Shown here in pieces: positions 1-64,000 of a DNA stretch of 64,000 nucleotides. The position numbers and the translations under genes are program-made. This DNA is from Nostoc sp. B(2019) (GTDB lineage Bacteria > Cyanobacteriota > Cyanobacteriia > Cyanobacteriales > Nostocaceae). Below the pieces are notes generated by a model that saw only the letters and a program-made list of their open reading frames with translations, was not told where the DNA came from and searched no databases. The stretch spans positions 203,775 through 267,774 of the forward strand of contig NZ_WVID01000006.1 in the NCBI RefSeq assembly GCF_010091925.1, given 5' to 3'. Numbering within the stretch: the first letter of the stretch is position 1; the number at the start of each line of letters is the position of its first letter.

Positions 1-297
1 GCTTGTTTACAGATAAAGAATTTCCCATCTCGACTCCCAAAGACGATGTGACTTTCTCCTAATGAGAGTTTGGAATAACAAATTAGGTAGATTAGGATAC
101 CCAAGTTTTTAGAACATATACATTCCTAATTATCTACCACTAAATCTGATACATAGGCTTCACAAGCTTAGAAAGTCCAGATGATTCACTTACCTCTGTT
201 TAGGTTACAACTAAGCAGAGGTATTTACTCGACTTTGAATAAAGAATTAGTTTGTGTGAGTAAGTAATTTATGGGTATTGAATATGGAGTTTATGAG

Positions 298-1224
298 ATG
301 TACAGTTACATTGCTTATGGCTTGAATATCTGCTCTGCTTTATCTCTACCAGAGCTACAAAGTTCAACACATATAGAAGCAGATGTAGTTATCCGCTATG
401 GAGAAGTAAATTGGTTATTACCTACACCTGCACCATCATGGAGTTACTTTCAGATTGATGGTGAATATACTTACTTGTACTGGAAAGTGGTAGGTAAATT
501 TTTAGTACGTTCTGGAAAGGAAATTATTATCGAGCCGCTTCCAGGTGTCGAAGAGAGCGTTATTCGTCTACCTCTGTTAGGAGCAGTCTTAGGAATGTTG
601 CTTCATCAACGGCAGTTTTTGGTGTTGCATGGTAGCGCTGTCGCAGTGGATGGTAATGCTGTCGTTTTTTTGGGGCGATCGGGGCAAGGTAAGTCTACTA
701 TGGCAGCAACTCTCTATGGACGGGGTCATAAACTGATGGCAGATGATGTAGCTGCTGTAGATGTTGACAGTGCGATCGCTCCCATATTAATTCCAGGCTT
801 TCCGCGAATCAAGCTTTGGCCAGACGCAGCCACAGCCGCATTAGGAGACAATCCAGAAACATTGAGGAAGATTCACCCTAACGCTGAGAAACGCGATCGC
901 CCTACTGTCGATAACTTTTTACAAACACCCCTAAGCATCAAGCGAATCTATGTACTTTCTGTAGGTTCAACTCTTCAAATCAAACCTCTCACACCTACAG
1001 AAGCCATAACTCAGCTAATTGCTAATTCTTATATCCCCATGTTAGTTGGTAAGCAATTTATCCAGAGTGCTAAGGCATCTGTGCATTTGCATCAATGTAC
1101 CAGTTTAGTTAACAATCTACCTATCTATAATCTGGAACGGCCCCGTTCTCTAAACTTGTTGGCTGATGTAGCACGTTTGGTAGAAGAAGATTTGGCAGGT
1201 GAAAACCAACCAGTAACAGCATAG
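298..1224 (+). CDS. HPr kinase-like P-loop protein, probable RiPP cluster accessory
   Basis: The protein resembles the C-terminal catalytic part of HPr kinase/phosphorylase and lacks the usual N-terminal domain. A P-loop GRSGQGKST lies near the middle, preceded by FLVLHGSAVAVDG and followed by the acidic motif MADDVAAVD, which would bind the metal. Homologues of this shape sit in lasso-peptide and related peptide clusters, where they may phosphorylate the precursor. The next gene is a peptide-type ABC exporter, which fits. An in-frame ATG at 271 would add nine residues, but the ATG at 298 has GGAG eight bases upstream (286-289), so I prefer it. The substrate is unknown, and the rest of any cluster would lie to the left of the window. 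Confidence 0.7.
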   Translation: MYSYIAYGLNICSALSLPELQSSTHIEADVVIRYGEVNWLLPTPAPSWSYFQIDGEYTYLYWKVVGKFLVRSGKEIIIEPLPGVEESVIRLPLLGAVLGMLLHQRQFLVLHGSAVAVDGNAVVFLGRSGQGKSTMAATLYGRGHKLMADDVAAVDVDSAIAPILIPGFPRIKLWPDAATAALGDNPETLRKIHPNAEKRDRPTVDNFLQTPLSIKRIYVLSVGSTLQIKPLTPTEAITQLIANSYIPMLVGKQFIQSAKASVHLHQCTSLVNNLPIYNLERPRSLNLLADVARLVEEDLAGENQPVTA

Positions 1225-1282
1225 ATTATCTGATTCAGCTTAATCTAACATTTAAAATTTTATTAACGTATAAAATTAAACT

Positions 1283-3100
1283 ATGCGAGCAGGCAAAAAC
1301 ATCAAACGAAAAATCCAGCAAACTTTACACCTTGTGCCTGCATTACGCCTAGTATGGCAAAGTAGTCCCGGTTGGACGATCGCTCGCATAGTACTATTAG
1401 TCATCCAAGGTATACTGCCCGTAATATCAATCTATCTCACCAAATTAATCATAGATGCAGTAGTTGCCAACCTCAACGTTACTGATAAAACAGTCGCCTT
1501 TCGTAATGTCATCCTCTGGGTTATCTTGGCTGGTGCAGTCACTCTTATAAGCAGTGTTTGCAGTTCATTAACAGAATTAGTAGTTACTGCCCATTCTCAG
1601 CAGGTAACTGACTATATGCAGGGAATTATTAATACTAAATCAATTGCTACTGACCTAGAGTACTATGAAAACGCTCAATACTTTGACGCCCTGCAACGAG
1701 CACAACGAGAAGCTCCTTACCGGCCTCCCGAAATCCTCAATCGTTTAGCACAAGTTGGTCAAAGTAGTATTTCCTTAGTGGCTATGGTGGGTTTACTGCT
1801 CTCACTCCACTGGGGAATTATCGGCATTCTTTTTGTCGCAGCTATTCCGGCTCTGCTAGTACGGGTAAAATATAGCCGTGTCATGTATCGTTGGCAGCGT
1901 AAACGTACACAGCCGGAACGGCAAGCAATGTACCTAGCTTGGATGCTGACATCAGACCAGTACGCTAAAGAAATTCGCTTATTTGATTTAGGTGAATACT
2001 TCAGTCAATGGTATCTTCGTATCCGACAGCAGATATATAAGGAAAAGATAGGCATTTTCACCAAACGCTCCATAGCTAATTTTCTTGCAGAAGCTATAGC
2101 GGGTATTTTCATCTTTGGCGTTTATGCTTTTATTGTCTATCAAGCTATCCAAGGTATCCTACGTTTAGGTGATTTGGTACTCTATCACCAAGCATTGCAA
2201 CGAGGACAAAATGATATTAAAAGTCTATTAGTTAGTTTGTCTAATTTATATGAGGATAATTTATTTCTTGCTAACCTCTACGAGTTTCTTGACTTAAAAC
2301 CTAAGTTGGTAGAATCTTTAAATCCCCAGCCTATCCCTCGACCGATGCAAACTGGCATCGTTTTTAATCAAGTGAGTTTTCAATACGCTACCACTACCCG
2401 CCAAGCACTTCAAGATATCAACCTGACAATTCGACCAGGAGAAGTAGTGGCACTTGTGGGGGAAAACGGTTCTGGGAAAACTACTTTAATTAAACTTTTA
2501 TGCCGCTTGTATGACCCAACTACTGGCAGCATTACTATTGATGGCATTGACCTCAGCCAATATAAAATGGCAGAATTGCGCCGTGAAATTAGCGTGATTT
2601 TTCAAGACTATGCCAAGTACCACTTTACGGCTCAGGAAAATATTTGGTTGGGCAATATCAATTTACCACCGGAGCGAGAAAGTATTATTGCTGCGGCGCG
2701 TCGTTCTGGTGCTGATGATGTAATTGCCAAGTTACCCCAAGGTTATGATACCGTTCTAGGGAAGTTGTTTGATCAGGGAGAAGAACTGAGTATTGGCCAG
2801 TGGCAAAAAGTAGCTTTGGCGCGAGCATTTCTCCGCAACTCTCAAGTGATTGTCTTGGATGAACCTACCAGTGCAATGGATCCCAAGGCTGAATACGAAG
2901 TATTTGAACAGTTTCGTCAACTAATTAAAAATCAAGCTGCCATCCTGATTAGCCATCGCTTATCCACTGTCAAAATGGCCGATCGCATTTATGTCATGGC
3001 AGGTGGCACAATTGTTGAGAGTGGAACCCATGAAGAACTGATAGAGTTAGGCGGTACTTATGCTTACTTGTTTGAAACCCAAGCCCAACAGTATCGGTAA
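1283..3100 (+). CDS. ABC exporter, fused membrane and ATPase domains (peptide exporter type)
   Basis: A 605-residue half-transporter with an N-terminal membrane domain of about six helices (roughly residues 20-310) and a C-terminal ATPase. Visible motifs are Walker A GENGSGKTT, the Q-loop in VIFQDY, the signature LSIGQWQKVALARA (LSIGQ instead of LSGGQ) and Walker B VIVLDEPTSAMD, followed by the switch histidine in LISHRLST. It would act as a homodimer in the cytoplasmic membrane. It resembles exporters of modified peptides (McjD-like). It lies 58 bases behind the HPr-kinase-like gene on the same strand, which suggests one transcription unit. There is no N-terminal C39 peptidase domain, so it would not cleave a leader peptide. 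Confidence 0.85.
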   Translation: MRAGKNIKRKIQQTLHLVPALRLVWQSSPGWTIARIVLLVIQGILPVISIYLTKLIIDAVVANLNVTDKTVAFRNVILWVILAGAVTLISSVCSSLTELVVTAHSQQVTDYMQGIINTKSIATDLEYYENAQYFDALQRAQREAPYRPPEILNRLAQVGQSSISLVAMVGLLLSLHWGIIGILFVAAIPALLVRVKYSRVMYRWQRKRTQPERQAMYLAWMLTSDQYAKEIRLFDLGEYFSQWYLRIRQQIYKEKIGIFTKRSIANFLAEAIAGIFIFGVYAFIVYQAIQGILRLGDLVLYHQALQRGQNDIKSLLVSLSNLYEDNLFLANLYEFLDLKPKLVESLNPQPIPRPMQTGIVFNQVSFQYATTTRQALQDINLTIRPGEVVALVGENGSGKTTLIKLLCRLYDPTTGSITIDGIDLSQYKMAELRREISVIFQDYAKYHFTAQENIWLGNINLPPERESIIAAARRSGADDVIAKLPQGYDTVLGKLFDQGEELSIGQWQKVALARAFLRNSQVIVLDEPTSAMDPKAEYEVFEQFRQLIKNQAAILISHRLSTVKMADRIYVMAGGTIVESGTHEELIELGGTYAYLFETQAQQYR

Positions 3101-3107
3101 TAAATTC

Positions 3108-3320
3108 TTAATCTACTACCTTGAGCAATCCTTTTTGTAAAGCATCAAATACTCGGCTAATTTGCAGCCGTTCTTCTTCGTTTAAACCTTCTTTGGACAG
3201 CAGTGTTGACATTAATAGCTGCTGATCCTGGCGTGTAATTCCGCGAATGGTAAATACGTGCTCCAATACTGTTTCTAACAGTATTTGGTTTGAGGGGCCG
3301 ATAGCTCCCATATTCCTCAC
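3108..3320 (-). CDS. small conserved cyanobacterial protein
   Basis: A 70-residue, mostly helical protein with no signal peptide or membrane segment. The sequence (LLSKEGLNEEERLQISRVFD in the middle) looks like a small helical regulator or adaptor of a kind found as conserved hypotheticals in cyanobacteria. I do not know its function. It converges on the ABC exporter with only seven bases between the stop codons. The upstream start is GTG at 3320; an in-frame ATG lies three codons later at 3311, and neither has a well-placed Shine-Dalgarno sequence. Confidence 0.6.
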   Translation of the reverse strand: MRNMGAIGPSNQILLETVLEHVFTIRGITRQDQQLLMSTLLSKEGLNEEERLQISRVFDALQKGLLKVVD

Positions 3321-3497
3321 CGAAACTTCATGTAAAATTTACAACTAGTTATATTACCATACTAGTTTTTTACAAAATTTGACCTTAGTAGCTCTACGTA
3401 AGAATGAAAAGTTGCTGGTTGCTATTTTACTGCCTCCCCTGCTACTCTTCTTTTCGGTAAAGTAACTTGGCGGCGCAGCAAGGAACAGGTTCAGATT

Positions 3498-4370
3498 ATG
3501 ACTCCAGCTCGTATTGGGATTATTGGTGGCAGTGGTTTATACAAAATGGATGCGCTCAAAGATGTAGAAGAAGTGCAAGTCCAGACACCGTTTGGTTCAC
3601 CATCTGATTCTTTGATTTTGGGAACACTAGAAGATACACGAGTAGCTTTTTTAGCACGTCATGGCCGTAATCACACCCTGTTACCTTCTGAGTTACCGTT
3701 TCGCGCCAATATCTATGCAATGAAGCAATTGGGTGTAGAGTATTTAATTTCGGCTAGTGCTGTGGGTTCCTTGAAGGAAGAAGCGAAACCACTGGATATG
3801 GTGGTACCAGATCAGTTTATTGATAGGACTAAAAATCGGGTTTCGACCTTTTTCGGTGAGGGAATTGTCGCTCACATTGCCTTTGGCGATCCGATTTGTA
3901 AAAATTTGGCTCTGGTGTTGGCAGATGCGATCGCTTCTCTAAATTTACCAGAAGTCACCTTGCATCGCGGTGGTACTTATATATGCATGGAAGGCCCAGC
4001 TTTTTCAACTAAGGCGGAATCAAATCTTTACCGTAGCTGGGGTGCAACTGTAATTGGTATGACAAATTTACCGGAGGCGAAGTTAGCAAGGGAAGCCGAA
4101 ATTGCATACGCAACCTTGGCACTAGTAACAGATTACGATTGTTGGCATCCAGAGCATGATAGCGTAACCGTGGAGTTGGTAATTGCTAATTTGCTGCGGA
4201 ATGCAGTCAATGCTCAAAAAGTGATTCAAGAAACTGTGCGGCGCTTGAGTGAAAATCCGCCATCTAGTGATGCTCATTCGGCTTTGAAATATGCGATTTT
4301 GACTCAGTTGGATAAAGCACCAACGGCAACGAAGGAAAAGCTGGGGTTATTGTTGCAGAAGTATTTGTAG
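3498..4370 (+). CDS. mtnP: S-methyl-5'-thioadenosine phosphorylase
   Basis: MtnP splits methylthioadenosine with phosphate into adenine and methylthioribose-1-phosphate, the first step of methionine salvage from polyamine synthesis waste. The protein starts with the phosphate-binding [10 protein letters not shown] and has FLARHGRNH near residue 55, the conserved substrate region with [13 protein letters not shown] around residue 170, and [15 protein letters not shown], which discriminates MTA from other nucleosides. Its 290 residues match the family. It stands alone on this strand; no other salvage gene is near. The start ATG at 3498 has only a distant AAGGA (3480-3484). Confidence 0.93.
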
Positions 4371-4764
4371 TTTATGACTAGGCGATTCCCTCGTTCCCAG
4401 CCAGATAGAACCTATTGGTGAAAACTCAAAGCGATCGCCAAAAGGTCAGGCGGAGTGTGAAGATAAGCCCAAAGTGGGTCGCTTTCGAGATTTTGGTTAA
4501 TATTTAACCTAATTCAGGAGGCGGCAGCCCTGCCAATAGGTATTCCCAGTTTGAAACAGGGAACAAGAGAATCATTGAAATGCCTAATTATTGTAGAGTA
4601 TGAAAAAATAACTATATAAATTTGACTATAATACTAAAATTATCAGTCTGTTCGCCTGCTAGCGTGAATAATAATTTCAGTTAGCAACATCCAAACCTAA
4701 AAGGGGTTGCACTGATAGCTAGTCAAGTTGAAAATAAATAGGCGAAGCACACGGGGAAACTAAC
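4371..4764. other. intergenic stretch, no gene seen
   Basis: This 394-base gap between mtnP and lpdA holds no convincing reading frame. It is rich in short cyanobacterial repeat-like pieces (a HIP1-like GCGATCGC near 4430). I see no hairpin with a T-run that would count as a terminator and no clear promoter motif for lpdA. Confidence 0.5.
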
Positions 4765-6195
4765 GTGAGTCAAGGATTTGATTACGATTTAGTGATTATC
4801 GGCGCTGGTGTAGGCGGACATGGCGCAGCCCTACACGCTGTAAGCTGCGGTCTCAAAACGGCGATTATCGAAGCGGCTGACATGGGAGGAACCTGTGTCA
4901 ATCGTGGCTGTATTCCTTCTAAGGCACTGCTGGCAGCATCAGGACGTGTGCGGGAGTTACGCGATGCCCACCACCTCAAGTCGTTAGGAATTCAGGTTGG
5001 TAGTGTGGAATTTGATCGCCAAGCGATCGCCAATCATGCTGACAATCTAGTATCGAAAATTCAAGGCGACTTAACCAACAGTCTCAAGCGTCTGGGAGTT
5101 GAGATTATTAGAGGCTGGGGAAAAATCGCTGGAGCACAAAAAGTCACTGTTACTGGTGATGGTGGTGAAAAAACCATCACAGCCAAAGACATTATCCTTT
5201 CCCCTGGTTCAATTCCTTTTGTTCCTCCAGGGATTGAAGTCGATGGTAAAACTGTCTTTACCAGTGACCAAGGAGTCAAATTAGAGTCTTTACCAGACTG
5301 GATAGCAATTATTGGCAGTGGTTACATTGGCTTGGAATTTTCCGATATTTACTCAGCTTTGGGTTGTGAAATCACCATGATTGAAGCCCTAGATCAGTTA
5401 ATGCCGGGATTTGACCGCGACATTGCCAAACTTGCTGAACGGGTGCTAATTACTCCCCGCGATATCGAAACCAAAGTAGGGATATACGCCAAAAAAGTCA
5501 TCCCAGGTTCACCTGTGGTGATTGAGTTAGCAGATTTCAAAACCAAAGAAGATCTAGATGTCATCGAGGTAGACGCCTGCTTAGTAGCTACGGGACGCAT
5601 CCCCGCGACCAAAAATCTCGGTTTGGAATCTGTGGGTGTGGAAGTTGATCGGCGGAATTTTATCCCAGTTGATGACCGGATGGCGGTGCTGTCAGCGGGT
5701 GAAGTAGTGCCGCATCTGTGGGCAATTGGTGATGCTAATGGCAAAATGATGCTGGCACATGCGGCTTCGGCTCAAGGCATCGTCGCGGTAGATAATATCG
5801 TTGGTAGGGAGCGGACAGTAGACTATCGCAGCATCCCCGCAGCTGCGTTTACTCATCCAGAAGTCAGCTATGTCGGCTTAACGGAAACAGCAGCTAAGGA
5901 TTTAGGTCAAGCTGAAGGTTTTGAAATTGCCACAAGTAGAAGTTACTTCAAAGGTAATTCTAAAGCATTGGCAGAAAACGAAGCCGACGGCATCGCCAAG
6001 GTAGTGTATCGCAAAGACACAGGTGAAGTCTTGGGCGTCCACATTTTTGGACTGCACGCCTCAGACTTAATTCACGAAGCGTCAGCAGCGATCGCTAACC
6101 GTCAATCTGTTCAAAGCCTCGCTCATCTAGTTCACGCTCACCCAACACTTTCAGAAGTGCTGGACGAAGCTTATAAAAGAGCGATCGCAATTTAG
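4765..6195 (+). CDS. lpdA: dihydrolipoamide dehydrogenase (E3)
   Basis: E3 re-oxidises dihydrolipoyl groups of the pyruvate dehydrogenase complex (and glycine cleavage) using FAD and NAD+. The sequence shows the FAD-binding [12 protein letters not shown] at residues 11-22, the redox disulfide in [13 protein letters not shown] (Cys44, Cys49), a second Rossmann motif [13 protein letters not shown] near residue 185, and the C-terminal [13 protein letters not shown] holding the catalytic His-Glu pair. Its 476 residues are normal. Translation starts at GTG 4765; no in-frame ATG of suitable position exists. It is followed by trpC on the same strand after a 150-base repeat-filled gap. Confidence 0.95.
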
Positions 6196-6346
6196 TCAAG
6201 AGTCCATAGTCAAGAGTCAATAGTCAAAAAATATTTGACCCTTGACCCTTGACCCTTGACCTTTGACCTTTGAACGCCAGATGCTTCAAGTCGGGAAACC
6301 CGCCCAACGCACTGGCTCCCCTTGACCCTTGACCCTTGACTAAATT
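6196..6346. repeat. short tandem heptamer repeats (TTGACCC type)
   Basis: Between lpdA and trpC there are repeated heptamers of the form CTTGACC/CTTTGACC at about 6229-6271 and again at 6320-6341, separated by a GC-rich insert around 6275-6317. These match the short tandemly repeated repetitive sequences known from Nostocales. Similar heptamers occur at 12160-12184, 42134-42150 and 42340-42356 in this window, so they are dispersed rather than local. Confidence 0.8.
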
Positions 6347-7258
6347 ATGCAAATCCGTCGCCGTCAACCTAACCCAGCTATTGCTGTCTCCATGTTACGT
6401 TATCAAGCTGCCGTGCCTGATGCAGCGCCAAACAATATTTTAGAAGAAATTGTCTGGCACAAAGAAGTAGAAGTTGAGCAAATGCGGGAAAGAGTTCCTT
6501 TGCGTGAATTGCAGAAACAGGCACTCTCCGCACCGCCAACGCGTGATTTTGTCGCGGCTTTGCGCCAAGGTAAAACAAAACCAGCTTTGATTGCAGAAAT
6601 TAAAAAAGCTTCACCCAGCAAAGGGATTTTACGGGAAGACTTTGACCCAGTAGCGATCGCTCTATCCTATCAACAAGCCAAAGCTAGTTGTCTTTCGGTG
6701 TTGACGGATGCCAAATTTTTTCAAGGTAGCTTTGATAACTTAGCCTTGGTTCGCGCGGCTGTGGATTTACCTCTACTGTGCAAGGATTTTGTTATTTATC
6801 CTTACCAGATGTATTTGGCACGGGTTAAGGGTGCAGATGCCATTTTATTGATTGCTGCTATTTTGAGCGATCAAGATTTGCAATACTTTGTCAAAATTGC
6901 TAACAATCTGAAAATGGCAGCCTTAATTGAAGTTCATAGTTTGGCAGAACTTGACCGCGTGTTAGCTTTAGATAACTTATCTTTAGTAGGAATTAATAAT
7001 CGAAATCTAGAAGATTTCTCTGTTGACTTACAAACTACTTGTCAACTAATGGACGCAAGGGGTAGCCAATTGCAACAGCGGAATATTCTAGTTGTGAGCG
7101 AGTCAGGACTACACAATCCAGATGACTTGAGTTTGGTAGATGCAGCAGGTGCATCCGTTGTACTGATTGGAGAGTCTTTAGTAAAACAACCAGATCCCAA
7201 ATTAGCGATCGCTAAACTCTTTGCCAAATCTTCATCACCAGCCGAATCTAAGCAGTAA
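6347..7258 (+). CDS. trpC: indole-3-glycerol-phosphate synthase
   Basis: TrpC closes the indole ring of tryptophan, turning CdRP into indole-3-glycerol phosphate. The TIM-barrel motifs are visible: [14 protein letters not shown] near residue 83 (catalytic Lys and phosphate contact), [33 protein letters not shown] and, near the end, VVSESG and VVLIGESLV. The 303-residue length includes an N-terminal extension of about 35 residues before the ILEEIVWHK region, which is usual in cyanobacterial TrpC. The gene is not in a trp operon: trpB lies 19 kb away on the other strand, as expected for dispersed cyanobacterial trp genes. Confidence 0.95.
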
Positions 7259-7349
7259 TGAACTAGTTATTTCCTATGTAACAATTCATTAGCAAGAGAT
7301 AAACTCTGATTAATACAACATTCCAATTTTGAAATTACAATTCAACTTC

Positions 7350-7601
7350 ATGGAGCAAATTCCTCTACCTTCACCTGTCCACTACGAACTTATACTTCAA
7401 CTTTTAGAAAGACAAACCATGATGGCAGTTAGTGATAATCCAGATTTACGGCATCAGGTAAATCAACTAATTATTACTCTCCGAAAAGCTGCTGTCCAAC
7501 AAAAGCGACTGGAAGAAATTTGCCAGTTTTCCTCCGTAACAGTTGATCACCGTTGGTCAATTAATCATCATAACAGTAGCAAAGTTGTTGTCCCCGATTG
7601 A
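7350..7601 (+). CDS. small cyanobacterial protein, DUF5340-like
   Basis: An 83-residue soluble protein starting MEQIPLPSPVHYELILQLLERQTM, which I recall as the start of the cyanobacteria-specific DUF5340 family; I could not check this. A helical middle part (DLRHQVNQLIITLRKAAVQQKRLEEIC) is followed by a short variable tail. Function unknown. An upstream in-frame TTG at 7329 would add seven residues, but ATG 7350 matches the family start I remember. It lies 91 bases after trpC on the same strand and may be co-transcribed with it. Confidence 0.65.
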   Translation: MEQIPLPSPVHYELILQLLERQTMMAVSDNPDLRHQVNQLIITLRKAAVQQKRLEEICQFSSVTVDHRWSINHHNSSKVVVPD

Positions 7602-8352
7602 TACGGCTAGCTTAATATTTTAATCTTGACTTTAGCACCCTTTTCAGGTTTGCTTACCGTTGTGAAAAGCATACCTTATGAGCCTTCAATCTTAAACTTG
7701 ACAATCAGCAACTAATCTTAGCGAGGTAGAGTTGCTTTGGTTGTCATATTTTACAAAAGTGCTACTTGTAAAATAAGTAATATTCACACTATTCATTTAA
7801 TTAAGCCCTTCCACTTAACAAGTGCAAATAGGCAAGTATAATTAAACACAAATATAGCTCGTAGTGTTCGCGTAGCGTCTCGGAGAGAGCGATTCATCGC
7901 TCAAAACAAGGATTTTCAGGACTAAATTCCTTACTACAAACTTTAATTTATTGACGCCTAGCTACTAAGCATGAAATAAAATTTAATAATTTATTGTACC
8001 TGTATGCCAATTTATGAGATTCTAGATAAGCGCTTCTATAGAGCTTAGACAAACTTGGAGAATAAATTTGGTGTCTACCTTTCGCTAGCTGACGACACCC
8101 CAGCCTAATATTTATGTGTCTGGTGAGATTGCCTAAAACAAAGGTTTCATTTGATTCGGAGTCTCAATTAAGTTGCAAAGGTCAAGCTGACCGAAAATTA
8201 ATTCTCACGATATTTCTGCTATGGATGTGGAGAATACACCCAAGACTCGTAACCAACTGAGTGTAATTTTGTAAATGAATGTCTAGAATTTGCCATCATA
8301 GTTAACCATTCCCTCACAATTTTGACTTTTATTTTGATTTTAGGACACACAC
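7602..8352. other. long intergenic region with a dispersed palindromic repeat
   Basis: The 751 bases before the aminotransferase gene hold no supported gene. At about 7859-7940 lies a Nostoc-type interspersed repeat: it begins with GTAGTGTTCGCGTAGCGTCTC, contains the small hairpin GAGCGATTCATCGCTC, and ends with AATTCCTTACTAC, partly complementary to its start. The last 300 bases are AT-rich and probably carry the promoter and a long leader of the aminotransferase gene. I see no recognisable riboswitch. Confidence 0.55.
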
Positions 8353-9507
8353 ATGGACGATAAGCTGATGCTGATGATTCCTGGCCCTACCCCAGTGCCA
8401 GAAGCGGCCTTGCTGGCATTAGCCAAGCACCCAATTGGACACCGCACCGGTGAATTTAGCAATATATTGGCAGAGGTGACAGAAAACCTCAAATGGTTAC
8501 ACCAAACTCAAAGTGATGTGCTGACGCTGAATGTCAGTGGTACGGGTGCTGTGGAAGCCGGTATAATTAATTTCCTTTCTCCAGGCGATCGCATTTTAGT
8601 TGGCTCTAACGGTAAATTTGGCGAACGCTGGGTAGAAGTCGGTCAAGCTTATGGTTTGAATGTAGAAGAAATTACTACAGAATGGGGAAAACCTTTAGAC
8701 CCAGAGGTATTTGCCCAAAAACTCCAAGCAGATACCGAAAAGCAAATCAAAGCTGTGATTATCACTCACAGTGAGACGTCAACGGGAGTACTCAATGACC
8801 TGGAAACCATTAACCGCCATGTTAAAGAACATGGTGAAGCTTTAATTATCGTTGATGCCGTAACTAGCTTGGGTGCGTTCAATCTACCCATAGATAGCTG
8901 GGGTTTGGATGTAGTCGCTTCCGGTTCCCAAAAAGGTTATATGATTCCTCCGGGATTAGGCTTTGTTTCTGTCAGTCCCAAAGCTTGGGAAGCTTACAAA
9001 ACCGCAAAATTGCCGAAATATTATTTGGATTTAGGTAAATATCGCAAAGCCACGGCTAAAAATACAACGCCATTTACTCCGCCTGTAAATATGATCTTCG
9101 CACTGCATACCACGTTGCGAAGCATGAAAGAGGAAGGCTTAGAATCGATATTTGCTAGACATGAACGGCTTAAAAATGCTACCCGCGCCGCCATTAAAGG
9201 CTTGAATCTCCCCCTGTTTGCACCGGATAGTAACGCCAGTCCGGCGATTACGGCTGTAGCGCCACAAGGAATTGAATCGGATAAGATTCGTTCATTGATG
9301 AAAAAGCGCTTTGATATTGCTCTAGCCGGCGGACAAGATCATCTGTCAAACAAAATTTTCCGCATTGGTCACTTGGGCTTTGTGAGCGATCGCGATATCC
9401 TCAGCTGTATAGCATCCTTGGAAGTCGCCCTTTTAGAACTTGGCTACGAAAACTTTACCCCTGGATCCGGTATAGCAGCAGCAGCTAGAGTATTTAATCA
9501 CTCCTGA
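8353..9507 (+). CDS. class V aminotransferase, alanine-glyoxylate/serine-pyruvate type
   Basis: A 384-residue PLP enzyme of the class V small-subunit hydrogenase/serine-pyruvate aminotransferase family. It starts MLMIPGPTPVPEAALLALAKHPIGHRTGEF, the typical substrate-binding start. The PLP lysine lies in SGSQKGYMIPPG near residue 196, and LIIVDAVTSLGAF carries the Asp that contacts the pyridine nitrogen. In cyanobacteria this enzyme transaminates glyoxylate in photorespiratory metabolism. Its exact amino donor cannot be told from sequence. It stands alone, behind a 750-base leader and in front of a strong hairpin. Confidence 0.9.
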   Translation: MDDKLMLMIPGPTPVPEAALLALAKHPIGHRTGEFSNILAEVTENLKWLHQTQSDVLTLNVSGTGAVEAGIINFLSPGDRILVGSNGKFGERWVEVGQAYGLNVEEITTEWGKPLDPEVFAQKLQADTEKQIKAVIITHSETSTGVLNDLETINRHVKEHGEALIIVDAVTSLGAFNLPIDSWGLDVVASGSQKGYMIPPGLGFVSVSPKAWEAYKTAKLPKYYLDLGKYRKATAKNTTPFTPPVNMIFALHTTLRSMKEEGLESIFARHERLKNATRAAIKGLNLPLFAPDSNASPAITAVAPQGIESDKIRSLMKKRFDIALAGGQDHLSNKIFRIGHLGFVSDRDILSCIASLEVALLELGYENFTPGSGIAAAARVFNHS

Positions 9508-9552
9508 GTACCGAGTGCAGAGTACGAATTTTTAAACTCATAACTCAGCACC

Positions 9553-9596
9553 AAATTAAAAGAGCGAGTTGAATTATCAACTCGCTCTTTTAATTT
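9553..9596. terminator. perfect 20-bp hairpin, bidirectional terminator candidate
   Basis: The arms at 9553-9572 and 9577-9596 are perfectly complementary over 20 bases with an ATTA loop. The GC-rich core (GAGCGAGTTGA) is flanked by A/T tracts, so on both strands the stem is followed by a U-rich run. It lies 45 bases after the aminotransferase stop and about 190 bases beyond the end of the opposing DUF2949 gene. Confidence 0.8.
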
Positions 9597-9787
9597 GTAT
9601 GTAAATGAGTAGAAACGGTCAGAGCCAATTTTCCGATTTATCAACCTTTGTACAAGGTAGATTGGATGTGACATATCTTAATTCTCCTGAATGAGCTACT
9701 CATAAGCTGCCCTTACTTTAATTTGCATTCATTCAATAACCAAGAGGCTAGCACGATTGTGTTTCCTCCTAAGTTGAATTTTGATAC

Positions 9788-9979
9788 TTATACTGTCTCC
9801 AGCCAATCATAAATTTGTTCTAACTGCTCTAGAGTAATTAACCCATACTGCCAAAGAATCATTGGTAAAGGGCCTGGGTCTTGCTCCCGATGGCGAAGCG
9901 CCACCGCCAGGGACGCAGCAGAAATTGCCAAATCTTCTTGCAAAAAATGAATCAGCCTAGAATATGTTGATGGTGACAT
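9788..9979 (-). CDS. DUF2949-like small protein
   Basis: A 63-residue protein whose core (LIHFLQEDLAIS, then LRHREQDPGPLPMILWQYG and ITLEQLEQIYDWL) matches my recollection of the cyanobacterial DUF2949 family. Function unknown; it looks like a compact all-helical domain resembling the ends of type II/IV secretion regulators. A longer frame begins at 10015, but ATG 9979 is preceded seven bases away by AAGGAGGTGA (complement of 9987-9996), a near-complete match to the 16S rRNA tail, so this start is well supported and translation should be strong. Confidence 0.75.
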   Translation of the reverse strand: MSPSTYSRLIHFLQEDLAISAASLAVALRHREQDPGPLPMILWQYGLITLEQLEQIYDWLETV

Positions 9980-9986
9980 TTGTATT

Positions 9987-9996
9987 TCACCTCCTT
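9987..9996 (-). promoter_or_regulatory. exceptionally complete Shine-Dalgarno sequence
   Basis: On the minus strand this reads AAGGAGGTGA, ten bases complementary to the 16S anti-Shine-Dalgarno tail, seven bases before ATG 9979. Most genes in the window have only a 4-5 base match or none. It fixes the start of the small DUF2949-like gene. Confidence 0.85.
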
Positions 9997-10015
9997 GTGT
10001 AGAGTGTATTGTCAT

Positions 10016-10478
10016 ATATCAGTTCACCGTTTTTCAGTAACCAGTAGCCAGTATTTTATCTGTCATTGTGCTGTTACTGGATATACACTCCAGTAGAGCT
10101 TTTTATCTGTCTTAAAGAGAGTATTTTCACAGAGGGTAGAGGAAGTAGAAATTTTGGTGCGCTTTGTGTACTCGATTTTCAAGTAGCATCTTCAGCTAGT
10201 TAATTCAGTGCTTTGTTTAATTACACATCTATTAACCAAGATTCCATAGCCTATAGTCCTCTATGAAGTCTATTTACACGTACGCCCAGAGGAAGATTTT
10301 TACAACTAAACCTTAAAACTGCGATTTCATCTCAAAGATAGTAGGGTTTCATGTTATTGCCACAGTTGTTAAATAGTAGCCTCATAACTGAACTTTTTAC
10401 CACATTACGTAATTTTTTTTACAAAAAATTTATGTATTTATGTTTGGAGGGACTCTAACAGAGAAACCACCCAAATTT
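10016..10478. other. AT-rich intergenic stretch
   Basis: 463 bases between two minus-strand genes with no supported reading frame. Near 10407-10445 there is an A/T-only zone (a run of T followed by ACAAAAAATTTATGTATTTATG) just beyond the end of the DUF192 gene that could act in transcription termination or initiation, but no clear stem is present. Nothing else recognised. Confidence 0.45.
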
Positions 10479-11006
10479 TTATCTTTGCAAAGCACCAGAA
10501 TTTAGAAACTCAATTTTGACAATATCACCGACTTTCAAATTCAATTCGGCGGCTCGTCCAGACCGGAGTTCAATCACTGTGTCGATTGGTGTGTTGGGGC
10601 CATAGGTGGGACAAGGCTCACTTTTGCAGGGAGGTGCAGAAGCCTGAATATACTTAACTACTCCTTTGTTTAGAAAGACCATATCTAACGGTACAGGTAC
10701 ATTCTTCATCCAAAAGCTGACTGGTTGCGCTGAAGGGAACTGAAATAGCATCCCCCGGTTATCTGGTAAAGCCGGCCGATACATCAGCCCCTTGGCTTGC
10801 TGCGCTGGCGTCTGCGCCACTTCTAACTGAATCGTTGTGCCATTGGGAACAATAGCTTTACCAGAAATTTGTAATGTTTGACCTAAACTCTCTGATGCTG
10901 GAGTTTGATTAGACATGAAAGTAGGAGGTTTGGCTGTTGTCGGCACAGAACAACTCATCAGCAACACACTCAATAACATCGAGAGTAAACTTAGCCAACG
11001 AATCAT
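10479..11006 (-). CDS. DUF192 lipoprotein
   Basis: A 175-residue exported protein. The start MIRWLSLLSMLLSVLLMSC is a lipoprotein signal with a lipobox LLMSC (Cys19), so it is probably anchored to a membrane by lipid. Residues 65-165 form a DUF192 domain, recognised by GLMYRPALPDNRGMLF, FWMKNVPVPLDMVFL and the closing VIELRSGRAAELNLKVGDIV. The molecular role of DUF192 proteins is not established. The gene is a single unit, with nblR next on the same strand 190 bases upstream. Confidence 0.85.
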   Translation of the reverse strand: MIRWLSLLSMLLSVLLMSCSVPTTAKPPTFMSNQTPASESLGQTLQISGKAIVPNGTTIQLEVAQTPAQQAKGLMYRPALPDNRGMLFQFPSAQPVSFWMKNVPVPLDMVFLNKGVVKYIQASAPPCKSEPCPTYGPNTPIDTVIELRSGRAAELNLKVGDIVKIEFLNSGALQR

Positions 11007-11196
11007 AATAATTTTTTATTTTGTCATTTAGATTTCGATTTTACAGCGATCGCAGCAGAAAACCTACGTCTTTTAGTCGTCCGTATGCCGATAAGTATTT
11101 AGTTTGCAGTATTGTCGTAGTTCAATAAGCAAAGGGAGCATACATCACTTTTGTCTTTTAACTCGTTGTATACAATCTTGCTTGTTGATTAACCGA

Positions 11197-11883
11197 CTAG
11201 GATTCTCTTAACACGTACCCTACACCTCGCACCGTTTGAATAAGGCGCTTTTGACTCTCATCTTCGATTTTTAGACGCAAGTAGCGGATATACACTTCAA
11301 TTACATTCGACTCACCCATAAAGTCATAACCCCAAACATTTTCTAGAATTTGTTCGCGGGTTAACACCTCACGCGGATGTTCCATTAAGAATTTTAATAA
11401 TTCAAATTCCTTCATCGTCAAGTCAATTGTCCGTCCGCTGTGTATGGCGCGACGAGTTGCTATGTCTAAAATCAAATCCCCAAAGCGTAACTGCTCTGTG
11501 GTATCAATATCAGGCTTGAGGTAGAGGCGAATCAATTTTAAAAAGTCCTCTGAGCGGTAAGGCTTGAGGATGTAATCATCAGCTCCCGCTTCTAGACAAG
11601 CTACACGATCATCGACTGTATCCCTTGCCATTAATACTAATACAGGCGATCGCAGACCAGAACTTCTGATATTTTTGCACAATGTGAGTCCTGATTCTCC
11701 TGCCAGCATCCGGTCTAGAACAATTAAAGCAGGTTGGCGATCGCGGCAGTATTGCATACCGCTCGTTGAATCATGAGCCAAAATCGAATCATAACCGGCT
11801 TCTTGCAAATCGAAAGAAAGCTGATTTGCTAGGCTCTCATCGGTTTCAATCACCAAAACACAGGGACTTTGAGCAACTGTCAT
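11197..11883 (-). CDS. nblR: NblR-type OmpR-family response regulator with atypical receiver
   Basis: A 228-residue receiver plus winged-helix regulator. The receiver keeps Asp57 (VLDRML) and Lys107 (ILKPY), but the usual acidic pair is Glu13-Thr14 and the conserved Thr/Ser is Met85 (LVLMARD), so normal phosphorylation is doubtful. The DNA-binding half (from about residue 125) has LTMKEFELLKFLMEHP and VIEVYIRYLRLKIED. The sequence fits my memory of NblR, the regulator of phycobilisome breakdown and stress survival, which is described as an atypical, phosphorylation-independent regulator. It lies about 300 bases downstream of nadK on the same strand. Other OmpR-type regulators remain possible. 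Confidence 0.7.
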   Translation of the reverse strand: MTVAQSPCVLVIETDESLANQLSFDLQEAGYDSILAHDSTSGMQYCRDRQPALIVLDRMLAGESGLTLCKNIRSSGLRSPVLVLMARDTVDDRVACLEAGADDYILKPYRSEDFLKLIRLYLKPDIDTTEQLRFGDLILDIATRRAIHSGRTIDLTMKEFELLKFLMEHPREVLTREQILENVWGYDFMGESNVIEVYIRYLRLKIEDESQKRLIQTVRGVGYVLRES

Positions 11884-12184
11884 AACAATTTGGGATATTG
11901 GGTTTTGGATTGTATAGACGTTATAAAGTAAGGTCTGTACATCAGCTAGAAGTGCAATTATGAGCTTTTAGTGATGGAGCAATACTGATTTGACACGCTG
12001 CATAAGATCTTTTAGCACGTTCAGGCATCAGCCATCGAATTCTCAGATGCAATCTTAATAACTAATTCCAAATACCATTCCTATACCAGTAATTCTGGAA
12101 GGAAATACCAAATTGGGGAGTGGGGGAGCCGGGACACAAGAAAATTAGCCACTAGACTCTTGACTCTTGACCCTTGACCCCTAA

Positions 12185-13108
12185 CTAAGGCAATTCTACA
12201 GAAGTAGGTTTAGCGATATGTGGCAAACCCCAACCTAATTTTTCTCGCAAGATTCGGAAAAACTCCGGTGGTTGCAGGCGAATAAATCGGGCCTTGTATT
12301 GCGATCGCTCTAAATATACCCGATCCTCTGGTAGGATATAGCACCCGCCATTGCCATCCACCACCATCACCAGCCGAGGAATATTTACTGGGTAGATGTT
12401 GACTGGTTCCGTGTCTGGAAAAACCAAAGCTCTCGAAGCTAGGGAATGCGGACATATAGGTACTAGCTGCAAGACAGGGACACCAGGGGACACCACCGGG
12501 CCACCTGCACTCAATGAATAAGCTGTCGAACCAGTTGGTGTAGAAACAATTACACCATCCGCCGCAATATCTACTGCCGCATGACGCCCTATGGCAATTT
12601 CAAAATGACACATAGAGGTCAAAGGTTCTCGATGCAGCACCATTTCATTCAAGCAGAGGGCTTCCCACAATACGGAATCTCCCCGAAATACTTTGACGGT
12701 GAGCATCGCTCGTTCTTCAATTTCATACTTACCAGTTATCGCCTGTTCTATTGCTTGAGGCAATTGATTCAGATAAGCCTCTGTCAAAAATCCCATGTGG
12801 CCAGTATTCACTGTTAATAGTGGAATACCACAGGGAGCTACCTGGCGAGACGCTGCTAAAACAGTGCCATCTCCCCCTAACACCACTGCAAACTTCATGT
12901 CTGAGTCAAAACCAGGGGGCGTCAGACCGTGAATTGGGGTGTGGCATACAGGACTCTCCGGGTTAGAGTAGCCCAGTATTCCACCGATACTCGTAGTGAT
13001 ACATACATTCCAACCGGCAGCGGTTAGCTTGTCTTTCAGTTCGATAGCGACACGACCCGCTATCGGTTTAACATCATTGTAGATAATGCCTGCTTTCGGC
13101 ACATTCAA
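12185..13108 (-). CDS. nadK: NAD kinase
   Basis: NAD kinase phosphorylates NAD to NADP, which feeds photosynthetic electron transport. The catalytic GGDGT motif lies in [16 protein letters not shown] near residue 78; other family markers are [22 protein letters not shown] and [23 protein letters not shown]-like residues around 185-205. Its 307 residues match the cyanobacterial type. The end of the gene abuts a heptamer repeat block (12160-12184) that may have replaced the native 3' flank. Cyanobacteria usually carry two nadK genes; which of the two this is cannot be told. Confidence 0.93.
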
Positions 13109-13190
13109 ATATCCAATTTTAGGCGATGCTCTGTCTTATGTAATCCTTACACATTTTTGACACTGTAGTCATTAGTCAAAGATGTATTCA

Positions 13191-14174
13191 CTATGACGAC
13201 TGTTTAAAGGGAGTCTTTTTGGTTTTCTGCTTTTTGGTTTTATTTTTCTCGTAGTCTAATTCTTTAAGTTTTTTCATGATTCGGCTGAAGTACTCTTGGA
13301 GATAGCTTTCTAGAGTTGTGGTTTGTTGTTGCTCTAACCCAAAGACTGTGTATACTTCATCCATCGAGGCATTTAACGGTTGACCACTGGCTAATACTTC
13401 TGTAAATGCCAGTCTGTCTGACACATTCCATCCCCACTGAAAGAACCGCATGAAGCCCCGCACGGTACGTAGTAAGTTTATTGGCATCCGTGTTATCCTG
13501 GCTTCTTTTCCAGATAAGCGTTCGCACAGACTAATGATTTCCTCTGCACTCCATGCACGAGTACCGACTACGGGAAAAGCTTGGTTTTGCGTTGCTGGCA
13601 GATTCAATGCGCGGATAGCAAACTTAGCAACATCCTGGGTATCCATGTAAGCAACGGGAGAAGAAGCACCAGTTACCCAAACCGGTTGTCCTTCCAAAAT
13701 GGGAATTCCGTATTGACCGATTAACCCTTGCATAAACCCAGCCAGCCGTAAAATGGTGTAATTTAAGCCAGACTCAGCCAGAAAGAGTTCTGTACACCGC
13801 TTAATTTCCATCAGTGGCACTTCTGGGTACTTGTCAGCATTCAGAATTGAAAAGAAGATAAAACGTTCTACACCCGCAGCCTTTGCCGCTTGAATTAATG
13901 CTACTTTACCGTCCCAGTCCACTTGTTTAATACTTAGTGAATCTGTGGGGCGAGATGTTGCAGCATCAATAACTGCGGTTACACCTTCTAATGCTTGCGC
14001 CAGGGATTGAGGATAACACAAATCGCCCGGTACAAGTTCTGCACCCCATTCTTTGAGAAATGCGGCTTTTCTGGCACTCCGGACAAGACAGCGAACCTTG
14101 TACCCCTCATCGATCGCACGACGAGCCACTTGTCTTCCCAAGGTGCCAGTGGCACCGACGATTAATAATGTCAT
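13191..14174 (-). CDS. ycf39: Ycf39-like NAD(P)-binding protein, photosystem II assembly
   Basis: An atypical short-chain dehydrogenase/NmrA-like protein with the N-terminal Rossmann motif LIVGATGTLGRQVARRA and CLVRSARKAAFLKEWGAELVPGDL. It matches Ycf39 (plant HCF244), which helps deliver chlorophyll to newly made D1 together with high-light-inducible proteins. The catalytic Tyr-x3-Lys of classical SDRs is not evident. The last 20 residues are Lys-rich (NKTKKQKTKKTPFK) and look like a low-complexity add-on. It lies directly behind petM on the same strand, a common arrangement, with a terminator-like hairpin between. Confidence 0.85.
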   Translation of the reverse strand: MTLLIVGATGTLGRQVARRAIDEGYKVRCLVRSARKAAFLKEWGAELVPGDLCYPQSLAQALEGVTAVIDAATSRPTDSLSIKQVDWDGKVALIQAAKAAGVERFIFFSILNADKYPEVPLMEIKRCTELFLAESGLNYTILRLAGFMQGLIGQYGIPILEGQPVWVTGASSPVAYMDTQDVAKFAIRALNLPATQNQAFPVVGTRAWSAEEIISLCERLSGKEARITRMPINLLRTVRGFMRFFQWGWNVSDRLAFTEVLASGQPLNASMDEVYTVFGLEQQQTTTLESYLQEYFSRIMKKLKELDYEKNKTKKQKTKKTPFKQSS

Positions 14175-14228
14175 GAGGATTGTAATAAATCTTAATGTTT
14201 TATGAAAAGAATCTTATCAGAATAGCCT

Positions 14229-14248
14229 ATGTAAACAAAAGTTTACAT
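14229..14248. promoter_or_regulatory. perfect 8-bp inverted repeat upstream of ycf39
   Basis: ATGTAAAC-AAAA-GTTTACAT, a perfect dyad with 8-base arms 55 bases before the ycf39 start. The size and symmetry suit a dimeric regulator's operator, but I know no cyanobacterial factor with this consensus. It could also be a small RNA hairpin. Confidence 0.4.
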
Positions 14249-14277
14249 TATTTTTAAGAAAATTAATTAATATACCG

Positions 14278-14305
14278 AAAAAAGCATTGTCCGGTTGCCG
14301 GACAA
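14278..14305 (-). terminator. rho-independent terminator behind petM
   Basis: On the minus strand the stem TTGTCCGG-CAA-CCGGACAA is followed by TGC and six T (complement of 14278-14283). It sits 58 bases beyond the petM stop, before ycf39, so most petM transcripts should end here and ycf39 would be read through or have its own promoter. Confidence 0.8.
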
Positions 14306-14363
14306 GCTATTTTTCTAGACAAAGTAAATCCTCTGTCCTCACAAAAGCAGATGATTGCAAGGA

Positions 14364-14468
14364 TTATTCTTCTGATCCTTGAATTTTAAGTAATAACGCG
14401 CCTAGACCCCAGCCCACGAAGATTAAACCGAAGGACAACAGAGCTGCATTCAAAATTTCGCCGCCCAT
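14364..14468 (-). CDS. petM: cytochrome b6f complex subunit PetM
   Basis: A 34-residue single-helix membrane peptide, [20 protein letters not shown] followed by [14 protein letters not shown], which matches the small subunit PetM (subunit VII) of the cytochrome b6f complex. One transmembrane helix covers about residues 5-27. The start ATG at 14468 has AAAGGAG upstream (complement of about 14479-14486) at good spacing. It is the first gene before ycf39 on the minus strand and ends in front of a clear terminator. The gene is easily missed because of its size. Confidence 0.95.
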
Positions 14469-14631
14469 TGATGTGATTCTCCTTTGCAAATTGGTTTGTG
14501 TAAACATTAGGTCTACCAGAAGCTTTTCTAATAGTTGCTGTAGGATTAGACCTGTGTAAATAATTTTAAACTAGTTTAGCAGGTAATCCCTACTCTGGAG
14601 AGAGGGAGAGAGGGAATAAACGGGTAAAGGA

Positions 14632-15711
14632 ATGATCATGTCTAGTCTAATAAAGTTTCCTCAACAGAACCGCCCGCGTTTGGTGCTGACACTGGGCGAT
14701 CCGGCGGGGATTGGGCCGGAAGTGATTTTGAAAGCTTTAGCAGAACCGGAAATCAGTAAAAAATGTGATGTAAAGGTTGTGGGTAGTCGGGATTTGCTGA
14801 CACAGACTTATGACAACCTGAACTCAACTGAGAATTTAGCACCTTTGGCAAATCCAGCCCAGTTGTCAGTTATCGATGTGCAGTTAGACAGAGAGATTGA
14901 AAGTCAAATTCTCTTGGGAACAGGTAATGCAGCAAGCGGTGCAGCTAGTTTTGCTTACATGGAATATGCGATCGCTCAAACACTTGCTGGTGAATTTGAT
15001 GGGATTGTCACAGGCCCTATAGCTAAATCGGCTTGGAAAGCCGCGGGGTATAATTATCCAGGGCAAACAGAACTTTTGGCGCAAAAGTCGGGTGTTGACC
15101 GTTTTGGGATGTTATTTGTAGCGCGATCGCCCCATACTGGCTGGACACTCCGTACTTTACTAGCTACCACGCATATTCCCTTATGTCAAGTGGCAGATGC
15201 ACTGACACCACAACTACTGACAAAGAAATTGGATTTGCTGGTGGAGTGTTTAGAGAAAGATTTTGGGATAGAAAAGGCGAGAATTGCGATCGCAGGTTTA
15301 AATCCCCACAGTGGCGAACAGGGACAATTAGGAAGTGAAGAACAAGATTGGTTAATTCCGTGGATTACGCAAGAGCAGCAAAACAGACCACAATTACAGC
15401 TAGATGGGCCCATACCACCAGATACGATGTGGGTTAAACCGGGTCAAGCTTGGTACGGAAATTCTGTTATCCAAAATCCTGCTGATGCCTATCTGGCACT
15501 TTACCACGACCAAGGCTTAATTCCTGTGAAGTTGATGGCATTTGATCGGGCAGTTAATACTTCTATCGGTCTGCCTTTCGTTCGAACTTCACCAGATCAC
15601 GGGACAGCCTTTGATATTGTAGGTAAGGGAATTGCTGATGCTATGAGTATGAAAGCAGCAATAGAGCTAGCAGCCGAATTGGTTAGTCAAAGGCTGGCGG
15701 TGAGAAATTAG
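14632..15711 (+). CDS. pdxA: 4-hydroxythreonine-4-phosphate dehydrogenase
   Basis: PdxA oxidises 4-phosphohydroxythreonine in pyridoxal-phosphate synthesis (DXP-dependent route). The motifs are clear: [18 protein letters not shown] near the start, [18 protein letters not shown], metal-binding His in [20 protein letters not shown] and [14 protein letters not shown] near the end. Its 359 residues are normal. A second in-frame ATG lies two codons in (14638). It is divergent from petM and is followed by a methyltransferase gene on the same strand. Confidence 0.94.
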
Positions 15712-15815
15712 AAATAAAAGCACTCAAAAACTGGATATTCGGCAAACTTAGGAATGTCTAGATTATGCTGAGCGATCGCGAATAGGATAAAAATTAGTAT
15801 GTGCTTAAAAACGAA

Positions 15816-16472
15816 ATGAAGACACCACAAGACGCACGACAATACGCGCCAGCAACCCAGCGCAATCGCGAACCAATTATAGAAGCACTGTTACAAGTAT
15901 TGCCTGCGAGTGGCACTATCTTGGAAATAGCAAGTGGTACTGGCGAACACGCAGTGTTTTTTGCTCCCAGGCTCAGCCCTCGAAAGTGGCTACCAACAGA
16001 TGCGAATCCGCAATTCCGAGCCAGCATTACTGCATGGGCTGAAAAGTTTCCATCTGATAATCTTTATCCACCGCTTGAGCTTGATGTTAGAGAGCCAGTC
16101 TGGGCAGTGGAAAAGGAGGCACTAACTGAGTGGCTTAATACTTCACCAATTGTCGCCATAGTTAACATCAATATGATTCATATTTCACCTTGGTCAGCCT
16201 GTCTAGGGCTAATGGCAGGGGCTAGTCGTATCCTGTCACCAGGAGGCATCCTCTATTTATATGGGCCCTTCAAACAAGGTGGAGTACATACAGCAGCGAG
16301 TAATGCAGCTTTTGACGAATCTTTACGCGCCCAAAACCCAGAGTGGGGTGTGCGTAACTTCGATGATGTTGTGGCAGCAGCTAGCGCCCAACATTTCACG
16401 TTGAAGCATACTTACCAAATGCCAGCAAATAATCTTTCGGTAGTATTTCAACGTTCTGCTAATTTAGGATAA
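15816..16472 (+). CDS. DUF938 family SAM-dependent methyltransferase
   Basis: About 218 residues with a methyltransferase motif I-like ILEIASGTGEHAVFFAPRL near residue 36 and an acidic end of strand 2 (WLPTDANPQ). The sequence NMIHISPWSACLGLMAGASRIL followed by LYLYGPFKQGG is typical of the DUF938 family. The substrate is unknown. A GTG at 15801 is in frame, but ATG 15816 gives the usual family start MKTPQDARQYAPATQRN. It follows pdxA by about 100 bases on the same strand. Confidence 0.8.
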   Translation: MKTPQDARQYAPATQRNREPIIEALLQVLPASGTILEIASGTGEHAVFFAPRLSPRKWLPTDANPQFRASITAWAEKFPSDNLYPPLELDVREPVWAVEKEALTEWLNTSPIVAIVNINMIHISPWSACLGLMAGASRILSPGGILYLYGPFKQGGVHTAASNAAFDESLRAQNPEWGVRNFDDVVAAASAQHFTLKHTYQMPANNLSVVFQRSANLG

Positions 16473-17252
16473 TTCCTGGAAATCGAGTTGAATAGGCTCG
16501 AAGCGTTAACATCCTGCTTACTCCCGCAGGCGCTCTATTAACTGAAAGCTTGTGAATCAAACAAGCTCAAGTAACACTGGCAAGTTATGAATAACTAGGT
16601 AGCCGCGATAATTTTGAGAATATCAAAAGTGTCCTTACGTTAAACGAAAAATCATCTTGGTTGAGAAAACATCCGCTCAACTCAATCTCCTAGCTAAGCA
16701 CAAAAGTTTTCACCAATTCTCCTAATAAATGTCCTGTTTTGCCTATGCAAGGGCTGTAGATGGGATTGAGAAGCTTTGGATATTAAGGAGTATTGTGTGA
16801 GCGTTGAAAACGAGGGTCGCGGCAGTGGTAGATTTTCTCTTACAAATTAAAGATAGTGATCGTAGTATCACTTGCTGCTAAGTATTAGGTATGAATTTTT
16901 CTTTCAGCATGATTCTGTTTTTTAGTAATGAGATACTGCCATAATGTTGCTAAATTTTAAAGAAACAGTGGCAGTATACATAAATACAATTCTTCTAGTT
17001 TTGTCTACCTCTAAATCTAAAAACAATTTTAAATTACATAAGTACGGATGTTAGCTTCTGAAAGGCTGTATTGATTTTTAAATCAAGTTTACACTCTACA
17101 TTAGTACATCCGCACCTGGGAACTTAATTCTAGTTAAACCTCAGTAAAAGTATTTAGATGCGTCATCTGTAATGCCTAGTTATTAAGCGATAAAACTAAT
17201 GCTTACAGATCTGAGTTAGTCTTTTTATGAAGCATTCCTTATATCTGGAAGG
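16473..17252. other. 780-base intergenic region, no gene seen
   Basis: This lies between the convergent DUF938 gene and the response regulator at 17253. I find no supported reading frame. A perfect 6-base dyad AGTGAT-CGTAGT-ATCACT occurs at about 16855-16872. The right half (16880-17230) is AT-rich. The length and lack of genes leave room for a non-coding RNA, but I recognise none. Confidence 0.45.
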
Positions 17253-17975
17253 TCAAGCTTTGGTGTTTTCAGGTGGTTCAAACTTGTAACCATAACCCCG
17301 AACAGTTTTAATAAACTCCGGTACACTGGCATCGACTTCCATCTTTTTGCGAAGCTGACCAATATGCACATCAACCACTCGTCCATCTCCTACGTAGTCA
17401 CAACCCCAAATTTTTTGAATTAGTTGGGGGCGGCTCCAAGCCTGACCGGGATGGCTTGCCAAAAAATGTAAGATATTAAATTCTAAGGCTGTTAAGGCAA
17501 GAGGTTTATCGTTAAGTGTTACCTCCCGACCTTCTGGGTTAATTGCTAACTGCTTAAAGATAAGACGTTGTGTTGGAGAGGGATTGATATAGCGTATACG
17601 TCTCAAAAGGGCTTCAACCCTAACTTCTACCTCTGCAAGACTAAATGGTTTAGTCAGAAAATCATCTGCACCTGCGGCCAGGATTTTAATTTTATCAGCC
17701 TCATCAGTCCGGCTAGTCAGTATCATTACTAAGACATTAGTGCGACTCTGCATTTCTTGGCAGAGGCTATAGCCATTGGCATCTGGTAAATTCCAATCCA
17801 GAATTACTAGGGCTGGATTAAATTGCTCAAACAATGAAAGGGCAGTCTTACCGTCTGCTGCCGACTCTATTTGATATTTCCGACTGAGAAAACGATAAAC
17901 GAGATTTCTGACGCCGAAGTCGTCATCGACGATCATAATCTTGGGATTGGGAGTAGTAGCGGGAGCCATAACCAT
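17253..17975 (-). CDS. OmpR-family response regulator
   Basis: A receiver domain with a complete active site (acidic MIVDDD, phospho-Asp in VILDWNLPD, Thr in MILTSR, Lys in FLTKPF) and a C-terminal winged helix (LTALEFNILHFLASHPGQ, then VVDVHIGQLRKKMEVD and FIKTVRGYGYKFEPP). It should be phosphorylated by a histidine kinase and bind DNA. No partner kinase is adjacent. I cannot assign it to a named cyanobacterial regulator; it is neither RpaA nor RpaB by sequence. A longer frame starts at 18059, but its extra 28 residues (Lys/Arg-rich, encoded by repeat-like DNA) are not typical, so I place the start at ATG 17975. Confidence 0.85.
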   Translation of the reverse strand: MVMAPATTPNPKIMIVDDDFGVRNLVYRFLSRKYQIESAADGKTALSLFEQFNPALVILDWNLPDANGYSLCQEMQSRTNVLVMILTSRTDEADKIKILAAGADDFLTKPFSLAEVEVRVEALLRRIRYINPSPTQRLIFKQLAINPEGREVTLNDKPLALTALEFNILHFLASHPGQAWSRPQLIQKIWGCDYVGDGRVVDVHIGQLRKKMEVDASVPEFIKTVRGYGYKFEPPENTKA

Positions 17976-18366
17976 AATGCAGCCTACTGTTGATTTGGCG
18001 ATTCGCTGTTGCGGCAGCTTCGCTTTGCGTGTTGCTGTTGAGAGTGTATTTACGCCCATCTCAGCTGAGTATGAGCGGTGTAGTACTTGTGTACACCTAA
18101 TTTTCCATGAAGTTTATGAAAACTTCAGCCATCATAATGCTTACACAATGTATGATTATTGTATAATTTTGGTATGTTTTTAGAATTAAGCGATATAAAC
18201 TTAACTCTACACACTTAAATAAAGCGTAAATAAACTAAATACCTTACTTTACTTTAACTAGCGAGTGTGTGCTCTAAAAATGAGTCTATAAGTATTTACC
18301 CAGAGCGCATTAACGCGTAGTTAACCTCTTAAGCTTATATGATACTACAAGTTTCAGGCTGAGACT

Positions 18367-20730
18367 ATGGCAAGCCAAGGACTGAGAGCATCACCAGAAG
18401 GTATCAGGGCAGCAAAAACAGCTTTAACAGACAAAACTTGGAGCCACCACAAATTAGCAGCAGCTTTAGGCATTACACGCCAACCAGTTTCCAAATTTTT
18501 TGCAGGTGAATCAGTTTCTCGCACTTGTTTTGTGCAAATTTGTCAACAACTAGGGTTATCTTGGCAACAAGTTGCGGGCTTACCTGAAGATGTAATATCG
18601 GAGGAAACTGGTAAAGCACAGTCCAACAAAGTAGATGTGGATGCATTGGTGTGGGAAGTTCGCCAAAAACGTCAAGGCAAAATTCAAGACCAGTGCGGTA
18701 CTTTGCAAATGATAGATATTGCCCAGCCAGTTCAACTGATGGACATTTACACCAATTTCAATGTTTTAGAAAAAATAAACAGTCAGCAATGGCGAGAGAT
18801 TTCTGATTTGTTGAAAGACTTTAGATCTGAATCAAACTTTAACCGACTGGGAGGATATAAACATCAGAAAAGATTAGCAGGGTTGGAAGCTGTATTGCGC
18901 CACTCGAAGCTAATGGTGTTAGGTAAGCCAGGGTCGGGTAAAACTGCATTTTTACAATATCTAGCGATTGAGTGTAACAAAGGTGAATTTCAGCCAAATC
19001 GCATAGCAATTTTTATCAGGGTAAAAGAATTTTTTGAAGATACTAAAAGTGACAGCGAATTAAATCTATTTAACTACATCAGCCAAGAATTTATCAGCTG
19101 TGGTGTTAAACCAGAATCAACTACAAACCTTCTTACTCAAGGTAAGCTGCTGATTTTGCTAGATGGATTAGATGAAGTGCCATCAGAAAATGCAGATAAA
19201 ATTACAATAGAAATTCGTAGATTTGCTCAAGATTTTTACAAAAATCATTTTGTTATTAGCTGTCGAATTGCTGCCCAAAAATATAAATTTCAGGGTTTTA
19301 CCGAAGTTGAAGTAGCAGACTTTGATGACACTCAAGTAGAAGTTTATGCCAAAAAATGGTTTGTCGCAGTAGCTCTGAAATCTAGGGAAGAGGGAGAAGC
19401 TTTAGGAAATTTATTTATTAATCAGTTGAATCTACCAGAAAACCAGCATATTCGGGAATTGGCAGTCACACCAATACTGCTCCATTTAATTTGTCTAGTA
19501 TTCCATGTGAAAGATCAATTCCCATCTAATCCAGCCAAGCTATATGAGCAAGCACTAAATATTTTGCTGATCAGATGGGATGAGATAAGAGGCATTAAAC
19601 GCGATCGCATAGCTGATAATTTAACTTTGGCTAACAAGAAAAATTTGCTTTTTCAGCTTGCAGCTATCAATTTTGAACAAGAAAATTACTTTTTTGAGAA
19701 AGAAAAGCTTCAGCGACTAATTGCTGAGCTACACACATTAGGAGACATTAGTTTAGAGTTAATTCAATTCCAGACAGATAGTGAACCTCTGCTCAAAGCA
19801 ATTGAGGCACAAAATGGTTTATTAGTAGAAAGAGCACAAGGAGTATACTCATTTTCTCATCTGACATTTCAAGAGTATTTTACTGCTAAAAAAATTGCAG
19901 AAAGTTCTAACCTACAAACTTGGTATAATCTGGTTAATCATATTACTGAAAACCGTTGGCATGATATATTTTTGTTAACTGTTAGTATGTTGTCAAATGC
20001 TGATGAAATGTTACAGTTAATGAAGCAAAAGATTGATTTGCTATTGGCTGATGATGAGAAATTACAGTATTTTCTAACCTGGCTATATCAAAAATCCAGT
20101 TCTGTCTCTACTCATTACAAAGCAGTGGCTATCCGTGCCTTTTACCTGGTTTGCGTAGAGCGAAGCTCTTATCATAAACATGGCGCTTTCGCTCACACTC
20201 CTGGTTATAACCTTGAGTACGCCCTTGTTGGTAACATAGCCTTTGACCGTGATCTTGCCCTCGATGAGTTTTTATCTAGTACTATTGCTTGTGTGAATGA
20301 GCTGGAATTTGCCTTTGAGCACACCCTCAACGATGCCCTTGCTTTAGATCATGCTCATGCCCTTGCCATTGCCTTTAACGAAGCTGTTGATCTTGTTGTT
20401 GAGCCTGAATTGAAGCAAGTGCTAGAAGAACTCAAGAAACAACTACCCTATATAGATAGTGATCAAAATAAATTTGGGGACTGGTGGCAAGCTAAAGGTA
20501 AAACCTGGGGTGAACAATTAAGAAAAATGCTGATTAATTATCGCAATATTGGTCATAATTGGCAATTCAATGAACAGCAAAAAGAATTGCTTCAGCAATA
20601 TTACGATGCTAATAAATTGTTGGTAGATTGCCTAAATAGTGCTTCTTTTGTAACTCCAGTAGTGCGACAAGAAATTGAGGAGACATTATTGTTAGCGATC
20701 GCTGATATTGAAAATAGACTTCTTGCATAA
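18367..20730 (+). CDS. HTH-NACHT NTPase, candidate immune or signalling STAND protein
   Basis: A 787-residue protein. Residues 10-75 form a helix-turn-helix-like domain (LAAALGITRQPVSKFFAGE). The NACHT core has Walker A GKPGSGKT (186-193), Walker B LLILLDGLDEVP (261-272) and a closing SFSHLTFQEYFTAKKI. The C-terminal part has Leu/Ala-rich segments (FDRDLALDEFL, ALDHAHALAIAFNEAV) like the short C-terminal sensor domains of cyanobacterial NACHT proteins. STAND proteins of this sort oligomerise on sensing a trigger, and several bacterial NACHT proteins protect against phage. No separate effector gene is adjacent, so the N-terminal HTH domain may be the output. Its biological role is inferred. 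Confidence 0.85.
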   Translation: MASQGLRASPEGIRAAKTALTDKTWSHHKLAAALGITRQPVSKFFAGESVSRTCFVQICQQLGLSWQQVAGLPEDVISEETGKAQSNKVDVDALVWEVRQKRQGKIQDQCGTLQMIDIAQPVQLMDIYTNFNVLEKINSQQWREISDLLKDFRSESNFNRLGGYKHQKRLAGLEAVLRHSKLMVLGKPGSGKTAFLQYLAIECNKGEFQPNRIAIFIRVKEFFEDTKSDSELNLFNYISQEFISCGVKPESTTNLLTQGKLLILLDGLDEVPSENADKITIEIRRFAQDFYKNHFVISCRIAAQKYKFQGFTEVEVADFDDTQVEVYAKKWFVAVALKSREEGEALGNLFINQLNLPENQHIRELAVTPILLHLICLVFHVKDQFPSNPAKLYEQALNILLIRWDEIRGIKRDRIADNLTLANKKNLLFQLAAINFEQENYFFEKEKLQRLIAELHTLGDISLELIQFQTDSEPLLKAIEAQNGLLVERAQGVYSFSHLTFQEYFTAKKIAESSNLQTWYNLVNHITENRWHDIFLLTVSMLSNADEMLQLMKQKIDLLLADDEKLQYFLTWLYQKSSSVSTHYKAVAIRAFYLVCVERSSYHKHGAFAHTPGYNLEYALVGNIAFDRDLALDEFLSSTIACVNELEFAFEHTLNDALALDHAHALAIAFNEAVDLVVEPELKQVLEELKKQLPYIDSDQNKFGDWWQAKGKTWGEQLRKMLINYRNIGHNWQFNEQQKELLQQYYDANKLLVDCLNSASFVTPVVRQEIEETLLLAIADIENRLLA

Positions 20731-20934
20731 ATGATATTCAAATAGATTGATCCAAAATATTAGATTTTCTGCAATGAATAGTTATTGTATTTAAAACTAA
20801 TTAATTAGTAATAATTGTTTAAAAAAGTCCGTCTATCTGAAGAGAGACTTTGAGAATATTCACACCAAAGAAAGAGCAATTAAGTTCGTCTTATTCGTTA
20901 AATTGCTTTTAATGTAATCAGCAAAGGATAATTT

Positions 20935-21528
20935 ATGGATAACCTAGTAGGCGGGATCATTCCTCCACAACCACCAATAGAAGCACAATCTGATGTTCAT
21001 ACGCTGAAGTCTCGTCTGGAATGGGGCGAACCAGCTTTTACAATACTGGATGTGCGCGATCGCATGACCTATAATGAGGGTCACATCATGGGATCAATGC
21101 CGATGCCCATAGATCAATTGCAAGAACGCGCAGTAGCATCTTTAGATAAAAACCGTGATATTTACGTTTACGGTTCAAATGAAGAACAAACCAGCCAAGC
21201 CGCACAGATACTTCGTTCCGCTCAATTTGTACATGTATCTGAACTCAAAGGCGGTCTTGCTGCGTGGAAAGCGATCGGTGGGCCAACAGAAGGTATTGTT
21301 GAATCCAGAACCCCCGCAGGCGCAGATGATTACAATGTGGTAGCTCGGATGCAGAATCACTTGGAAAATCAGCCAAAGGAAGGTACTAGCGCCACCGAAA
21401 GCATTCAAAAGGGAGCCAGTAATCTCAAAGAAAATATTCAAGAGGGAGCTAGTAACTTGAAGGAAGGCATTCAAAAGGGAATCAGTGACCTTAAGGAAAA
21501 CATTAATGAGTCTGAAAATCGCTCTTAG
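20935..21528 (+). CDS. rhodanese-fold protein without catalytic Cys, with 11-residue repeat tail
   Basis: Residues 20-125 form a rhodanese domain (FTILDVRDRMTYNEGHIMGS, then ELKGGLAAWKAIGGPTEG). The active-site loop is YVYGSNEEQTSQ; the Cys expected after VY is Gly, so sulfur transfer is unlikely. Residues 150-195 hold tandem 11-residue repeats of the form GASNLKENIQE, which should make an amphipathic helix as in LEA or apolipoprotein-like proteins. This suggests a membrane- or stress-related role, but function is unknown. It has its own leader and is separate from the NACHT gene by about 200 bases. Confidence 0.8.
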   Translation: MDNLVGGIIPPQPPIEAQSDVHTLKSRLEWGEPAFTILDVRDRMTYNEGHIMGSMPMPIDQLQERAVASLDKNRDIYVYGSNEEQTSQAAQILRSAQFVHVSELKGGLAAWKAIGGPTEGIVESRTPAGADDYNVVARMQNHLENQPKEGTSATESIQKGASNLKENIQEGASNLKEGIQKGISDLKENINESENRS

Positions 21529-21727
21529 GTAAAAAATCACCCAGAAAGAGGCATAGCTTTTTGTGGCGAAGCCTAACGCTTTTATCTACTGCACACAATC
21601 AATAATTTGTGCGCCTGGAATCAAGCGGGGTGTGATCTAATTCCCCACTTGATTCCTCCTCTTTCGCCCCTAGCCCTTGCTTGTACGTGTTCAATAGACT
21701 TTTTGCAAGAGTCAATTTTTTGAAAAT

Positions 21728-21790
21728 TAAACCACAGATGAACACCGATGAACACAGATAGTTCATCGGTGTTTATTTGTGGTTCTAAAT
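21728..21790. repeat. imperfect long hairpin repeat (ACCACAGATGAACAC type)
   Basis: The left arm (about 21730-21755) reads AACCACAGATGAACACCGAT and pairs with GTTCATCGGTGTTTATTTGT to its right, giving a long imperfect stem. It lies between the convergent rhodanese and RNase D genes and may end both transcripts. A piece of the same family (ACCACAGATGAACACAG) recurs at about 55485-55560. Confidence 0.65.
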
Positions 21791-21842
21791 AAAAAACTAG
21801 GATTTTCGCCAAATACCTAATCTTGACTGTTGACTGGTTAAT

Positions 21843-22472
21843 TTAATGTTCAAATAAATCTTTAAACTGTAATAAATCTAAAGAAACTATTGTCGGTAAA
21901 AAATTAAAGCATTCTTGAGCAAGTTTCCAACGTTCTTCTCGGTGGAGCATTTCTATTAGCTTTTGCTGCACATTGAGTAAGTAGCGTACATCATTAGCGG
22001 CATAACTTAGTTGAGCTTCAGATAAATTAGCAGCGTTACCCCAATCAGAACTTTGAGCGCTTTTATCTAGTTCCACTTGTTCTAATTCTTGCACTACATC
22101 TTTGAGTCCGTGGCGATTAGTGTAAGTACGGGCTAGTTTACTTGCAATCTTGGTGCAAAAAACAGGCTGAACCTGAATCCCTAGATTGTATCGCAAGGTG
22201 GCAAGGTCAAAACGAGCAAAATGAAACACTTTTTGGATATTAGCCGCTTCCAAAAGCTTTTTTAAATTTGGGGCGTCAGCTTGTCCTTTGGCTATGCGGA
22301 TTGCAGTCACTTTACCTTCTGGGTTGCATAGCTGGACAAGACAGAGACGATCGCGCAGTGGTAACAATCCCATCGTTTCTGTATCTACTGCGATCGCCGC
22401 GGATTCTAAATATTGTTTAAGAGCTGCGTCACTAAGATCGCGATCGCTCACCTGAAAATCTTGTAATGTCAT
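21843..22472 (-). CDS. RNase D-like 3'-5' exonuclease
   Basis: A 209-residue DEDD-family exonuclease. Exo I is VDTETMGLLPLRDRLCLVQL (Asp29, Glu31), Exo II is FHFARFDLATL near residue 80, and Exo III is SYAANDVRYLLNVQQKL near residue 157 (Tyr/Asp). It lacks the C-terminal HRDC domains of E. coli RNase D, as is common for the short form in cyanobacteria. It would trim RNA 3' ends in the cytoplasm. The gene is alone on this strand between repeats. Confidence 0.9.
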   Translation of the reverse strand: MTLQDFQVSDRDLSDAALKQYLESAAIAVDTETMGLLPLRDRLCLVQLCNPEGKVTAIRIAKGQADAPNLKKLLEAANIQKVFHFARFDLATLRYNLGIQVQPVFCTKIASKLARTYTNRHGLKDVVQELEQVELDKSAQSSDWGNAANLSEAQLSYAANDVRYLLNVQQKLIEMLHREERWKLAQECFNFLPTIVSLDLLQFKDLFEH

Positions 22473-22639
22473 GAATCACTCAATAATAAATGCAGTGCCC
22501 ATCAGACAAAAATATTGTCAGACACTACATTATTATTGTGCAAAAATATTAGAAATTAAATCTATCTAGTACCGCTATGCGGAATTCGTAATTTGGAATT
22601 CCCATACCGCACGCGTTTCATTAATTGGGAATGGGTGAT

Positions 22640-23215
22640 CTATTTCCGGCGTGTACGACGAGTGCGATCGCTAGTGTAAACGAAAATTTGGGTAAGGTAG
22701 ACTTCGCCTTGCTGATTTGCAGCAACACCAATCCCTGTGATATTGTAATTTCCTTTAAGATTTTTCAGATGTCCGGGACTTTTGACCCAACCAGTCACAG
22801 CTTCAGCAGCAGGATCGCTATATCCTTGGTTGAAAGCGACATTTTCAGCCGCACTATTGTAGATAAGAGGGATAGCTTTGACTCGCCGTTCAAATCCCTG
22901 ATGGCTAAACGGAACTTTCCCATTAGCCATATTTTGACTATGAATCCTTGCTTGTTTAGTGATATTCGCATTTAAGGTCAACTTTGGTAGACCTTTAGCA
23001 GTTCGATATCGATTAATTTCGTCAAAAACTGATTTTTCTAGAGCAGTAGTTTTAAAAGTAGTAGTTGATAATGCAACTTGATTGGAAACAATTGACAACG
23101 GCTGATTATTAGTCGATTGGTTACTAGAAGTGTGACCTGGTATAGGAGTGGTCGTTAATCCACTAGCAAGGACAAGCGTACTTAAAGCGATGCCAAAAGC
23201 AGTTTGTCGAAACAT
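22640..23215 (-). CDS. secreted CAP-domain (SCP/PR1) protein, copy 1
   Basis: A 191-residue protein with an N-terminal signal peptide (hydrophobic FGIALSTLVLASGLTTT) and a C-terminal CAP domain (residues 65-185). Family markers are IHSQNMANGKVPFSHQGF, ENVAFNQGYSDPAAEAVTGW, SPGHLKNLKGNYNITGIGVA and YLTQIF. It would act outside the cytoplasmic membrane; CAP proteins of bacteria have no settled role. A similar gene lies 311 bases upstream on the same strand, evidently a tandem duplicate. The tail TSDRTRRTRRK is strongly basic. Confidence 0.88.
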   Translation of the reverse strand: MFRQTAFGIALSTLVLASGLTTTPIPGHTSSNQSTNNQPLSIVSNQVALSTTTFKTTALEKSVFDEINRYRTAKGLPKLTLNANITKQARIHSQNMANGKVPFSHQGFERRVKAIPLIYNSAAENVAFNQGYSDPAAEAVTGWVKSPGHLKNLKGNYNITGIGVAANQQGEVYLTQIFVYTSDRTRRTRRK

Positions 23216-23526
23216 GGAGAATTAGGTAATGTTGTAGAGATGTAAGACTTATACTCTATCTTATTGTTCTTAAGATATATGCCAGGATACTGTTAAGAAT
23301 TCAGGAACTTAGAAACTCTTTGCACATCCTTCATAGAAAATACAAATAATCATTCACAACTGTCAATCTTAGGATAGATCATCTTCATGAGAGTCACTTT
23401 TGCTTTTGTTGAGAATCTAACATTTTCATGAATTACTAGAAAAATAATATAGTATCAATCAAACAAATGTTGTTGATACTACATTATTCATCATAAAATT
23501 TGAGAAAAAACCTAAATTTTGCGAAA
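23216..23526. other. gap between the two CAP genes
   Basis: 311 bases without a supported gene. It contains a tract near 23253-23300 (TTATTGTTCTTAAGATATATGCC) and AT-rich DNA that likely holds the promoter of the downstream CAP gene. No hairpin or repeat of note was seen. Confidence 0.4.
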
Positions 23527-24057
23527 CTAAACGCGAAGGAAAATTTGTGTTATGTAGATTTTGCCGTTGGAGCCTGTGGCAACACCAATCCCCGTGAGAT
23601 TGTAATTTCCTTTGATGTTAGCGAGATGTCCTGGACTTTGGAGCCAGCCTTGAACAGCTTGTTTAGCGGGATCACTATATCCCTGGTTGTAAGCGACATT
23701 TTCCCCAGCAGATATAAAAGGAATAGCAATTGCTTGAACTCGCTGTCTAAATCCGCTATGTCCAAATGAAACTCTACCGCTTGCCATGTTCTGACTATGA
23801 ATCCTGGCTTGAGTGTCGCTGGCAGAATTACGTAACAGCACTGGCAGCTTTTGGGAACCTCTGTAGTTATTAATTTGCTGAAAAACTGCTTGTTCTATAG
23901 CAGTGGTGTTAATGCTAGATTGTGCAATGATTTGACGAGGATGACTTGATACATTTGAAGACTTGGGCGCAGAAGTCTGATTTGGCACAGAAATAGCGAT
24001 CGCTCCACTGCTGAGAACAAGAGTTCCTACAATGCCGTATATTGTTGTTCGGATCAT
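23527..24057 (-). CDS. secreted CAP-domain (SCP/PR1) protein, copy 2
   Basis: A 176-residue homologue of the preceding CAP protein, with a signal peptide (MIRTTIYGIVGTLVLSSGAI) and the same domain marks: IHSQNMASGRVSFGHSGFRQRV, ENVAYNQGYSDPAKQAVQGW and SPGHLANIKGNYNLTGIGVA. It lacks the basic tail of copy 1. An upstream in-frame ATG at 24093 would put twelve residues in front of the signal peptide, so ATG 24057 is the better start. The N-terminal halves of the two copies differ much more than the CAP domains, as expected from an old tandem duplication. Confidence 0.86.
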   Translation of the reverse strand: MIRTTIYGIVGTLVLSSGAIAISVPNQTSAPKSSNVSSHPRQIIAQSSINTTAIEQAVFQQINNYRGSQKLPVLLRNSASDTQARIHSQNMASGRVSFGHSGFRQRVQAIAIPFISAGENVAYNQGYSDPAKQAVQGWLQSPGHLANIKGNYNLTGIGVATGSNGKIYITQIFLRV

Positions 24058-24093
24058 GTGCTGAAAGTAAATTTTGAAACCATCTAAGCACAC

Positions 24094-24603
24094 TACTGTC
24101 CATTGAACAACTTAGATACATGCTTGTATATCTCCTACTTATGCTGCATATAGCAAGGAATAAGTAAAGCTGAGAGTTTTGCAAAATTTGTTAACTCCAC
24201 AGTAATTCCTGGGAAGTGGCTAGGTAAGAAAGTTGATTTTTAAAATCATAGGTAATACCATTTTGAAAAAGGAATGCAACAGCTTGTAGGGTGGGCATTG
24301 CAATGCCCACTCTACTGTGGCCTATTCATAAAAACCCGCTGTAAGTAAACGCTGAATAGTGGAGTAACGAACATATAAATATTTTCAATTCAGTATAATA
24401 CAGTTATTTTTAGAGGTGCACAGATGTGTGCTCCTACCGCGTGTTCTATCCAAAAGAAAACCGCTATAGACATAAGAATTTCGGATTCTCATAGTTCAAC
24501 ACTTCTAAGACACCTCGTAAGAATAAGTTAAACAAATTCCAGCTAGATGTATCTTGAGAGATAATTCTCTAGCTGGAATGTGCAACTTATGTTCATCTAA
24601 TGG
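24094..24603. other. intergenic region with palindromic repeat
   Basis: 510 bases with no supported gene between minus-strand genes. It contains the palindrome at 24286-24315 described separately and A/T-rich flanks. Around 24540-24595 there is a further piece with AGCTAGATGTATC and TCTCTAGCTGGAATG, which form a weak inverted repeat that may end the small gene at 24604. Confidence 0.45.
24286..24315. repeat. palindromic repeat GTGGGCATTG/CAATGCCCAC
   Basis: A perfect 20-base palindrome (24291-24310) with outer arms GTAGG and TCTAC that pair with one G-U. The arms meet with no spacer. This type is a common dispersed palindrome in cyanobacterial genomes; here it lies in the gap between copy 2 of the CAP genes and the 92-residue gene. 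Confidence 0.75.
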
Positions 24604-24882
24604 CTAAAGGGTGTCCAACGGCTCCTGTAACACGCGCAGTATCCGGGCAAGATACTCTGTCCGCCAATGTTCACGTTTTTTCGCTACCTCTTCGTCTGGC
24701 TCGTAAGCGTCAATATCAGCAGCAGACAAAATACCCTGAGCTGCCAGCAAGCATTCGATAGTATCCAGCCGATCATGCAGCACAGATACCTCACTTGTTA
24801 AAGCCATTACGATCGCCAAGAGCTTATCAACTTGTGGGTCATCTAAGTAAACGGGTCGTTTACCCTTGGCTGTCTTCAACAT
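24604..24882 (-). CDS. 92-residue protein behind the methyltransferase gene
   Basis: Not recognised. The protein is acidic in the second half (ADIDAYEPDEEVAKKREHWR) and has a heptad-like helix in the middle (VDKLLAIVMALTSEVSVLHDRLDTIE) that could form a coiled coil. No membrane segment or signal peptide. It starts 15 bases after the methyltransferase stop, so the two are almost surely co-transcribed, and it may be a partner or stabiliser of that enzyme. Confidence 0.7.
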   Translation of the reverse strand: MLKTAKGKRPVYLDDPQVDKLLAIVMALTSEVSVLHDRLDTIECLLAAQGILSAADIDAYEPDEEVAKKREHWRTEYLARILRVLQEPLDTL

Positions 24883-24897
24883 TCCAACTACCTCTAT

Positions 24898-26052
24898 TTA
24901 CTTAGTTGCAGCAACCACAAACCAAGTGCCTCGGCTGCCTGAGTTGCCATTTTGAGAATTATTAGCTACTTTTGCTTTCCATGCGCCGTTAGGCACAAAC
25001 TTCTCGAATAGTTTATCTGCTGCAAAACCAGCTTCAGCAGCTAGCGCCACCAAGTCCAGATCGCGCACAGCGCTCCAAAATGGTTCGTTATTGTTAACGG
25101 TTTCCCCATCGTACATGAACTGGCTATAAGCATCCATGTGACGATACAAAGGTGCTTCAACATGAAGCATCATTCCGCCAGGAGCCAGAAGACGATAACA
25201 CTCTTGCATAACCTTGCGGACAACTGGCGGGGGAATTTCATGTAACAAAATGTGGGAAACCACTAAGTCAAATGATTCATCTGGGAAGTTAGTGTGTTCA
25301 GCATTTTGCTGGGAAAAGTGTACCTGCTTGCCTAAGACTTCTGCTCGTGCATGAGCGTAACGTAGCATTGGTGCGCCGATATCTATGGCGTGAACTTCTG
25401 CATCTGGGTAAGCATCTACGTAGGGCAATGTGCTATTGCCGATAGAACATCCCATGTCGAGAATTTTTTGGGGTCGAAAGTCGGGATATTCTGGCTGGAG
25501 GTAGTTTTGGACTATAGATAGCCCCATGTCATCGTTGAGTGGCCCCAACCAACCGAGTCCATAAACATAAACCCCGCGATCGTAGGTTGCACCAGCAGCT
25601 ACATCATCAGCTGTAAATTCACTGTGATACCCTCCTGGCATACAGTGAATGTCTACAGCTTTTTGATAAATGGGTATTTGCAAATTTGGGTCGAGTGTTA
25701 AAGTACCCAGTTCACTACCCTTGTCTTTCGCACGCGCGATCAAGTCTGGTAGATGTCTGTCAACACTTGCGTTGACGGACTCCCATAACATTTCTTGGTT
25801 AATTCGCTTCAGGGCATTAAACCAGCGGTAGTGGGGTTCGTGCTGCATTACCTCCCGAATTTCATAACGGTTCTGGGGAGAACGCTGGTGTTCTTGTTCA
25901 AACCTAGGTTTGGCTCGTTTTTCATAAACTACCTTATTGCCAGGAAGAAGATTCTTGAAAATATGCATTCTCAGACTTTGGACAAAGTTTTGGCGTGCCA
26001 ACTCGTCATGAGTGGGTTGCGGTAGCATTGCATGTTGGAATTGTTGATCCAT
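24898..26052 (-). CDS. class I SAM-dependent methyltransferase with helical N-terminal extension
   Basis: A 384-residue enzyme. Residues 1-190 form an unassigned, mostly helical N-terminal region (HIFKNLLPGNKVVYEKRAKP). The methyltransferase fold follows: motif I ILDMGCSIGNSTLPYVDAYP, motif II with HAIDIGAPMLRYAHARAE, and LVVSHILLHEIPPPVVRKVMQECYRLLAPGG-type residues further on. The substrate is unknown. It lies 28 bases behind trpB and 15 bases ahead of a 92-residue gene on the same strand, so it may share the trpB transcript. Linkage to trpB does not by itself show that it acts on tryptophan. Confidence 0.85.
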   Translation of the reverse strand: MDQQFQHAMLPQPTHDELARQNFVQSLRMHIFKNLLPGNKVVYEKRAKPRFEQEHQRSPQNRYEIREVMQHEPHYRWFNALKRINQEMLWESVNASVDRHLPDLIARAKDKGSELGTLTLDPNLQIPIYQKAVDIHCMPGGYHSEFTADDVAAGATYDRGVYVYGLGWLGPLNDDMGLSIVQNYLQPEYPDFRPQKILDMGCSIGNSTLPYVDAYPDAEVHAIDIGAPMLRYAHARAEVLGKQVHFSQQNAEHTNFPDESFDLVVSHILLHEIPPPVVRKVMQECYRLLAPGGMMLHVEAPLYRHMDAYSQFMYDGETVNNNEPFWSAVRDLDLVALAAEAGFAADKLFEKFVPNGAWKAKVANNSQNGNSGSRGTWFVVAATK

Positions 26053-26080
26053 GTATTCATCTCAGAATTTTTATGTATAT

Positions 26081-27322
26081 TTATGCATGATTCAAAAACT
26101 TAGCTACCGTTTGTACATCTTTGTCACCGCGTCCAGAGCAGTTAATCACAATCCGAGGACTGCCACTAAGTTGGGGACATAGGGTTTCTAGGTAGGCGAT
26201 CGCATGGGCTGTTTCCAGCGCTGGTATAATTCCCTCCAGCCGAGACAATCGCTGGAACGCCGCCAAAGCATCTTCATCCGTCACGCTATAATATTCAGCG
26301 CGACCAGTATCTTTCAAATAGCTATGTTCTGGCCCAACACCGGGATAATCTAACCCCGCACTAATTGAGTGTGCTTCAATTATTTGCCCATCTTCATCTT
26401 GCAGCAGATAGCTCATTGCTCCGTGCAATACACCCACTTTCCCTTTTGTCAAGGTAGCAGCGTGTTTTTCAGTATTAACACCTTCCCCCGCTGCTTCAAC
26501 CCCAATTAACCGGATAGAAGGCTCATTCAAAAACTCATAGAATAGTCCCATCGCATTGGAACCGCCACCCACACAAGCCATCAGGATATCAGGCAACACA
26601 CCCCATTTTTCCATTGCTTGGGCGCGAGTTTCTTGCCCAATCACTGCATGGAAATCTCGTACCATCATCGGGTAAGGATGCGGCCCTGCGACTGAACCCA
26701 GGATGTAGTGAGTTGTTTCTACATTCGTTACCCAATCTCGAATCGCCTCAGAAGTTGCATCCTTGAGCGTACCTGTTCCCGCAGCTACCGGACATACTTC
26801 TGCACCCATGAGCCGCATTCTGAAGACATTTAGGGCTTGGCGTTCCATATCGTGAACGCCCATGTAAATTACGCATTCCAGCCCAAAACGAGCACAAACA
26901 GTTGCCGTCGCTACTCCATGTTGTCCAGCACCCGTTTCCGCAATAATCCGCTGCTTGCCCATGCGCTTTGCCAACAATACCTGGCCGAGGGCATTATTGA
27001 TTTTATGAGCGCCAGTGTGATTTAAGTCTTCGCGCTTCAAATAGATTTGTGCTCCTGTGCCATCAGGTCGAGCATAATGGCTGGTAAGGCGTTCAGCGAA
27101 ATACAACGGCGTCGCACGTCCCACATAGTCCCGCAATAGCTGTTGTAGTTCTGCCTGAAAACCAGGGTCATTGCGGTATTGCTGATAAGCTGTTTCTAGT
27201 TCAGCAAGAGCAGGCATTAGGGTTTCCGGGACGTACTTACCGCCAAAGCGTCCAAAACGTCCTTGTATATCGGGAACCTGAGCAGTTGATGGAGAACTGG
27301 GAGAGAAGGGAGTGGTAGTCAC
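26081..27322 (-). CDS. trpB: tryptophan synthase beta subunit
   Basis: TrpB condenses indole with serine to give tryptophan. The PLP lysine is in [15 protein letters not shown] near residue 100, [14 protein letters not shown] and the phosphate-binding GGGSNAMG follow, and the C-terminal HAIAYLE and [11 protein letters not shown] are typical. Its 413 residues match the TrpB1 type that pairs with TrpA. A divergent SUI1-family gene lies 260 bases upstream; I recall trpB and SUI1 as neighbours in other cyanobacteria, so this is likely the housekeeping copy. Confidence 0.96.
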
Positions 27323-27582
27323 AGGCTGATTTCGATCACAGGAATGACTTAATTATTATAGGAAAGTCTGAACCATATAGGATACGATGTCTTATTGATG
27401 AAACAGTTTTGAGTCCTGAGAAATAATTCTTTGGAAGAATAACTGAACTGCTAGCGCTTTAGAACTAGGTAACTTTTTACTCCACTGCGATGGATTTGTA
27501 ATGTTAGCCTAGAAATTGATTTCCCAGCAGAATGGTTACATAGCAGTTTCCACTGCCTATGATTTTTTCTTAATAAAGATTT

Positions 27583-27930
27583 ATGTCTTCTTCCAATTCC
27601 AAATCTTCCGACAAAAACTTTGTCTACCGTGAATTTGGCAACGAGAACTCCGCCGCTACAGAAAGACCAATTCCAGAATTACCCCCGCAACAACAAAATC
27701 TCAAAGTGCAAGCCTCACGCAAAGGACGCAAAGGCAAAACCGTCACCGTAATTAGCGGTTTTCAAGCAAAACCAGAAACCTTAGCAGATTTGGTCAAACA
27801 GTTGAAAACCCAGTGCGGCACAGGTGGTACAGTCAAAGATAACGAAATAGAAATTCAGGGCGAGCACAAGCAGAAAATTGTCGAGATTTTGACCAAACTA
27901 GGTTACAAGTCCAAAATTAGCGGTGGTTAA
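27583..27930 (+). CDS. SUI1-family (eIF1-like) translation factor
   Basis: A 115-residue protein with a variable N-terminal half and a C-terminal SUI1 domain (about residues 38-113), seen in GRKGKTVTVISGF, LADLVKQLKTQCGTGGTVKD, EIQGEHKQKIVEILTKLGY. Homologues (E. coli YciH) may affect start-codon choice; the exact role in bacteria is not settled. It is divergent from trpB. Confidence 0.9.
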   Translation: MSSSNSKSSDKNFVYREFGNENSAATERPIPELPPQQQNLKVQASRKGRKGKTVTVISGFQAKPETLADLVKQLKTQCGTGGTVKDNEIEIQGEHKQKIVEILTKLGYKSKISGG

Positions 27931-28069
27931 TTCAGTGTGGTTTACCGCATCTTAGCTGTGATATTCATGTAGAAGGGCAATGTTATCTTTGAGAAGTACA
28001 AATATGCTGGAACGGTGCTAAATCACTTCAGCATAATATCTGTTCTTTTTGAGATTAATGGAGGTTCAA

Positions 28070-28228
28070 ATGGATTTAGTTCGTCTTCTGTGTGCCATTT
28101 TCCTACCACCTCTGGGAGTCTTTTTACAAGTAGGTTTAGGTAAAGATTTTTGGATTAATATACTTTTGACGCTTTTAGGCTATATTCCAGGGATTGTTCA
28201 TGCAGTGTGGGTAATTGCCAGGAAATAA
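28070..28228 (+). CDS. YqaE/Pmp3 family membrane peptide
   Basis: A 52-residue protein with two transmembrane helices. It begins MDLVRLLCAIFLPPLGVFLQ, continues VGLGKDFWINILLTLLGYIP, and ends GIVHAVWVIARK, which fits the YqaE/Pmp3 (UPF0057) family. In other organisms this family is linked to membrane potential and salt or cold stress. The start ATG at 28070 has GGAGG five bases upstream (28060-28064). It is too short for most gene finders' defaults, but the family match and RBS make it convincing. Confidence 0.92.
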   Translation: MDLVRLLCAIFLPPLGVFLQVGLGKDFWINILLTLLGYIPGIVHAVWVIARK

Positions 28229-28240
28229 TTCTTCACCTAA

Positions 28241-28276
28241 GTAGGTTGGGTGTTCCGACTCTTTTGCTCAACCTAC
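28241..28276. terminator. hairpin behind the YqaE gene, repeat-like
   Basis: The arms GTAGGTTG (28241-28248) and CAACCTAC (28269-28276) pair over eight bases around a 20-base loop. It begins 13 bases after the YqaE stop and may terminate that transcript. The same GTAGGTTGGG-type element occurs in more perfect form at 39310-39344. Confidence 0.5.
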
Positions 28277-28296
28277 TACTGAGTGGCTGCAAGATT

Positions 28297-28497
28297 ATGA
28301 CAAATACCTCATTAAGAAAAGAGCTTCATCAAGAAAACCGCTTGTCTTGGAATGAAGCAACTAAAGCACACAATAGCTATAAAGGCGATCAGGCAAAGTT
28401 TTTTCGAGAAGGAGGCGATACACTCTTTCTAGAAGAAAAAGAACTTTTAGGAGAGATTACTGGTTTATTGCCCAGCGTAGGATCGCACAAACCATAG
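28297..28497 (+). pseudogene. 5' remnant of a class I methyltransferase gene
   Basis: The 66-residue frame from ATG 28297 reads MTNTSLRKELHQENRLSWNE, then ATKAHNSYKGDQAKFFREGG and DTLFLEEKELLGEITGL, which I recall as the N-terminus of a cyanobacterial SAM-dependent methyltransferase of about 270 residues. Before motif I can appear the frame turns into unrelated sequence (LPSVGSHKP) and stops. The break falls where it overlaps the end of the opposing gene at 28457, so a deletion or rearrangement probably joined two loci here. A longer start at 28207 is possible but would read through the YqaE gene. Confidence 0.6.
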
Positions 28498-28789
28498 TTT
28501 GATCGGTGTTGGATTGGTTCGCCCACTCCTGCAAGAGGTTTTCTGGGAGCGTTCTGACCATTTCCACAATAACTCCTGCTACATCATTTTCAGAAAATTG
28601 CTGAGGAATTTTTGCTTGGAGTTCTGGAGAGCGCAGACAATTGAGAAATCCTCGAATTAATACCGGAGCGGTTCCCGCAATCGCCGTGAAAATTAACGCC
28701 TCATTCTCGGATAAAGACCTCGCTCGAAACGGCTCTAATTTCCCCCAACCAAGATACTCACACTGCAATAAGTTGCCCACCATGCTCAT
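28457..28789 (-). CDS. unrecognised 110-residue protein
   Basis: I do not recognise this protein. It looks globular and helical (ENEALIFTAIAGTAPVLIRGFL, then VIVEMVRTLPENLLQEWANQ), without signal peptide. A ribosome-binding AAGGAG lies upstream of the two possible starts ATG 28789 and 28783. It sits 46 bases behind the flavin-split-barrel gene on the same strand and could share its transcript. Its last 40 bases overlap the broken methyltransferase frame on the other strand. Confidence 0.6.
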   Translation of the reverse strand: MSMVGNLLQCEYLGWGKLEPFRARSLSENEALIFTAIAGTAPVLIRGFLNCLRSPELQAKIPQQFSENDVAGVIVEMVRTLPENLLQEWANQSNTDQTMVCAILRWAINQ

Positions 28790-28835
28790 TGAACTCCTTA
28801 AACTGGGTCAGGACTGAGACTGCGGCGATCAATGC

Positions 28836-29285
28836 TTACTTGCTACTCACTCCAGTAGTTGTCCGCCCACTCATCTCGCTGGAATGAATGCGGAAGATGG
28901 CAATCACCTCCGTGCGCCCCCAACTATCGACCCAGGTACGATTAATTGCAGGCGAAAGCGTTGGATTCCGTTCTTTGATAAAGTGCATAGCTCGATCAAA
29001 GTCTGGCTGCGTGGTGATGCGCTCGACTCGACCTGTAACTACCACACTCCGCCAGTGTGCTGGGCCATGCACTTCTTCAATCTGGAGGCAAACTTCTGGA
29101 TTTTCGTCCATCGCTTGCGTCTTCATGCCTTCGGTAGTGAAAAGGTAAATGTCTGAGCCTTCGAGATAGTAGTGCATCGGCACAACGTAGGGATGCCCTT
29201 TGAAGACACAACCAAGGTGTCCGTGTCCCACTTCTTTCAAAAGCTCTTGTATTTCCTTCAAACTCATTTCATCGATATCTAACAT
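28836..29285 (-). CDS. pyridoxamine 5'-phosphate oxidase-family flavin-binding protein
   Basis: A 149-residue split-barrel protein of the PNPOx-like family. The pattern HLGCVFKGHPYVVPMHYYLEG, IYLFTTEGMKTQAMDENPEVCLQIEEV and SVVVTGRVERI is typical of small FMN- or heme/F420-type members, not of true PdxH. The cofactor cannot be told. The frame is open further upstream to 29396, but ATG 29285 has AAAGGAG eight bases before it, which fixes the start. Confidence 0.85.
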   Translation of the reverse strand: MLDIDEMSLKEIQELLKEVGHGHLGCVFKGHPYVVPMHYYLEGSDIYLFTTEGMKTQAMDENPEVCLQIEEVHGPAHWRSVVVTGRVERITTQPDFDRAMHFIKERNPTLSPAINRTWVDSWGRTEVIAIFRIHSSEMSGRTTTGVSSK

Positions 29286-29754
29286 CACCATTCTCCTTTC
29301 AAAAAGGAATTTCTGCCTTAAATCTGAACCGCGTTTTACCTGCTGAACAAAAGGTTGTAGGGTCAGCACCGAACGAGTGAGGCTTCCTAAAGCCAAAGTA
29401 GTTTTGTAGATGGAGCTAAGGAAACATCGTTTGAAAAACTACGGTTGCAGTATATTTATACAGAACTTTGGAAAGTTTTCACCTGAGCCATTAGACACAA
29501 AAGCGAACAATCTCGTGCTTATTTTTCAGCGCTCTATCACCCACTTCGACTAAATCCCAACACAAAGTCCAGTATTTATGCAATGCCCAACCAGGTGAAC
29601 GGGATTTTGACGCGATCGCAACAGCTTACTGATTTTGAGATACCCTGGCAAAACATACGGGTGGATTTCACTACTATATTTTCTTAAATATCTGTTGCAC
29701 TATGTTATCTACAGTCACAACTTAGACAACGCAGCAACATACAGGAGCTTTTAT
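29286..29754. other. upstream region shared by the split-barrel and HLIP genes
   Basis: 469 bases between divergent genes. Open frames here (plus-strand 29635 onward and minus-strand to 29396) are extensions of real genes without ribosome-binding sites. The stretch holds the leaders and promoters of both genes; I see no clear regulatory motif. Confidence 0.45.
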
Positions 29755-29934
29755 ATGTCAGGTTTTAAAAATACTACATCTACTACTTCACAAGATCCTA
29801 ATGCTTTGCGTCCTGGGTTTACTCCTCAAAGTGAAAATTGGAATGGCCGCCTAGCAATGATTGGTTTTTTATCTGTTGTTTTGATTGAAGCTTTTACTGG
29901 TCAAGGCTTCCTCCATTTTTGGGGCATCTTGTAA
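29755..29934 (+). CDS. high-light-inducible protein (one-helix Lhc-like)
   Basis: A 59-residue one-helix protein. The chlorophyll-binding motif is [19 protein letters not shown], with the Asn and Arg ligands and conserved Glu, ahead of a hydrophobic helix and [13 protein letters not shown]. It would sit in the thylakoid membrane, bind pigment and protect photosystem assembly under excess light; such proteins partner with Ycf39, encoded at 13191-14174. ATG 29755 has AGGAG at 29743-29747. The frame is open further back to 29635 but that part has no ribosome-binding site. Confidence 0.92.
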
Positions 29935-29961
29935 ATTGTTGCTCGTGGAGTTAACGTAGCC

Positions 29962-30681
29962 ATGACAGCTATTCAAACAACCGTAGTTCTTGCCATGACG
30001 GCTGACGGAAAGATTAGTGCTGTAGATCCTAGAGCACCCCGCGATTCTGATCCAGCCGATCAAGCACACTTAGAATATCAAGTATCCCTTGCCGATTTAA
30101 TCTTGGTGGGAGCGGGGACAATTCGAGCCGAAGGGACAACCTTTACAATTCGCAATCCTGAACTTTTAGCCGCGCGTCAAGTTCGTGGTCAGTCTCCTCA
30201 GCCTATTACTTGTGTGGTATCGCGATCGCTTAATCTACCATCAGATATCCCTTTTTTTCGCCAGGATGTTGAACGATGGATATTTACAACACGCACTGGT
30301 TTAGAGCGCAATTCTGATGCAGCGACTCTGCAAAAGCAGGCTGACTTAATTGATCTGGGGGATACAGACTTAGACTGGGATAAAGCTTACACCTTGATGG
30401 CAGAGCGAGGTATCCAGAAGGTTGCGGCTTTGGGGGGTGGTTCTTTGATAGCTGCTCTGGTGCAGGCGGAACGAATTGATGATTGGTGGTTGACCATTTG
30501 GCCAGTTGTTTACGGTGGACAACGTGCGCCCAGCCCGGTAGAGGGAGAGGGTTTTACACCTAGTGCTGCTCCTCAACTCGAACTGGTAGAAACTCGCCAG
30601 ATCGGAAGCGAGTTGTTTTTGCACTACCGCACGTTCAAAAATTTATCTGATTCAGCACAGAGAAAGGTTTATTCCGAGTAA
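29962..30681 (+). CDS. RibD C-terminal (reductase) domain protein
   Basis: A 239-residue protein of the RibD C-terminal/dihydrofolate-reductase-like fold. It shows TTVVLAMTADGKISA at the start, DLILVGAGTIRAEG and ITCVVSRSLNLP, then GIQKVAALGGGSLIAALVQAERIDDWWLTIWPVVYGG. It would be an NADPH-dependent reductase in riboflavin synthesis or a related pathway. It lacks the N-terminal deaminase domain, so it must act with a separate deaminase. It starts 27 bases after the HLIP stop and is probably co-transcribed. Confidence 0.87.
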   Translation: MTAIQTTVVLAMTADGKISAVDPRAPRDSDPADQAHLEYQVSLADLILVGAGTIRAEGTTFTIRNPELLAARQVRGQSPQPITCVVSRSLNLPSDIPFFRQDVERWIFTTRTGLERNSDAATLQKQADLIDLGDTDLDWDKAYTLMAERGIQKVAALGGGSLIAALVQAERIDDWWLTIWPVVYGGQRAPSPVEGEGFTPSAAPQLELVETRQIGSELFLHYRTFKNLSDSAQRKVYSE

Positions 30682-30747
30682 TACCGATGGTTTTGGGTTT
30701 CTAAGGTAAAGCTTAGGACACTAAGCTCAATGGAGGCGATCGCCTGC

Positions 30748-31455
30748 TTATTTCTTCTTCAATTGCTCCGCAAACTCCTCATGTTCAGCTGAATTTAATC
30801 CCAACTGCAACACTTCCAACACCCGCGCCATCTGATTGTTTCGCAGTGCTTCTACAGCTAACCACAACCCTGGAAACACCTGAGAGCGAATGATGCCATC
30901 TGCACCAGGAGATAGCAATCGATAGTCGCCATCGGTGAGGTAAAACCATTCAATTTGATTCTCGTAAGATTGCCAGATTACGTACTCCAGCACCCCGTTA
31001 CGGCGATAAACCTGCTTTTTGCTACCCCTATCAATCGCGGCGCTACTGGCGGCAATTTCCACAATTAGCTCAGGCGATCCTTCAATATAACCATCGCTGC
31101 TCAATTGAGTTTGTCCACCCACAGCAGATTCAATAAACAGCACCGCGTCCGGCTGGGGTTCGTTATCTAAATCTAGTCTGACTGTCGGTTCAACGCTCAA
31201 GTCAACACCGGGAGTCATTGCTTGATAGACTCCCAACCAAGTCATAACTCGACTGTGAGGTTTGCCGTGCTGTTCATGTCTTAAGGGAGATGCCACGTAA
31301 ACGATTCCTTCAATCAATTCCGCTTTTTTGATATGGGGAGCAGCCGCATAACGCCGCTCAAATTCAGGACGAGTCAGGCGATCGCCACTTTCAAGCGGAG
31401 GCAGATGTTTCTGGGGCGAATTGGATTGTGTTTGGGGTGAGTACTCTCTAACCAT
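30748..31455 (-). CDS. Uma2-family (DUF820) putative nuclease
   Basis: A 235-residue PD-(D/E)XK-fold protein typical of the large Uma2/DUF820 group in cyanobacteria. The expected pattern is present: KKAELIEGIVYVASP, DLDNEPQPDAVLF (PDxxxx), PELIVEIAASSAAIDRGSKKQVYRRNGVLEYVIW with catalytic-type Glu and Lys. Members are often mobile and their role is unproven; a nuclease role is assumed from the fold. The N-terminal 35 residues are Gln/Ser-rich. Confidence 0.85.
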   Translation of the reverse strand: MVREYSPQTQSNSPQKHLPPLESGDRLTRPEFERRYAAAPHIKKAELIEGIVYVASPLRHEQHGKPHSRVMTWLGVYQAMTPGVDLSVEPTVRLDLDNEPQPDAVLFIESAVGGQTQLSSDGYIEGSPELIVEIAASSAAIDRGSKKQVYRRNGVLEYVIWQSYENQIEWFYLTDGDYRLLSPGADGIIRSQVFPGLWLAVEALRNNQMARVLEVLQLGLNSAEHEEFAEQLKKK

Positions 31456-31519
31456 TTGCCAATCCTCACAGTTGCCGAATAATTTTCACTGTAGCAAACT
31501 CTTGGATGTGGGCAGGGGG

Positions 31520-31612
31520 GCAGCACTTCTCTACGAGAGGCTGCGCCAACGGCTACGCTCAGTGACCGGGGAGCAGAGGGGCAGGGGGGCAGGGGGAGCA
31601 GGGGGAGAATAA
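31520..31612. repeat. palindromic repeat plus purine-rich tandem repeat
   Basis: A dispersed palindrome (CTTCTCTACGAGAGGCTGCG, about 31527-31546) is followed by GGGGAGCAGAGGGGCAGGGG and further GGGGGAGCA units up to 31605. Both types recur: the purine-rich type is also inside nifJ (34161-34240). This block separates the Uma2 gene from the end of nifJ. Confidence 0.75.
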
Positions 31613-31640
31613 ATACAGATGCGATTAATCGCGTCTGTAC

Positions 31641-34600
31641 TCAGCACTGGGATGGTTTACGCTCTGCTAGATATTGATACATCTGCCAACGAGCGTCTAC
31701 TTCGGTTTGCGCTAGTTCTAATAAGTGCTGTGCATGGTTGGGTTTGCTTTTGGTGAGCATCTTGAAGCGATTTTCTTGGTACATTGATTTATCTACTGAC
31801 TGCGTGGGCGATCGCATATCCAATTGCAAGGGATTTTTACCCTGTTTTTGCAACTCAGGATTATGACGATACAGCAACCACCGACCTGATTCTACCAGTG
31901 ATTTTTGGTGATCCATCGCTGTGGTCATGTTGATGCCGTGGGCAATGCAATGGCTGTAAGCAATAATTAAGGACGGGCCATCGTAAGCCTCTGCTTCTAA
32001 AAACGCCTTTAGGGTATGTTCATCCCTAGCACCAAGGGCTACACTCGCTACGTAGACGTTTCCGTAGGTCATAGCAATTAAACCTAAGTCTTTCTTGGGT
32101 GCGGGCTTGCCACTCGCCGCATATTTAGCAACCGCTGCTCGTGGGGTGGCTTTGGAAGATTGACCGCCAGTATTGGAATATACTTCTGTATCCATTACCA
32201 AGATATTTACATTGCGACCACTGGCCAGCACATGATCGATACCACCAAAGTCAATGTCATAAGCCCAACCGTCACCGCCGACAATCCAGACGCTTTTCTT
32301 TACCAGGTAGTCAGCAATTGATTTGAGATTTTGGATTTTGGATTGCAGATTGGGGTTTAGAGTCACAATTTTGTTTAACTGCTGCTGCAACAGTGCCACT
32401 CTTTCCCGTTGTTCCCAGATGTCAGCTTCAGATTTTTGTTCAGCATTGAGGATGGAATGGATAAGCTTCTCATCTATTTCACCGCTCAATTGTTGTAGTA
32501 GTTCTGCCGCAAATTCAGCTTGTTTATCTAAGGAGAGGCGGAAGCCAAAACCGAATTCAGCGTTATCTTCAAATAAGTTATTTGACCATGCGGGGCCGCG
32601 TCCTTCGGCGTTTGTCGTCCAAGGTGTAGTGGGGAGATTGCCACCGTATATTGAGGAACAACCTGTCGCGTTGGCAATTACGGAGCGATCGCCAAATAAT
32701 TGTGTCAATAATTTTAGATAAGGTGTCTCGCCACAACCTGCACAAGCACCAGAGAATTCAAACAAAGGTTCTTGAAGTTGTTGTTGGCGAATCTGATTCA
32801 GTTTCAACTGTCGTCGGTCAGGATTGGGCAAACTCAAGAAGAAATCCCAGTTTTTCCGCTCTTGCTCCCGCAAAGGTAACTGCTGTGCCATGTTAATCGC
32901 TCTACGCAATGGCTCAGCTTTATTTTTGGCAGGACAAATATTTACACAGATAGTGCAGCCTGTGCAGTCTTCTGGGGCAACCTGAATAGTAAATTTTTGA
33001 TTAGCAAAGTCCTTATCTTTTGCACCAGTTGACTTAAAAGTTGGTGGTGCATTGACTAACTCACTCGCTTGATAAGCCTTAGCGCGGATGGCACTGTGAG
33101 GGCAAACCATAACACACTTGCCACATTGAACGCAGACATCTGTATCCCACACAGGTATCTCTTCTGCCACATTGCGTTTTTCCCATTTCGCAGTACCACT
33201 GGGGAAGATACCGTCTACTGGTAAAGTGCTCACAGGTAAATCATCACCTTCCCAAGACATGATTTTACCTAAGACATCGCGGACAAACTCAGGGGCGCTG
33301 AGAGGAAAGGGATTGATAGTTGTGGATTGTTGATTATTGATGGTTTTGGGTATGTCTACCTTATGCAAGTTAATAAGGGTGTCATCAACAGCTTGCAGAT
33401 TCATGCGGACAACTTCCGCCCCTTTTTTGCCGTAAGTTTTTTCAATTGCTTGTTTGATTTTGGCGATTGCTTCTTTCTCTGGTAAGACACCCGCTAAGGC
33501 AAAGAAGCATACTTGCATAATGGTGTTAATTCTTCCACCCATGCCACTTTCACGGGCAACCTGGCTAGCATTAATTACGTATAACTTTAGCTGCTTATCA
33601 ATAATTTGCTGCTGCACTTTCAGCGGTAGATTTTCCCAGACGGTATCTGCATTATATGGACTGTTCAACAGCAAAGTTGCCCCAGTAACGGCAGCTTTAA
33701 GAATATCTATGCGTTCCAGAAAACCCCAATGATGGCAACCTATAAAGTTGGCTTTGTCAATTAAATAAGTAGAGCGAATTGGCTCAGGCCCAAAGCGTAG
33801 GTGAGAAACGGTCATTGAGCCAGATTTTTTGGAATCGTAGACAAAGTAACCTTGGGCATAGTTATCGGTTTCTTCACCAATAATCTTAATCGAGTTTTTG
33901 TTAGCGCCAACTGTACCATCGGAACCTAAGCCGTAAAACATTGCCCGAACAACGTTATCTGGTTCAGTAGAAAAGTTAGGGTCAAAGCTCAAGGAAGTAT
34001 GACTTACGTCATCATTAATACCGATAGTAAAGTGTTTTTTTGGCTGCACTTGAGCGAGATTATCAAAGATGCCCTTTACCATCGCTGGCGTAAATTCTTT
34101 GGAGGAAAGACCGTAACGACCACCAATAATTTTAGGCAGAGGGGAATCCAATTCTAATTTCTCCTCTGCTCCTCTGCTCCCCTGCTCCCCCCGAAGTTCT
34201 GATCGGAGGAAGCCTCCGCTCAGACTTCTCTCTGCTCCCCACGCCTCATGAATAGCAGCCACTACATCTAAATACAATGGCTCCCCGGCGCTACCTGGTT
34301 CTTTAGTGCGGTCAAGAACAGCGATCGCTTTTACACTGGCTGGCAAAGCTGCAACAAACCTTTGGACATCAAAGGGGCGATAAAGTCGCACTTTCACTAC
34401 ACCAACTTTTTCATCACGGGCGTTGAGAGAATCGACGGTTTCGTGGACTGTTTCACTACCTGAACCCATGATGACGATGACGTGATCGGCATCGTCAGCC
34501 CCATAATATTCATAGATTTGGTAATACCTTCCCGTGCGATCGCCAAATTTATCCATGATCCGCTGGACGATTTCAGGACAGGCATTGTAGTAAGGGTTAG

Positions 34601-35294
34601 CGCCTTCACGGGCTTGGAAGTAAACATCGGGATTTTGGGCTGTACCCCGCAAAGTTGGTCTGTCTGGGGTGAGACTGCGATCGCGGTGGGCGAGTACTAA
34701 CTGGTCATGAATTAGCGATCGCAAGTCGCTATCTAAGAGCAATTTGACTTTTTGAACTTCATGTGATGTACGAAAGCCATCAAAGAAGTGCATAAACGGC
34801 ACTCGCGTCTCTAAGGTGACTGCATGGGCAATCAGAGCAAAGTCTTGACTCTCCTGCACTGAGGCGGAACACAGCAAAGCAAAACCAGTAGCACGGGCTG
34901 CCATCACATCGCTATGATCACCAAAAATCGATAAAGCGTGGGTAGCCAGAGAGCGAGCTGCAACGTGAACTACAGCGCTGGTCAGTTCGCCAGCAATTTT
35001 GTAGAAGTTGGGTATCATCAACAATAATCCCTGAGATGCCGTGAAGGTGGTACTCAGGGAACCTGTTTGCAACGCCCCATGGACTGCACCAGCGGCTCCG
35101 CCTTCGCTCTGCATTTGCACAACGCTGGGAATAGTACCCCACAGGTTGGGACGACCTTCAGCTGACCAAGCATCCGCCCATTCACCCATTGCTGAAGAGG
35201 GGGTGATCGGATAAATGGCAATTACCTCATTTAATTTGTAAGCAACACGGGCAACAGCTTCATTCCCGTCGATAGTTGCAAAGGTTTTGTTCAT
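31641..35294 (-). CDS. nifJ: pyruvate:ferredoxin (flavodoxin) oxidoreductase
   Basis: A 1217-residue PFOR that oxidises pyruvate to acetyl-CoA and reduces ferredoxin or flavodoxin, feeding nitrogenase or fermentation. Visible sites are the N-terminal PITPSSAMGEWADAW, two ferredoxin-type clusters CVQCGKCVMVCP (about residue 718) and CTGCTICVNICP (about 779), the cluster-ligand start CAGCGETPY (about 850) and the TPP motif GDGWAYDIDFGG (about 1005) with DTEVYSNTGGQSSKATP. The length slightly exceeds the usual 1190-1200 because repeat DNA is translated at three points (see repeats and findings). No nif genes adjoin it. Confidence 0.96.
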   Translation of the reverse strand: MNKTFATIDGNEAVARVAYKLNEVIAIYPITPSSAMGEWADAWSAEGRPNLWGTIPSVVQMQSEGGAAGAVHGALQTGSLSTTFTASQGLLLMIPNFYKIAGELTSAVVHVAARSLATHALSIFGDHSDVMAARATGFALLCSASVQESQDFALIAHAVTLETRVPFMHFFDGFRTSHEVQKVKLLLDSDLRSLIHDQLVLAHRDRSLTPDRPTLRGTAQNPDVYFQAREGANPYYNACPEIVQRIMDKFGDRTGRYYQIYEYYGADDADHVIVIMGSGSETVHETVDSLNARDEKVGVVKVRLYRPFDVQRFVAALPASVKAIAVLDRTKEPGSAGEPLYLDVVAAIHEAWGAERSLSGGFLRSELRGEQGSRGAEEKLELDSPLPKIIGGRYGLSSKEFTPAMVKGIFDNLAQVQPKKHFTIGINDDVSHTSLSFDPNFSTEPDNVVRAMFYGLGSDGTVGANKNSIKIIGEETDNYAQGYFVYDSKKSGSMTVSHLRFGPEPIRSTYLIDKANFIGCHHWGFLERIDILKAAVTGATLLLNSPYNADTVWENLPLKVQQQIIDKQLKLYVINASQVARESGMGGRINTIMQVCFFALAGVLPEKEAIAKIKQAIEKTYGKKGAEVVRMNLQAVDDTLINLHKVDIPKTINNQQSTTINPFPLSAPEFVRDVLGKIMSWEGDDLPVSTLPVDGIFPSGTAKWEKRNVAEEIPVWDTDVCVQCGKCVMVCPHSAIRAKAYQASELVNAPPTFKSTGAKDKDFANQKFTIQVAPEDCTGCTICVNICPAKNKAEPLRRAINMAQQLPLREQERKNWDFFLSLPNPDRRQLKLNQIRQQQLQEPLFEFSGACAGCGETPYLKLLTQLFGDRSVIANATGCSSIYGGNLPTTPWTTNAEGRGPAWSNNLFEDNAEFGFGFRLSLDKQAEFAAELLQQLSGEIDEKLIHSILNAEQKSEADIWEQRERVALLQQQLNKIVTLNPNLQSKIQNLKSIADYLVKKSVWIVGGDGWAYDIDFGGIDHVLASGRNVNILVMDTEVYSNTGGQSSKATPRAAVAKYAASGKPAPKKDLGLIAMTYGNVYVASVALGARDEHTLKAFLEAEAYDGPSLIIAYSHCIAHGINMTTAMDHQKSLVESGRWLLYRHNPELQKQGKNPLQLDMRSPTQSVDKSMYQENRFKMLTKSKPNHAQHLLELAQTEVDARWQMYQYLAERKPSQC
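32321..32362. repeat. repeat inside nifJ (translated as NLQSKIQNLKS)
   Basis: This stretch, ATTTTGGATTTTGGATTG in its centre, is a common intergenic repeat type in Nostoc genomes, here read in frame as NPNLQSKIQNLKSI between two conserved domains of NifJ. Confidence 0.7.
33311..33346. repeat. repeat inside nifJ (translated as INNQQSTTIN)
   Basis: The minus-strand frame reads KTINNQQSTTINPF just before the first ferredoxin domain of NifJ. The DNA unit (TTGTTGATTATTGATGG) is another Nostoc-type short repeat. Confidence 0.6.
34161..34240. repeat. purine-rich repeat inside nifJ (translated as GEQGSRGAEE)
   Basis: CTCCTCTGCTCCTCTGCTCC and following units, with the hairpin GGAGGAAGCCTCC, are read in frame on the minus strand as ELRGEQGSRGAEEKLEL in an otherwise conserved part of NifJ just before PKIIGGRYGLSSKEF. 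Confidence 0.75.
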
Positions 35295-35791
35295 GATTTT
35301 CTTCCTGTTTCACCTTGTAGCGATCGCTTGGTTTTCTCAACTGAATAAAGAGAACCTGTGAAAAGCAGCATTAGAAATAGCCAGAGCCAGGAAGTCAGTG
35401 TATTACACCTTCGAGATTAGAATTTAAAATTTAATATTTAAAGTGATGATTTTCCTTGACAACTGTTGGCTATTAATTTGACTCTCAACAAATACTGCAT
35501 ATATTATTATTTCATCACCCATCTCTCATCTATCAATAAATATTAAAGATGTACTCAATCAAAGAACTTATTACTAGATAAGAGTTGTAGGAAAATTATT
35601 CTTTTTTGCGGGGTATAGGTTCGGGAATAGTTTATCTCTTTGCCTTAACTATCAAATTAGTCTCAATTAAATATTGTTTGTACAAATTTCATCCGTGTAG
35701 AAACGTTGTAATATTAATGCGTGTAGAGACGTTGCATTGCAACGTCTCTATTTATTCAATAACCAAGGAATGCGATCGCACTGAATCTAAA
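35295..35791. other. AT-rich upstream region of nifJ
   Basis: About 500 bases between the nifJ start and the end of the membrane-protein gene. It should hold the nifJ promoter and leader. I see no clear NtcA-type site (GTA-N8-TAC) that I would defend. A plus-strand frame from 35606 is not supported as a gene. It contains the hairpin at 35724-35750. Confidence 0.45.
35724..35750. repeat. perfect 13-bp inverted repeat TAGAGACGTTGCA
   Basis: TAGAGACGTTGCA-T-TGCAACGTCTCTA, with perfect 13-base arms around one base, followed by a TTTATT tract. A partial, degenerate copy (GTGTAGAAACGTTGTA) precedes it at about 35695-35710. It is a dispersed Nostoc-type palindrome and could end the minus-strand transcript of the membrane-protein gene. 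Confidence 0.8.
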
Positions 35792-36874
35792 CTACTTAAA
35801 CTGATTCTTAAAAAAGTATTCTCCTAACTTTAGTAGTATGGGAATGAGCGGTGTAATTACAGACAGCAAGTACTGACGAAAGGTTGTGACATCAAAAGGC
35901 CACACTGGAAATTCATTGGTCAATGTATAGAGAGAGCGTAATTCTTGAAGCTTACCAGTTTGTTTCTTCAAACTTTCAACATCGTTTCCTAAACTTTTGT
36001 GAATACGCACGTAATCTGCTTGAAACTGCTTGGCAATTTCACTTATTAATCCTTCTTTGGCTTTTTTCATGCCTTTACGAGCGGCAAGAAGAGGCCCAAA
36101 AAAGCATACTAACGATACAGGAAGATATAGCAGAATTAGTAAATTAAAATACCAGTATTTCTGTGCTATTCCTTGAGTAATAAATTGATAATTACTAAGG
36201 GTAATCATCGTGCCAAATATAGCAGCTAGATAAGCAGTATTCAGAGAGTATTGGCTCAAAATACTTAATCCACCACAGCGATCGGGATGCAGTGGATTAA
36301 TATTGAGTTGCTTATTGCCAAGGAGTTGATGCATTACCCAAACATTAGTTATGAGAGTTAGCACTAACATAGTTGCTGCATAAAATATTACAACAGCATT
36401 AATCGCACCCGTTAAAGCTGGAAGTCCTCCATCCGATCCCGTCCAATTCTTAACATTATGCTGTAAGGAGAAATACCAGATACCGAAAGCTAATCCTGTT
36501 ACCAACGCCAAGAATTTACGCCACGGCTTTTTGTATGGAGACAATGCCGAGTTAATTTCTACGTCAGAAACATTAACAATATCTGACTCTTTGAGGTACT
36601 GAATTAGCTTATATATTGCCTTAACTGACCACAGATAGTAACCAAAGACAACTGGATTGAGCAAACAAATCCACACCCAGGCAAACCAATCTTGCAGTAA
36701 CCCTATGTGTCTACCGCCGTGCAATATCAACGTCTGACTTACTGAAGCTACTGCTAAGTAAAAACCAGATGTAATTATGATGGAGAGCAATCCTAAACTA
36801 ATGGGTGTCAAATGGCATTTATCAATTAGCCAGCGGGCTAATGGATCAGCATGGTAAAAGTCTTGCTCTTGCAT
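35792..36874 (-). CDS. multi-pass membrane protein, function unknown
   Basis: A 360-residue protein with about six membrane helices (for instance LLSIIITSGFYLAVASV, WICLLNPVVFGYYLWSV, FLALVTGLAFGIWYF, AVVIFYAATMLVLTLI, YFNLLILLYLPVSLVCFF and the C-terminal one). A short conserved-looking loop INPLHPDRCGGLSILS around residues 192-207 lies between helices 4 and 5; HPDxxGGL is found in several uncharacterised membrane protein families. A soluble helical segment (250-310) follows. No homologue with a known role comes to mind, and neighbours give no clue. Confidence 0.75.
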   Translation of the reverse strand: MQEQDFYHADPLARWLIDKCHLTPISLGLLSIIITSGFYLAVASVSQTLILHGGRHIGLLQDWFAWVWICLLNPVVFGYYLWSVKAIYKLIQYLKESDIVNVSDVEINSALSPYKKPWRKFLALVTGLAFGIWYFSLQHNVKNWTGSDGGLPALTGAINAVVIFYAATMLVLTLITNVWVMHQLLGNKQLNINPLHPDRCGGLSILSQYSLNTAYLAAIFGTMITLSNYQFITQGIAQKYWYFNLLILLYLPVSLVCFFGPLLAARKGMKKAKEGLISEIAKQFQADYVRIHKSLGNDVESLKKQTGKLQELRSLYTLTNEFPVWPFDVTTFRQYLLSVITPLIPILLKLGEYFFKNQFK

Positions 36875-37051
36875 ATATTAATCAAAGTTGCTAGTCAAAG
36901 GAAGACGGTAAAAAAGATAACACCAGTGTCATCGATCTGAATTAAGTACGCAAGATGTCTGTCTTGTTACCCTTGCCCCATAGCTCAAACCCAAAGGTGC
37001 AAAATAAGCTAGAATGCAAGCAGATTAAGCATTTCCCGCTCAGAAACACCC

Positions 37052-37792
37052 ATGCTGGAGACTCTGCAAACCCAACTTTACCAACTAGAACAATTTGCCA
37101 ATGCCCTCGTTTCTAACCAACTGACGCATCTAAGTTTGTTTAGTATTGGCATTATCTTTGCAGCAGGTTTGCTTACTAGCCTCACACCCTGTATGCTTTC
37201 CATGCTGCCAATTACTATTGGCTATATTGGCGGTTACGAAGCAAAAAGCCGTCTGCAAGCAGCAGTCCAATCAACGTGGTTTGCGTTGGGATTAGCAACC
37301 ACCCTGGCAGGGCTTGGGATAATAGCAGCTTTTGTCGGAAAAGTCTACGGTCAGGTGGGAATTGGTTTGCCGATTATCGTTAGTATCATTGCCATTCTCA
37401 TGGGGCTGAACTTACTGGAAGCATTACCTCTGCAATTTCCGTCTTTGGGCGAAACGAATTGGATTTCGCCAGATTTACCGCCGGGAGTCCGTTCTTATGC
37501 AATTGGATTGACTTTCGGCTTAGTTGCATCCCCTTGTAGCACGCCTGTTTTAGCTAGCTTACTGGGTTGGGTTGCGAGTAAACAAGATTTAATTTTAGGT
37601 GCGGCTTTGCTACTTTCCTACACAGCGGGTTATGTAGCACCATTGATTTTGGCAGGTACTTTCACTGCTTCAATTAAAAAGCTGTTGGAATTGCGTCGCT
37701 GGTCTGGTTGGATTAATCCAGTTAGCGGGGCGCTGTTGGTTGGATTTGGTGTATTTTCTTTAGTTTCTCGGATTCCCCTTAACAATTTTTAG
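37052..37792 (+). CDS. ccdA: CcdA, thiol-disulfide carrier of cytochrome c assembly
   Basis: A 246-residue, six-helix membrane protein. The paired Cys lie in SLTPCMLSMLP (near residue 48) and LVASPCSTPVLASLLGW (near residue 165), the redox pair that passes electrons across the thylakoid membrane to keep apocytochrome CXXCH thiols reduced. This is the short cyanobacterial/chloroplast form of DsbD. It is followed after 49 bases by ccs1, its known partner in system II cytochrome c maturation. Confidence 0.94.
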   Translation: MLETLQTQLYQLEQFANALVSNQLTHLSLFSIGIIFAAGLLTSLTPCMLSMLPITIGYIGGYEAKSRLQAAVQSTWFALGLATTLAGLGIIAAFVGKVYGQVGIGLPIIVSIIAILMGLNLLEALPLQFPSLGETNWISPDLPPGVRSYAIGLTFGLVASPCSTPVLASLLGWVASKQDLILGAALLLSYTAGYVAPLILAGTFTASIKKLLELRRWSGWINPVSGALLVGFGVFSLVSRIPLNNF

Positions 37793-37841
37793 TTTCATTC
37801 CCTCATAGGAATTTACATACACAAATTAATAAATATAAGTA

Positions 37842-39257
37842 ATGACTGTAGAAAATTCAGCGTCCAAAGAATTAAAGTGGTGGTCAATACCTGGGCGGTA
37901 CTTACGGCAAGAGTTTTTGCCTATACTGACAAATTTACGATTAGCGATCGCCTTACTACTCTTAATCGCCCTCTTCAGCATCAGCGGTACTGTAATTGAA
38001 CAAGGACAATCACCCGCATTCTACCAGGCTAACTACCCAGAACATCCAGCCTTATTTGGTTTCTTAACTTGGAAGGTGATTCAAGTCGTTGGGTTAGACC
38101 ACGTGTATCGTACTTGGTGGTTTCTGGCATTACTTATTTTGTTTGGCACTAGCCTAACTGCTTGCACTTTTACCCGCCAATTACCAGCCTTAAAAGCCGC
38201 GCGTCGCTGGAAATATTACGAAGAACCACGGCAATTTCAAAAACTAGCTTTGAGTGCAGAACTAGATACTGGTTCTCTGAATTCCCTAAGTCCAATACTG
38301 CAAAACCGTCGCTATAAAATTTTTCAAGAAAAAGACAATATTCTTTATGCCCGCAAGGGAATAGTCGGACGCATCGGCCCAATCATCGTTCATGTGGGCA
38401 TTGTGGCTATTCTGCTGGGGGGCATTTGGGGAGCAATGACTGGGTTTCTTGCCCAGGAAATGGTCGCCAGTGGTGATACATTTCAAGTGAAAAATATTAT
38501 CGATGCTGGCCCTTTAGCAGCAGCCCAAATCCCGAAAGATTGGTCTGTGCGAGTCAATCGTTTTTGGATTGACTATACTCCATCTGGTGGCATTGACCAA
38601 TTTTACTCAGATATGTCTGTCTTGAATAATCAAGGACAGGAAGTTGATCACAAGAAAATTTTTGTTAACCAACCTCTGCATTATCATGGCGTAACTTTCT
38701 ATCAAACAGATTGGGGAATCTCAGCTGTTCGCGTCCGCATTAACAATAGCCCAATTTTTCAGCTACCAACTGCACAATTGAACACTAACGGTAGAGGGCG
38801 AATTTGGGGAACTTGGATTCCTACTAAACCAGATTTGAGTGCAGGTGTCTCCTTATTAGTCAAAGACTTGCAAGGTATGGTGTTAATTTACGATGCCACT
38901 GGTAAGTTGGTTGATACTGTACGCACTGGAATGTCTACCCAAGTTAATGGCGTAACGTTGAAAATTCTGGATGTAATTGGCAGCACTGGCTTACAAATTA
39001 AAGCTGATCCAGGCATACCCATTGTTTATACTGGGTTTGGCTTGCTAATGCTGGGTGTGGTGATGAGTTACTTTTCTCACTCGCAAATTTGGGCATTACA
39101 AACAGGCGATCGCTTGTATATTGGTGGTAAAACTAACCGCGCCAAGGTTGCTTTTGAACGCGAAGTTTTAGATATTTTGGATCGACTGAGTTCACCGCTA
39201 AAGGATGACGAAACAGCTAATATTCAGGAATCCCTAACATCTAATCCACAAGTTTAG
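37842..39257 (+). CDS. ccs1: Ccs1/ResB cytochrome c biogenesis protein
   Basis: A 471-residue membrane protein with three N-terminal-half helices ([61 protein letters not shown]) and a large lumenal domain before a last helix ([18 protein letters not shown]). It works with CcsA to carry heme and attach it to c-type cytochromes such as cytochrome f and c6. [25 protein letters not shown] is the typical conserved region. Operon partner of ccdA. Confidence 0.94.
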
Positions 39258-39309
39258 ATTCAGCATTTAACGCAATACGCTTGGTGTTAAACTCAAAAAA
39301 TTAAATTTT

Positions 39310-39344
39310 TTAGGTTGGGTTTCACAAAGTGAAACCCAACCTAA
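39310..39344. terminator. 16-bp hairpin between ccs1 and cheBR, overlapping the cheBR stop
   Basis: Arms TTAGGTTGGGTTTCAC (39310-39325) and GTGAAACCCAACCTAA (39329-39344) around AAA, flanked by T-rich DNA on the left and A/T-rich DNA on the right. It can serve as a terminator for both converging genes. Its arm encodes the last residues and stop of the CheB-CheR protein (stop at 39322-39324). Confidence 0.8.
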
Positions 39345-40863
39345 AATTATTTTCAACTGACATTTTCCGGGAATAAATCTTGTACTTTCTATCCACCAGA
39401 GTAAACAAGTTCGTATCACCTACTGTCTCAGATGTGCCTAACATCAGAAAGCCCGTTGACTTAAGACTATAGTGGAACATTGACAGAAGCTTCTTCTGCA
39501 TATGAGATCCCAAGTAAATTAGCACATTTCGACAAGTAATTAGATCTAGTTTGGAAAAGGGTGGATCGCTGATCAAGTTTTGCTTAGCAAAGATACATAG
39601 TTCGCGTACCGATTTGCTGATCTGATAACCGCCTTCTACCTGAACAAAGAATCGTTTTAGACGTTCTGGAGAGACATCTGCTACTTGGCTAGGCTTGTAG
39701 ATACCGTTCCTAGCTTTCTCGATCGCCGCCTCATTGATATCCGTAGCAAAAATCTTAATCAGCGGATTGATTCCCTGATCTTCTAAATACTCCAGCAAGC
39801 AAATAGTAATAGAATAGGCTTCCTCACCCGTTGAACATCCCGCTACCCAAATGCGGATCGGCGACTCCGGCGTTCGATCCTTGGCAATAATCGGAAATAC
39901 TGTGCTTTTTAAAGCTTCAAAGGATTTAGGATCGCGGAAAAAATATGTAACCGTGATCAGCATATCCTGATACAAAGCGCTCACTTCTGCCGGGTTGTTC
40001 TGAAGATAACGGACGTAATCTTCTAGCATTTCAAGCTTGTACAAAACCATCCGCCGCAAGATGCGCTGTTTGAGAATGGTCTGCTTGTAGTGGGTAAAGT
40101 CAACCCCTGTAGCAACCCGTAGCAGGTGGAAAATTCTGCCCAGAGCATCTTCGCCTTCCAGCAGTTCGTCAATTAGTTTTGCCGAGGTTGAGCCTTTGAT
40201 GTAGGGATGACGGCTGATCTTTGCCAATTCCTGGGCGATCGCTTGTGGAGTTAAGATAAAGTCTACATAACCTGAAGCTACAGCAGTGTTCGGCATACTA
40301 CTGACTTTGGCTGTGTCTTCACACTGGGCAAAGGTGATGCCCCCAGCAGCCTTGATTGTTTCCACTCCCCGTGTACCATCGGAATCGCCCCCCGACAATA
40401 CAACTGCGATCGCTTTGCTTCCCCGCTCCTCTGCTAACGAAAAAAAGAAAGCATCGACTGTCATATTAATCCCACGGGTTTTCTCGCGTGGCATCAGTTT
40501 CAGTACCCCTTGAGAAATGGTCATCATTTTATTGGGCGGAATCACGTAGACATGATTTGGTTCCACAGACATACCATCCTGCACTTTAGTTACAAGCATC
40601 TTGGTTGCCCTAGAAAGAATCTCCGTCAACAAACTTTTTTGATTAGGGTTTAAGTGCTGAATCAACACAAATGCCATACCAGTATCGATGGGCAAATGGC
40701 TCAACAATTGTGTATACGCCTCCAATCCTCCTGCTGAGGCTCCCACTGCAACAATCGGAAATAATTCATTCTGATTAACCTGCTGCTCCTCATTAGATGG
40801 TTGAGGTGCAATGGAATTAGATTCAGATTTCTTAGAGGACTGCTTAAATGTCATGGGATGCAA
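39322..40863 (-). CDS. CheB-CheR fusion protein, possibly truncated
   Basis: A 513-residue fusion. Residues 36-220 are a CheB-type methylesterase with the triad Ser43 (GASAGG), His70 (VLIQHL) and Asp162 (GGDSDGTRG). Residues 235-500 are a CheR-type methyltransferase with IRIWVAGCSTGEEAYSITI and CRNVLIYL. Such fusions in cyanobacteria often continue into PAS and histidine-kinase domains and adjust chemotaxis-like receptors. Here the protein stops right after CheR, with its last six residues (RLGFTL) encoded inside a hairpin repeat, so a longer ancestor may have been cut. No che operon is nearby. Confidence 0.88.
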   Translation of the reverse strand: MHPMTFKQSSKKSESNSIAPQPSNEEQQVNQNELFPIVAVGASAGGLEAYTQLLSHLPIDTGMAFVLIQHLNPNQKSLLTEILSRATKMLVTKVQDGMSVEPNHVYVIPPNKMMTISQGVLKLMPREKTRGINMTVDAFFFSLAEERGSKAIAVVLSGGDSDGTRGVETIKAAGGITFAQCEDTAKVSSMPNTAVASGYVDFILTPQAIAQELAKISRHPYIKGSTSAKLIDELLEGEDALGRIFHLLRVATGVDFTHYKQTILKQRILRRMVLYKLEMLEDYVRYLQNNPAEVSALYQDMLITVTYFFRDPKSFEALKSTVFPIIAKDRTPESPIRIWVAGCSTGEEAYSITICLLEYLEDQGINPLIKIFATDINEAAIEKARNGIYKPSQVADVSPERLKRFFVQVEGGYQISKSVRELCIFAKQNLISDPPFSKLDLITCRNVLIYLGSHMQKKLLSMFHYSLKSTGFLMLGTSETVGDTNLFTLVDRKYKIYSRKMSVENNFRLGFTL

Positions 40864-40899
40864 CAGATAATAATAGTTAGCTTAAACAAAAAGAAGCCT

Positions 40900-40962
40900 C
40901 TCGCTCACTCGTTCGCGTAGCGGACGCACCTAGGTAGCCCGTGCCTCGGCTTAGAGTTAAAA
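40900..40962. repeat. GC-rich dispersed palindromic repeat upstream of cheBR
   Basis: CTCGTTCGCGTAGCGGACGC and following bases belong to the CGTAGCG/CGCTACG repeat group that recurs at about 7866, 31530, 42240, 42305, 48460 and 58740 in this window. It lies between the cheBR start and the small secreted-protein gene. Confidence 0.65.
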
Positions 40963-41029
40963 GACCGCCCACAAGCAAAAGTCAGAGCAGCGGTTTTTGC
41001 CGTTCTGAACTTCAAAGACTCAGGACTGA

Positions 41030-41407
41030 TTAAAACCAACCACATTGTGTTGTACTGTATGGCTTAATAACGTTAGGAACTATTTGTTTTTGTCCTGCAA
41101 ATTCTCTGCCATAATAACCATCATCAAAACCACGACTAAATTCACCACCAGCAGTACGCGACTTATAAGCCTGTCCTTTTTTCGCGCTATTTTTTCCTTG
41201 GCGGTAGCCATCAGCATAAGCTTGAGGATGATAGGCAGGATCTTCGTCAATAAGCCATTCAGTAATCGGATAGCAGTAGTTTAATGGACGTGTATAATAT
41301 GGGCGATAGTGATAGTAACGCCTGTGAGCTTGAGCAGGCTGATTGTTAAGTAGAAATCCAGTAGTGGTGGCTAAAGCTACTAGACTAACTGTAATAATTT
41401 TTTTCAT
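41030..41407 (-). CDS. small exported protein, His/Tyr-rich start
   Basis: A 125-residue protein with a signal peptide (KKIITVSLVALATTTGFLL, cleavage probably after QAHA-type QPAQA). The mature N-terminus is Tyr/His/Arg-rich (HRRYYHYRPYY), followed by a repeated pattern: GYRQGKNSAKKGQ and GFDDGYYGREF, each with Gly-Tyr/Phe and basic residues, possibly two copies of one motif. A Cys pair (Cys49, Cys122) could form a disulfide. Function unknown; probably periplasmic. It has its own leader. Confidence 0.7.
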   Translation of the reverse strand: MKKIITVSLVALATTTGFLLNNQPAQAHRRYYHYRPYYTRPLNYCYPITEWLIDEDPAYHPQAYADGYRQGKNSAKKGQAYKSRTAGGEFSRGFDDGYYGREFAGQKQIVPNVIKPYSTTQCGWF

Positions 41408-41678
41408 AATTATAGTCTCCAGAGTTCATTAACTCCTGATACTTTTAAGATATCGTGGAGAATATTCAAGCGACATCGCCTAATCGGGTAAGCAACTAAG
41501 CTAATGTGTTTGTGATAACAATCTGCCAAGACTTGTTGACGATCGCTTTGTTTGGCATAAACTGTAAAGGCGATCGCTATAATCTCTTTGCATGCTCCAA
41601 CGGCAGGGTTAATGATTTTTGTATAACCCTTACAAGTAAATATTGCCTCTGCAAAAAAAAGTTACAGGAGACAAAAAC

Positions 41679-42104
41679 ATGAGTAGTCTGGGCAAAAGAA
41701 GATTAGAAGCCGTTTTGGCGATCGCGACTTATGCTGTTGGTAGCGGTACTGCCTCAGCTACGCCAACCCCTGGTATCGAAGTTCCCAAACAGATTGTGTT
41801 AACTGCATCCGATATCGCTATGTACACCACTATCTGGAAAATCTATTTTCATGAAGATTTATCCAGTCAGGGAATTTTAGATATGCTGGCACAGTTAGGT
41901 TTAGTAACCCTTGCCGCCACGGGTACAGCTTATATTGTTGCTAAAACCACTACAGCCATCGTTAGTGAAATTACAGGCTGGATAGGGCCGATAGGATGGG
42001 GCGTAAAGGCTGCGATCGCAGGTTCTCTAAGTGGTTTATTTGGAGTTACCTGGGCACTTTATTGCGATCGCATTTATTCTCAAAGACAACCTCAACCAGT
42101 TTGA
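41679..42104 (+). CDS. small membrane protein, unknown function
   Basis: A 141-residue protein from ATG 41679, which has CAGGAGA about eight bases upstream (an upstream TTG frame is less likely). A signal-like start (RLEAVLAIATYAVGSGTASATP) is followed by two hydrophobic stretches (LGLVTLAATGTAYIVAKTT and GVKAAIAGSLSGLFGVTWALY). I do not recognise the family. The gene is flanked by repeat DNA on its right. Confidence 0.6.
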   Translation: MSSLGKRRLEAVLAIATYAVGSGTASATPTPGIEVPKQIVLTASDIAMYTTIWKIYFHEDLSSQGILDMLAQLGLVTLAATGTAYIVAKTTTAIVSEITGWIGPIGWGVKAAIAGSLSGLFGVTWALYCDRIYSQRQPQPV

Positions 42105-42129
42105 TTCTAATTTAGGGCGGGAAAAAACT

Positions 42130-42345
42130 ACACTTGACCCTTGACCTTTTTTGAATTAAAAATTAAAAATATAAAATTAAAAATTAAGAAGAAGAATAAT
42201 TTTTAATTAATTAATTTTGGGTACAGAGCAAGCACTGATAGCGCAGCGTTAGCGAGTCCGCGAGCGTCTTGCAATTTTTAATTAATAATTTTTAATTTTT
42301 AATTGGAGCGTTCGCGCAGCGTCTCGTAGAGAAGCGACTTGACCC
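42130..42345. repeat. composite repeat island
   Basis: This island contains heptamer units (CTTGACCCTTGACC, 42133-42146), two A/T-only arms of the AATTAAAAATTAAAAAT type (about 42155-42185 and 42270-42305, partly complementary), a GC-rich CGCAGCGTTAGCGAG piece between them (42240-42270) and a CGTTCGCGCAGCGTCTCGTA palindrome (42308-42327). Repeats of different families appear nested in one another. Its right part is translated as the tail of the DUF2243 protein. Confidence 0.75.
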
Positions 42346-42817
42346 TTGACTCTTTTTTGATCATTATCCAGCCGATCGCAACAAGCAACGCACCGAATAA
42401 AAGAAATCCTAAATCCCAAGCTAACTGATTCGGCCCTGGTTTCACATGGTGAATACCAAGAATCTGGTGATCAATTACACCTTCAACTAAATTAAATAAC
42501 CCCCCACCAATCAGCAACGAGCCAACAAAGGTCTGTGATGACCAAGCAACATCATTACGCCCTCCAGCCCGCCATAGCAAGACTATTCCTACTACAGTCA
42601 GCACCCAGTCAAAGGCATGAAATAACCCATCCCACAACATATTCAAATCTATATTTGCGGTGGTTGTCAGAGGTCGAACGTTGCTCAGCATGTGATGCCA
42701 CTGGAGTAGTTGATGCAGGAGAATGCCATCAACAAACCCTCCCAGACCCAGACCAAGAACAATTCCAGCAGCAATTAGCGGTGTGTTTCCGTTAATAGTT
42801 TCACTCTTGGCCTCCAT
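42299..42817 (-). CDS. DUF2243 membrane protein with a repeat-derived tail
   Basis: A 172-residue protein with four membrane helices (LIAAGIVLGLGLGGFVDGIL, FDWVLTVVGIVLLWRAGG, FVGSLLIGGGLFNLVEGVI, LGFLLFGALLVAIGWIM). Conserved GGFVDGILLHQLLQWHHM and VDHQILGIHHV mark the DUF2243 family; their His residues could bind metal, but no function is known. The last 17 residues (ESRVKSLLYETLRERSN) are encoded entirely by heptamer and palindromic repeats, so the native C-terminus has been replaced. ATG 42817 has GAGG six bases upstream; an ATG four codons earlier is less well placed. Confidence 0.85.
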   Translation of the reverse strand: MEAKSETINGNTPLIAAGIVLGLGLGGFVDGILLHQLLQWHHMLSNVRPLTTTANIDLNMLWDGLFHAFDWVLTVVGIVLLWRAGGRNDVAWSSQTFVGSLLIGGGLFNLVEGVIDHQILGIHHVKPGPNQLAWDLGFLLFGALLVAIGWIMIKKESRVKSLLYETLRERSN

Positions 42818-42976
42818 TCTTAACCTCATAGATAGGCTTTTTCATCACAATAGAACTCTTTTGGGAGTAATATCTTCTATCTTGAGACAAGTACGATCAT
42901 TCAATCTCAAGTAGAGAATTTCTTGTCAGCATCTACGGGCATTATAGAAATTGATATATTAAAGAGCAATTTTCAA

Positions 42977-43447
42977 ATGGCCATTTACTTTTATAAAGTT
43001 TGGCAGCCTTATGGCTGTTTTTCTAACTTTTCTCCCCACGGAATCCACATCCAGGGAACTTACTGGTCAACAGTTGAGCATTATTATCAAGCACAAAAGT
43101 TTGTGGGCAGTATAGATGCGGTGATTATACCCCTCATCCATGCTGCTGCAACCCCAGAAGAAGCTGCTGCTTTAGGTCGTTGTAGCACCCGCAAATGTCG
43201 TCAAGACTGGGATTTGGTCAAAACTCAAGTTATGCGAGAAGCTGTACTTAAAAAATTTCTCACTCATGCTGAGATTAGAGAAGTTCTCTTGACTACAGAA
43301 GATGAAATTTTGGTGGAAAACTCCCCAACTGATTATTTCTGGGGTTGTGGTGCTAATAAAACCGGTGACAACCATCTCGGTAAAATTCTCATGAGTGTGC
43401 GTGAAGAAATCCGCAAGTTAATATTTTTGTCAGCAATTTACGAATAG
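42977..43447 (+). CDS. NADAR-family protein (YbiA-like N-glycosidase)
   Basis: A 156-residue NADAR domain: IYFYKVWQPYGCFSNFSPHG at the start, YWSTVEHYYQAQKFVGS with the catalytic-type Glu, ALGRCSTRKCRQDWD and YFWGCGANKTGDNHLGKILM at the end. NADAR proteins such as YbiA cut the N-glycosidic bond of reactive riboflavin intermediates, and others remove ADP-ribose from guanine, linking them to ADP-ribosylating toxins. Which activity this one has is not visible. The frame runs back to a TTG at 42923, but ATG 42977 gives the normal family start. Confidence 0.9.
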   Translation: MAIYFYKVWQPYGCFSNFSPHGIHIQGTYWSTVEHYYQAQKFVGSIDAVIIPLIHAAATPEEAAALGRCSTRKCRQDWDLVKTQVMREAVLKKFLTHAEIREVLLTTEDEILVENSPTDYFWGCGANKTGDNHLGKILMSVREEIRKLIFLSAIYE

Positions 43448-43804
43448 TTAGGTTTGAATAATTACGTCTATTTGTCAATTGATTCTAAGTGGGGAATGTT
43501 GTCATTCCCCCAGACACAAAGCTTTAAACAAATTAAAAATAACTGCTTTCACCACAATAAATCTTAATTCATTTAAAGTAAGCGATAAAAATAGAAAAAA
43601 ATATCTTTAATGTAAGGCAACAATAAAGACAATAATTTGAGTGATATTACTGAAATCTTTTCAAAATTGAGAATATAAAATTAATAAGCAAACAAATAAA
43701 GATTTTCTTAACTTTAGACTCGAAAATTAATGGATTCTAAATAAGAAATTCTCATTAAAGACAATTATAAAAAAATTACACTTCAGTTGTAGTGTACATA
43801 AACA
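43448..43804. other. AT-rich leader of the phytochrome-like kinase
   Basis: 357 bases, strongly A/T-rich after 43560, no gene. At about 43485-43515 the sequence GTGGGGAATGTTGTCATTCCCCCA forms a hairpin (GGGGAATG with CATTCCCC around TTGT) that may terminate the NADAR transcript. Confidence 0.55.
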
Positions 43805-46585
43805 ATGACATTTACTGATAAACCAAAAGAGTTGCAGCAAAGTTTAGATCAAGAAAGTTTGCTGCACCAGATGACAAACCATATCAGGCGATCGCTCGAA
43901 CTCCAAGATATATTAACAACTACCGTTGCTGAAGTTCGGACATTTTTGGATACAGATCGGGTGAAGGTATATCGGTTTACTGCCGATGGTAGTGGTGAAG
44001 TTGTTGCCGAATCCATCTGTGAGCAACGTCTACCATCTCTATTAGGGTTGCACTTCCCAGCTCATGATATTCCCCAAGAAGCAAGAGAGATGTTTGTCTC
44101 AGCGCGGCAACGTGCAATTGTGGATGTAGCTAACGGGAAGATAGGACTATCACCTCTACAGTCAAAAGAGACTGGCGAAAGCTTACAAACTGAGAATATC
44201 TTATATCGGCAAGTAGACCCGTGCCATGTTCAATACTTGAAAACAATGGGCGTACAGTCTTCGGTAGTAGTGCCAATTTTACATTGTTACCCCAAAGAAC
44301 AATCGGCAAAGCTTGAATTGTGGGGATTGTTAGTATCCCATCACAGTCAACCACGAACGATTTTGAAGCGGGAACTGAATGTATTGCAGCAAGTTGCTGA
44401 TCAAGTAGCGATCGCGATCGCTCAAAGTAACTTACTTACCGAAGCCCGTACCAAGCAAGAGCTAGAAGCCACTATCAACCGAGTGACTACACTATTGCAT
44501 AGATTGCCCACAATCCAGTTGCAGGAAGCATTAGAAGAAGTCATTACTGCCCTTAGCGGAGTAGGTGGCAGACTTTACATTGAACAGAGTGAAGAACTGC
44601 ACACTTCAGGTGTCCAGCCGATAATACCTTATGAATTAGAAAACAATGTCATCGAACAACATCCTGTGTGGCGAAACTGGATAGCTGAGTGTAAGCCAGG
44701 TAATGTTTGGGCAATTACCGACCTTTATAAAGAACCGCGTTTGCGAGTTTTGGCTTTAGCATTCCAACCAACTCGGATTCGGGGAATCATGGTGATTCCC
44801 CTACACTACCGCGAAAAATTTATCGGTGTTTTGAGCATTTTTCGCTCTGAATTTGACACAGAAATCTTCTGGGCAGGACAATGTGACGAGAATCGGCGAC
44901 AACTGCTACCTCAGCTTTCCTTTGAGGTTTGGCGAGAGCAAAAAAAGGGGCAAGCATCTGAGTGGAAACCGGAAGAAATCTCACTAGCACAAGCCTTGTA
45001 CTTTCAATTCTCAATGACAATTCAGCAGCAGCAAATGTATAAACAGGTACAAGCGCTGAATGCCAACTTAGAACGTCGAGTGCAAGAGCAAACTGCTGAA
45101 CTCGAACAATCGTTACTGCTTACCAAGGTACTCAAGCAAGTCACGGATCAGATTCGCAGTACATTGGACTTACAAACTATTCTGCAAACCATCGTGCAGC
45201 AAGTTCGCCCCCTGCTAAATTCAGACCGGGTGGTGATTTTTCAACTAGAGAGTGTATCAGTGATTGTTGAAGAGATTAACGGCAACTGGCCGTCAGTTTT
45301 GGGGGTAAAAGCGCTACCAGAATGCTTTCCTGATGAGTATACTCGTCTATACTTTCAGGGCAGAGTCCGGGCAATTAATAACGTATCAACGGCTTCTTTG
45401 AGTGCTTGTCATCAAGAGTTTTTGCAGAGTTTGCAAGTGCAAGCCAACTTAATTGTCCCCATTAACATAGGTACGCAAGCATGGGGATTACTTATTGCCC
45501 ATCAGTGTGAGGCTCCTAGAACTTGGCAAGATGCGGAAATTGATTTTTTGCAACAGCTAGCAGATCAAGCAGCGATCGCCATTCAGCAAGCACAACTCTA
45601 CGAACAAACCTGTGCTGCGGAAGCTGAAGCCAGAACTCAAGCCGCACAGTTAGAGCGTACCTTGTTTGAACTTCAAGAAACACAGACAAAGTTAATTCAC
45701 ACTGAAAAAATGTCCAGCTTAGGGCAGTTAGTGGCGGGTATCGCTCACGAAATCAACAACCCCGTTAACTTTATCTACGGCAATCTCTGCCACGCTAATC
45801 AATACACCGAACAATTACTAGAAATTTTACACCTCTACCAATTACACTATCCTCACCCTGAAGGTGAAGTTCGCTCAGCAATAGATGCGATCGATTTTGA
45901 CTTTTTGGTACAAGATTTACCAAAAATCATCAATTCAATGCAAGTAGGAGCCGATCGCATTCGCTCAATAGTGCTGTCGTTACGAAATTTTTCTCGCCTA
46001 GATGAAGCTGAATACAAGCTCGTTAACTTACATGAAGGCATAGACAATACTTTACTAATTTTGCAGCATCGACTGAAATCAAATGCTGAGTTTCCTGGCA
46101 TTGAAGTAATCAAAGACTATGGCGATTTGCCACTAGTAGAATGCTATGCAGGACAGATGAATCAGGTATTTATGAACATTATCAGTAATGCCATTGATGC
46201 TCTGATACAGGATAAAGAAGAAGCGGGAGAATTGGAGAGTGGGAGAGTGAATAAAGCTGGGGAACTCTCCGCTTCCCTAATCCCTACCATTCGGATTTCT
46301 ACCAAAATCTCAGCAGACAACTCTCATATCTTGGTTCGCATTGCTGACAATGGGCCTGGAATGACTGAAGAAGTGAAAAAGCTAATTTTTGATCCCTTTT
46401 TTACTACTAAGCCTGTGGGTAGGGGTACAGGATTGGGATTAGCAATTAGCTATCAGATTATTGTAGAAAAGCATGGTGGAGTAATGGAGTGCATCACCGA
46501 ACCTGGTAAAGGTACAGAGTTCTGGATTGAGATTCCCCTTAAACCTCCAAGCAGAGTCAATAGTCAACAGCAGCTAGGCGATTAA
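43805..46585 (+). CDS. Cph2-like phytochrome histidine kinase with added cyanobacteriochrome GAF
   Basis: 926 residues. GAF1 (about 20-210) has the phytochrome DIP motif (FPAHDIP, 84-90) and Cys140-His141 in [14 protein letters not shown], the bilin-binding pair. A PHY-like domain (220-415) carries LSFEVW (371-376), the phytochrome tongue signature. GAF3 (435-600) has PECF (505-508) and Cys535-His536 (SACHQEFL), as in two-Cys cyanobacteriochromes, with Pro instead of the Asp of DXCF. The kinase has His648 ([10 protein letters not shown]), [21 protein letters not shown] and [11 protein letters not shown]. It should be a light-sensing kinase with two chromophore sites. No response regulator is adjacent. 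Confidence 0.88.
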
Positions 46586-47230
46586 TCGTGTCTCTACCTT
46601 AAGGCTGAGGAAAAACTTAAGTTTCAAAACTTAAAATTTTACTGAGCACTTGCTCAACTTATCTAAAGGATTGTTAATAAAATTTTGAGTAGAGAAAAAA
46701 TATTTCTCAGCCATCTATAAACTATAGTCTATTGACTTGGATGAAAAACAAGGAGTTTTCTGAGAATACAAAGCAACTGAATTTATTTGGGAGATTGACT
46801 TCATACTTCATTTTGCCAAAGTAAAGTTTAGTTGCAAAATAAAATCAATCCCATCCACAGATGCTAACTTAATAATTGAAGCAACTAAAAGCTTCCCTGG
46901 CAGATACAACAGCTGCATGTTGAAATGTAGTAAGAGGTAAAAAACGCTGTTTAATTTAAATCTGTCTCGTCAGAACCCAGCAACACCCAACGCGAACGCT
47001 GTTATTTCCTCAAATGTGGAAAATTAGGGGGCGCTGTGACTGGTTTTCATTGCTTGTTTACAACAGTGATGAAAGGTAGTACATCCCTGCCTAGAATAAA
47101 CAAGGAGAGGAAATGATTAAGCTAGTAGAGGTTAGGGTGTTGTTGTGTTTAAAGATAAATCTCAGATTAGACCTTCTCTGGGTGTAAACTTATACAGAAG
47201 TTTAATAGCATTTATTTGAAATAGCGCCTT
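46586..47230. other. intergenic region, no gene seen
   Basis: 645 bases between two plus-strand genes. No supported reading frame, hairpin terminator or repeat was found apart from scattered A/T-rich tracts. The last 100 bases may hold the promoter of the gene at 47231, which has no clear Shine-Dalgarno sequence. Confidence 0.4.
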
Positions 47231-48001
47231 ATGTCAATTATTGCGCTCAGAGCATGGTATCTTCAGGATTATGAGCCGATTCCAGAACTGGAAAAACGTC
47301 CGCCAGATATTCGCCTAAGTAAAAAAAGTCTTCTGAAAACAGGGTTGCGAGCAGACTTTTTGGAAGAAAGCGACGAAGTTAAAAAATCAACTTGGTTTAG
47401 GCATTATCTGGAAGGGGAAAATATTGAATTTTATATTGAGGGTAGTGGCGGCTATTGTGTAGCTAACATTGACTTGATAAGTCATGAAATTTATTTCACC
47501 AAGCAAGCGTTGTTAGCTCAGTTGGAACCAACGATTTTTTTGTGCTATCAAACTGAGTATGCCGCAGCTAGTGATGTCCTAAGAGAAGAACTGCAAAAAG
47601 GTTTGGCAACTTTAAACTTGCGATCGCGTCTCCCTTTAGCATTAGTAGAATCCTATCGACCTAGTAATGCTCCTCTACGCCTTAACCGCACCATCATGCG
47701 AAAAATTCGTAAGAGCTTGCTATTTATTGCAGACACCACACCCATTACTAGCATCGATGGCAAAGAAACCCTTCAACTGATTCCTAGTCCAAATGTCTGT
47801 ATTGAAATTGGTTATGCCATCCAAAGTAAGCGCTCTGAACAAATTTTACTAGCACAAATGCAACGCCCAAATTTAGATGGGCAATTTCCCTTTGACTTAC
47901 CCACGCAGCAAATTTTGCAATTCCGAGACAGTAAAGAACTAAATAAAATTTTGACAGAAGCGATCAAAAGCCAGCTAGCACGATTTAAATTGTTTTTTTG
48001 A
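47231..48001 (+). CDS. protein with TIR-like/nucleotide-binding Rossmann domain
   Basis: A 256-residue soluble protein, not firmly recognised. Residues 95-255 look like a Rossmann-type domain: strand TIFLCYQTEYAAASDVLREEL, a strand SLLFIADTTP, then SPNVCIEIGYAIQSKRSEQILL and PFDLPTQQILQF. The PNVxxEIGYAI motif is like that of TIR-like NADase and nucleoside-cleaving proteins (compare RQNVxFELG in CapN/TIR-like domains), with its Glu in the expected place. Residues 1-90 are a separate N-terminal part (CVANIDLISHEIYFTKQALL). This makes it a candidate NAD- or nucleotide-hydrolysing effector; the assignment is a weak inference. Confidence 0.6.
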   Translation: MSIIALRAWYLQDYEPIPELEKRPPDIRLSKKSLLKTGLRADFLEESDEVKKSTWFRHYLEGENIEFYIEGSGGYCVANIDLISHEIYFTKQALLAQLEPTIFLCYQTEYAAASDVLREELQKGLATLNLRSRLPLALVESYRPSNAPLRLNRTIMRKIRKSLLFIADTTPITSIDGKETLQLIPSPNVCIEIGYAIQSKRSEQILLAQMQRPNLDGQFPFDLPTQQILQFRDSKELNKILTEAIKSQLARFKLFF

Positions 48002-48105
48002 ATAGGGCTTGAGTCTATTAAGCCTGGAGTTAAGCTATTAGTGCGGAAATTTATTTCCGGGTGGGATAGTTGACTTATTGAGAATGGTGCAAGTTAAGAA
48101 AGTTG

Positions 48106-51100
48106 CTAGTGTAGCGGAATCGTAATTACAAACTCTGCTCCCTCGCCTGGTGCTGAAATACACTGGAGTTGACCACGATGGTTTTTGACAACAATTTGAT
48201 AGCTAATTGATAATCCCATGCCAGTACCTTTGCCCACAGGTTTTGTAGTGAAGAAAGGGTCAAATAGCCGGTTGCATACTTCCTCGGTCATCCCTAGACC
48301 ATTATCAGCAATGCGGATCATTACGTACTCTTCTTGGACAAGGGTGCTAATACGAATTTGTGGAGAATTCATTTGTCCTAATCTATGGGAAGTCACTTGA
48401 AGGGTGTCTATATCCTTTATCCCTTGTTGAGAGTTGTTTTCTAATAACATGGGCGCTTCTCTACGAGACGCTACGCGAACGCCTTCCCGCAGGGTATGAC
48501 CAATGACAAATGACTCTTCCAAAGCATCGATCGCATTTGTCAACAGATTCATAAATACTTGATTCATCTGTCCGGCGTGACACACTATCTGTGGCAGGTT
48601 GCCGTATTCCTGGATAACTTGGATTTCGGGACGTTCTAGTTTAGCTTTCAGGCGACTTTGCAACAACAGCAAGGTGCTATCAATACCTTCATGAATATCC
48701 GTTCGCTTCATGCCGTCTTCATCTAGACGAGAGAAATTGCGTAAAGATATGACAATCTGCCGAATGCGTTCGGCTCCCATATTCATAGAATCTAGAATTT
48801 TAGGCAAATCTTGGCTGAGGAAATCTAAATCAATCGTGTGGATTTCTTGTTTTATTTCTGGTACTGGTGGGCAGTAGCGTTGATAAAGTTCTACCAAGTG
48901 CAGCAAATCTCTAACATGCTCACTGGCGTGGCTGATATTACCGTAAATGAAATTGACTGGATTATTGATTTCATGGGCAATACCTGCTACTAACTGTCCC
49001 AAACTGGACATTTTTTCAGTTTGAATTAGTTGAGCCTGGGTTTGTTGAAGTTCTAGCAAAGCCTCTTGTAGTTGCTGTGCTTTTTCTTGGGCAGTTTGGG
49101 CAGCGATGCGGCTTTGTGTGTAAAGTTTGGCTTGGTCAATTGCGATCGCTAGTTGATCTGTAACTGCTTGTAGCAACTCTACTTCATTGTCCAGCCAAGG
49201 CCGGAAGCCACTACAGTAACCGCAGCTAAATGCCCCAATTTCACCAGATTGAGTGTGTACAGGCAATGACATAAAGGCGGTGAAACCAAAATCATGCAAA
49301 AATTGTTGTGCGATGCGTTCACCGGAGGTGGGCGTTTCGCCATCGCCTACATTTTTAACATCATCGATGCGGATGATTTCTCTGTTCAAAGTTTTCGTTG
49401 CTATTAGTTCAACTTCTGCATGAGTTGCTTGGGCTTTCAGTAGACTGGGTAATGTGAAATTTTTCGCCTCATATACACATTCCCAGTAGGGTAGCTCAGC
49501 GTTTTGTCGATACAAAAAGAAGGCGCAGCGATCAATCTGGAATAAGTTGCGGATTTCCTGTACTGCGGTTTCTAAAATGTAATTTAGTTCCAGGGAAGCT
49601 CGAATTTGACTGGCAAGACGGTTAAGTATTGCTTCCCGCTGGGCGATCGCTCTAAATTTAGCTTCTGATTTCCGTAGGGCGGTTTCTGTGCGCTGGCGCT
49701 GTAGCTCTGCTGTGGCTCTAGCGGCAAAGATACTGACAATAGCTTTGCAGCGTTCCTCTTGCAATATCGGCTTCGTATCCAACACGCAAAGATGACCTAT
49801 CGATATACCAAATGTATCCACAAGTGGCGCTCCCAAGTAACTTTCTACGTTTAGCGCTAGTAAGTCCTCGTCTTGTGGAAATAGTTGCTGTACACCAGAG
49901 GAGTAGCAACGCATCCCCTCTTGTAATACAACTTCGCAAGGAGTATTAGCTAGGTCATACTCGAAAGGTTCTAAAAGCTTGTCATCAGCCCAGAATGATA
50001 AAACTCTCGCTCTGCTGAGATCTTCGCCGATTCTTTCTGCAAGTACAACGTAACGGACTCCCAGAGCATCTGCCAAATGACGCACTAAGGCAGAGAAAAA
50101 TTCTTTGCCCGTCACCGCAGCTGTTCCGGCTACAAGAGCTTGCAAAGTTTCCTCTGCTTGTTTGCGTAAGCGAAGCTCGTCGTAGACATCGGTGATGTCT
50201 CGATAAACGCCGCGATAACCTAAGTAATTGCCGGATGCATCAAAGAAAGGAACTCCATTGGTTTCCAGAACAACCAATTGTCCATGCTTGTGAAGATTTT
50301 TGTTTTCGAGATTGATTAAAGGCTGTTTGGAGTTGGTTAGATCCTGAAAAAGTTTTTTTACTCGGCTCGCTTCTGCTGGTAGCATCAAGTCAAAAAAAGT
50401 TTTGCCTAATACTTCTTCTGGCTCGTATCCCAAAATGTCACGGATTTTTTGGCTAACGTAAGTGTAAACTCCTTGGCGATCTAATTGCCATACCCCATCG
50501 TTGGTGGTTTCTACAAGATGGCGAAAGCGCTCCTCGCTTTCTATTAGTGCTTCTTCGGCTTGTTTGCGTTTGATGCCAATGGCAATATCTTGAGCAGCAA
50601 ATTCTAGAGCGATGAAAGTAGATTCCGTTACGGCTTGCCGAGAAAACATAGCTATAACCCCTACAGTCTCACCTTCAACAATTAGAGGATAGCCTGCAAA
50701 AGCAACCATCCCCTCACACTGTGCCCATTCTCTATTACTCACTCGCGGATCTGTCAATACAGAGTTGGTCAAGTGGGGTTTGCCTTCTTGGGCAATCAAA
50801 CCAATTTTGAATTGTCCGACTGGCACGCGTCTATGGGGCCCGTCAATATGGGTGTACATCCCAGAACTGACTTGCAACTCTAGTACATTCTCCTGTTTGT
50901 TCAGTATCCAGAGGCGAGCAAATGCGGCATCAATATGTTTAACTAAAGCTTCAGTGCAGCGGCGCATCATGCACTGTAAGGTGGGACTCTGAGCAAGGGC
51001 AGCGTCTACATCGGCACGAAAATCCGCTAATCGCGCTCGCTCTGCTAATGCCTCTTGCGTTTGTTTGCGATCGGTAGTGTCATGACAAATACCAACGAAG

Positions 51101-52092
51101 TACAAAGCATTGCCATTGGCATCTTTTATAGTAGATGAGTTACTTGTATGCCATCGCCAATCGCCATCTTTATGTTTTACCCGATATTCAATTGGGTCTT
51201 GCTTTTCGCCTATTGTTAAAACTCTTTGGAAATAATCTGCACAGATTGGTACATCATCTGGATGCACAAAGGGAATAAAAGATTTGCCTTCAACCTCCGC
51301 AACCTCATGTCCTAAGATGTCAGTCCAGTTGGGAGAAATATATGAAAATACTCCCTCAAGCGTTAGTGCAAAAATAATGTTATTAGCGTTTTCTACAATG
51401 CTGCGAAACTTGACATCATTTTCTATCAATGCTAGTTGCATTTTGTCGCTGACGTGGCGGACAAGAACTATGATTTGCTGCTCTTGTAAAGGTAATAACC
51501 TAGCTTCAAAATTACTGTTCTCTGTTGATAGTGGTAATGTATATTCAAAACTAACTAAAGATTTAGTCTCTAGTACTTGATTTATTGCTTGCCGAAAGCG
51601 TATTCCTACAGCAGGAGGTAGACATTCTAGCAGCGATTTGCCGTGAACAAATCCCGGTAAATTATCCAAACACTGCGTCTTTCCAGCTTTGTAATCTAGG
51701 ATGGTTCCATCAGTATTGAGGCGTAAATATATATCGGGAATCACTTGCAAAATTGCTGCCAATTCTGATGTCTTGTGGCGTAACTTTTCTTCAGTTGCTT
51801 GGCGCTTTGTGATTTCAGATTGTAGTTGCTCTAGTGCATTGATTAATTCTGTTGCTGGTTCCTCAACGCCCATTTCTAAGTCTTGATTTGTTGCATCTAA
51901 GACTACTTCTGGTAATTTGTTGAGACTCAAAGAGAAGCCTGTAGACGCTTCGCTTGGCTTGCTTCCCCGTACAGATACAGAAGCGGCTTGTTCTTCGACA
52001 TCGCTGATGTCTATTACGGTATCTATCATCTGTAGCGTTTTTCCAGTTTCGTCGATTTGGTTAATGGAGTCTTGCACCCTTTCAGGAAACAC
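48106..52092 (-). CDS. large PAS/GAF sensor histidine kinase
   Basis: 1328 residues: a short coiled start, three PAS domains (about 110-220, 225-345, 520-640; for instance GILGYEPEEVLGKTFFDLM-like segments), GAF domains (about 350-510, 650-810, 820-990) and a kinase core with [13 protein letters not shown] near residue 1055, NQVFMNLLTNAIDAL, DNGLGM and GTGMGLSISYQI. The kinase core is almost the same as in the phytochrome-like kinase at 43805, so they are paralogues. None of the GAF domains shows the bilin Cys-His pair. Between N box and G1 box a repeat-encoded insert (REGVRVASRREAP) occurs. Start is GTG at 52092. The signal sensed is unknown. Confidence 0.87.
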   Translation of the reverse strand: MFPERVQDSINQIDETGKTLQMIDTVIDISDVEEQAASVSVRGSKPSEASTGFSLSLNKLPEVVLDATNQDLEMGVEEPATELINALEQLQSEITKRQATEEKLRHKTSELAAILQVIPDIYLRLNTDGTILDYKAGKTQCLDNLPGFVHGKSLLECLPPAVGIRFRQAINQVLETKSLVSFEYTLPLSTENSNFEARLLPLQEQQIIVLVRHVSDKMQLALIENDVKFRSIVENANNIIFALTLEGVFSYISPNWTDILGHEVAEVEGKSFIPFVHPDDVPICADYFQRVLTIGEKQDPIEYRVKHKDGDWRWHTSNSSTIKDANGNALYFVGICHDTTDRKQTQEALAERARLADFRADVDAALAQSPTLQCMMRRCTEALVKHIDAAFARLWILNKQENVLELQVSSGMYTHIDGPHRRVPVGQFKIGLIAQEGKPHLTNSVLTDPRVSNREWAQCEGMVAFAGYPLIVEGETVGVIAMFSRQAVTESTFIALEFAAQDIAIGIKRKQAEEALIESEERFRHLVETTNDGVWQLDRQGVYTYVSQKIRDILGYEPEEVLGKTFFDLMLPAEASRVKKLFQDLTNSKQPLINLENKNLHKHGQLVVLETNGVPFFDASGNYLGYRGVYRDITDVYDELRLRKQAEETLQALVAGTAAVTGKEFFSALVRHLADALGVRYVVLAERIGEDLSRARVLSFWADDKLLEPFEYDLANTPCEVVLQEGMRCYSSGVQQLFPQDEDLLALNVESYLGAPLVDTFGISIGHLCVLDTKPILQEERCKAIVSIFAARATAELQRQRTETALRKSEAKFRAIAQREAILNRLASQIRASLELNYILETAVQEIRNLFQIDRCAFFLYRQNAELPYWECVYEAKNFTLPSLLKAQATHAEVELIATKTLNREIIRIDDVKNVGDGETPTSGERIAQQFLHDFGFTAFMSLPVHTQSGEIGAFSCGYCSGFRPWLDNEVELLQAVTDQLAIAIDQAKLYTQSRIAAQTAQEKAQQLQEALLELQQTQAQLIQTEKMSSLGQLVAGIAHEINNPVNFIYGNISHASEHVRDLLHLVELYQRYCPPVPEIKQEIHTIDLDFLSQDLPKILDSMNMGAERIRQIVISLRNFSRLDEDGMKRTDIHEGIDSTLLLLQSRLKAKLERPEIQVIQEYGNLPQIVCHAGQMNQVFMNLLTNAIDALEESFVIGHTLREGVRVASRREAPMLLENNSQQGIKDIDTLQVTSHRLGQMNSPQIRISTLVQEEYVMIRIADNGLGMTEEVCNRLFDPFFTTKPVGKGTGMGLSISYQIVVKNHRGQLQCISAPGEGAEFVITIPLH
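48451..48512. repeat. palindromic repeat inside the histidine-kinase gene
   Basis: GCTTCTCTACGAGACGCTAC and the following GCGAACGCC belong to the same dispersed palindrome family found at 31530, 42308 and 58740. Here it is read in frame as EGVRVASRREAP in the ATPase part of the kinase. Confidence 0.75.
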
Positions 52093-52861
52093 TTTTACCT
52101 GCCTGTTTTGTGGGTAATTAGGTTTTATACTTGATAAATATTAACAAGCAAAAAATTCAATATTATTAACTAATAATAAGCCATATTTTTTATTAAAAAA
52201 ATAGTGAAATCACTTAGTTGATAATTTGGGATATCTCATCGAATGTATAATCTTTTATTGACCTGTTTGCCTGCCAAAGCTAGATGAAGTTAAATCTCAA
52301 CCAACAATAAAAATTTATGACTGTAAGATTCAATCTCTTGCTTTAAATAAGCTGTTTATAAGTAGTCTGCGATACAGGTCTGGCAAAATACTGTTCAAAT
52401 AAATATAGATTTAAGCAAAACTGAGCATACTAGAAGTTAATTTATTTAAAATTTTTGATAGGTTATTTTGAATTTTTTATAAAGCAGGAAATATTTAAAT
52501 ATAAAGGAAGTAATATTAACGCAATCTCTTGCTTAAAATATCTATATTTTATTATGCTCCTCGAAAATTTAATTTAGCTTCTCCAGAAAAGTACAATTTT
52601 TTATAAAGCGGTTACGTCTTAGTACAATATTTACGATAATCAAGTATTTTCCCCAATATAAATATTTATCTACTTTTTACTGTTGTCGCTCAAACCAGAT
52701 TTTCACAATGCTCTGAGCTAATAAAAATAGCTCGCACTAAAATAGCAAGTGAACTCAGATAAATGCAAAATATGGCTTCAACACATTATATGAATGGCTG
52801 TTGATCACGTTTTTTGTGTTATAAAGCTCACAGAAATTTATGTTAGGCGAAAAACTACTCT
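52093..52861. other. 769-base AT-rich divergent upstream region
   Basis: Lies between the divergent histidine-kinase and dynamin-like genes. No supported gene. It is among the most A/T-rich parts of the window (runs such as TTTTTTATTAAAAAAATAG near 52190). It probably holds both promoters; no operator-like dyad stands out. Confidence 0.5.
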
Positions 52862-55414
52862 ATGGAACCAGAAAAACTGGATCGTTTTAAAGATTACGGC
52901 GAGTTCATCCTCCGTAAATTAGACTCGATACCCCAGCACCTTTCTAAACAAGAAGATTGGGTTCCAACTAGCCTTGATGAATGTCTCTTAGATCTCCGGG
53001 AAGCTGCTGAGAAAACTGTAGAACTTGCTACTTCACCAGTCAAAATTGGTGTGATGGGGGAATTCAGTAGCGGCAAAACCCTGCTTTTAGGTAGCTTGAT
53101 CGGATATGCAGATGCCTTACCAGTGAGTGAAAATCCTACTACAGGCAATGTTACCGCTATTCATATCATTCCGCAAGATGGCTTTGTAACAACCCACTTG
53201 GGTAATTTTACTGTAGAGTATCTTTCTCACGAAGGAGTGAATGAGTGCTTGCACTTCATGCTAGCGGAGGCAAATAGAAGGTCAACAGCAGCAGGGCTTC
53301 CGCTTGTACTGCTCTCGAAACTCAACTCTTGGAAAGATATTCTTAGCTGGTGTGAAGAATCCTGGAATAGCAGTAACAACTTGGAGTTACGTTATTTGCT
53401 ACGGGAATTAGTGCTGTTCATTCGCGCTTATCACTCTTATGGGGAAGCTATGTGTGGTGGATGCTACCAGATTGATGCTACCACCGCCCGTGAAGGTTTA
53501 CAGCTAGCCGAGCAGCCGATGGCAATTCAAACTCTGAGCTTTGAGGATTTACCTCCGACTCATGTCCGATTACCAAGCCCACCCCAGAGATTACCAACAA
53601 AGTTATTACAAAATAGCTTCCCACTGATCCGCCGTGTAAACATTGAGGTGAAAATATCGCGGGAGATTTGGGATTTTGCGGGTGCTGACAAATTTATTCT
53701 CTTGGACTTTCCAGGATTGGGGGCTGCTAATTCGGGCGCTAGAGACACTTTTTTGTCGCTGCGGGAACTAGCAGAAGTACAGACAATTTTGGTGCTACTG
53801 AATGGCAAATCTCCAGGAAGCGATCGCGCTAATAAAATTTTTACCATGATGCAGCAGCAGCGACCTGGGCAAGACCTCAAAGATTTAATTCTGGTTGGTG
53901 TAGGTCGCTTTGATCAACTACCCTTAGACAGTGAGGGTGGTGAACGAGAACTAGATCAACTGATTGAAGATAGTCAAGTCGATAATCCTTTGCAGGAAGA
54001 GACTGTTTTCCAAAAACTGAAAGTTTTGCAAACTATTATCGATGGTGCAAGTGCATTTACAACCCAAAAAGACCGCGTTGTTCTCTTGTCGCCGCTGTTA
54101 GGATTGGCTGATTTGGCAAAACGTTCTAGTACAGTCAAAGCAGGCTCACCAGAGTTTTTGGCTAACTTGGACTATCCTGATTACTTAGATCGGTCTAAAC
54201 GGCTACAACAAAAATGGGCAAGCTTAAGCGAACATCTTCTAGAATCTGATGCTCGTAGCCATCTTGGCAGACAACTAGGTTACTTTGCTCAAGACGGGGG
54301 TATTAGTAAGTTACGAGAATTGATTCAAAACCACGTAGCGACTCACGGCTTTAAGCAACTGTATGAAGATACTCGCAGAGCTGCTGATGCAGTGCGACAA
54401 CAACAAGATAACTTGAAAAACATCATAGAAGAAATTCACCAGCAAGGCATACCGACAGCAGACAGTCCAGCTTTTATCGAGTTGTGCGTTGTAGTAGAAA
54501 ACTTGGATAAAATCTACAGGAACTTCCAAAAAGATTTAGGTAAAGAACCACTCAAAGATCAACGTGGAGTTATTGTTAGCGATGTCGTGAAAGATGAATT
54601 AACCTTTAGAATACTTAATTGGAATCAGTGGACTTTACTCTTCAACAAAGCTAACAATGGCACGATCGCTCTGACAGAATCTAAAGGTGCGGCGGGAAAG
54701 CTATTTGATAGAGGAAACCGAGTTAATAGTTCTCTGCCGACAAAGAGTGATGATTTTTATCCGGTATTTGAAAAAACCGTTAAGGAAGTCGAAGATTTCG
54801 CCCGCGATCGCATCCGTCAAGCAGTTTTAGATTTGTTGAACAAATTATCAAATTATGTAGCTCAAGAACGCGACTATTTAAATGCAATTCTCTACCCAGA
54901 AATGGAACGAGATATTGAAGAAAAATTTGGTTTTGAAGCAGCTGATCTATTTTATAAGTTGTTCTTGGGTTGCGATCCTAATCAATGGAAAGAAGCAATT
55001 ATATCTGAAATCAGTAGCCAAGACAAAGCGATCGCATCCGAAATTATATTCCCCTTAGCGCGTCAGAATGATAAACATAACATTGGTCAAATCTTTGACT
55101 GGGCCCCAGAAAGAAGTCAAGCTTTATCCAGAGCTAGCAACCACCAACTTTTAGTGCTGCGATTGCGAGATGAGATTACTGCTAGCGCCAGTCTCCACCT
55201 TGTGCAGTATGTTAGCGAAGTTAATCAACAAGTTAATTTAGAACTAGAAGGTATTTTGGATCAAATTATTCCCAGTTTGCAAAATCTGTCAAAAGAAGAA
55301 GCTTTGTTGAGGTATTTGGCGGCGGGGAACTCTCCAGATGAAATACCAATTCCTACTTGGTTGCAGATTCTCTCAGAACTTGCTACATTTTCTTACTTAG
55401 ATATTTCTCTGTAG
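52862..55414 (+). CDS. dynamin-like GTPase (SrfC-like partner)
   Basis: 850 residues. The GTPase domain has G1 GEFSSGKT (66-73), a G2 Thr in NPTTGNVTAI (91-100), G3 DFPGLG (282-287) and a G4-like VGRFDQ (347-352), with a large insert between G2 and G3. The rest (about 400-850) is helical, with a Lys/Glu-rich stretch (FARDRIRQAVLDLLNKLSNY), as in dynamin-family proteins. It is followed by an Hsp70-fold gene. A dynamin-type GTPase next to an SrfB-like ATPase recalls the SrfC/SrfB pair of enterobacteria. It may remodel or sense membranes; this is inference. The start ATG 52862 has a weak upstream site. Confidence 0.82.
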   Translation: MEPEKLDRFKDYGEFILRKLDSIPQHLSKQEDWVPTSLDECLLDLREAAEKTVELATSPVKIGVMGEFSSGKTLLLGSLIGYADALPVSENPTTGNVTAIHIIPQDGFVTTHLGNFTVEYLSHEGVNECLHFMLAEANRRSTAAGLPLVLLSKLNSWKDILSWCEESWNSSNNLELRYLLRELVLFIRAYHSYGEAMCGGCYQIDATTAREGLQLAEQPMAIQTLSFEDLPPTHVRLPSPPQRLPTKLLQNSFPLIRRVNIEVKISREIWDFAGADKFILLDFPGLGAANSGARDTFLSLRELAEVQTILVLLNGKSPGSDRANKIFTMMQQQRPGQDLKDLILVGVGRFDQLPLDSEGGERELDQLIEDSQVDNPLQEETVFQKLKVLQTIIDGASAFTTQKDRVVLLSPLLGLADLAKRSSTVKAGSPEFLANLDYPDYLDRSKRLQQKWASLSEHLLESDARSHLGRQLGYFAQDGGISKLRELIQNHVATHGFKQLYEDTRRAADAVRQQQDNLKNIIEEIHQQGIPTADSPAFIELCVVVENLDKIYRNFQKDLGKEPLKDQRGVIVSDVVKDELTFRILNWNQWTLLFNKANNGTIALTESKGAAGKLFDRGNRVNSSLPTKSDDFYPVFEKTVKEVEDFARDRIRQAVLDLLNKLSNYVAQERDYLNAILYPEMERDIEEKFGFEAADLFYKLFLGCDPNQWKEAIISEISSQDKAIASEIIFPLARQNDKHNIGQIFDWAPERSQALSRASNHQLLVLRLRDEITASASLHLVQYVSEVNQQVNLELEGILDQIIPSLQNLSKEEALLRYLAAGNSPDEIPIPTWLQILSELATFSYLDISL

Positions 55415-55484
55415 GTGCAAATTTTATAGTTTGGATAAAAACCGTTAACAAACATCTTGTAAAAGTAGAGGTTTTTGAGATTAA

Positions 55485-55572
55485 ACCACAGATGAACACA
55501 GCGAAAAGTTTGCGCGTCCGGGTTTCCCGGCGCAAAACTTTTCAAGACAGATGAACACAGATGAATTAATTA
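55485..55572. repeat. hairpin element nested in an ACCACAGATGAACACAG repeat
   Basis: ACCACAGATGAACACAG (from about 55485) is interrupted by GCGAAAAGTTTGCGC-GTCC, a GGG/CCC loop and GGCGCAAAACTTTTCAAGA, whose arms GAAAAGTTTGCGC and GCGCAAAACTTTTC pair, and then the broken unit resumes as CAGATGAACACAG. The inserted hairpin looks like a small mobile palindrome; a related AGTTT...TTTTCAAGACAG frame encloses the repeats at 58694-58843. Confidence 0.75.
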
Positions 55573-55654
55573 TCTGTATTATCGTGGTTAAAAATCATAA
55601 AGTACTGCTTTTTTAATAAGTCTAATAACTTTCCTGTTCTTCCCATAGCACTTA

Positions 55655-58600
55655 ATGAATTCTGCGCTTACGGATACTGCAATGAACCCTTTCCAATTCA
55701 ACAACCATAATGAACAACAACCAAGCGAGCAACAAAAAAAAAGATTTCCGGGATGGTTTGCTTTAGATTTTGGAACCTCAAATTCTACAGTTACACTTTT
55801 CGATCCGATTGAAGTGCCGATCGCAGAAATTTTACCAAAAGAACAAGAAATGCGATTGCGCTCCTGCTTAGCTCAATGGCTGAGTTCTCCCGCCTCGCTA
55901 GCTTTACCAGATGTTAGCGATAGTGAATGGGAAAAGTTTATCGCTGATATTAGCAAGAACCTAGAGATAGAACCCAGTTGCTTGAGTGAAGTTTTTGAAA
56001 GTGACAACAAAGAGCGATTTTTGGAAACAATTCGCCAAATTGAACTGTGTTTGGGTAACAGCGATCGGTTCCGCCGTGCTGTCAGCAAGAAACTTTACCA
56101 GATATATCATGAAGTCTTCCGCGTTCCGACACTGGAGTCCCAAAATTTGATTCCAGTGGTTTTGGATATTGATCGCCGCGACACAGAAATTCCCAGCGAG
56201 TTGGAAATTTTTAAATTGGTGGATTTAAAACTGCGGATGGGTAGAGAAGCCAGAGACAATAGAAAAAAAGCGATCGCTCAAAGCACAAGCAGTTCCATCA
56301 AGGAAATTATCAGCAGATTTCACCACTCACCCAAGCGCTACTTTGGACAGGAACGGTCTTTTCCAGTTATTCTGAATGGTGCAGAAGAAACAATTACTGT
56401 TAACGAGCTAATCCAAGGAGCTTGGGGACATCTCATCGAGTTAACTGAAGACTACCGCCAACGAGCAAGACGCAGATTTTCTGAGGGAGATTTTTTAACA
56501 GCAGTTGTCACCTACCCAACCGTCGCTCCGCCAGTTGTTCGTAAAGAAATTAAGGAATTGATTGAGCAGTTAGGGATTGACGATGTGCAAACTGCTTATG
56601 ACGAAGCCGTTTCTGTAGCAATATTCTTTTTGTGGCGAGAATTTGGTGGTAATCTCAACATTGGTATTGAGTCATTCAAAACCCGTTGTCGCCAAGAAGG
56701 GAATAAATGGTCACAGAATGTTCTCGTTTTGGATATTGGCGGAGGAACCACAGATTTAGCCTTGATTGAACTTACATTGGAAGATAAAACGCCTACTTTT
56801 GCCGATTATGAAGACCGAGGTTTAGGGGGACGTTATTATAAACTCACGCCGAAACTATTAGGTTCATCTGGTCATTTACAATTAGGTGGTGAGTTAATTA
56901 CACTGCGAATTTTTAGGTTATTGAAAGTTGCGATCGCTGACTTTTTACTAGCAGCAGTAACAACAGGTGATATCGAAAGTGAAAAGCTAGAAGATTTAAT
57001 TAACTCAGAGTTAAACGAGCGCTTTTTAGAACAAGGCAAATTTAAAAGTGGTAGTCTTTTAAAATGTTTAGACAGAGAGAATCCAGAAGGTGACGTTGCT
57101 TACAAAGATGCCCTAGATACTGCCGAAAAAGTATTGCCTACCCGTTGGCAACAAGCGCCCCAACGCCTGCAAACCTTTTATACTCTGTGGGATCATGCGG
57201 AAGCCGCTAAACTTAAACTTGGGCAATCAACCACAGATGATTCTCTGTTGACGTTCAGTCTTTGTGAGCAGCAAATTTCGGAACTGCTTACCCAAAATGG
57301 TGTTAAATTACAGGTTAAAGATCCGAATAACATCTGCGTTACTTTGGATAGTCAGCAATTTGAACGAGCCGCCTCTTCAGCAATTAAAGAAGCGATCGGT
57401 ATTGCTAAAGGGCTGATGGAAAGTCGCTTACGTTCTAAAGATACTACCAAAGATTTTAGAAACTCCCAAAAAGTTGATTGGTTAATTCTGTCTGGCAAAA
57501 CTTGCAATCTCGATTTAGTACAGCGCCAAATCTACCAAGAATTTAGCAATTCTCCATATTTTGTCTGGAATCCAGAGCGGATTACCTTTGTGCTGGAATT
57601 TACTAAGCTAGCCACATCCGCTGGTGCTTGCTATGCAGAGAAGTTACGAAGACTGAGGTTCGATCCCGAAGAATCCAAAGGATTACTGCGTAAGGGAGCC
57701 AACCAGCTAGAAATTGATGTCAAAAATCTCTTTTATTATTTGCCTTGCAACTTCAAACGCAAAACTCAAACCAACGATTTGCTGTCAATATTCAAAGCAG
57801 GACAAGAACTTTACCAACTTGCACCTTGGGAAAGGGTAGCAAAAGTTCGGACTGCTTGGCAAGGGATACAATTAACCAACATTATTTACCGTCAGGACTA
57901 CGAAGATGGAGATTTAAGACTTTGGGGTAGCTTTGACGGCAGAAACCTCATGGAGCAACTGAGAATAAATGAGTCTGAGTTTCTCAGAAAAATTAAAGTC
58001 CAATTTGAAATTGACCAAACGCTTCAGTTTAGTGTGCTGCTTTGTCAAGGAAATCCCCATTATTTGATTGATGTTCCTGGCATTGATGTAGGATCGGCAA
58101 TAATGGCAGCTTCCGGGAAAGACGAAATATCAGCGTTGTTTGCCGATGGTAAGTTGAAGTGGAATATTGCAGTTGAACGCCCTCACAAAGACTTGAACGA
58201 TGGTGATATCGCCGTCAATGTGATTGAGTCAGCAACGGTTGATCAACCATACGCCTATCATTTAGTATTTGAAGTAGGAAATGATGATAGTAAATCGCTG
58301 CAAGAATTTCACTATCTGCGTGATGGCACACCACAACCAGGAAGCGGGTTAATAAGTAACTCCTTGCCTCATTTTCCGCAAACTGGCCAGCACACTTTTT
58401 ATGTTTATCAAACAGATACCGAAACCAACACCAAAAAATGGATACGAATTGGCGCACTCAGCAAACCAGATATTACCACAGATTACCCTTGCCAATATCG
58501 TGTGACTCTCGACGACCAAGGCATTTTGCGAATGCACGCTGGTGAAGTGCCCTACTGGACATCGAAAAATCAAGAATGCCTCAAGCAACAGGGATGTGTT

Positions 58601-58672
58601 TTTTACGCCGAATTAGAGTTGCAACCCAACGAAGTCGATAAAGAACGCGATCCGTTTTGCGGCATACATTAA
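55655..58672 (+). CDS. SrfB-like Hsp70/actin-fold ATPase
   Basis: 1005 residues of the actin/Hsp70 ATPase superfamily. The phosphate-1 loop is FALDFGTSNSTVTLF (near 35-49), phosphate-2 is VLDIGGGTTDLALIEL (about 357-372), and the adenosine motif is WLILSGKTCNLDLVQ (about 608-622). A long C-terminal region (690-1005), rich in beta-type sequence, follows the ATPase part. Length and motif order fit the SrfB family, earlier named a virulence factor; its molecular function is not known. The gene follows the dynamin-like GTPase after a 240-base, repeat-containing gap and precedes an unknown partner. In-frame ATG 55655 is used; no clear ribosome-binding site. Confidence 0.8.
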   Translation: MNSALTDTAMNPFQFNNHNEQQPSEQQKKRFPGWFALDFGTSNSTVTLFDPIEVPIAEILPKEQEMRLRSCLAQWLSSPASLALPDVSDSEWEKFIADISKNLEIEPSCLSEVFESDNKERFLETIRQIELCLGNSDRFRRAVSKKLYQIYHEVFRVPTLESQNLIPVVLDIDRRDTEIPSELEIFKLVDLKLRMGREARDNRKKAIAQSTSSSIKEIISRFHHSPKRYFGQERSFPVILNGAEETITVNELIQGAWGHLIELTEDYRQRARRRFSEGDFLTAVVTYPTVAPPVVRKEIKELIEQLGIDDVQTAYDEAVSVAIFFLWREFGGNLNIGIESFKTRCRQEGNKWSQNVLVLDIGGGTTDLALIELTLEDKTPTFADYEDRGLGGRYYKLTPKLLGSSGHLQLGGELITLRIFRLLKVAIADFLLAAVTTGDIESEKLEDLINSELNERFLEQGKFKSGSLLKCLDRENPEGDVAYKDALDTAEKVLPTRWQQAPQRLQTFYTLWDHAEAAKLKLGQSTTDDSLLTFSLCEQQISELLTQNGVKLQVKDPNNICVTLDSQQFERAASSAIKEAIGIAKGLMESRLRSKDTTKDFRNSQKVDWLILSGKTCNLDLVQRQIYQEFSNSPYFVWNPERITFVLEFTKLATSAGACYAEKLRRLRFDPEESKGLLRKGANQLEIDVKNLFYYLPCNFKRKTQTNDLLSIFKAGQELYQLAPWERVAKVRTAWQGIQLTNIIYRQDYEDGDLRLWGSFDGRNLMEQLRINESEFLRKIKVQFEIDQTLQFSVLLCQGNPHYLIDVPGIDVGSAIMAASGKDEISALFADGKLKWNIAVERPHKDLNDGDIAVNVIESATVDQPYAYHLVFEVGNDDSKSLQEFHYLRDGTPQPGSGLISNSLPHFPQTGQHTFYVYQTDTETNTKKWIRIGALSKPDITTDYPCQYRVTLDDQGILRMHAGEVPYWTSKNQECLKQQGCVFYAELELQPNEVDKERDPFCGIH

Positions 58673-58679
58673 GCTTGCC

Positions 58680-58885
58680 TCACGCAGAGACGCAGCGAAA
58701 AGTTTGAGCGGAGGTTTCCGACGCTCCTACGGACGCTCGTTCCTCTCTCCGAGACGCTGCGCGAACGCTACCGCTTCGCTAACGCTAACGCTGCGCTATC
58801 CGTTGGCGCAGCCCGCCGTAGGCATCAAAGCTTTTCAAGACAGAGGCGCAGAGGTTTTCTTTGCGCCTTTGCGTGAGATAGAAAG
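58680..58885. repeat. nested palindromic repeat cluster between the SrfB-like and third gene
   Basis: The 218-base gap is almost wholly repeat DNA. The outer frame is AGACGCAGCGAAAAGTTTGAG at the left and AAAGCTTTTCAAGACAGAGG at the right; inside are GC-rich palindromes (GACGCTCCTACGGACGCTCG, CCGAGACGCTGCGCGAACGC, GCTAACGCTAACGCTGCGC). Any transcript crossing it would be strongly folded, yet it lies inside a likely operon. Confidence 0.75.
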
Positions 58886-58899
58886 AAAAAGTGATATTC

Positions 58900-60012
58900 A
58901 TGCAGCATCTACGTCAGCTATTAAAAATAGAAAACTCAGAGTTAGCTCAGTTATTGCGGTTTAGTTTATACGGACTAGAAGCTACTCTAAATCAAGCTCG
59001 CACAGAATTTCCACTAGATCCTGGATCTGAAATATGCGATGAGGTGCTGCAAGAACTTCGTCACCTATTACAACCTGCTGTAGCTGCACCTCTACAAGAC
59101 TCTGGCTGGGAAGATATGCCGCTCCCAAATGATTTAAAACTAAGTCACCTGCGAGAAGCTTTCGATTCTGACCCAGAACTTAGTTATTATCTGGGTAATT
59201 CTCCACTACAAAGCCAAACTGACTCAGATTTGTGGAACGAAATTCAACGCAAGTTGCTGCGAATTCCAGAGGATTTAGCTACATCTTGGCGACAGCGTGC
59301 TTTAGATTTGGCTCAGGAGGCTGGTGCAATAGAAGATAATTCTGATCTCTATCAACTGCCCTTTTTTCGGGATGAAATTATTTACCCCGGACTTAGCGGT
59401 ATTGTTAGAGCTAAGGGATTGTGCTTATCTCAAAAAGCATTATCAAATTCGGAAATTATCCAAAATAATGAATCTGGAAATTTGTATTTACTAGCTGGGT
59501 TACTGCTAGTTTGTATAAAGTTTATCGAACTAGACCCAGATTTACATCATGCCTTAAAGAGCGTTTTTGGTTTTGATATTATCTCATTGCATTCCCAGCT
59601 AGAACAGCGAAATCAATACATTGACGCTTTAGGCGATCGCTTCGGGCGCACCCAAAAGGCTGAGGAAAATGCTGATCCGCTATTAACTTTGCGTGCCTGG
59701 ATTGACATGGATGAGGCAATACATTCCCTAGTATTTGTACCGCCTGCTGAGCGTTATTCATGGTGGGGTAAGCTACAACAAGAATCGCGGCGTATCTTGA
59801 AAAAAGTTGCCGATAAGGCTAATGAATCAGGTTATGAAGTGCGAATTCGCCAATTATCGGGACTATATGCAGATATATGTCCTTTATCTAAAGATGACCT
59901 GCAACTAAATTGTGGAGGAGTTCCAGGAGAAGTTTTAACTTGTCTTCGGGTATATGCGCGAATTAATCAGGAAGAATCTTTAGGTCGTGTACTATTTCGC
60001 TCATCACGGTAG
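58900..60012 (+). CDS. unknown third component of the dynamin/SrfB-like set
   Basis: A 370-residue soluble protein I do not recognise. It is mostly helical, with Leu-rich segments (LLRFSLYGLEATLNQARTEF, LLAGLLLVCIKFIELDP) and a C-terminal Cys-containing part (LYADICPLSKDDLQLNCGGV). By position it corresponds to the third gene that accompanies SrfB and SrfC in enterobacteria (SrfA), but I see no sequence similarity that I could defend. A GTG at 58891 is in frame three codons earlier; ATG 58900 is the more usual start. It lies between the SrfB-like gene and a multidomain kinase, all on the plus strand. Confidence 0.7.
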   Translation: MQHLRQLLKIENSELAQLLRFSLYGLEATLNQARTEFPLDPGSEICDEVLQELRHLLQPAVAAPLQDSGWEDMPLPNDLKLSHLREAFDSDPELSYYLGNSPLQSQTDSDLWNEIQRKLLRIPEDLATSWRQRALDLAQEAGAIEDNSDLYQLPFFRDEIIYPGLSGIVRAKGLCLSQKALSNSEIIQNNESGNLYLLAGLLLVCIKFIELDPDLHHALKSVFGFDIISLHSQLEQRNQYIDALGDRFGRTQKAEENADPLLTLRAWIDMDEAIHSLVFVPPAERYSWWGKLQQESRRILKKVADKANESGYEVRIRQLSGLYADICPLSKDDLQLNCGGVPGEVLTCLRVYARINQEESLGRVLFRSSR

Positions 60013-60053
60013 TTGCTGATGCTCTATAAGCACATCACAAAAAATACATACAA

Positions 60054-60110
60054 AAAGGTAGATTCTCTACTGGCAAAGTATATTTTATAACTATATTGTG
60101 AAATTCTACC
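60054..60110. promoter_or_regulatory. inverted repeat AAAGGTAGA/TCTACCTTT before the kinase gene
   Basis: Nine-base arms at about 60054-60062 and 60102-60110 enclose an A/T-rich loop. It may be a weak terminator of the preceding gene or a leader hairpin of the kinase gene. Confidence 0.4.
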
Positions 60111-60165
60111 TTTCCCAATGGGAAATATATGAAGTGAGCGAGCAAGTACAGGGAAAGGAGAGATT

Positions 60166-63100
60166 ATGCCGTTAAATCCGATAATTCCAGGTTATGACTT
60201 AACGGAAATCATATATGAAGGGATTAATACCATTGTTTACCGTGCTCAGGCGCAAAAAACCCAGCAGCCTGTCATGCTCAAGGTTCTCAAGGCAGAATAT
60301 CCAACTCTGGAACAGATTACTCGCTTCAAGCACGAATATAAAACTACAGAAAATCTCAACTGCGAAGGTATTGTCAAAGTTTATGGCTTAGAAAGCCATC
60401 AAAACAGTTTGGTGTTACTAGCAGAAGACTTTGGTGGTGTGAATCTCAAGCAATTTCTCTCCCAACAAAAGTTGTCTGAAATTTCCTTTCTCAGGATTGC
60501 TACACAATTAGCCAAAGCACTTTTGTGGCTGCATCAAAAGCGGATTATTCACAAAGATATTAAACCCGCCAATATCATCATTAATCCACAAACGGGAATC
60601 GTCAAAATTACTGACTTCAGTATTGCCTCACATTTAGATAAAGAAACACCGCAATTAACTAACCCCAACCAACTAGAAGGGACTCTTGCCTATATGTCTC
60701 CTGAACAAACCGGGAGAATGAATCGCACTGTAGATTACCGCAGTGATTTTTACTCATTGGGTGTCACATTCTATGAGATGCTAACAGGTCAACTGCCTTT
60801 TGTAACTGACGATTTACTGGAGATAGTTCATTGTCATATTGCCAAACAAGCAACATCAATTGAACAGTTAAACCCAGAGATTTCTAAAACTATTGCCGCC
60901 ATTGTCATGAAATTGATGGCAAAAAATGCTGAATACCGCTATCAAAGTGCCGCCGGACTATTAGCCGATTTGGAATTCTGTCTTGAGCAACTCACAGTTA
61001 CAGGAGGAATTCCTAATTTTATTCCAGGACAACGCGATCGCACTTCCCAATTACTGATTCCACAACAGTTGTATGGACGTGAGCAAGAAGTTTCGACTTT
61101 ATTGGCAGCATTTGAACGGATTAGTCAAGGTAAGAGCGAAATCATGTTGGTTTCTGGCTATTCTGGCATTGGTAAATCATCGCTGGTTAACGAAGTACAT
61201 AAACCAATCGTCAGGCAAAGAGGTTATTTTATCGATGGTAAATTCGAGCAATTTAAACGCAATATTCCTTATGCTTCTGTAATTCAAGCCTTTCAATCTT
61301 TGATGCGGCAACTATTAACTGAAAATACCAAAAGGCTCGAAGCTTGGAAAGAAAAATTGCTCCAAGCGTTGGGTAACAATGGTCAAATCATCATTGATGT
61401 AATTCCAGAAGTTGAATTAATCATCGGTAAACAACCAGCAGTTCCGCAATTAGGTGCTACAGAAAGCCTTAACCGCTTCAATCGAGTTTTTCAGTCTTTC
61501 ATTCAAGTCTTCACTCAAAAGTCACATCCCCTAGTACTATTTTTGGATGACTTGCAGTGGGCTGATGCTGCCTCGCTGAAATTAATTCAGGTACTAATGA
61601 CTAACCCAGATAGTCAATATCTGCTGTTAATTGGGGCATATCGAGATAACGAAGTCAGCCCCACCCATCAATTAATGAAGACTCTGGAAGAAATCCAAAA
61701 AGCTAACACAATCATCAACAATATCGTATTAAGTCCATTAGAATTGCCTCATGTCTACCAGATAGTTGCAGATACGTTAGGTAATTTAGAACAAATTCCA
61801 GCAATAGCGGAACTTTTATTTAACAAAACTCAGGGTAATCCTTTCTTTTTAAATCAATTACTCAAGACGCTTTACCAAGAAAACCTGCTGAGATTTGATT
61901 TTGTTCAAGGAATTTGGCTGTGGGATATTCAGCAAATTCAAACAGTTAATATTGTAGATAAAGATGTTGTTGAGTTAGTTGCAAGCAATATTCAAAAGCT
62001 GCCAGAGGCTACTCAAACAGCGTTACAGTTAGCGGCGTGTATTGGCGATCGCTTCAGCTTAGATGTATTAGCAACTGTGAGCGTCATGCCTCTGCAAAAG
62101 ATGGCACAAGCATTGCAACCAGCTTTGCAATTAGGTCTGATTTTGCCCCTCAATAAGGTATACCGCATACCCCTACTATTTGCCACAGAAGAGTTAGCAG
62201 ATTTAGGGTTTGATAACTCGAAAATCGCCTATAGATTTTTGCACGATCGCGTCCAACAAGCCGCCTACTCACTAATTTCTGATAGCCAGAAACAAGTCAC
62301 ACATTTAAAAATTGGTCAGCAGTTGTTGCAAAACACGCCTGCTGATCAATTAGAAGAAAATATTTTTAATATTATTAATCATTTAAATGTCGGTGCTGAC
62401 TTGATCACACAATCAGAACAGCAGCGACTAGCTGAACTGAATTTACTCGCTGGACGCAAAGCTAAAGCAGCAACAGCGTATATAGTAGCGATCGCCTACT
62501 TAACCATGGGTTTAAAACTCTTAGCAACAGATAGCTGGCTTGATCAATATGACTTGACTTTGACATTAGTAGTTGAAGCCGCAGAAGCAGCATATCTAGG
62601 CGGCGACTACGAGCAGATGGAGCAGTTAACAAGCCTCGTACTGCAAAATGCCCACACCCTACTTGACAAAGTGAAGGTCTATGAAGTCAAAATTCAGGCG
62701 TACGTAGCACAGAGTAGACAACTCGAAGGTATTAAAACTGCACTAACCGTCTTAGAGCTTTTAGGAGTGGTATTTCCCAGCCAGCCCAGTCAAGCGGACA
62801 TCACCCAAAGTTTGCAAAAAACCCAATTAGTATTTAAAGAAAGGTGCTTTGAGGATTTAATTGACCTCCCAGAGATGACCGATCCCCAAATGCTAGCAGT
62901 AATGCGGATTATTGGGACAGTTACCGCCGCAGTATATCAAGCAGTACCGATGTTGTTACCGCTAATTGTATTTAAGCAGGTGAGGTTATCAGTAAAATAC
63001 GGTAATGCCCCAGTATCTACCTTGGCGTATGCCTGGTATGCAGTGATTCTGTGCGGAGTCATGGGAGATATTGATGCAGGCGATCGCGCTGGTCAACTAG

Positions 63101-64000
63101 CATTAGGTTTACTGTCACGTTTCAAGGGTAAGGAATTTAAAGCTAGTACCTTCAACATGGTTTACCCCTTCGTTAAGCCTTGGAAGCATCACATTCAGGA
63201 GTCCCTACTACCGCTACTAGATGCATATCATAGCGGTTTGGAAACAGGGGATCTAGAATACTCTGCTTACTGTGCTTGTAATTATTGCTCCTTTTCTTAT
63301 TTCCTTGGCAAGGAACTGATAATCCTAAAATCAGAGATCGCAACTTATAGTCAAGCTTTAGATAAAATCAAGCAGGAAGTTGCCCATAACAATCTCAAAA
63401 TATTTCAGCAATCTGTATTAAATTTAACTACTGATCAACCGTGTCCCTGGAAGTTGCGAGGTGTAGCATACAACGAAGAAATTATGCTGCCATCACATTT
63501 AAAGGCAAATGATCGCTATGCGATCGGCACGTTATATATTAACAAACTAATTCTTTGCTACCTATTTGCAGAGTATTATCAGGCGGTTGAAGTAGCTGAC
63601 CATGCCAAAGATTACTTAGATGGGGTAACTGGGTCTTTTATGGTTCCAGTATTCCATTTCTATGATTCTCTCACCCAGCTTGCAATTTTGCCGCAGGCAC
63701 AAGGGACAGAAACAGAAACCTTGCTATTACGGGTGATTGCAAATCAGGAAAAACTGAAGCAGTGGGCAGAAAATGCGCCAATGAATCATTGGCACAAGTT
63801 TTGTTTAGTGAAAGCTGAGTATCACCGAGTACTTGGGGAGTGTATGGAGGCGATGGAATACTACGATCGCGCCATCTCTGGAGCCGCAGAAAACGGTTAC
63901 ATTCAGGAAGAAGCACTTTCTAATGAACGCGCCGCAGAATTTTATTTATCACTAGGCAAAAAAAAGATTGCCAAAGTTTACATGACTGAGGCGTATTACA
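60166..64000 (+). CDS. Ser/Thr kinase-AAA ATPase multidomain protein (HstK type), cut by window end
   Basis: The frame stays open to the window edge (1278 residues seen). The kinase domain (8-275) has Lys39 (VMLKVLK), HKDIKPAN (129-136), DFS in place of DFG (150-152) and SPEQTGRM. An AAA-type ATPase follows: GYSGIGKSS (331-339) and LVLFLDDLQWAD near residue 460, then a helical TPR-like region. Proteins of this build in Anabaena (HstK family) continue with GAF and histidine-kinase domains, which would lie beyond the window. AAAGGAG (60154-60160) precedes ATG 60166. It may belong with the dynamin/SrfB-like genes or be independent. Confidence 0.88.
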   Translation, partial: MPLNPIIPGYDLTEIIYEGINTIVYRAQAQKTQQPVMLKVLKAEYPTLEQITRFKHEYKTTENLNCEGIVKVYGLESHQNSLVLLAEDFGGVNLKQFLSQQKLSEISFLRIATQLAKALLWLHQKRIIHKDIKPANIIINPQTGIVKITDFSIASHLDKETPQLTNPNQLEGTLAYMSPEQTGRMNRTVDYRSDFYSLGVTFYEMLTGQLPFVTDDLLEIVHCHIAKQATSIEQLNPEISKTIAAIVMKLMAKNAEYRYQSAAGLLADLEFCLEQLTVTGGIPNFIPGQRDRTSQLLIPQQLYGREQEVSTLLAAFERISQGKSEIMLVSGYSGIGKSSLVNEVHKPIVRQRGYFIDGKFEQFKRNIPYASVIQAFQSLMRQLLTENTKRLEAWKEKLLQALGNNGQIIIDVIPEVELIIGKQPAVPQLGATESLNRFNRVFQSFIQVFTQKSHPLVLFLDDLQWADAASLKLIQVLMTNPDSQYLLLIGAYRDNEVSPTHQLMKTLEEIQKANTIINNIVLSPLELPHVYQIVADTLGNLEQIPAIAELLFNKTQGNPFFLNQLLKTLYQENLLRFDFVQGIWLWDIQQIQTVNIVDKDVVELVASNIQKLPEATQTALQLAACIGDRFSLDVLATVSVMPLQKMAQALQPALQLGLILPLNKVYRIPLLFATEELADLGFDNSKIAYRFLHDRVQQAAYSLISDSQKQVTHLKIGQQLLQNTPADQLEENIFNIINHLNVGADLITQSEQQRLAELNLLAGRKAKAATAYIVAIAYLTMGLKLLATDSWLDQYDLTLTLVVEAAEAAYLGGDYEQMEQLTSLVLQNAHTLLDKVKVYEVKIQAYVAQSRQLEGIKTALTVLELLGVVFPSQPSQADITQSLQKTQLVFKERCFEDLIDLPEMTDPQMLAVMRIIGTVTAAVYQAVPMLLPLIVFKQVRLSVKYGNAPVSTLAYAWYAVILCGVMGDIDAGDRAGQLALGLLSRFKGKEFKASTFNMVYPFVKPWKHHIQESLLPLLDAYHSGLETGDLEYSAYCACNYCSFSYFLGKELIILKSEIATYSQALDKIKQEVAHNNLKIFQQSVLNLTTDQPCPWKLRGVAYNEEIMLPSHLKANDRYAIGTLYINKLILCYLFAEYYQAVEVADHAKDYLDGVTGSFMVPVFHFYDSLTQLAILPQAQGTETETLLLRVIANQEKLKQWAENAPMNHWHKFCLVKAEYHRVLGECMEAMEYYDRAISGAAENGYIQEEALSNERAAEFYLSLGKKKIAKVYMTEAYY

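Follow-up and report, generated by a model that had tools for sequence, protein, structure and literature searches.

The window, by which we mean the whole stretch of 64,000 nucleotides analyzed from Nostoc sp. B(2019), holds an open reading frame that is best explained as a two-bilin phytochrome-cyanobacteriochrome (CBCR) histidine kinase of the All2699/AphC kind, in which the CBCR domain, GAF3, would switch by means of two cysteines; we give this full reading a probability of roughly 0.7. Less ordinary is the GAF3 lineage, whose members, judged by their aligned residues, carry both of the predicted pigment-binding cysteines without the acidic residue that usually accompanies them. A natural lineage with P, S, L, G, Q, K or A in place of that Asp offers a ready-made set for testing the role of the residue in two-Cys photocycles, and a conserved neighboring gene with a NADAR domain is an initial clue to what might lie under the control of the sensor.

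Gene and domain architecture

The gene is a single open reading frame of the + strand (43805-46585), opening with ATG and encoding 926 aa, and its frame, Pfam and genome searches agree on a knotless phytochrome, a CBCR and a histidine kinase in the order GAF1, PHY-like GAF2 with a tongue, CBCR GAF3 and kinase. Pfam matches above the cut-offs were obtained for GAF (6e-47), PHY (2e-9, residues 325-409) and HATPase_c (1.4e-23), and the HisKA match fell under its cut-off (22.3 against 26.9 bits). By Pfam and alignment the kinase part occupies 45677-46549 (+ strand), with H648 in an A-H-E-I-N-N-P box and HATPase_c at residues 785-913; the single histidine kinase that the earlier note had placed on this chain is therefore there, with its HisKA part scoring sub-cut-off. 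Attachment residues for both bilin domains and a histidine kinase are present in one chain, as in proteins of the All2699/AphC type, an assignment that goes by the attachment residues and includes the sub-cut-off HisKA match. The host genome of 7.4 Mb gave three bilin reductase matches, and among named records it is Komarekiella that supplies the nearest orthologs (91-93% across the protein).

GAF1 (residues 16-210; 43850-44434, + strand), a knotless-phytochrome bilin domain by alignment with chain 6OZA and by fold comparison, is colinear over its length with this All2699 GAF1 chain (3.7e-68). In register are the phytochrome DIP motif D88-I89-P90 (44066-44074, +), which reads F-P-A-H-D-I-P, and Cys140-His141 (44222-44227, +), the predicted bilin attachment; D88, C140 and H141 each occur in 88 of the 90 rows of the ortholog alignment described below, the window included. 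Only about 15-20 residues precede this domain, which has the Cys-His and DIP of a phytochrome GAF and no PAS or knot, as is typical of the knotless (Cph2-like, group II) phytochromes. The second GAF/PHY-like domain of such proteins is also present (residues 211-430; 44435-45094, +), as judged from Pfam, chain alignments and fold, with a tongue (44870-44932, +) that bears WAG at 356-358 and P-Q-L-S-F-E-V-W at 369-376, Gln370 taking the place of the PRxSF Arg in these alignments. This part matches the GAF-PHY chains 8W26 (9.4e-23) and Cph2 4BWI (3.1e-9), and the best fold match of the GAF1-PHY model was SyB-Cph1 8W26 (Z 34.7, rmsd 2.4, 367 aligned), with Cph2 4BWI at Z 28.8 (rmsd 3.0, 343 aligned); the tongue was modeled poorly (pLDDT <50 at residues 353-371). 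The proposal of a Cph2-like GAF-PHY is thus borne out by the 6OZA, 4BWI and 8W26 alignments and by Pfam PHY.

Residue 370 (44912-44914) is Gln in 55 and Arg in 28 of the 90 rows. For All2699, PMC6696110 describes tongue Arg380 as bridging to GAF1 Asp87 and reports that tongue variants, R380I among them, left the photochemistry intact; because Gln370 replaces the Arg in the window protein, a tongue-to-Asp bridge of that type cannot form in the same way. Three rows (L026, L060 and L065) have lost one or both of the GAF1 Cys-His residues and keep the GAF3 pair.

A two-cysteine pocket without the usual Asp

GAF3 (residues 443-604; 45131-45616, + strand) is a two-Cys CBCR domain by TePixJ alignment, fold and tree. 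Against TePixJ 3VV4 (2.8e-30) it aligns gapless from the second-Cys motif through the Cys-His pair, so that P505 stands opposite the TePixJ Asp, C507 opposite the second Cys and C535-H536 opposite the Cys-His pair; the TePixJ residues aligned here are presumably D492, C494 and C522. The motif P505-E506-C507-F508 (45317-45328, +) is accordingly, by alignment, conservation and tree, a DXCF motif with its Asp replaced and C507 as the second Cys, and Cys535-His536 (45407-45412, +) is, by alignment and conservation, the predicted bilin attachment of this domain. GAF3 therefore has the second Cys and the canonical Cys-His of the DXCF CBCRs and lacks their Asp, which occurs at position 505 in 6 of the 90 rows. 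Both the CBCR GAF with two correctly placed cysteines and the exchange of the Asp for Pro, as the earlier note had described them, hold up in this gapless alignment, and the Cys-His pairs, whose displacement from the chromophore positions had been named as a finding against the proposal, match those positions in the 6OZA and TePixJ alignments. The label "DXCF-like" fits the second Cys and the Cys-His pair; the Asp, missing throughout the ortholog subclade, makes this a derived two-Cys domain rather than one odd protein.

The GAF3 model resembles the dual-sensor kinase 6OAQ (Z 22.6, rmsd 2.5, 176 aligned) and blue-state TePixJ 4GLQ (Z 21.4, rmsd 2.5, 146 aligned), scores that indicate the fold class only, since many phytochrome GAFs score within 1. 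AlphaFold confidence is weak at the motif (mean pLDDT 58 for residues 495-504 and 68 for 505-514) and the model for this reason does not place Cys507; the structure models, which contain no bilin and are weak around Cys507 and in the tongue at 353-371, leave the mechanism undecided. The loop before VIVEE is about three residues shorter in the close branch than in more distant relatives. Chains 6BHN and 3W2Z we take to be NpR6012g4 and AnPixJg2.

Conservation among orthologs

Orthologs were drawn from a pattern scan of named genomes (77 loci), which is biased in that the patterns contain the motif itself, and from a whole-genome search of 60 genomes including the host's own, 49 of which gave a match at 1e-100, in many cases confined to the kinase part. 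Rows were retained when the match began no later than residue 30, reached at least residue 600 and scored more than 500 bits; after removal of identical rows, and with shorter fragments excluded, this left 90 rows, window included, among them a few with a GAF3 of another kind (L002, L107, L108, L113 and L114). C507 is kept in 85 of these 90 rows, and C535 and H536 in 87 each; like the counts for C140 and H141, these show that the residues are not there by chance. Position 505 is Pro in 41 rows and position 506 acidic in 61, and both vary widely while the neighboring C507 stays: among the 155 GAF3 columns C507 ranks 30th in conservation and position 505 ranks 141st.

A phylum-wide GAF3 search covered 386 genomes, 103 of which had a match at 1e-35, and 30 loci were taken. 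The best 25 of these after the window's own region (L233-L257) contributed 16 new distinct GAF3 rows, all 16 with the second Cys and the Cys-His and none with the Asp; the remaining five yielded four rows, with EECF (L259), HECF (L260), QECF (L261) and DDCF (L262), all with Cys-His. No acid is found at either 505 or 506 in 33 of the 115 rows that have the second Cys and lack the Asp. An acid shifted by one position, as E506 would be in an RcaE-like arrangement, had been considered as a universal compensation for the missing Asp and was rejected as not general, given these 33 rows.

Individual losses were also seen. L020 lacks C535, L031 lacks H536 and L061 has lost both cysteines and the His; L106 is without C507 and retains the Cys-His, and L114, one of the rows with another kind of GAF3, has neither. 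Second copies whose match starts at residue 1 and stops near residue 750, and which seem to lack most of the ATPase domain, occur at G006:C64:11403-13634, G007:C1:1759905-1762169 and G033:C1:4565032-4567281, and a same-genus genome holds an interrupted ortholog whose pieces match residues 1-397 and 663-926 (G003:C183:46013-48079). Elsewhere in the host genome (L131, G000:C21:175000-177500), a 191-aa frame consists of a single CBCR GAF, which has DDCF and Cys-His and leaves no space for an output domain.

Loss of the Asp within the GAF3 lineage

CBCR-type GAFs from all loci amounted to 369 distinct sequences, of which 267 were left after GAF1-type and short ones were dropped, and these were thinned to 185 and joined by seven solved references. 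The window GAF3 sits in a 75-row group that contains no reference (SH-aLRT 77), with nested subclades of 56 rows (89) and 49 rows (93), all supports having been verified on the unrerooted tree. The second Cys is present in 54 rows of the 56-row subclade, with Asp in none and Glu in four of them, and in 48 rows of the 49-row subclade, with Asp in none and Glu in one. The other 19 rows of the 75-row group include 18 with the second Cys, and these have 15 Asp, 2 Glu and 1 Lys. Outside the group, Asp is found in 45 and Glu in one of the 46 rows with both the second Cys and the Cys-His, a sample that is biased, as 38 of the 46, all with Asp, came from two DPCF-bearing queries in 100 genomes each; the other eight have seven Asp and one Glu. 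Among outside rows with the second Cys and no Cys-His, 23 of 25 have Asp. This outside control is weakened by its bias, which affects neither the counts of conserved residues nor the contrast seen inside the lineage.

Taken together, the Asp counts in the rest of the group and outside it suggest that an acidic residue was probably present in the ancestor and disappeared while the two cysteines remained, and the absence of the Asp across the ortholog subclade, with the cysteines staying, argues for a lineage trait rather than decay. We do not claim a single loss event, because parsimony requires five Asp changes over the whole tree and several inner branches are poorly supported. An earlier, smaller tree of 81 rows gave the same picture, with a 31-row group (95) containing a 23-row subclade without the Asp (96). 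Pro505 as a one-off error or a sign of decay was rejected on the same evidence of subclade-wide Asp absence and retained cysteines.

Gene neighborhood

The product of the upstream gene (42923-43447, + strand) has a NADAR domain (Pfam 6.8e-43). Of the 72 named loci with enough sequence, 65 have a NADAR gene upstream in the same orientation, usually 0.3-1.2 kb and at the farthest 2.2 kb away, and the linkage reaches beyond Nostocales to Kastovskya, Microseira and Trichocoleus. Among whole genomes it is within 2.5 kb of the kinase in 25 of 34, the host's own included, a count for which the kinase match was hand-picked among the matches listed with one place per genome; it includes the partial or interrupted copies G003, G036 and G037, and omits second copies and the broken copy G018, beside which none of its listed NADAR matches lies. 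NADAR genes are scarce, with one in the host genome and mostly one or two, up to four, per genome (present in 55 of 60 genomes); because they are so few, the linkage with the kinase is unlikely to arise by chance, a judgment uncorrected for the relatedness of the genomes. An anti-phage role was considered for the NADAR neighbor and for the kinase: in PADLOC, the NADAR product hit a single candidate family (PDC-M42C, 1.5e-14), and neither the kinase nor the gene downstream of it gave a match at 0.001. A literature search for NADAR with phytochrome or cyanobacteria returned none evidently on the NADAR-kinase pairing among the matches listed.

The downstream gene (47231-48001, + strand) is uncharacterised, has no Pfam match and follows the kinase in 48 of 71 loci. 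Further on, the opposite strand at 48106-52092 encodes another large PAS/GAF histidine kinase, for which L009-L114 gave no match over 60% of its length, the flanks of those loci being too short to hold it.

Proposed photochemistry and alternative readings

We propose that GAF1 carries phycocyanobilin on Cys140 and, covered by the tongue of the PHY-like domain, would switch between red- and far-red-absorbing states. GAF3 would bind a second bilin at Cys535, and the reversible addition of Cys507 to C10 would give a short-wavelength (violet or blue) state alongside a longer-wavelength state; both pockets may then signal through helical linkers to the one HisKA/HATPase unit. In phycocyanobilin proteins, according to PMC11480761, a highly conserved acidic residue stands beside the pyrrole nitrogens and bonds one of them, and in one plant phytochrome a backbone carbonyl does its job; PMC11284453 has the second Cys bonding C10 and thereby shortening the conjugated system. 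With the pyrrole-facing Asp gone, the two-Cys switch of GAF3 would have to run without that carboxylate. Backbone groups or the neighboring residue 506, Glu here, might substitute for it; or else the free bilin might be more easily deprotonated, so that the Cys adduct is favored and the color of the photoproduct depends on pH. We expect a two-Cys photocycle without the usual carboxylate, whose colors cannot be read from sequence. The carboxylate seems dispensable in this lineage, since the Leu and Lys of the RcaE triad are absent and the 33 rows noted above have no acid at 505 or 506. A more specific account, which we offer tentatively as possible and somewhat doubtful, is that the GAF3 lineage would run its two-Cys photocycle without the pyrrole-facing carboxylate that the other two-Cys CBCR domains of this sample retain, that the dark state would be a C10-thiol adduct favored by an uncharged bilin, that pH or residue 506 would determine the color of the photoproduct, and that the physiology sensed through the kinase would be the one in which the neighboring NADAR gene takes part. 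Two-Cys CBCRs without the Asp were sought by title or abstract start among the matches listed in the open-licence literature and no paper was found, a result from which we do not claim absence from print.

It is also conceivable, if unlikely, that the GAF3 bilin sits at Cys535 while Cys507 has a structural or redox role and forms no bond to C10. The domain would then be an ordinary switch with one Cys, such as a red/green or a red/orange one, like All2699 GAF3, which shifts from about 645 to 595 nm (PMC6696110). In favor of this reading, the Asp that usually accompanies the second Cys (in 45 of 46 outside rows, a biased sample, and in 15 of the 18 rows elsewhere in the lineage) is missing, and L106 keeps its Cys-His without C507. 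Against it, C507 persists in 85 of 90 rows beside two widely varying positions, and in one case, L061, C507 and C535-H536 were lost together, as expected if they share a job.

We consider it very improbable that GAF3 is related to the green/red CcaS/RcaE sensors and that its Glu506 has the protonating role of RcaE Glu217. The RcaE score is good (2e-34 for 8K9O), and Glu217, chain position 74 of 7CKV, aligns with E506. The RcaE triad, however, is Glu217, Leu249 and Lys261, a set that a literature search did not turn up in papers, and its other two residues are absent, Leu249 corresponding to H536 and Lys261 to N548. RcaE also falls outside both the 31-row group (support 95) and the 75-row group (support 77), so that neither the triad nor the tree assigns GAF3 to the green/red CBCRs, and an acid at 506 is limited to 61 of 90 rows, with the 33 of 115 lacking one at 505 as well. 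Least probable is that light is sensed by the phytochrome half alone, with the GAF3 of this lineage degenerate and serving as a linker or dimer module, a reading to which the lost Asp, the three-residue loop deletion in the branch and the missing attachment residues of L020, L031 and L061 would lend themselves, but Cys535 and His536 are each kept in 87 of 90 rows, the second Cys and the Cys-His in 16 of 16 new distinct rows of L233-L257, and in L026, L060 and L065 it is GAF1 that lost residues.

Comparison with known systems

The preferred reading, a phytochrome and a CBCR on one kinase, has its counterpart in All2699/AphC of Nostoc sp. PCC 7120 (UniProt Q8YTL8), which like the window protein consists of a knotless GAF1, a PHY-like GAF2 with a tongue, a CBCR GAF and a histidine kinase. 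Its autophosphorylation reportedly depends on both photostates (Chen et al. 2012). The two GAF1 domains are 62% identical, and the tongue has Arg380 in All2699 and Gln370 in the window protein. All2699 is a paralog: its likely ortholog in the host genome is a 1287-aa frame (G000:C21), 77% identical in GAF1, with CBCR domains that include ones without the second Cys, and we therefore rejected the idea that the window gene is All2699 itself. All2699 is described as having three GAF domains and a histidine kinase, with GAF1, the domain solved as 6OZA, and GAF3 each binding phycocyanobilin (PMC6696110), and in Cph2 a knotless module for red/far-red light shares the chain with a blue/green CBCR and with c-di-GMP domains (PMC5812497). 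The presence of two bilin sensors in a single protein, and on a single kinase, is consequently not new, given All2699 and, with other outputs, Cph2. Of the earlier interpretation, which is partly supported, the architecture with its attachment residues stands, the colors are unproven and the two-chromophore combination that formed its headline had already been described in those two proteins.

Synechocystis Cph2 (GAF-GAF 4BWI) shares with the window protein a knotless phytochrome and a CBCR in one polypeptide; it ends in GGDEF/EAL where the window protein ends in a kinase, and its CBCR is parted from the phytochrome by GGDEF-EAL. The PAS-less phytochrome SyB-Cph1 (GAF-PHY, 8W26), the best fold match to GAF1-PHY at Z 34.7, reads PLISF where the window tongue reads PQLSF in the aligned stretch, so that the PRxSF Arg is absent from both, and the solved fragment contains no CBCR. 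TePixJ (3VV4, 4GLQ), a DXCF CBCR, aligns gapless with the window GAF3 at both cysteines and the Cys-His, and differs from it in having the Asp in place of Pro505 and in belonging to another lineage.
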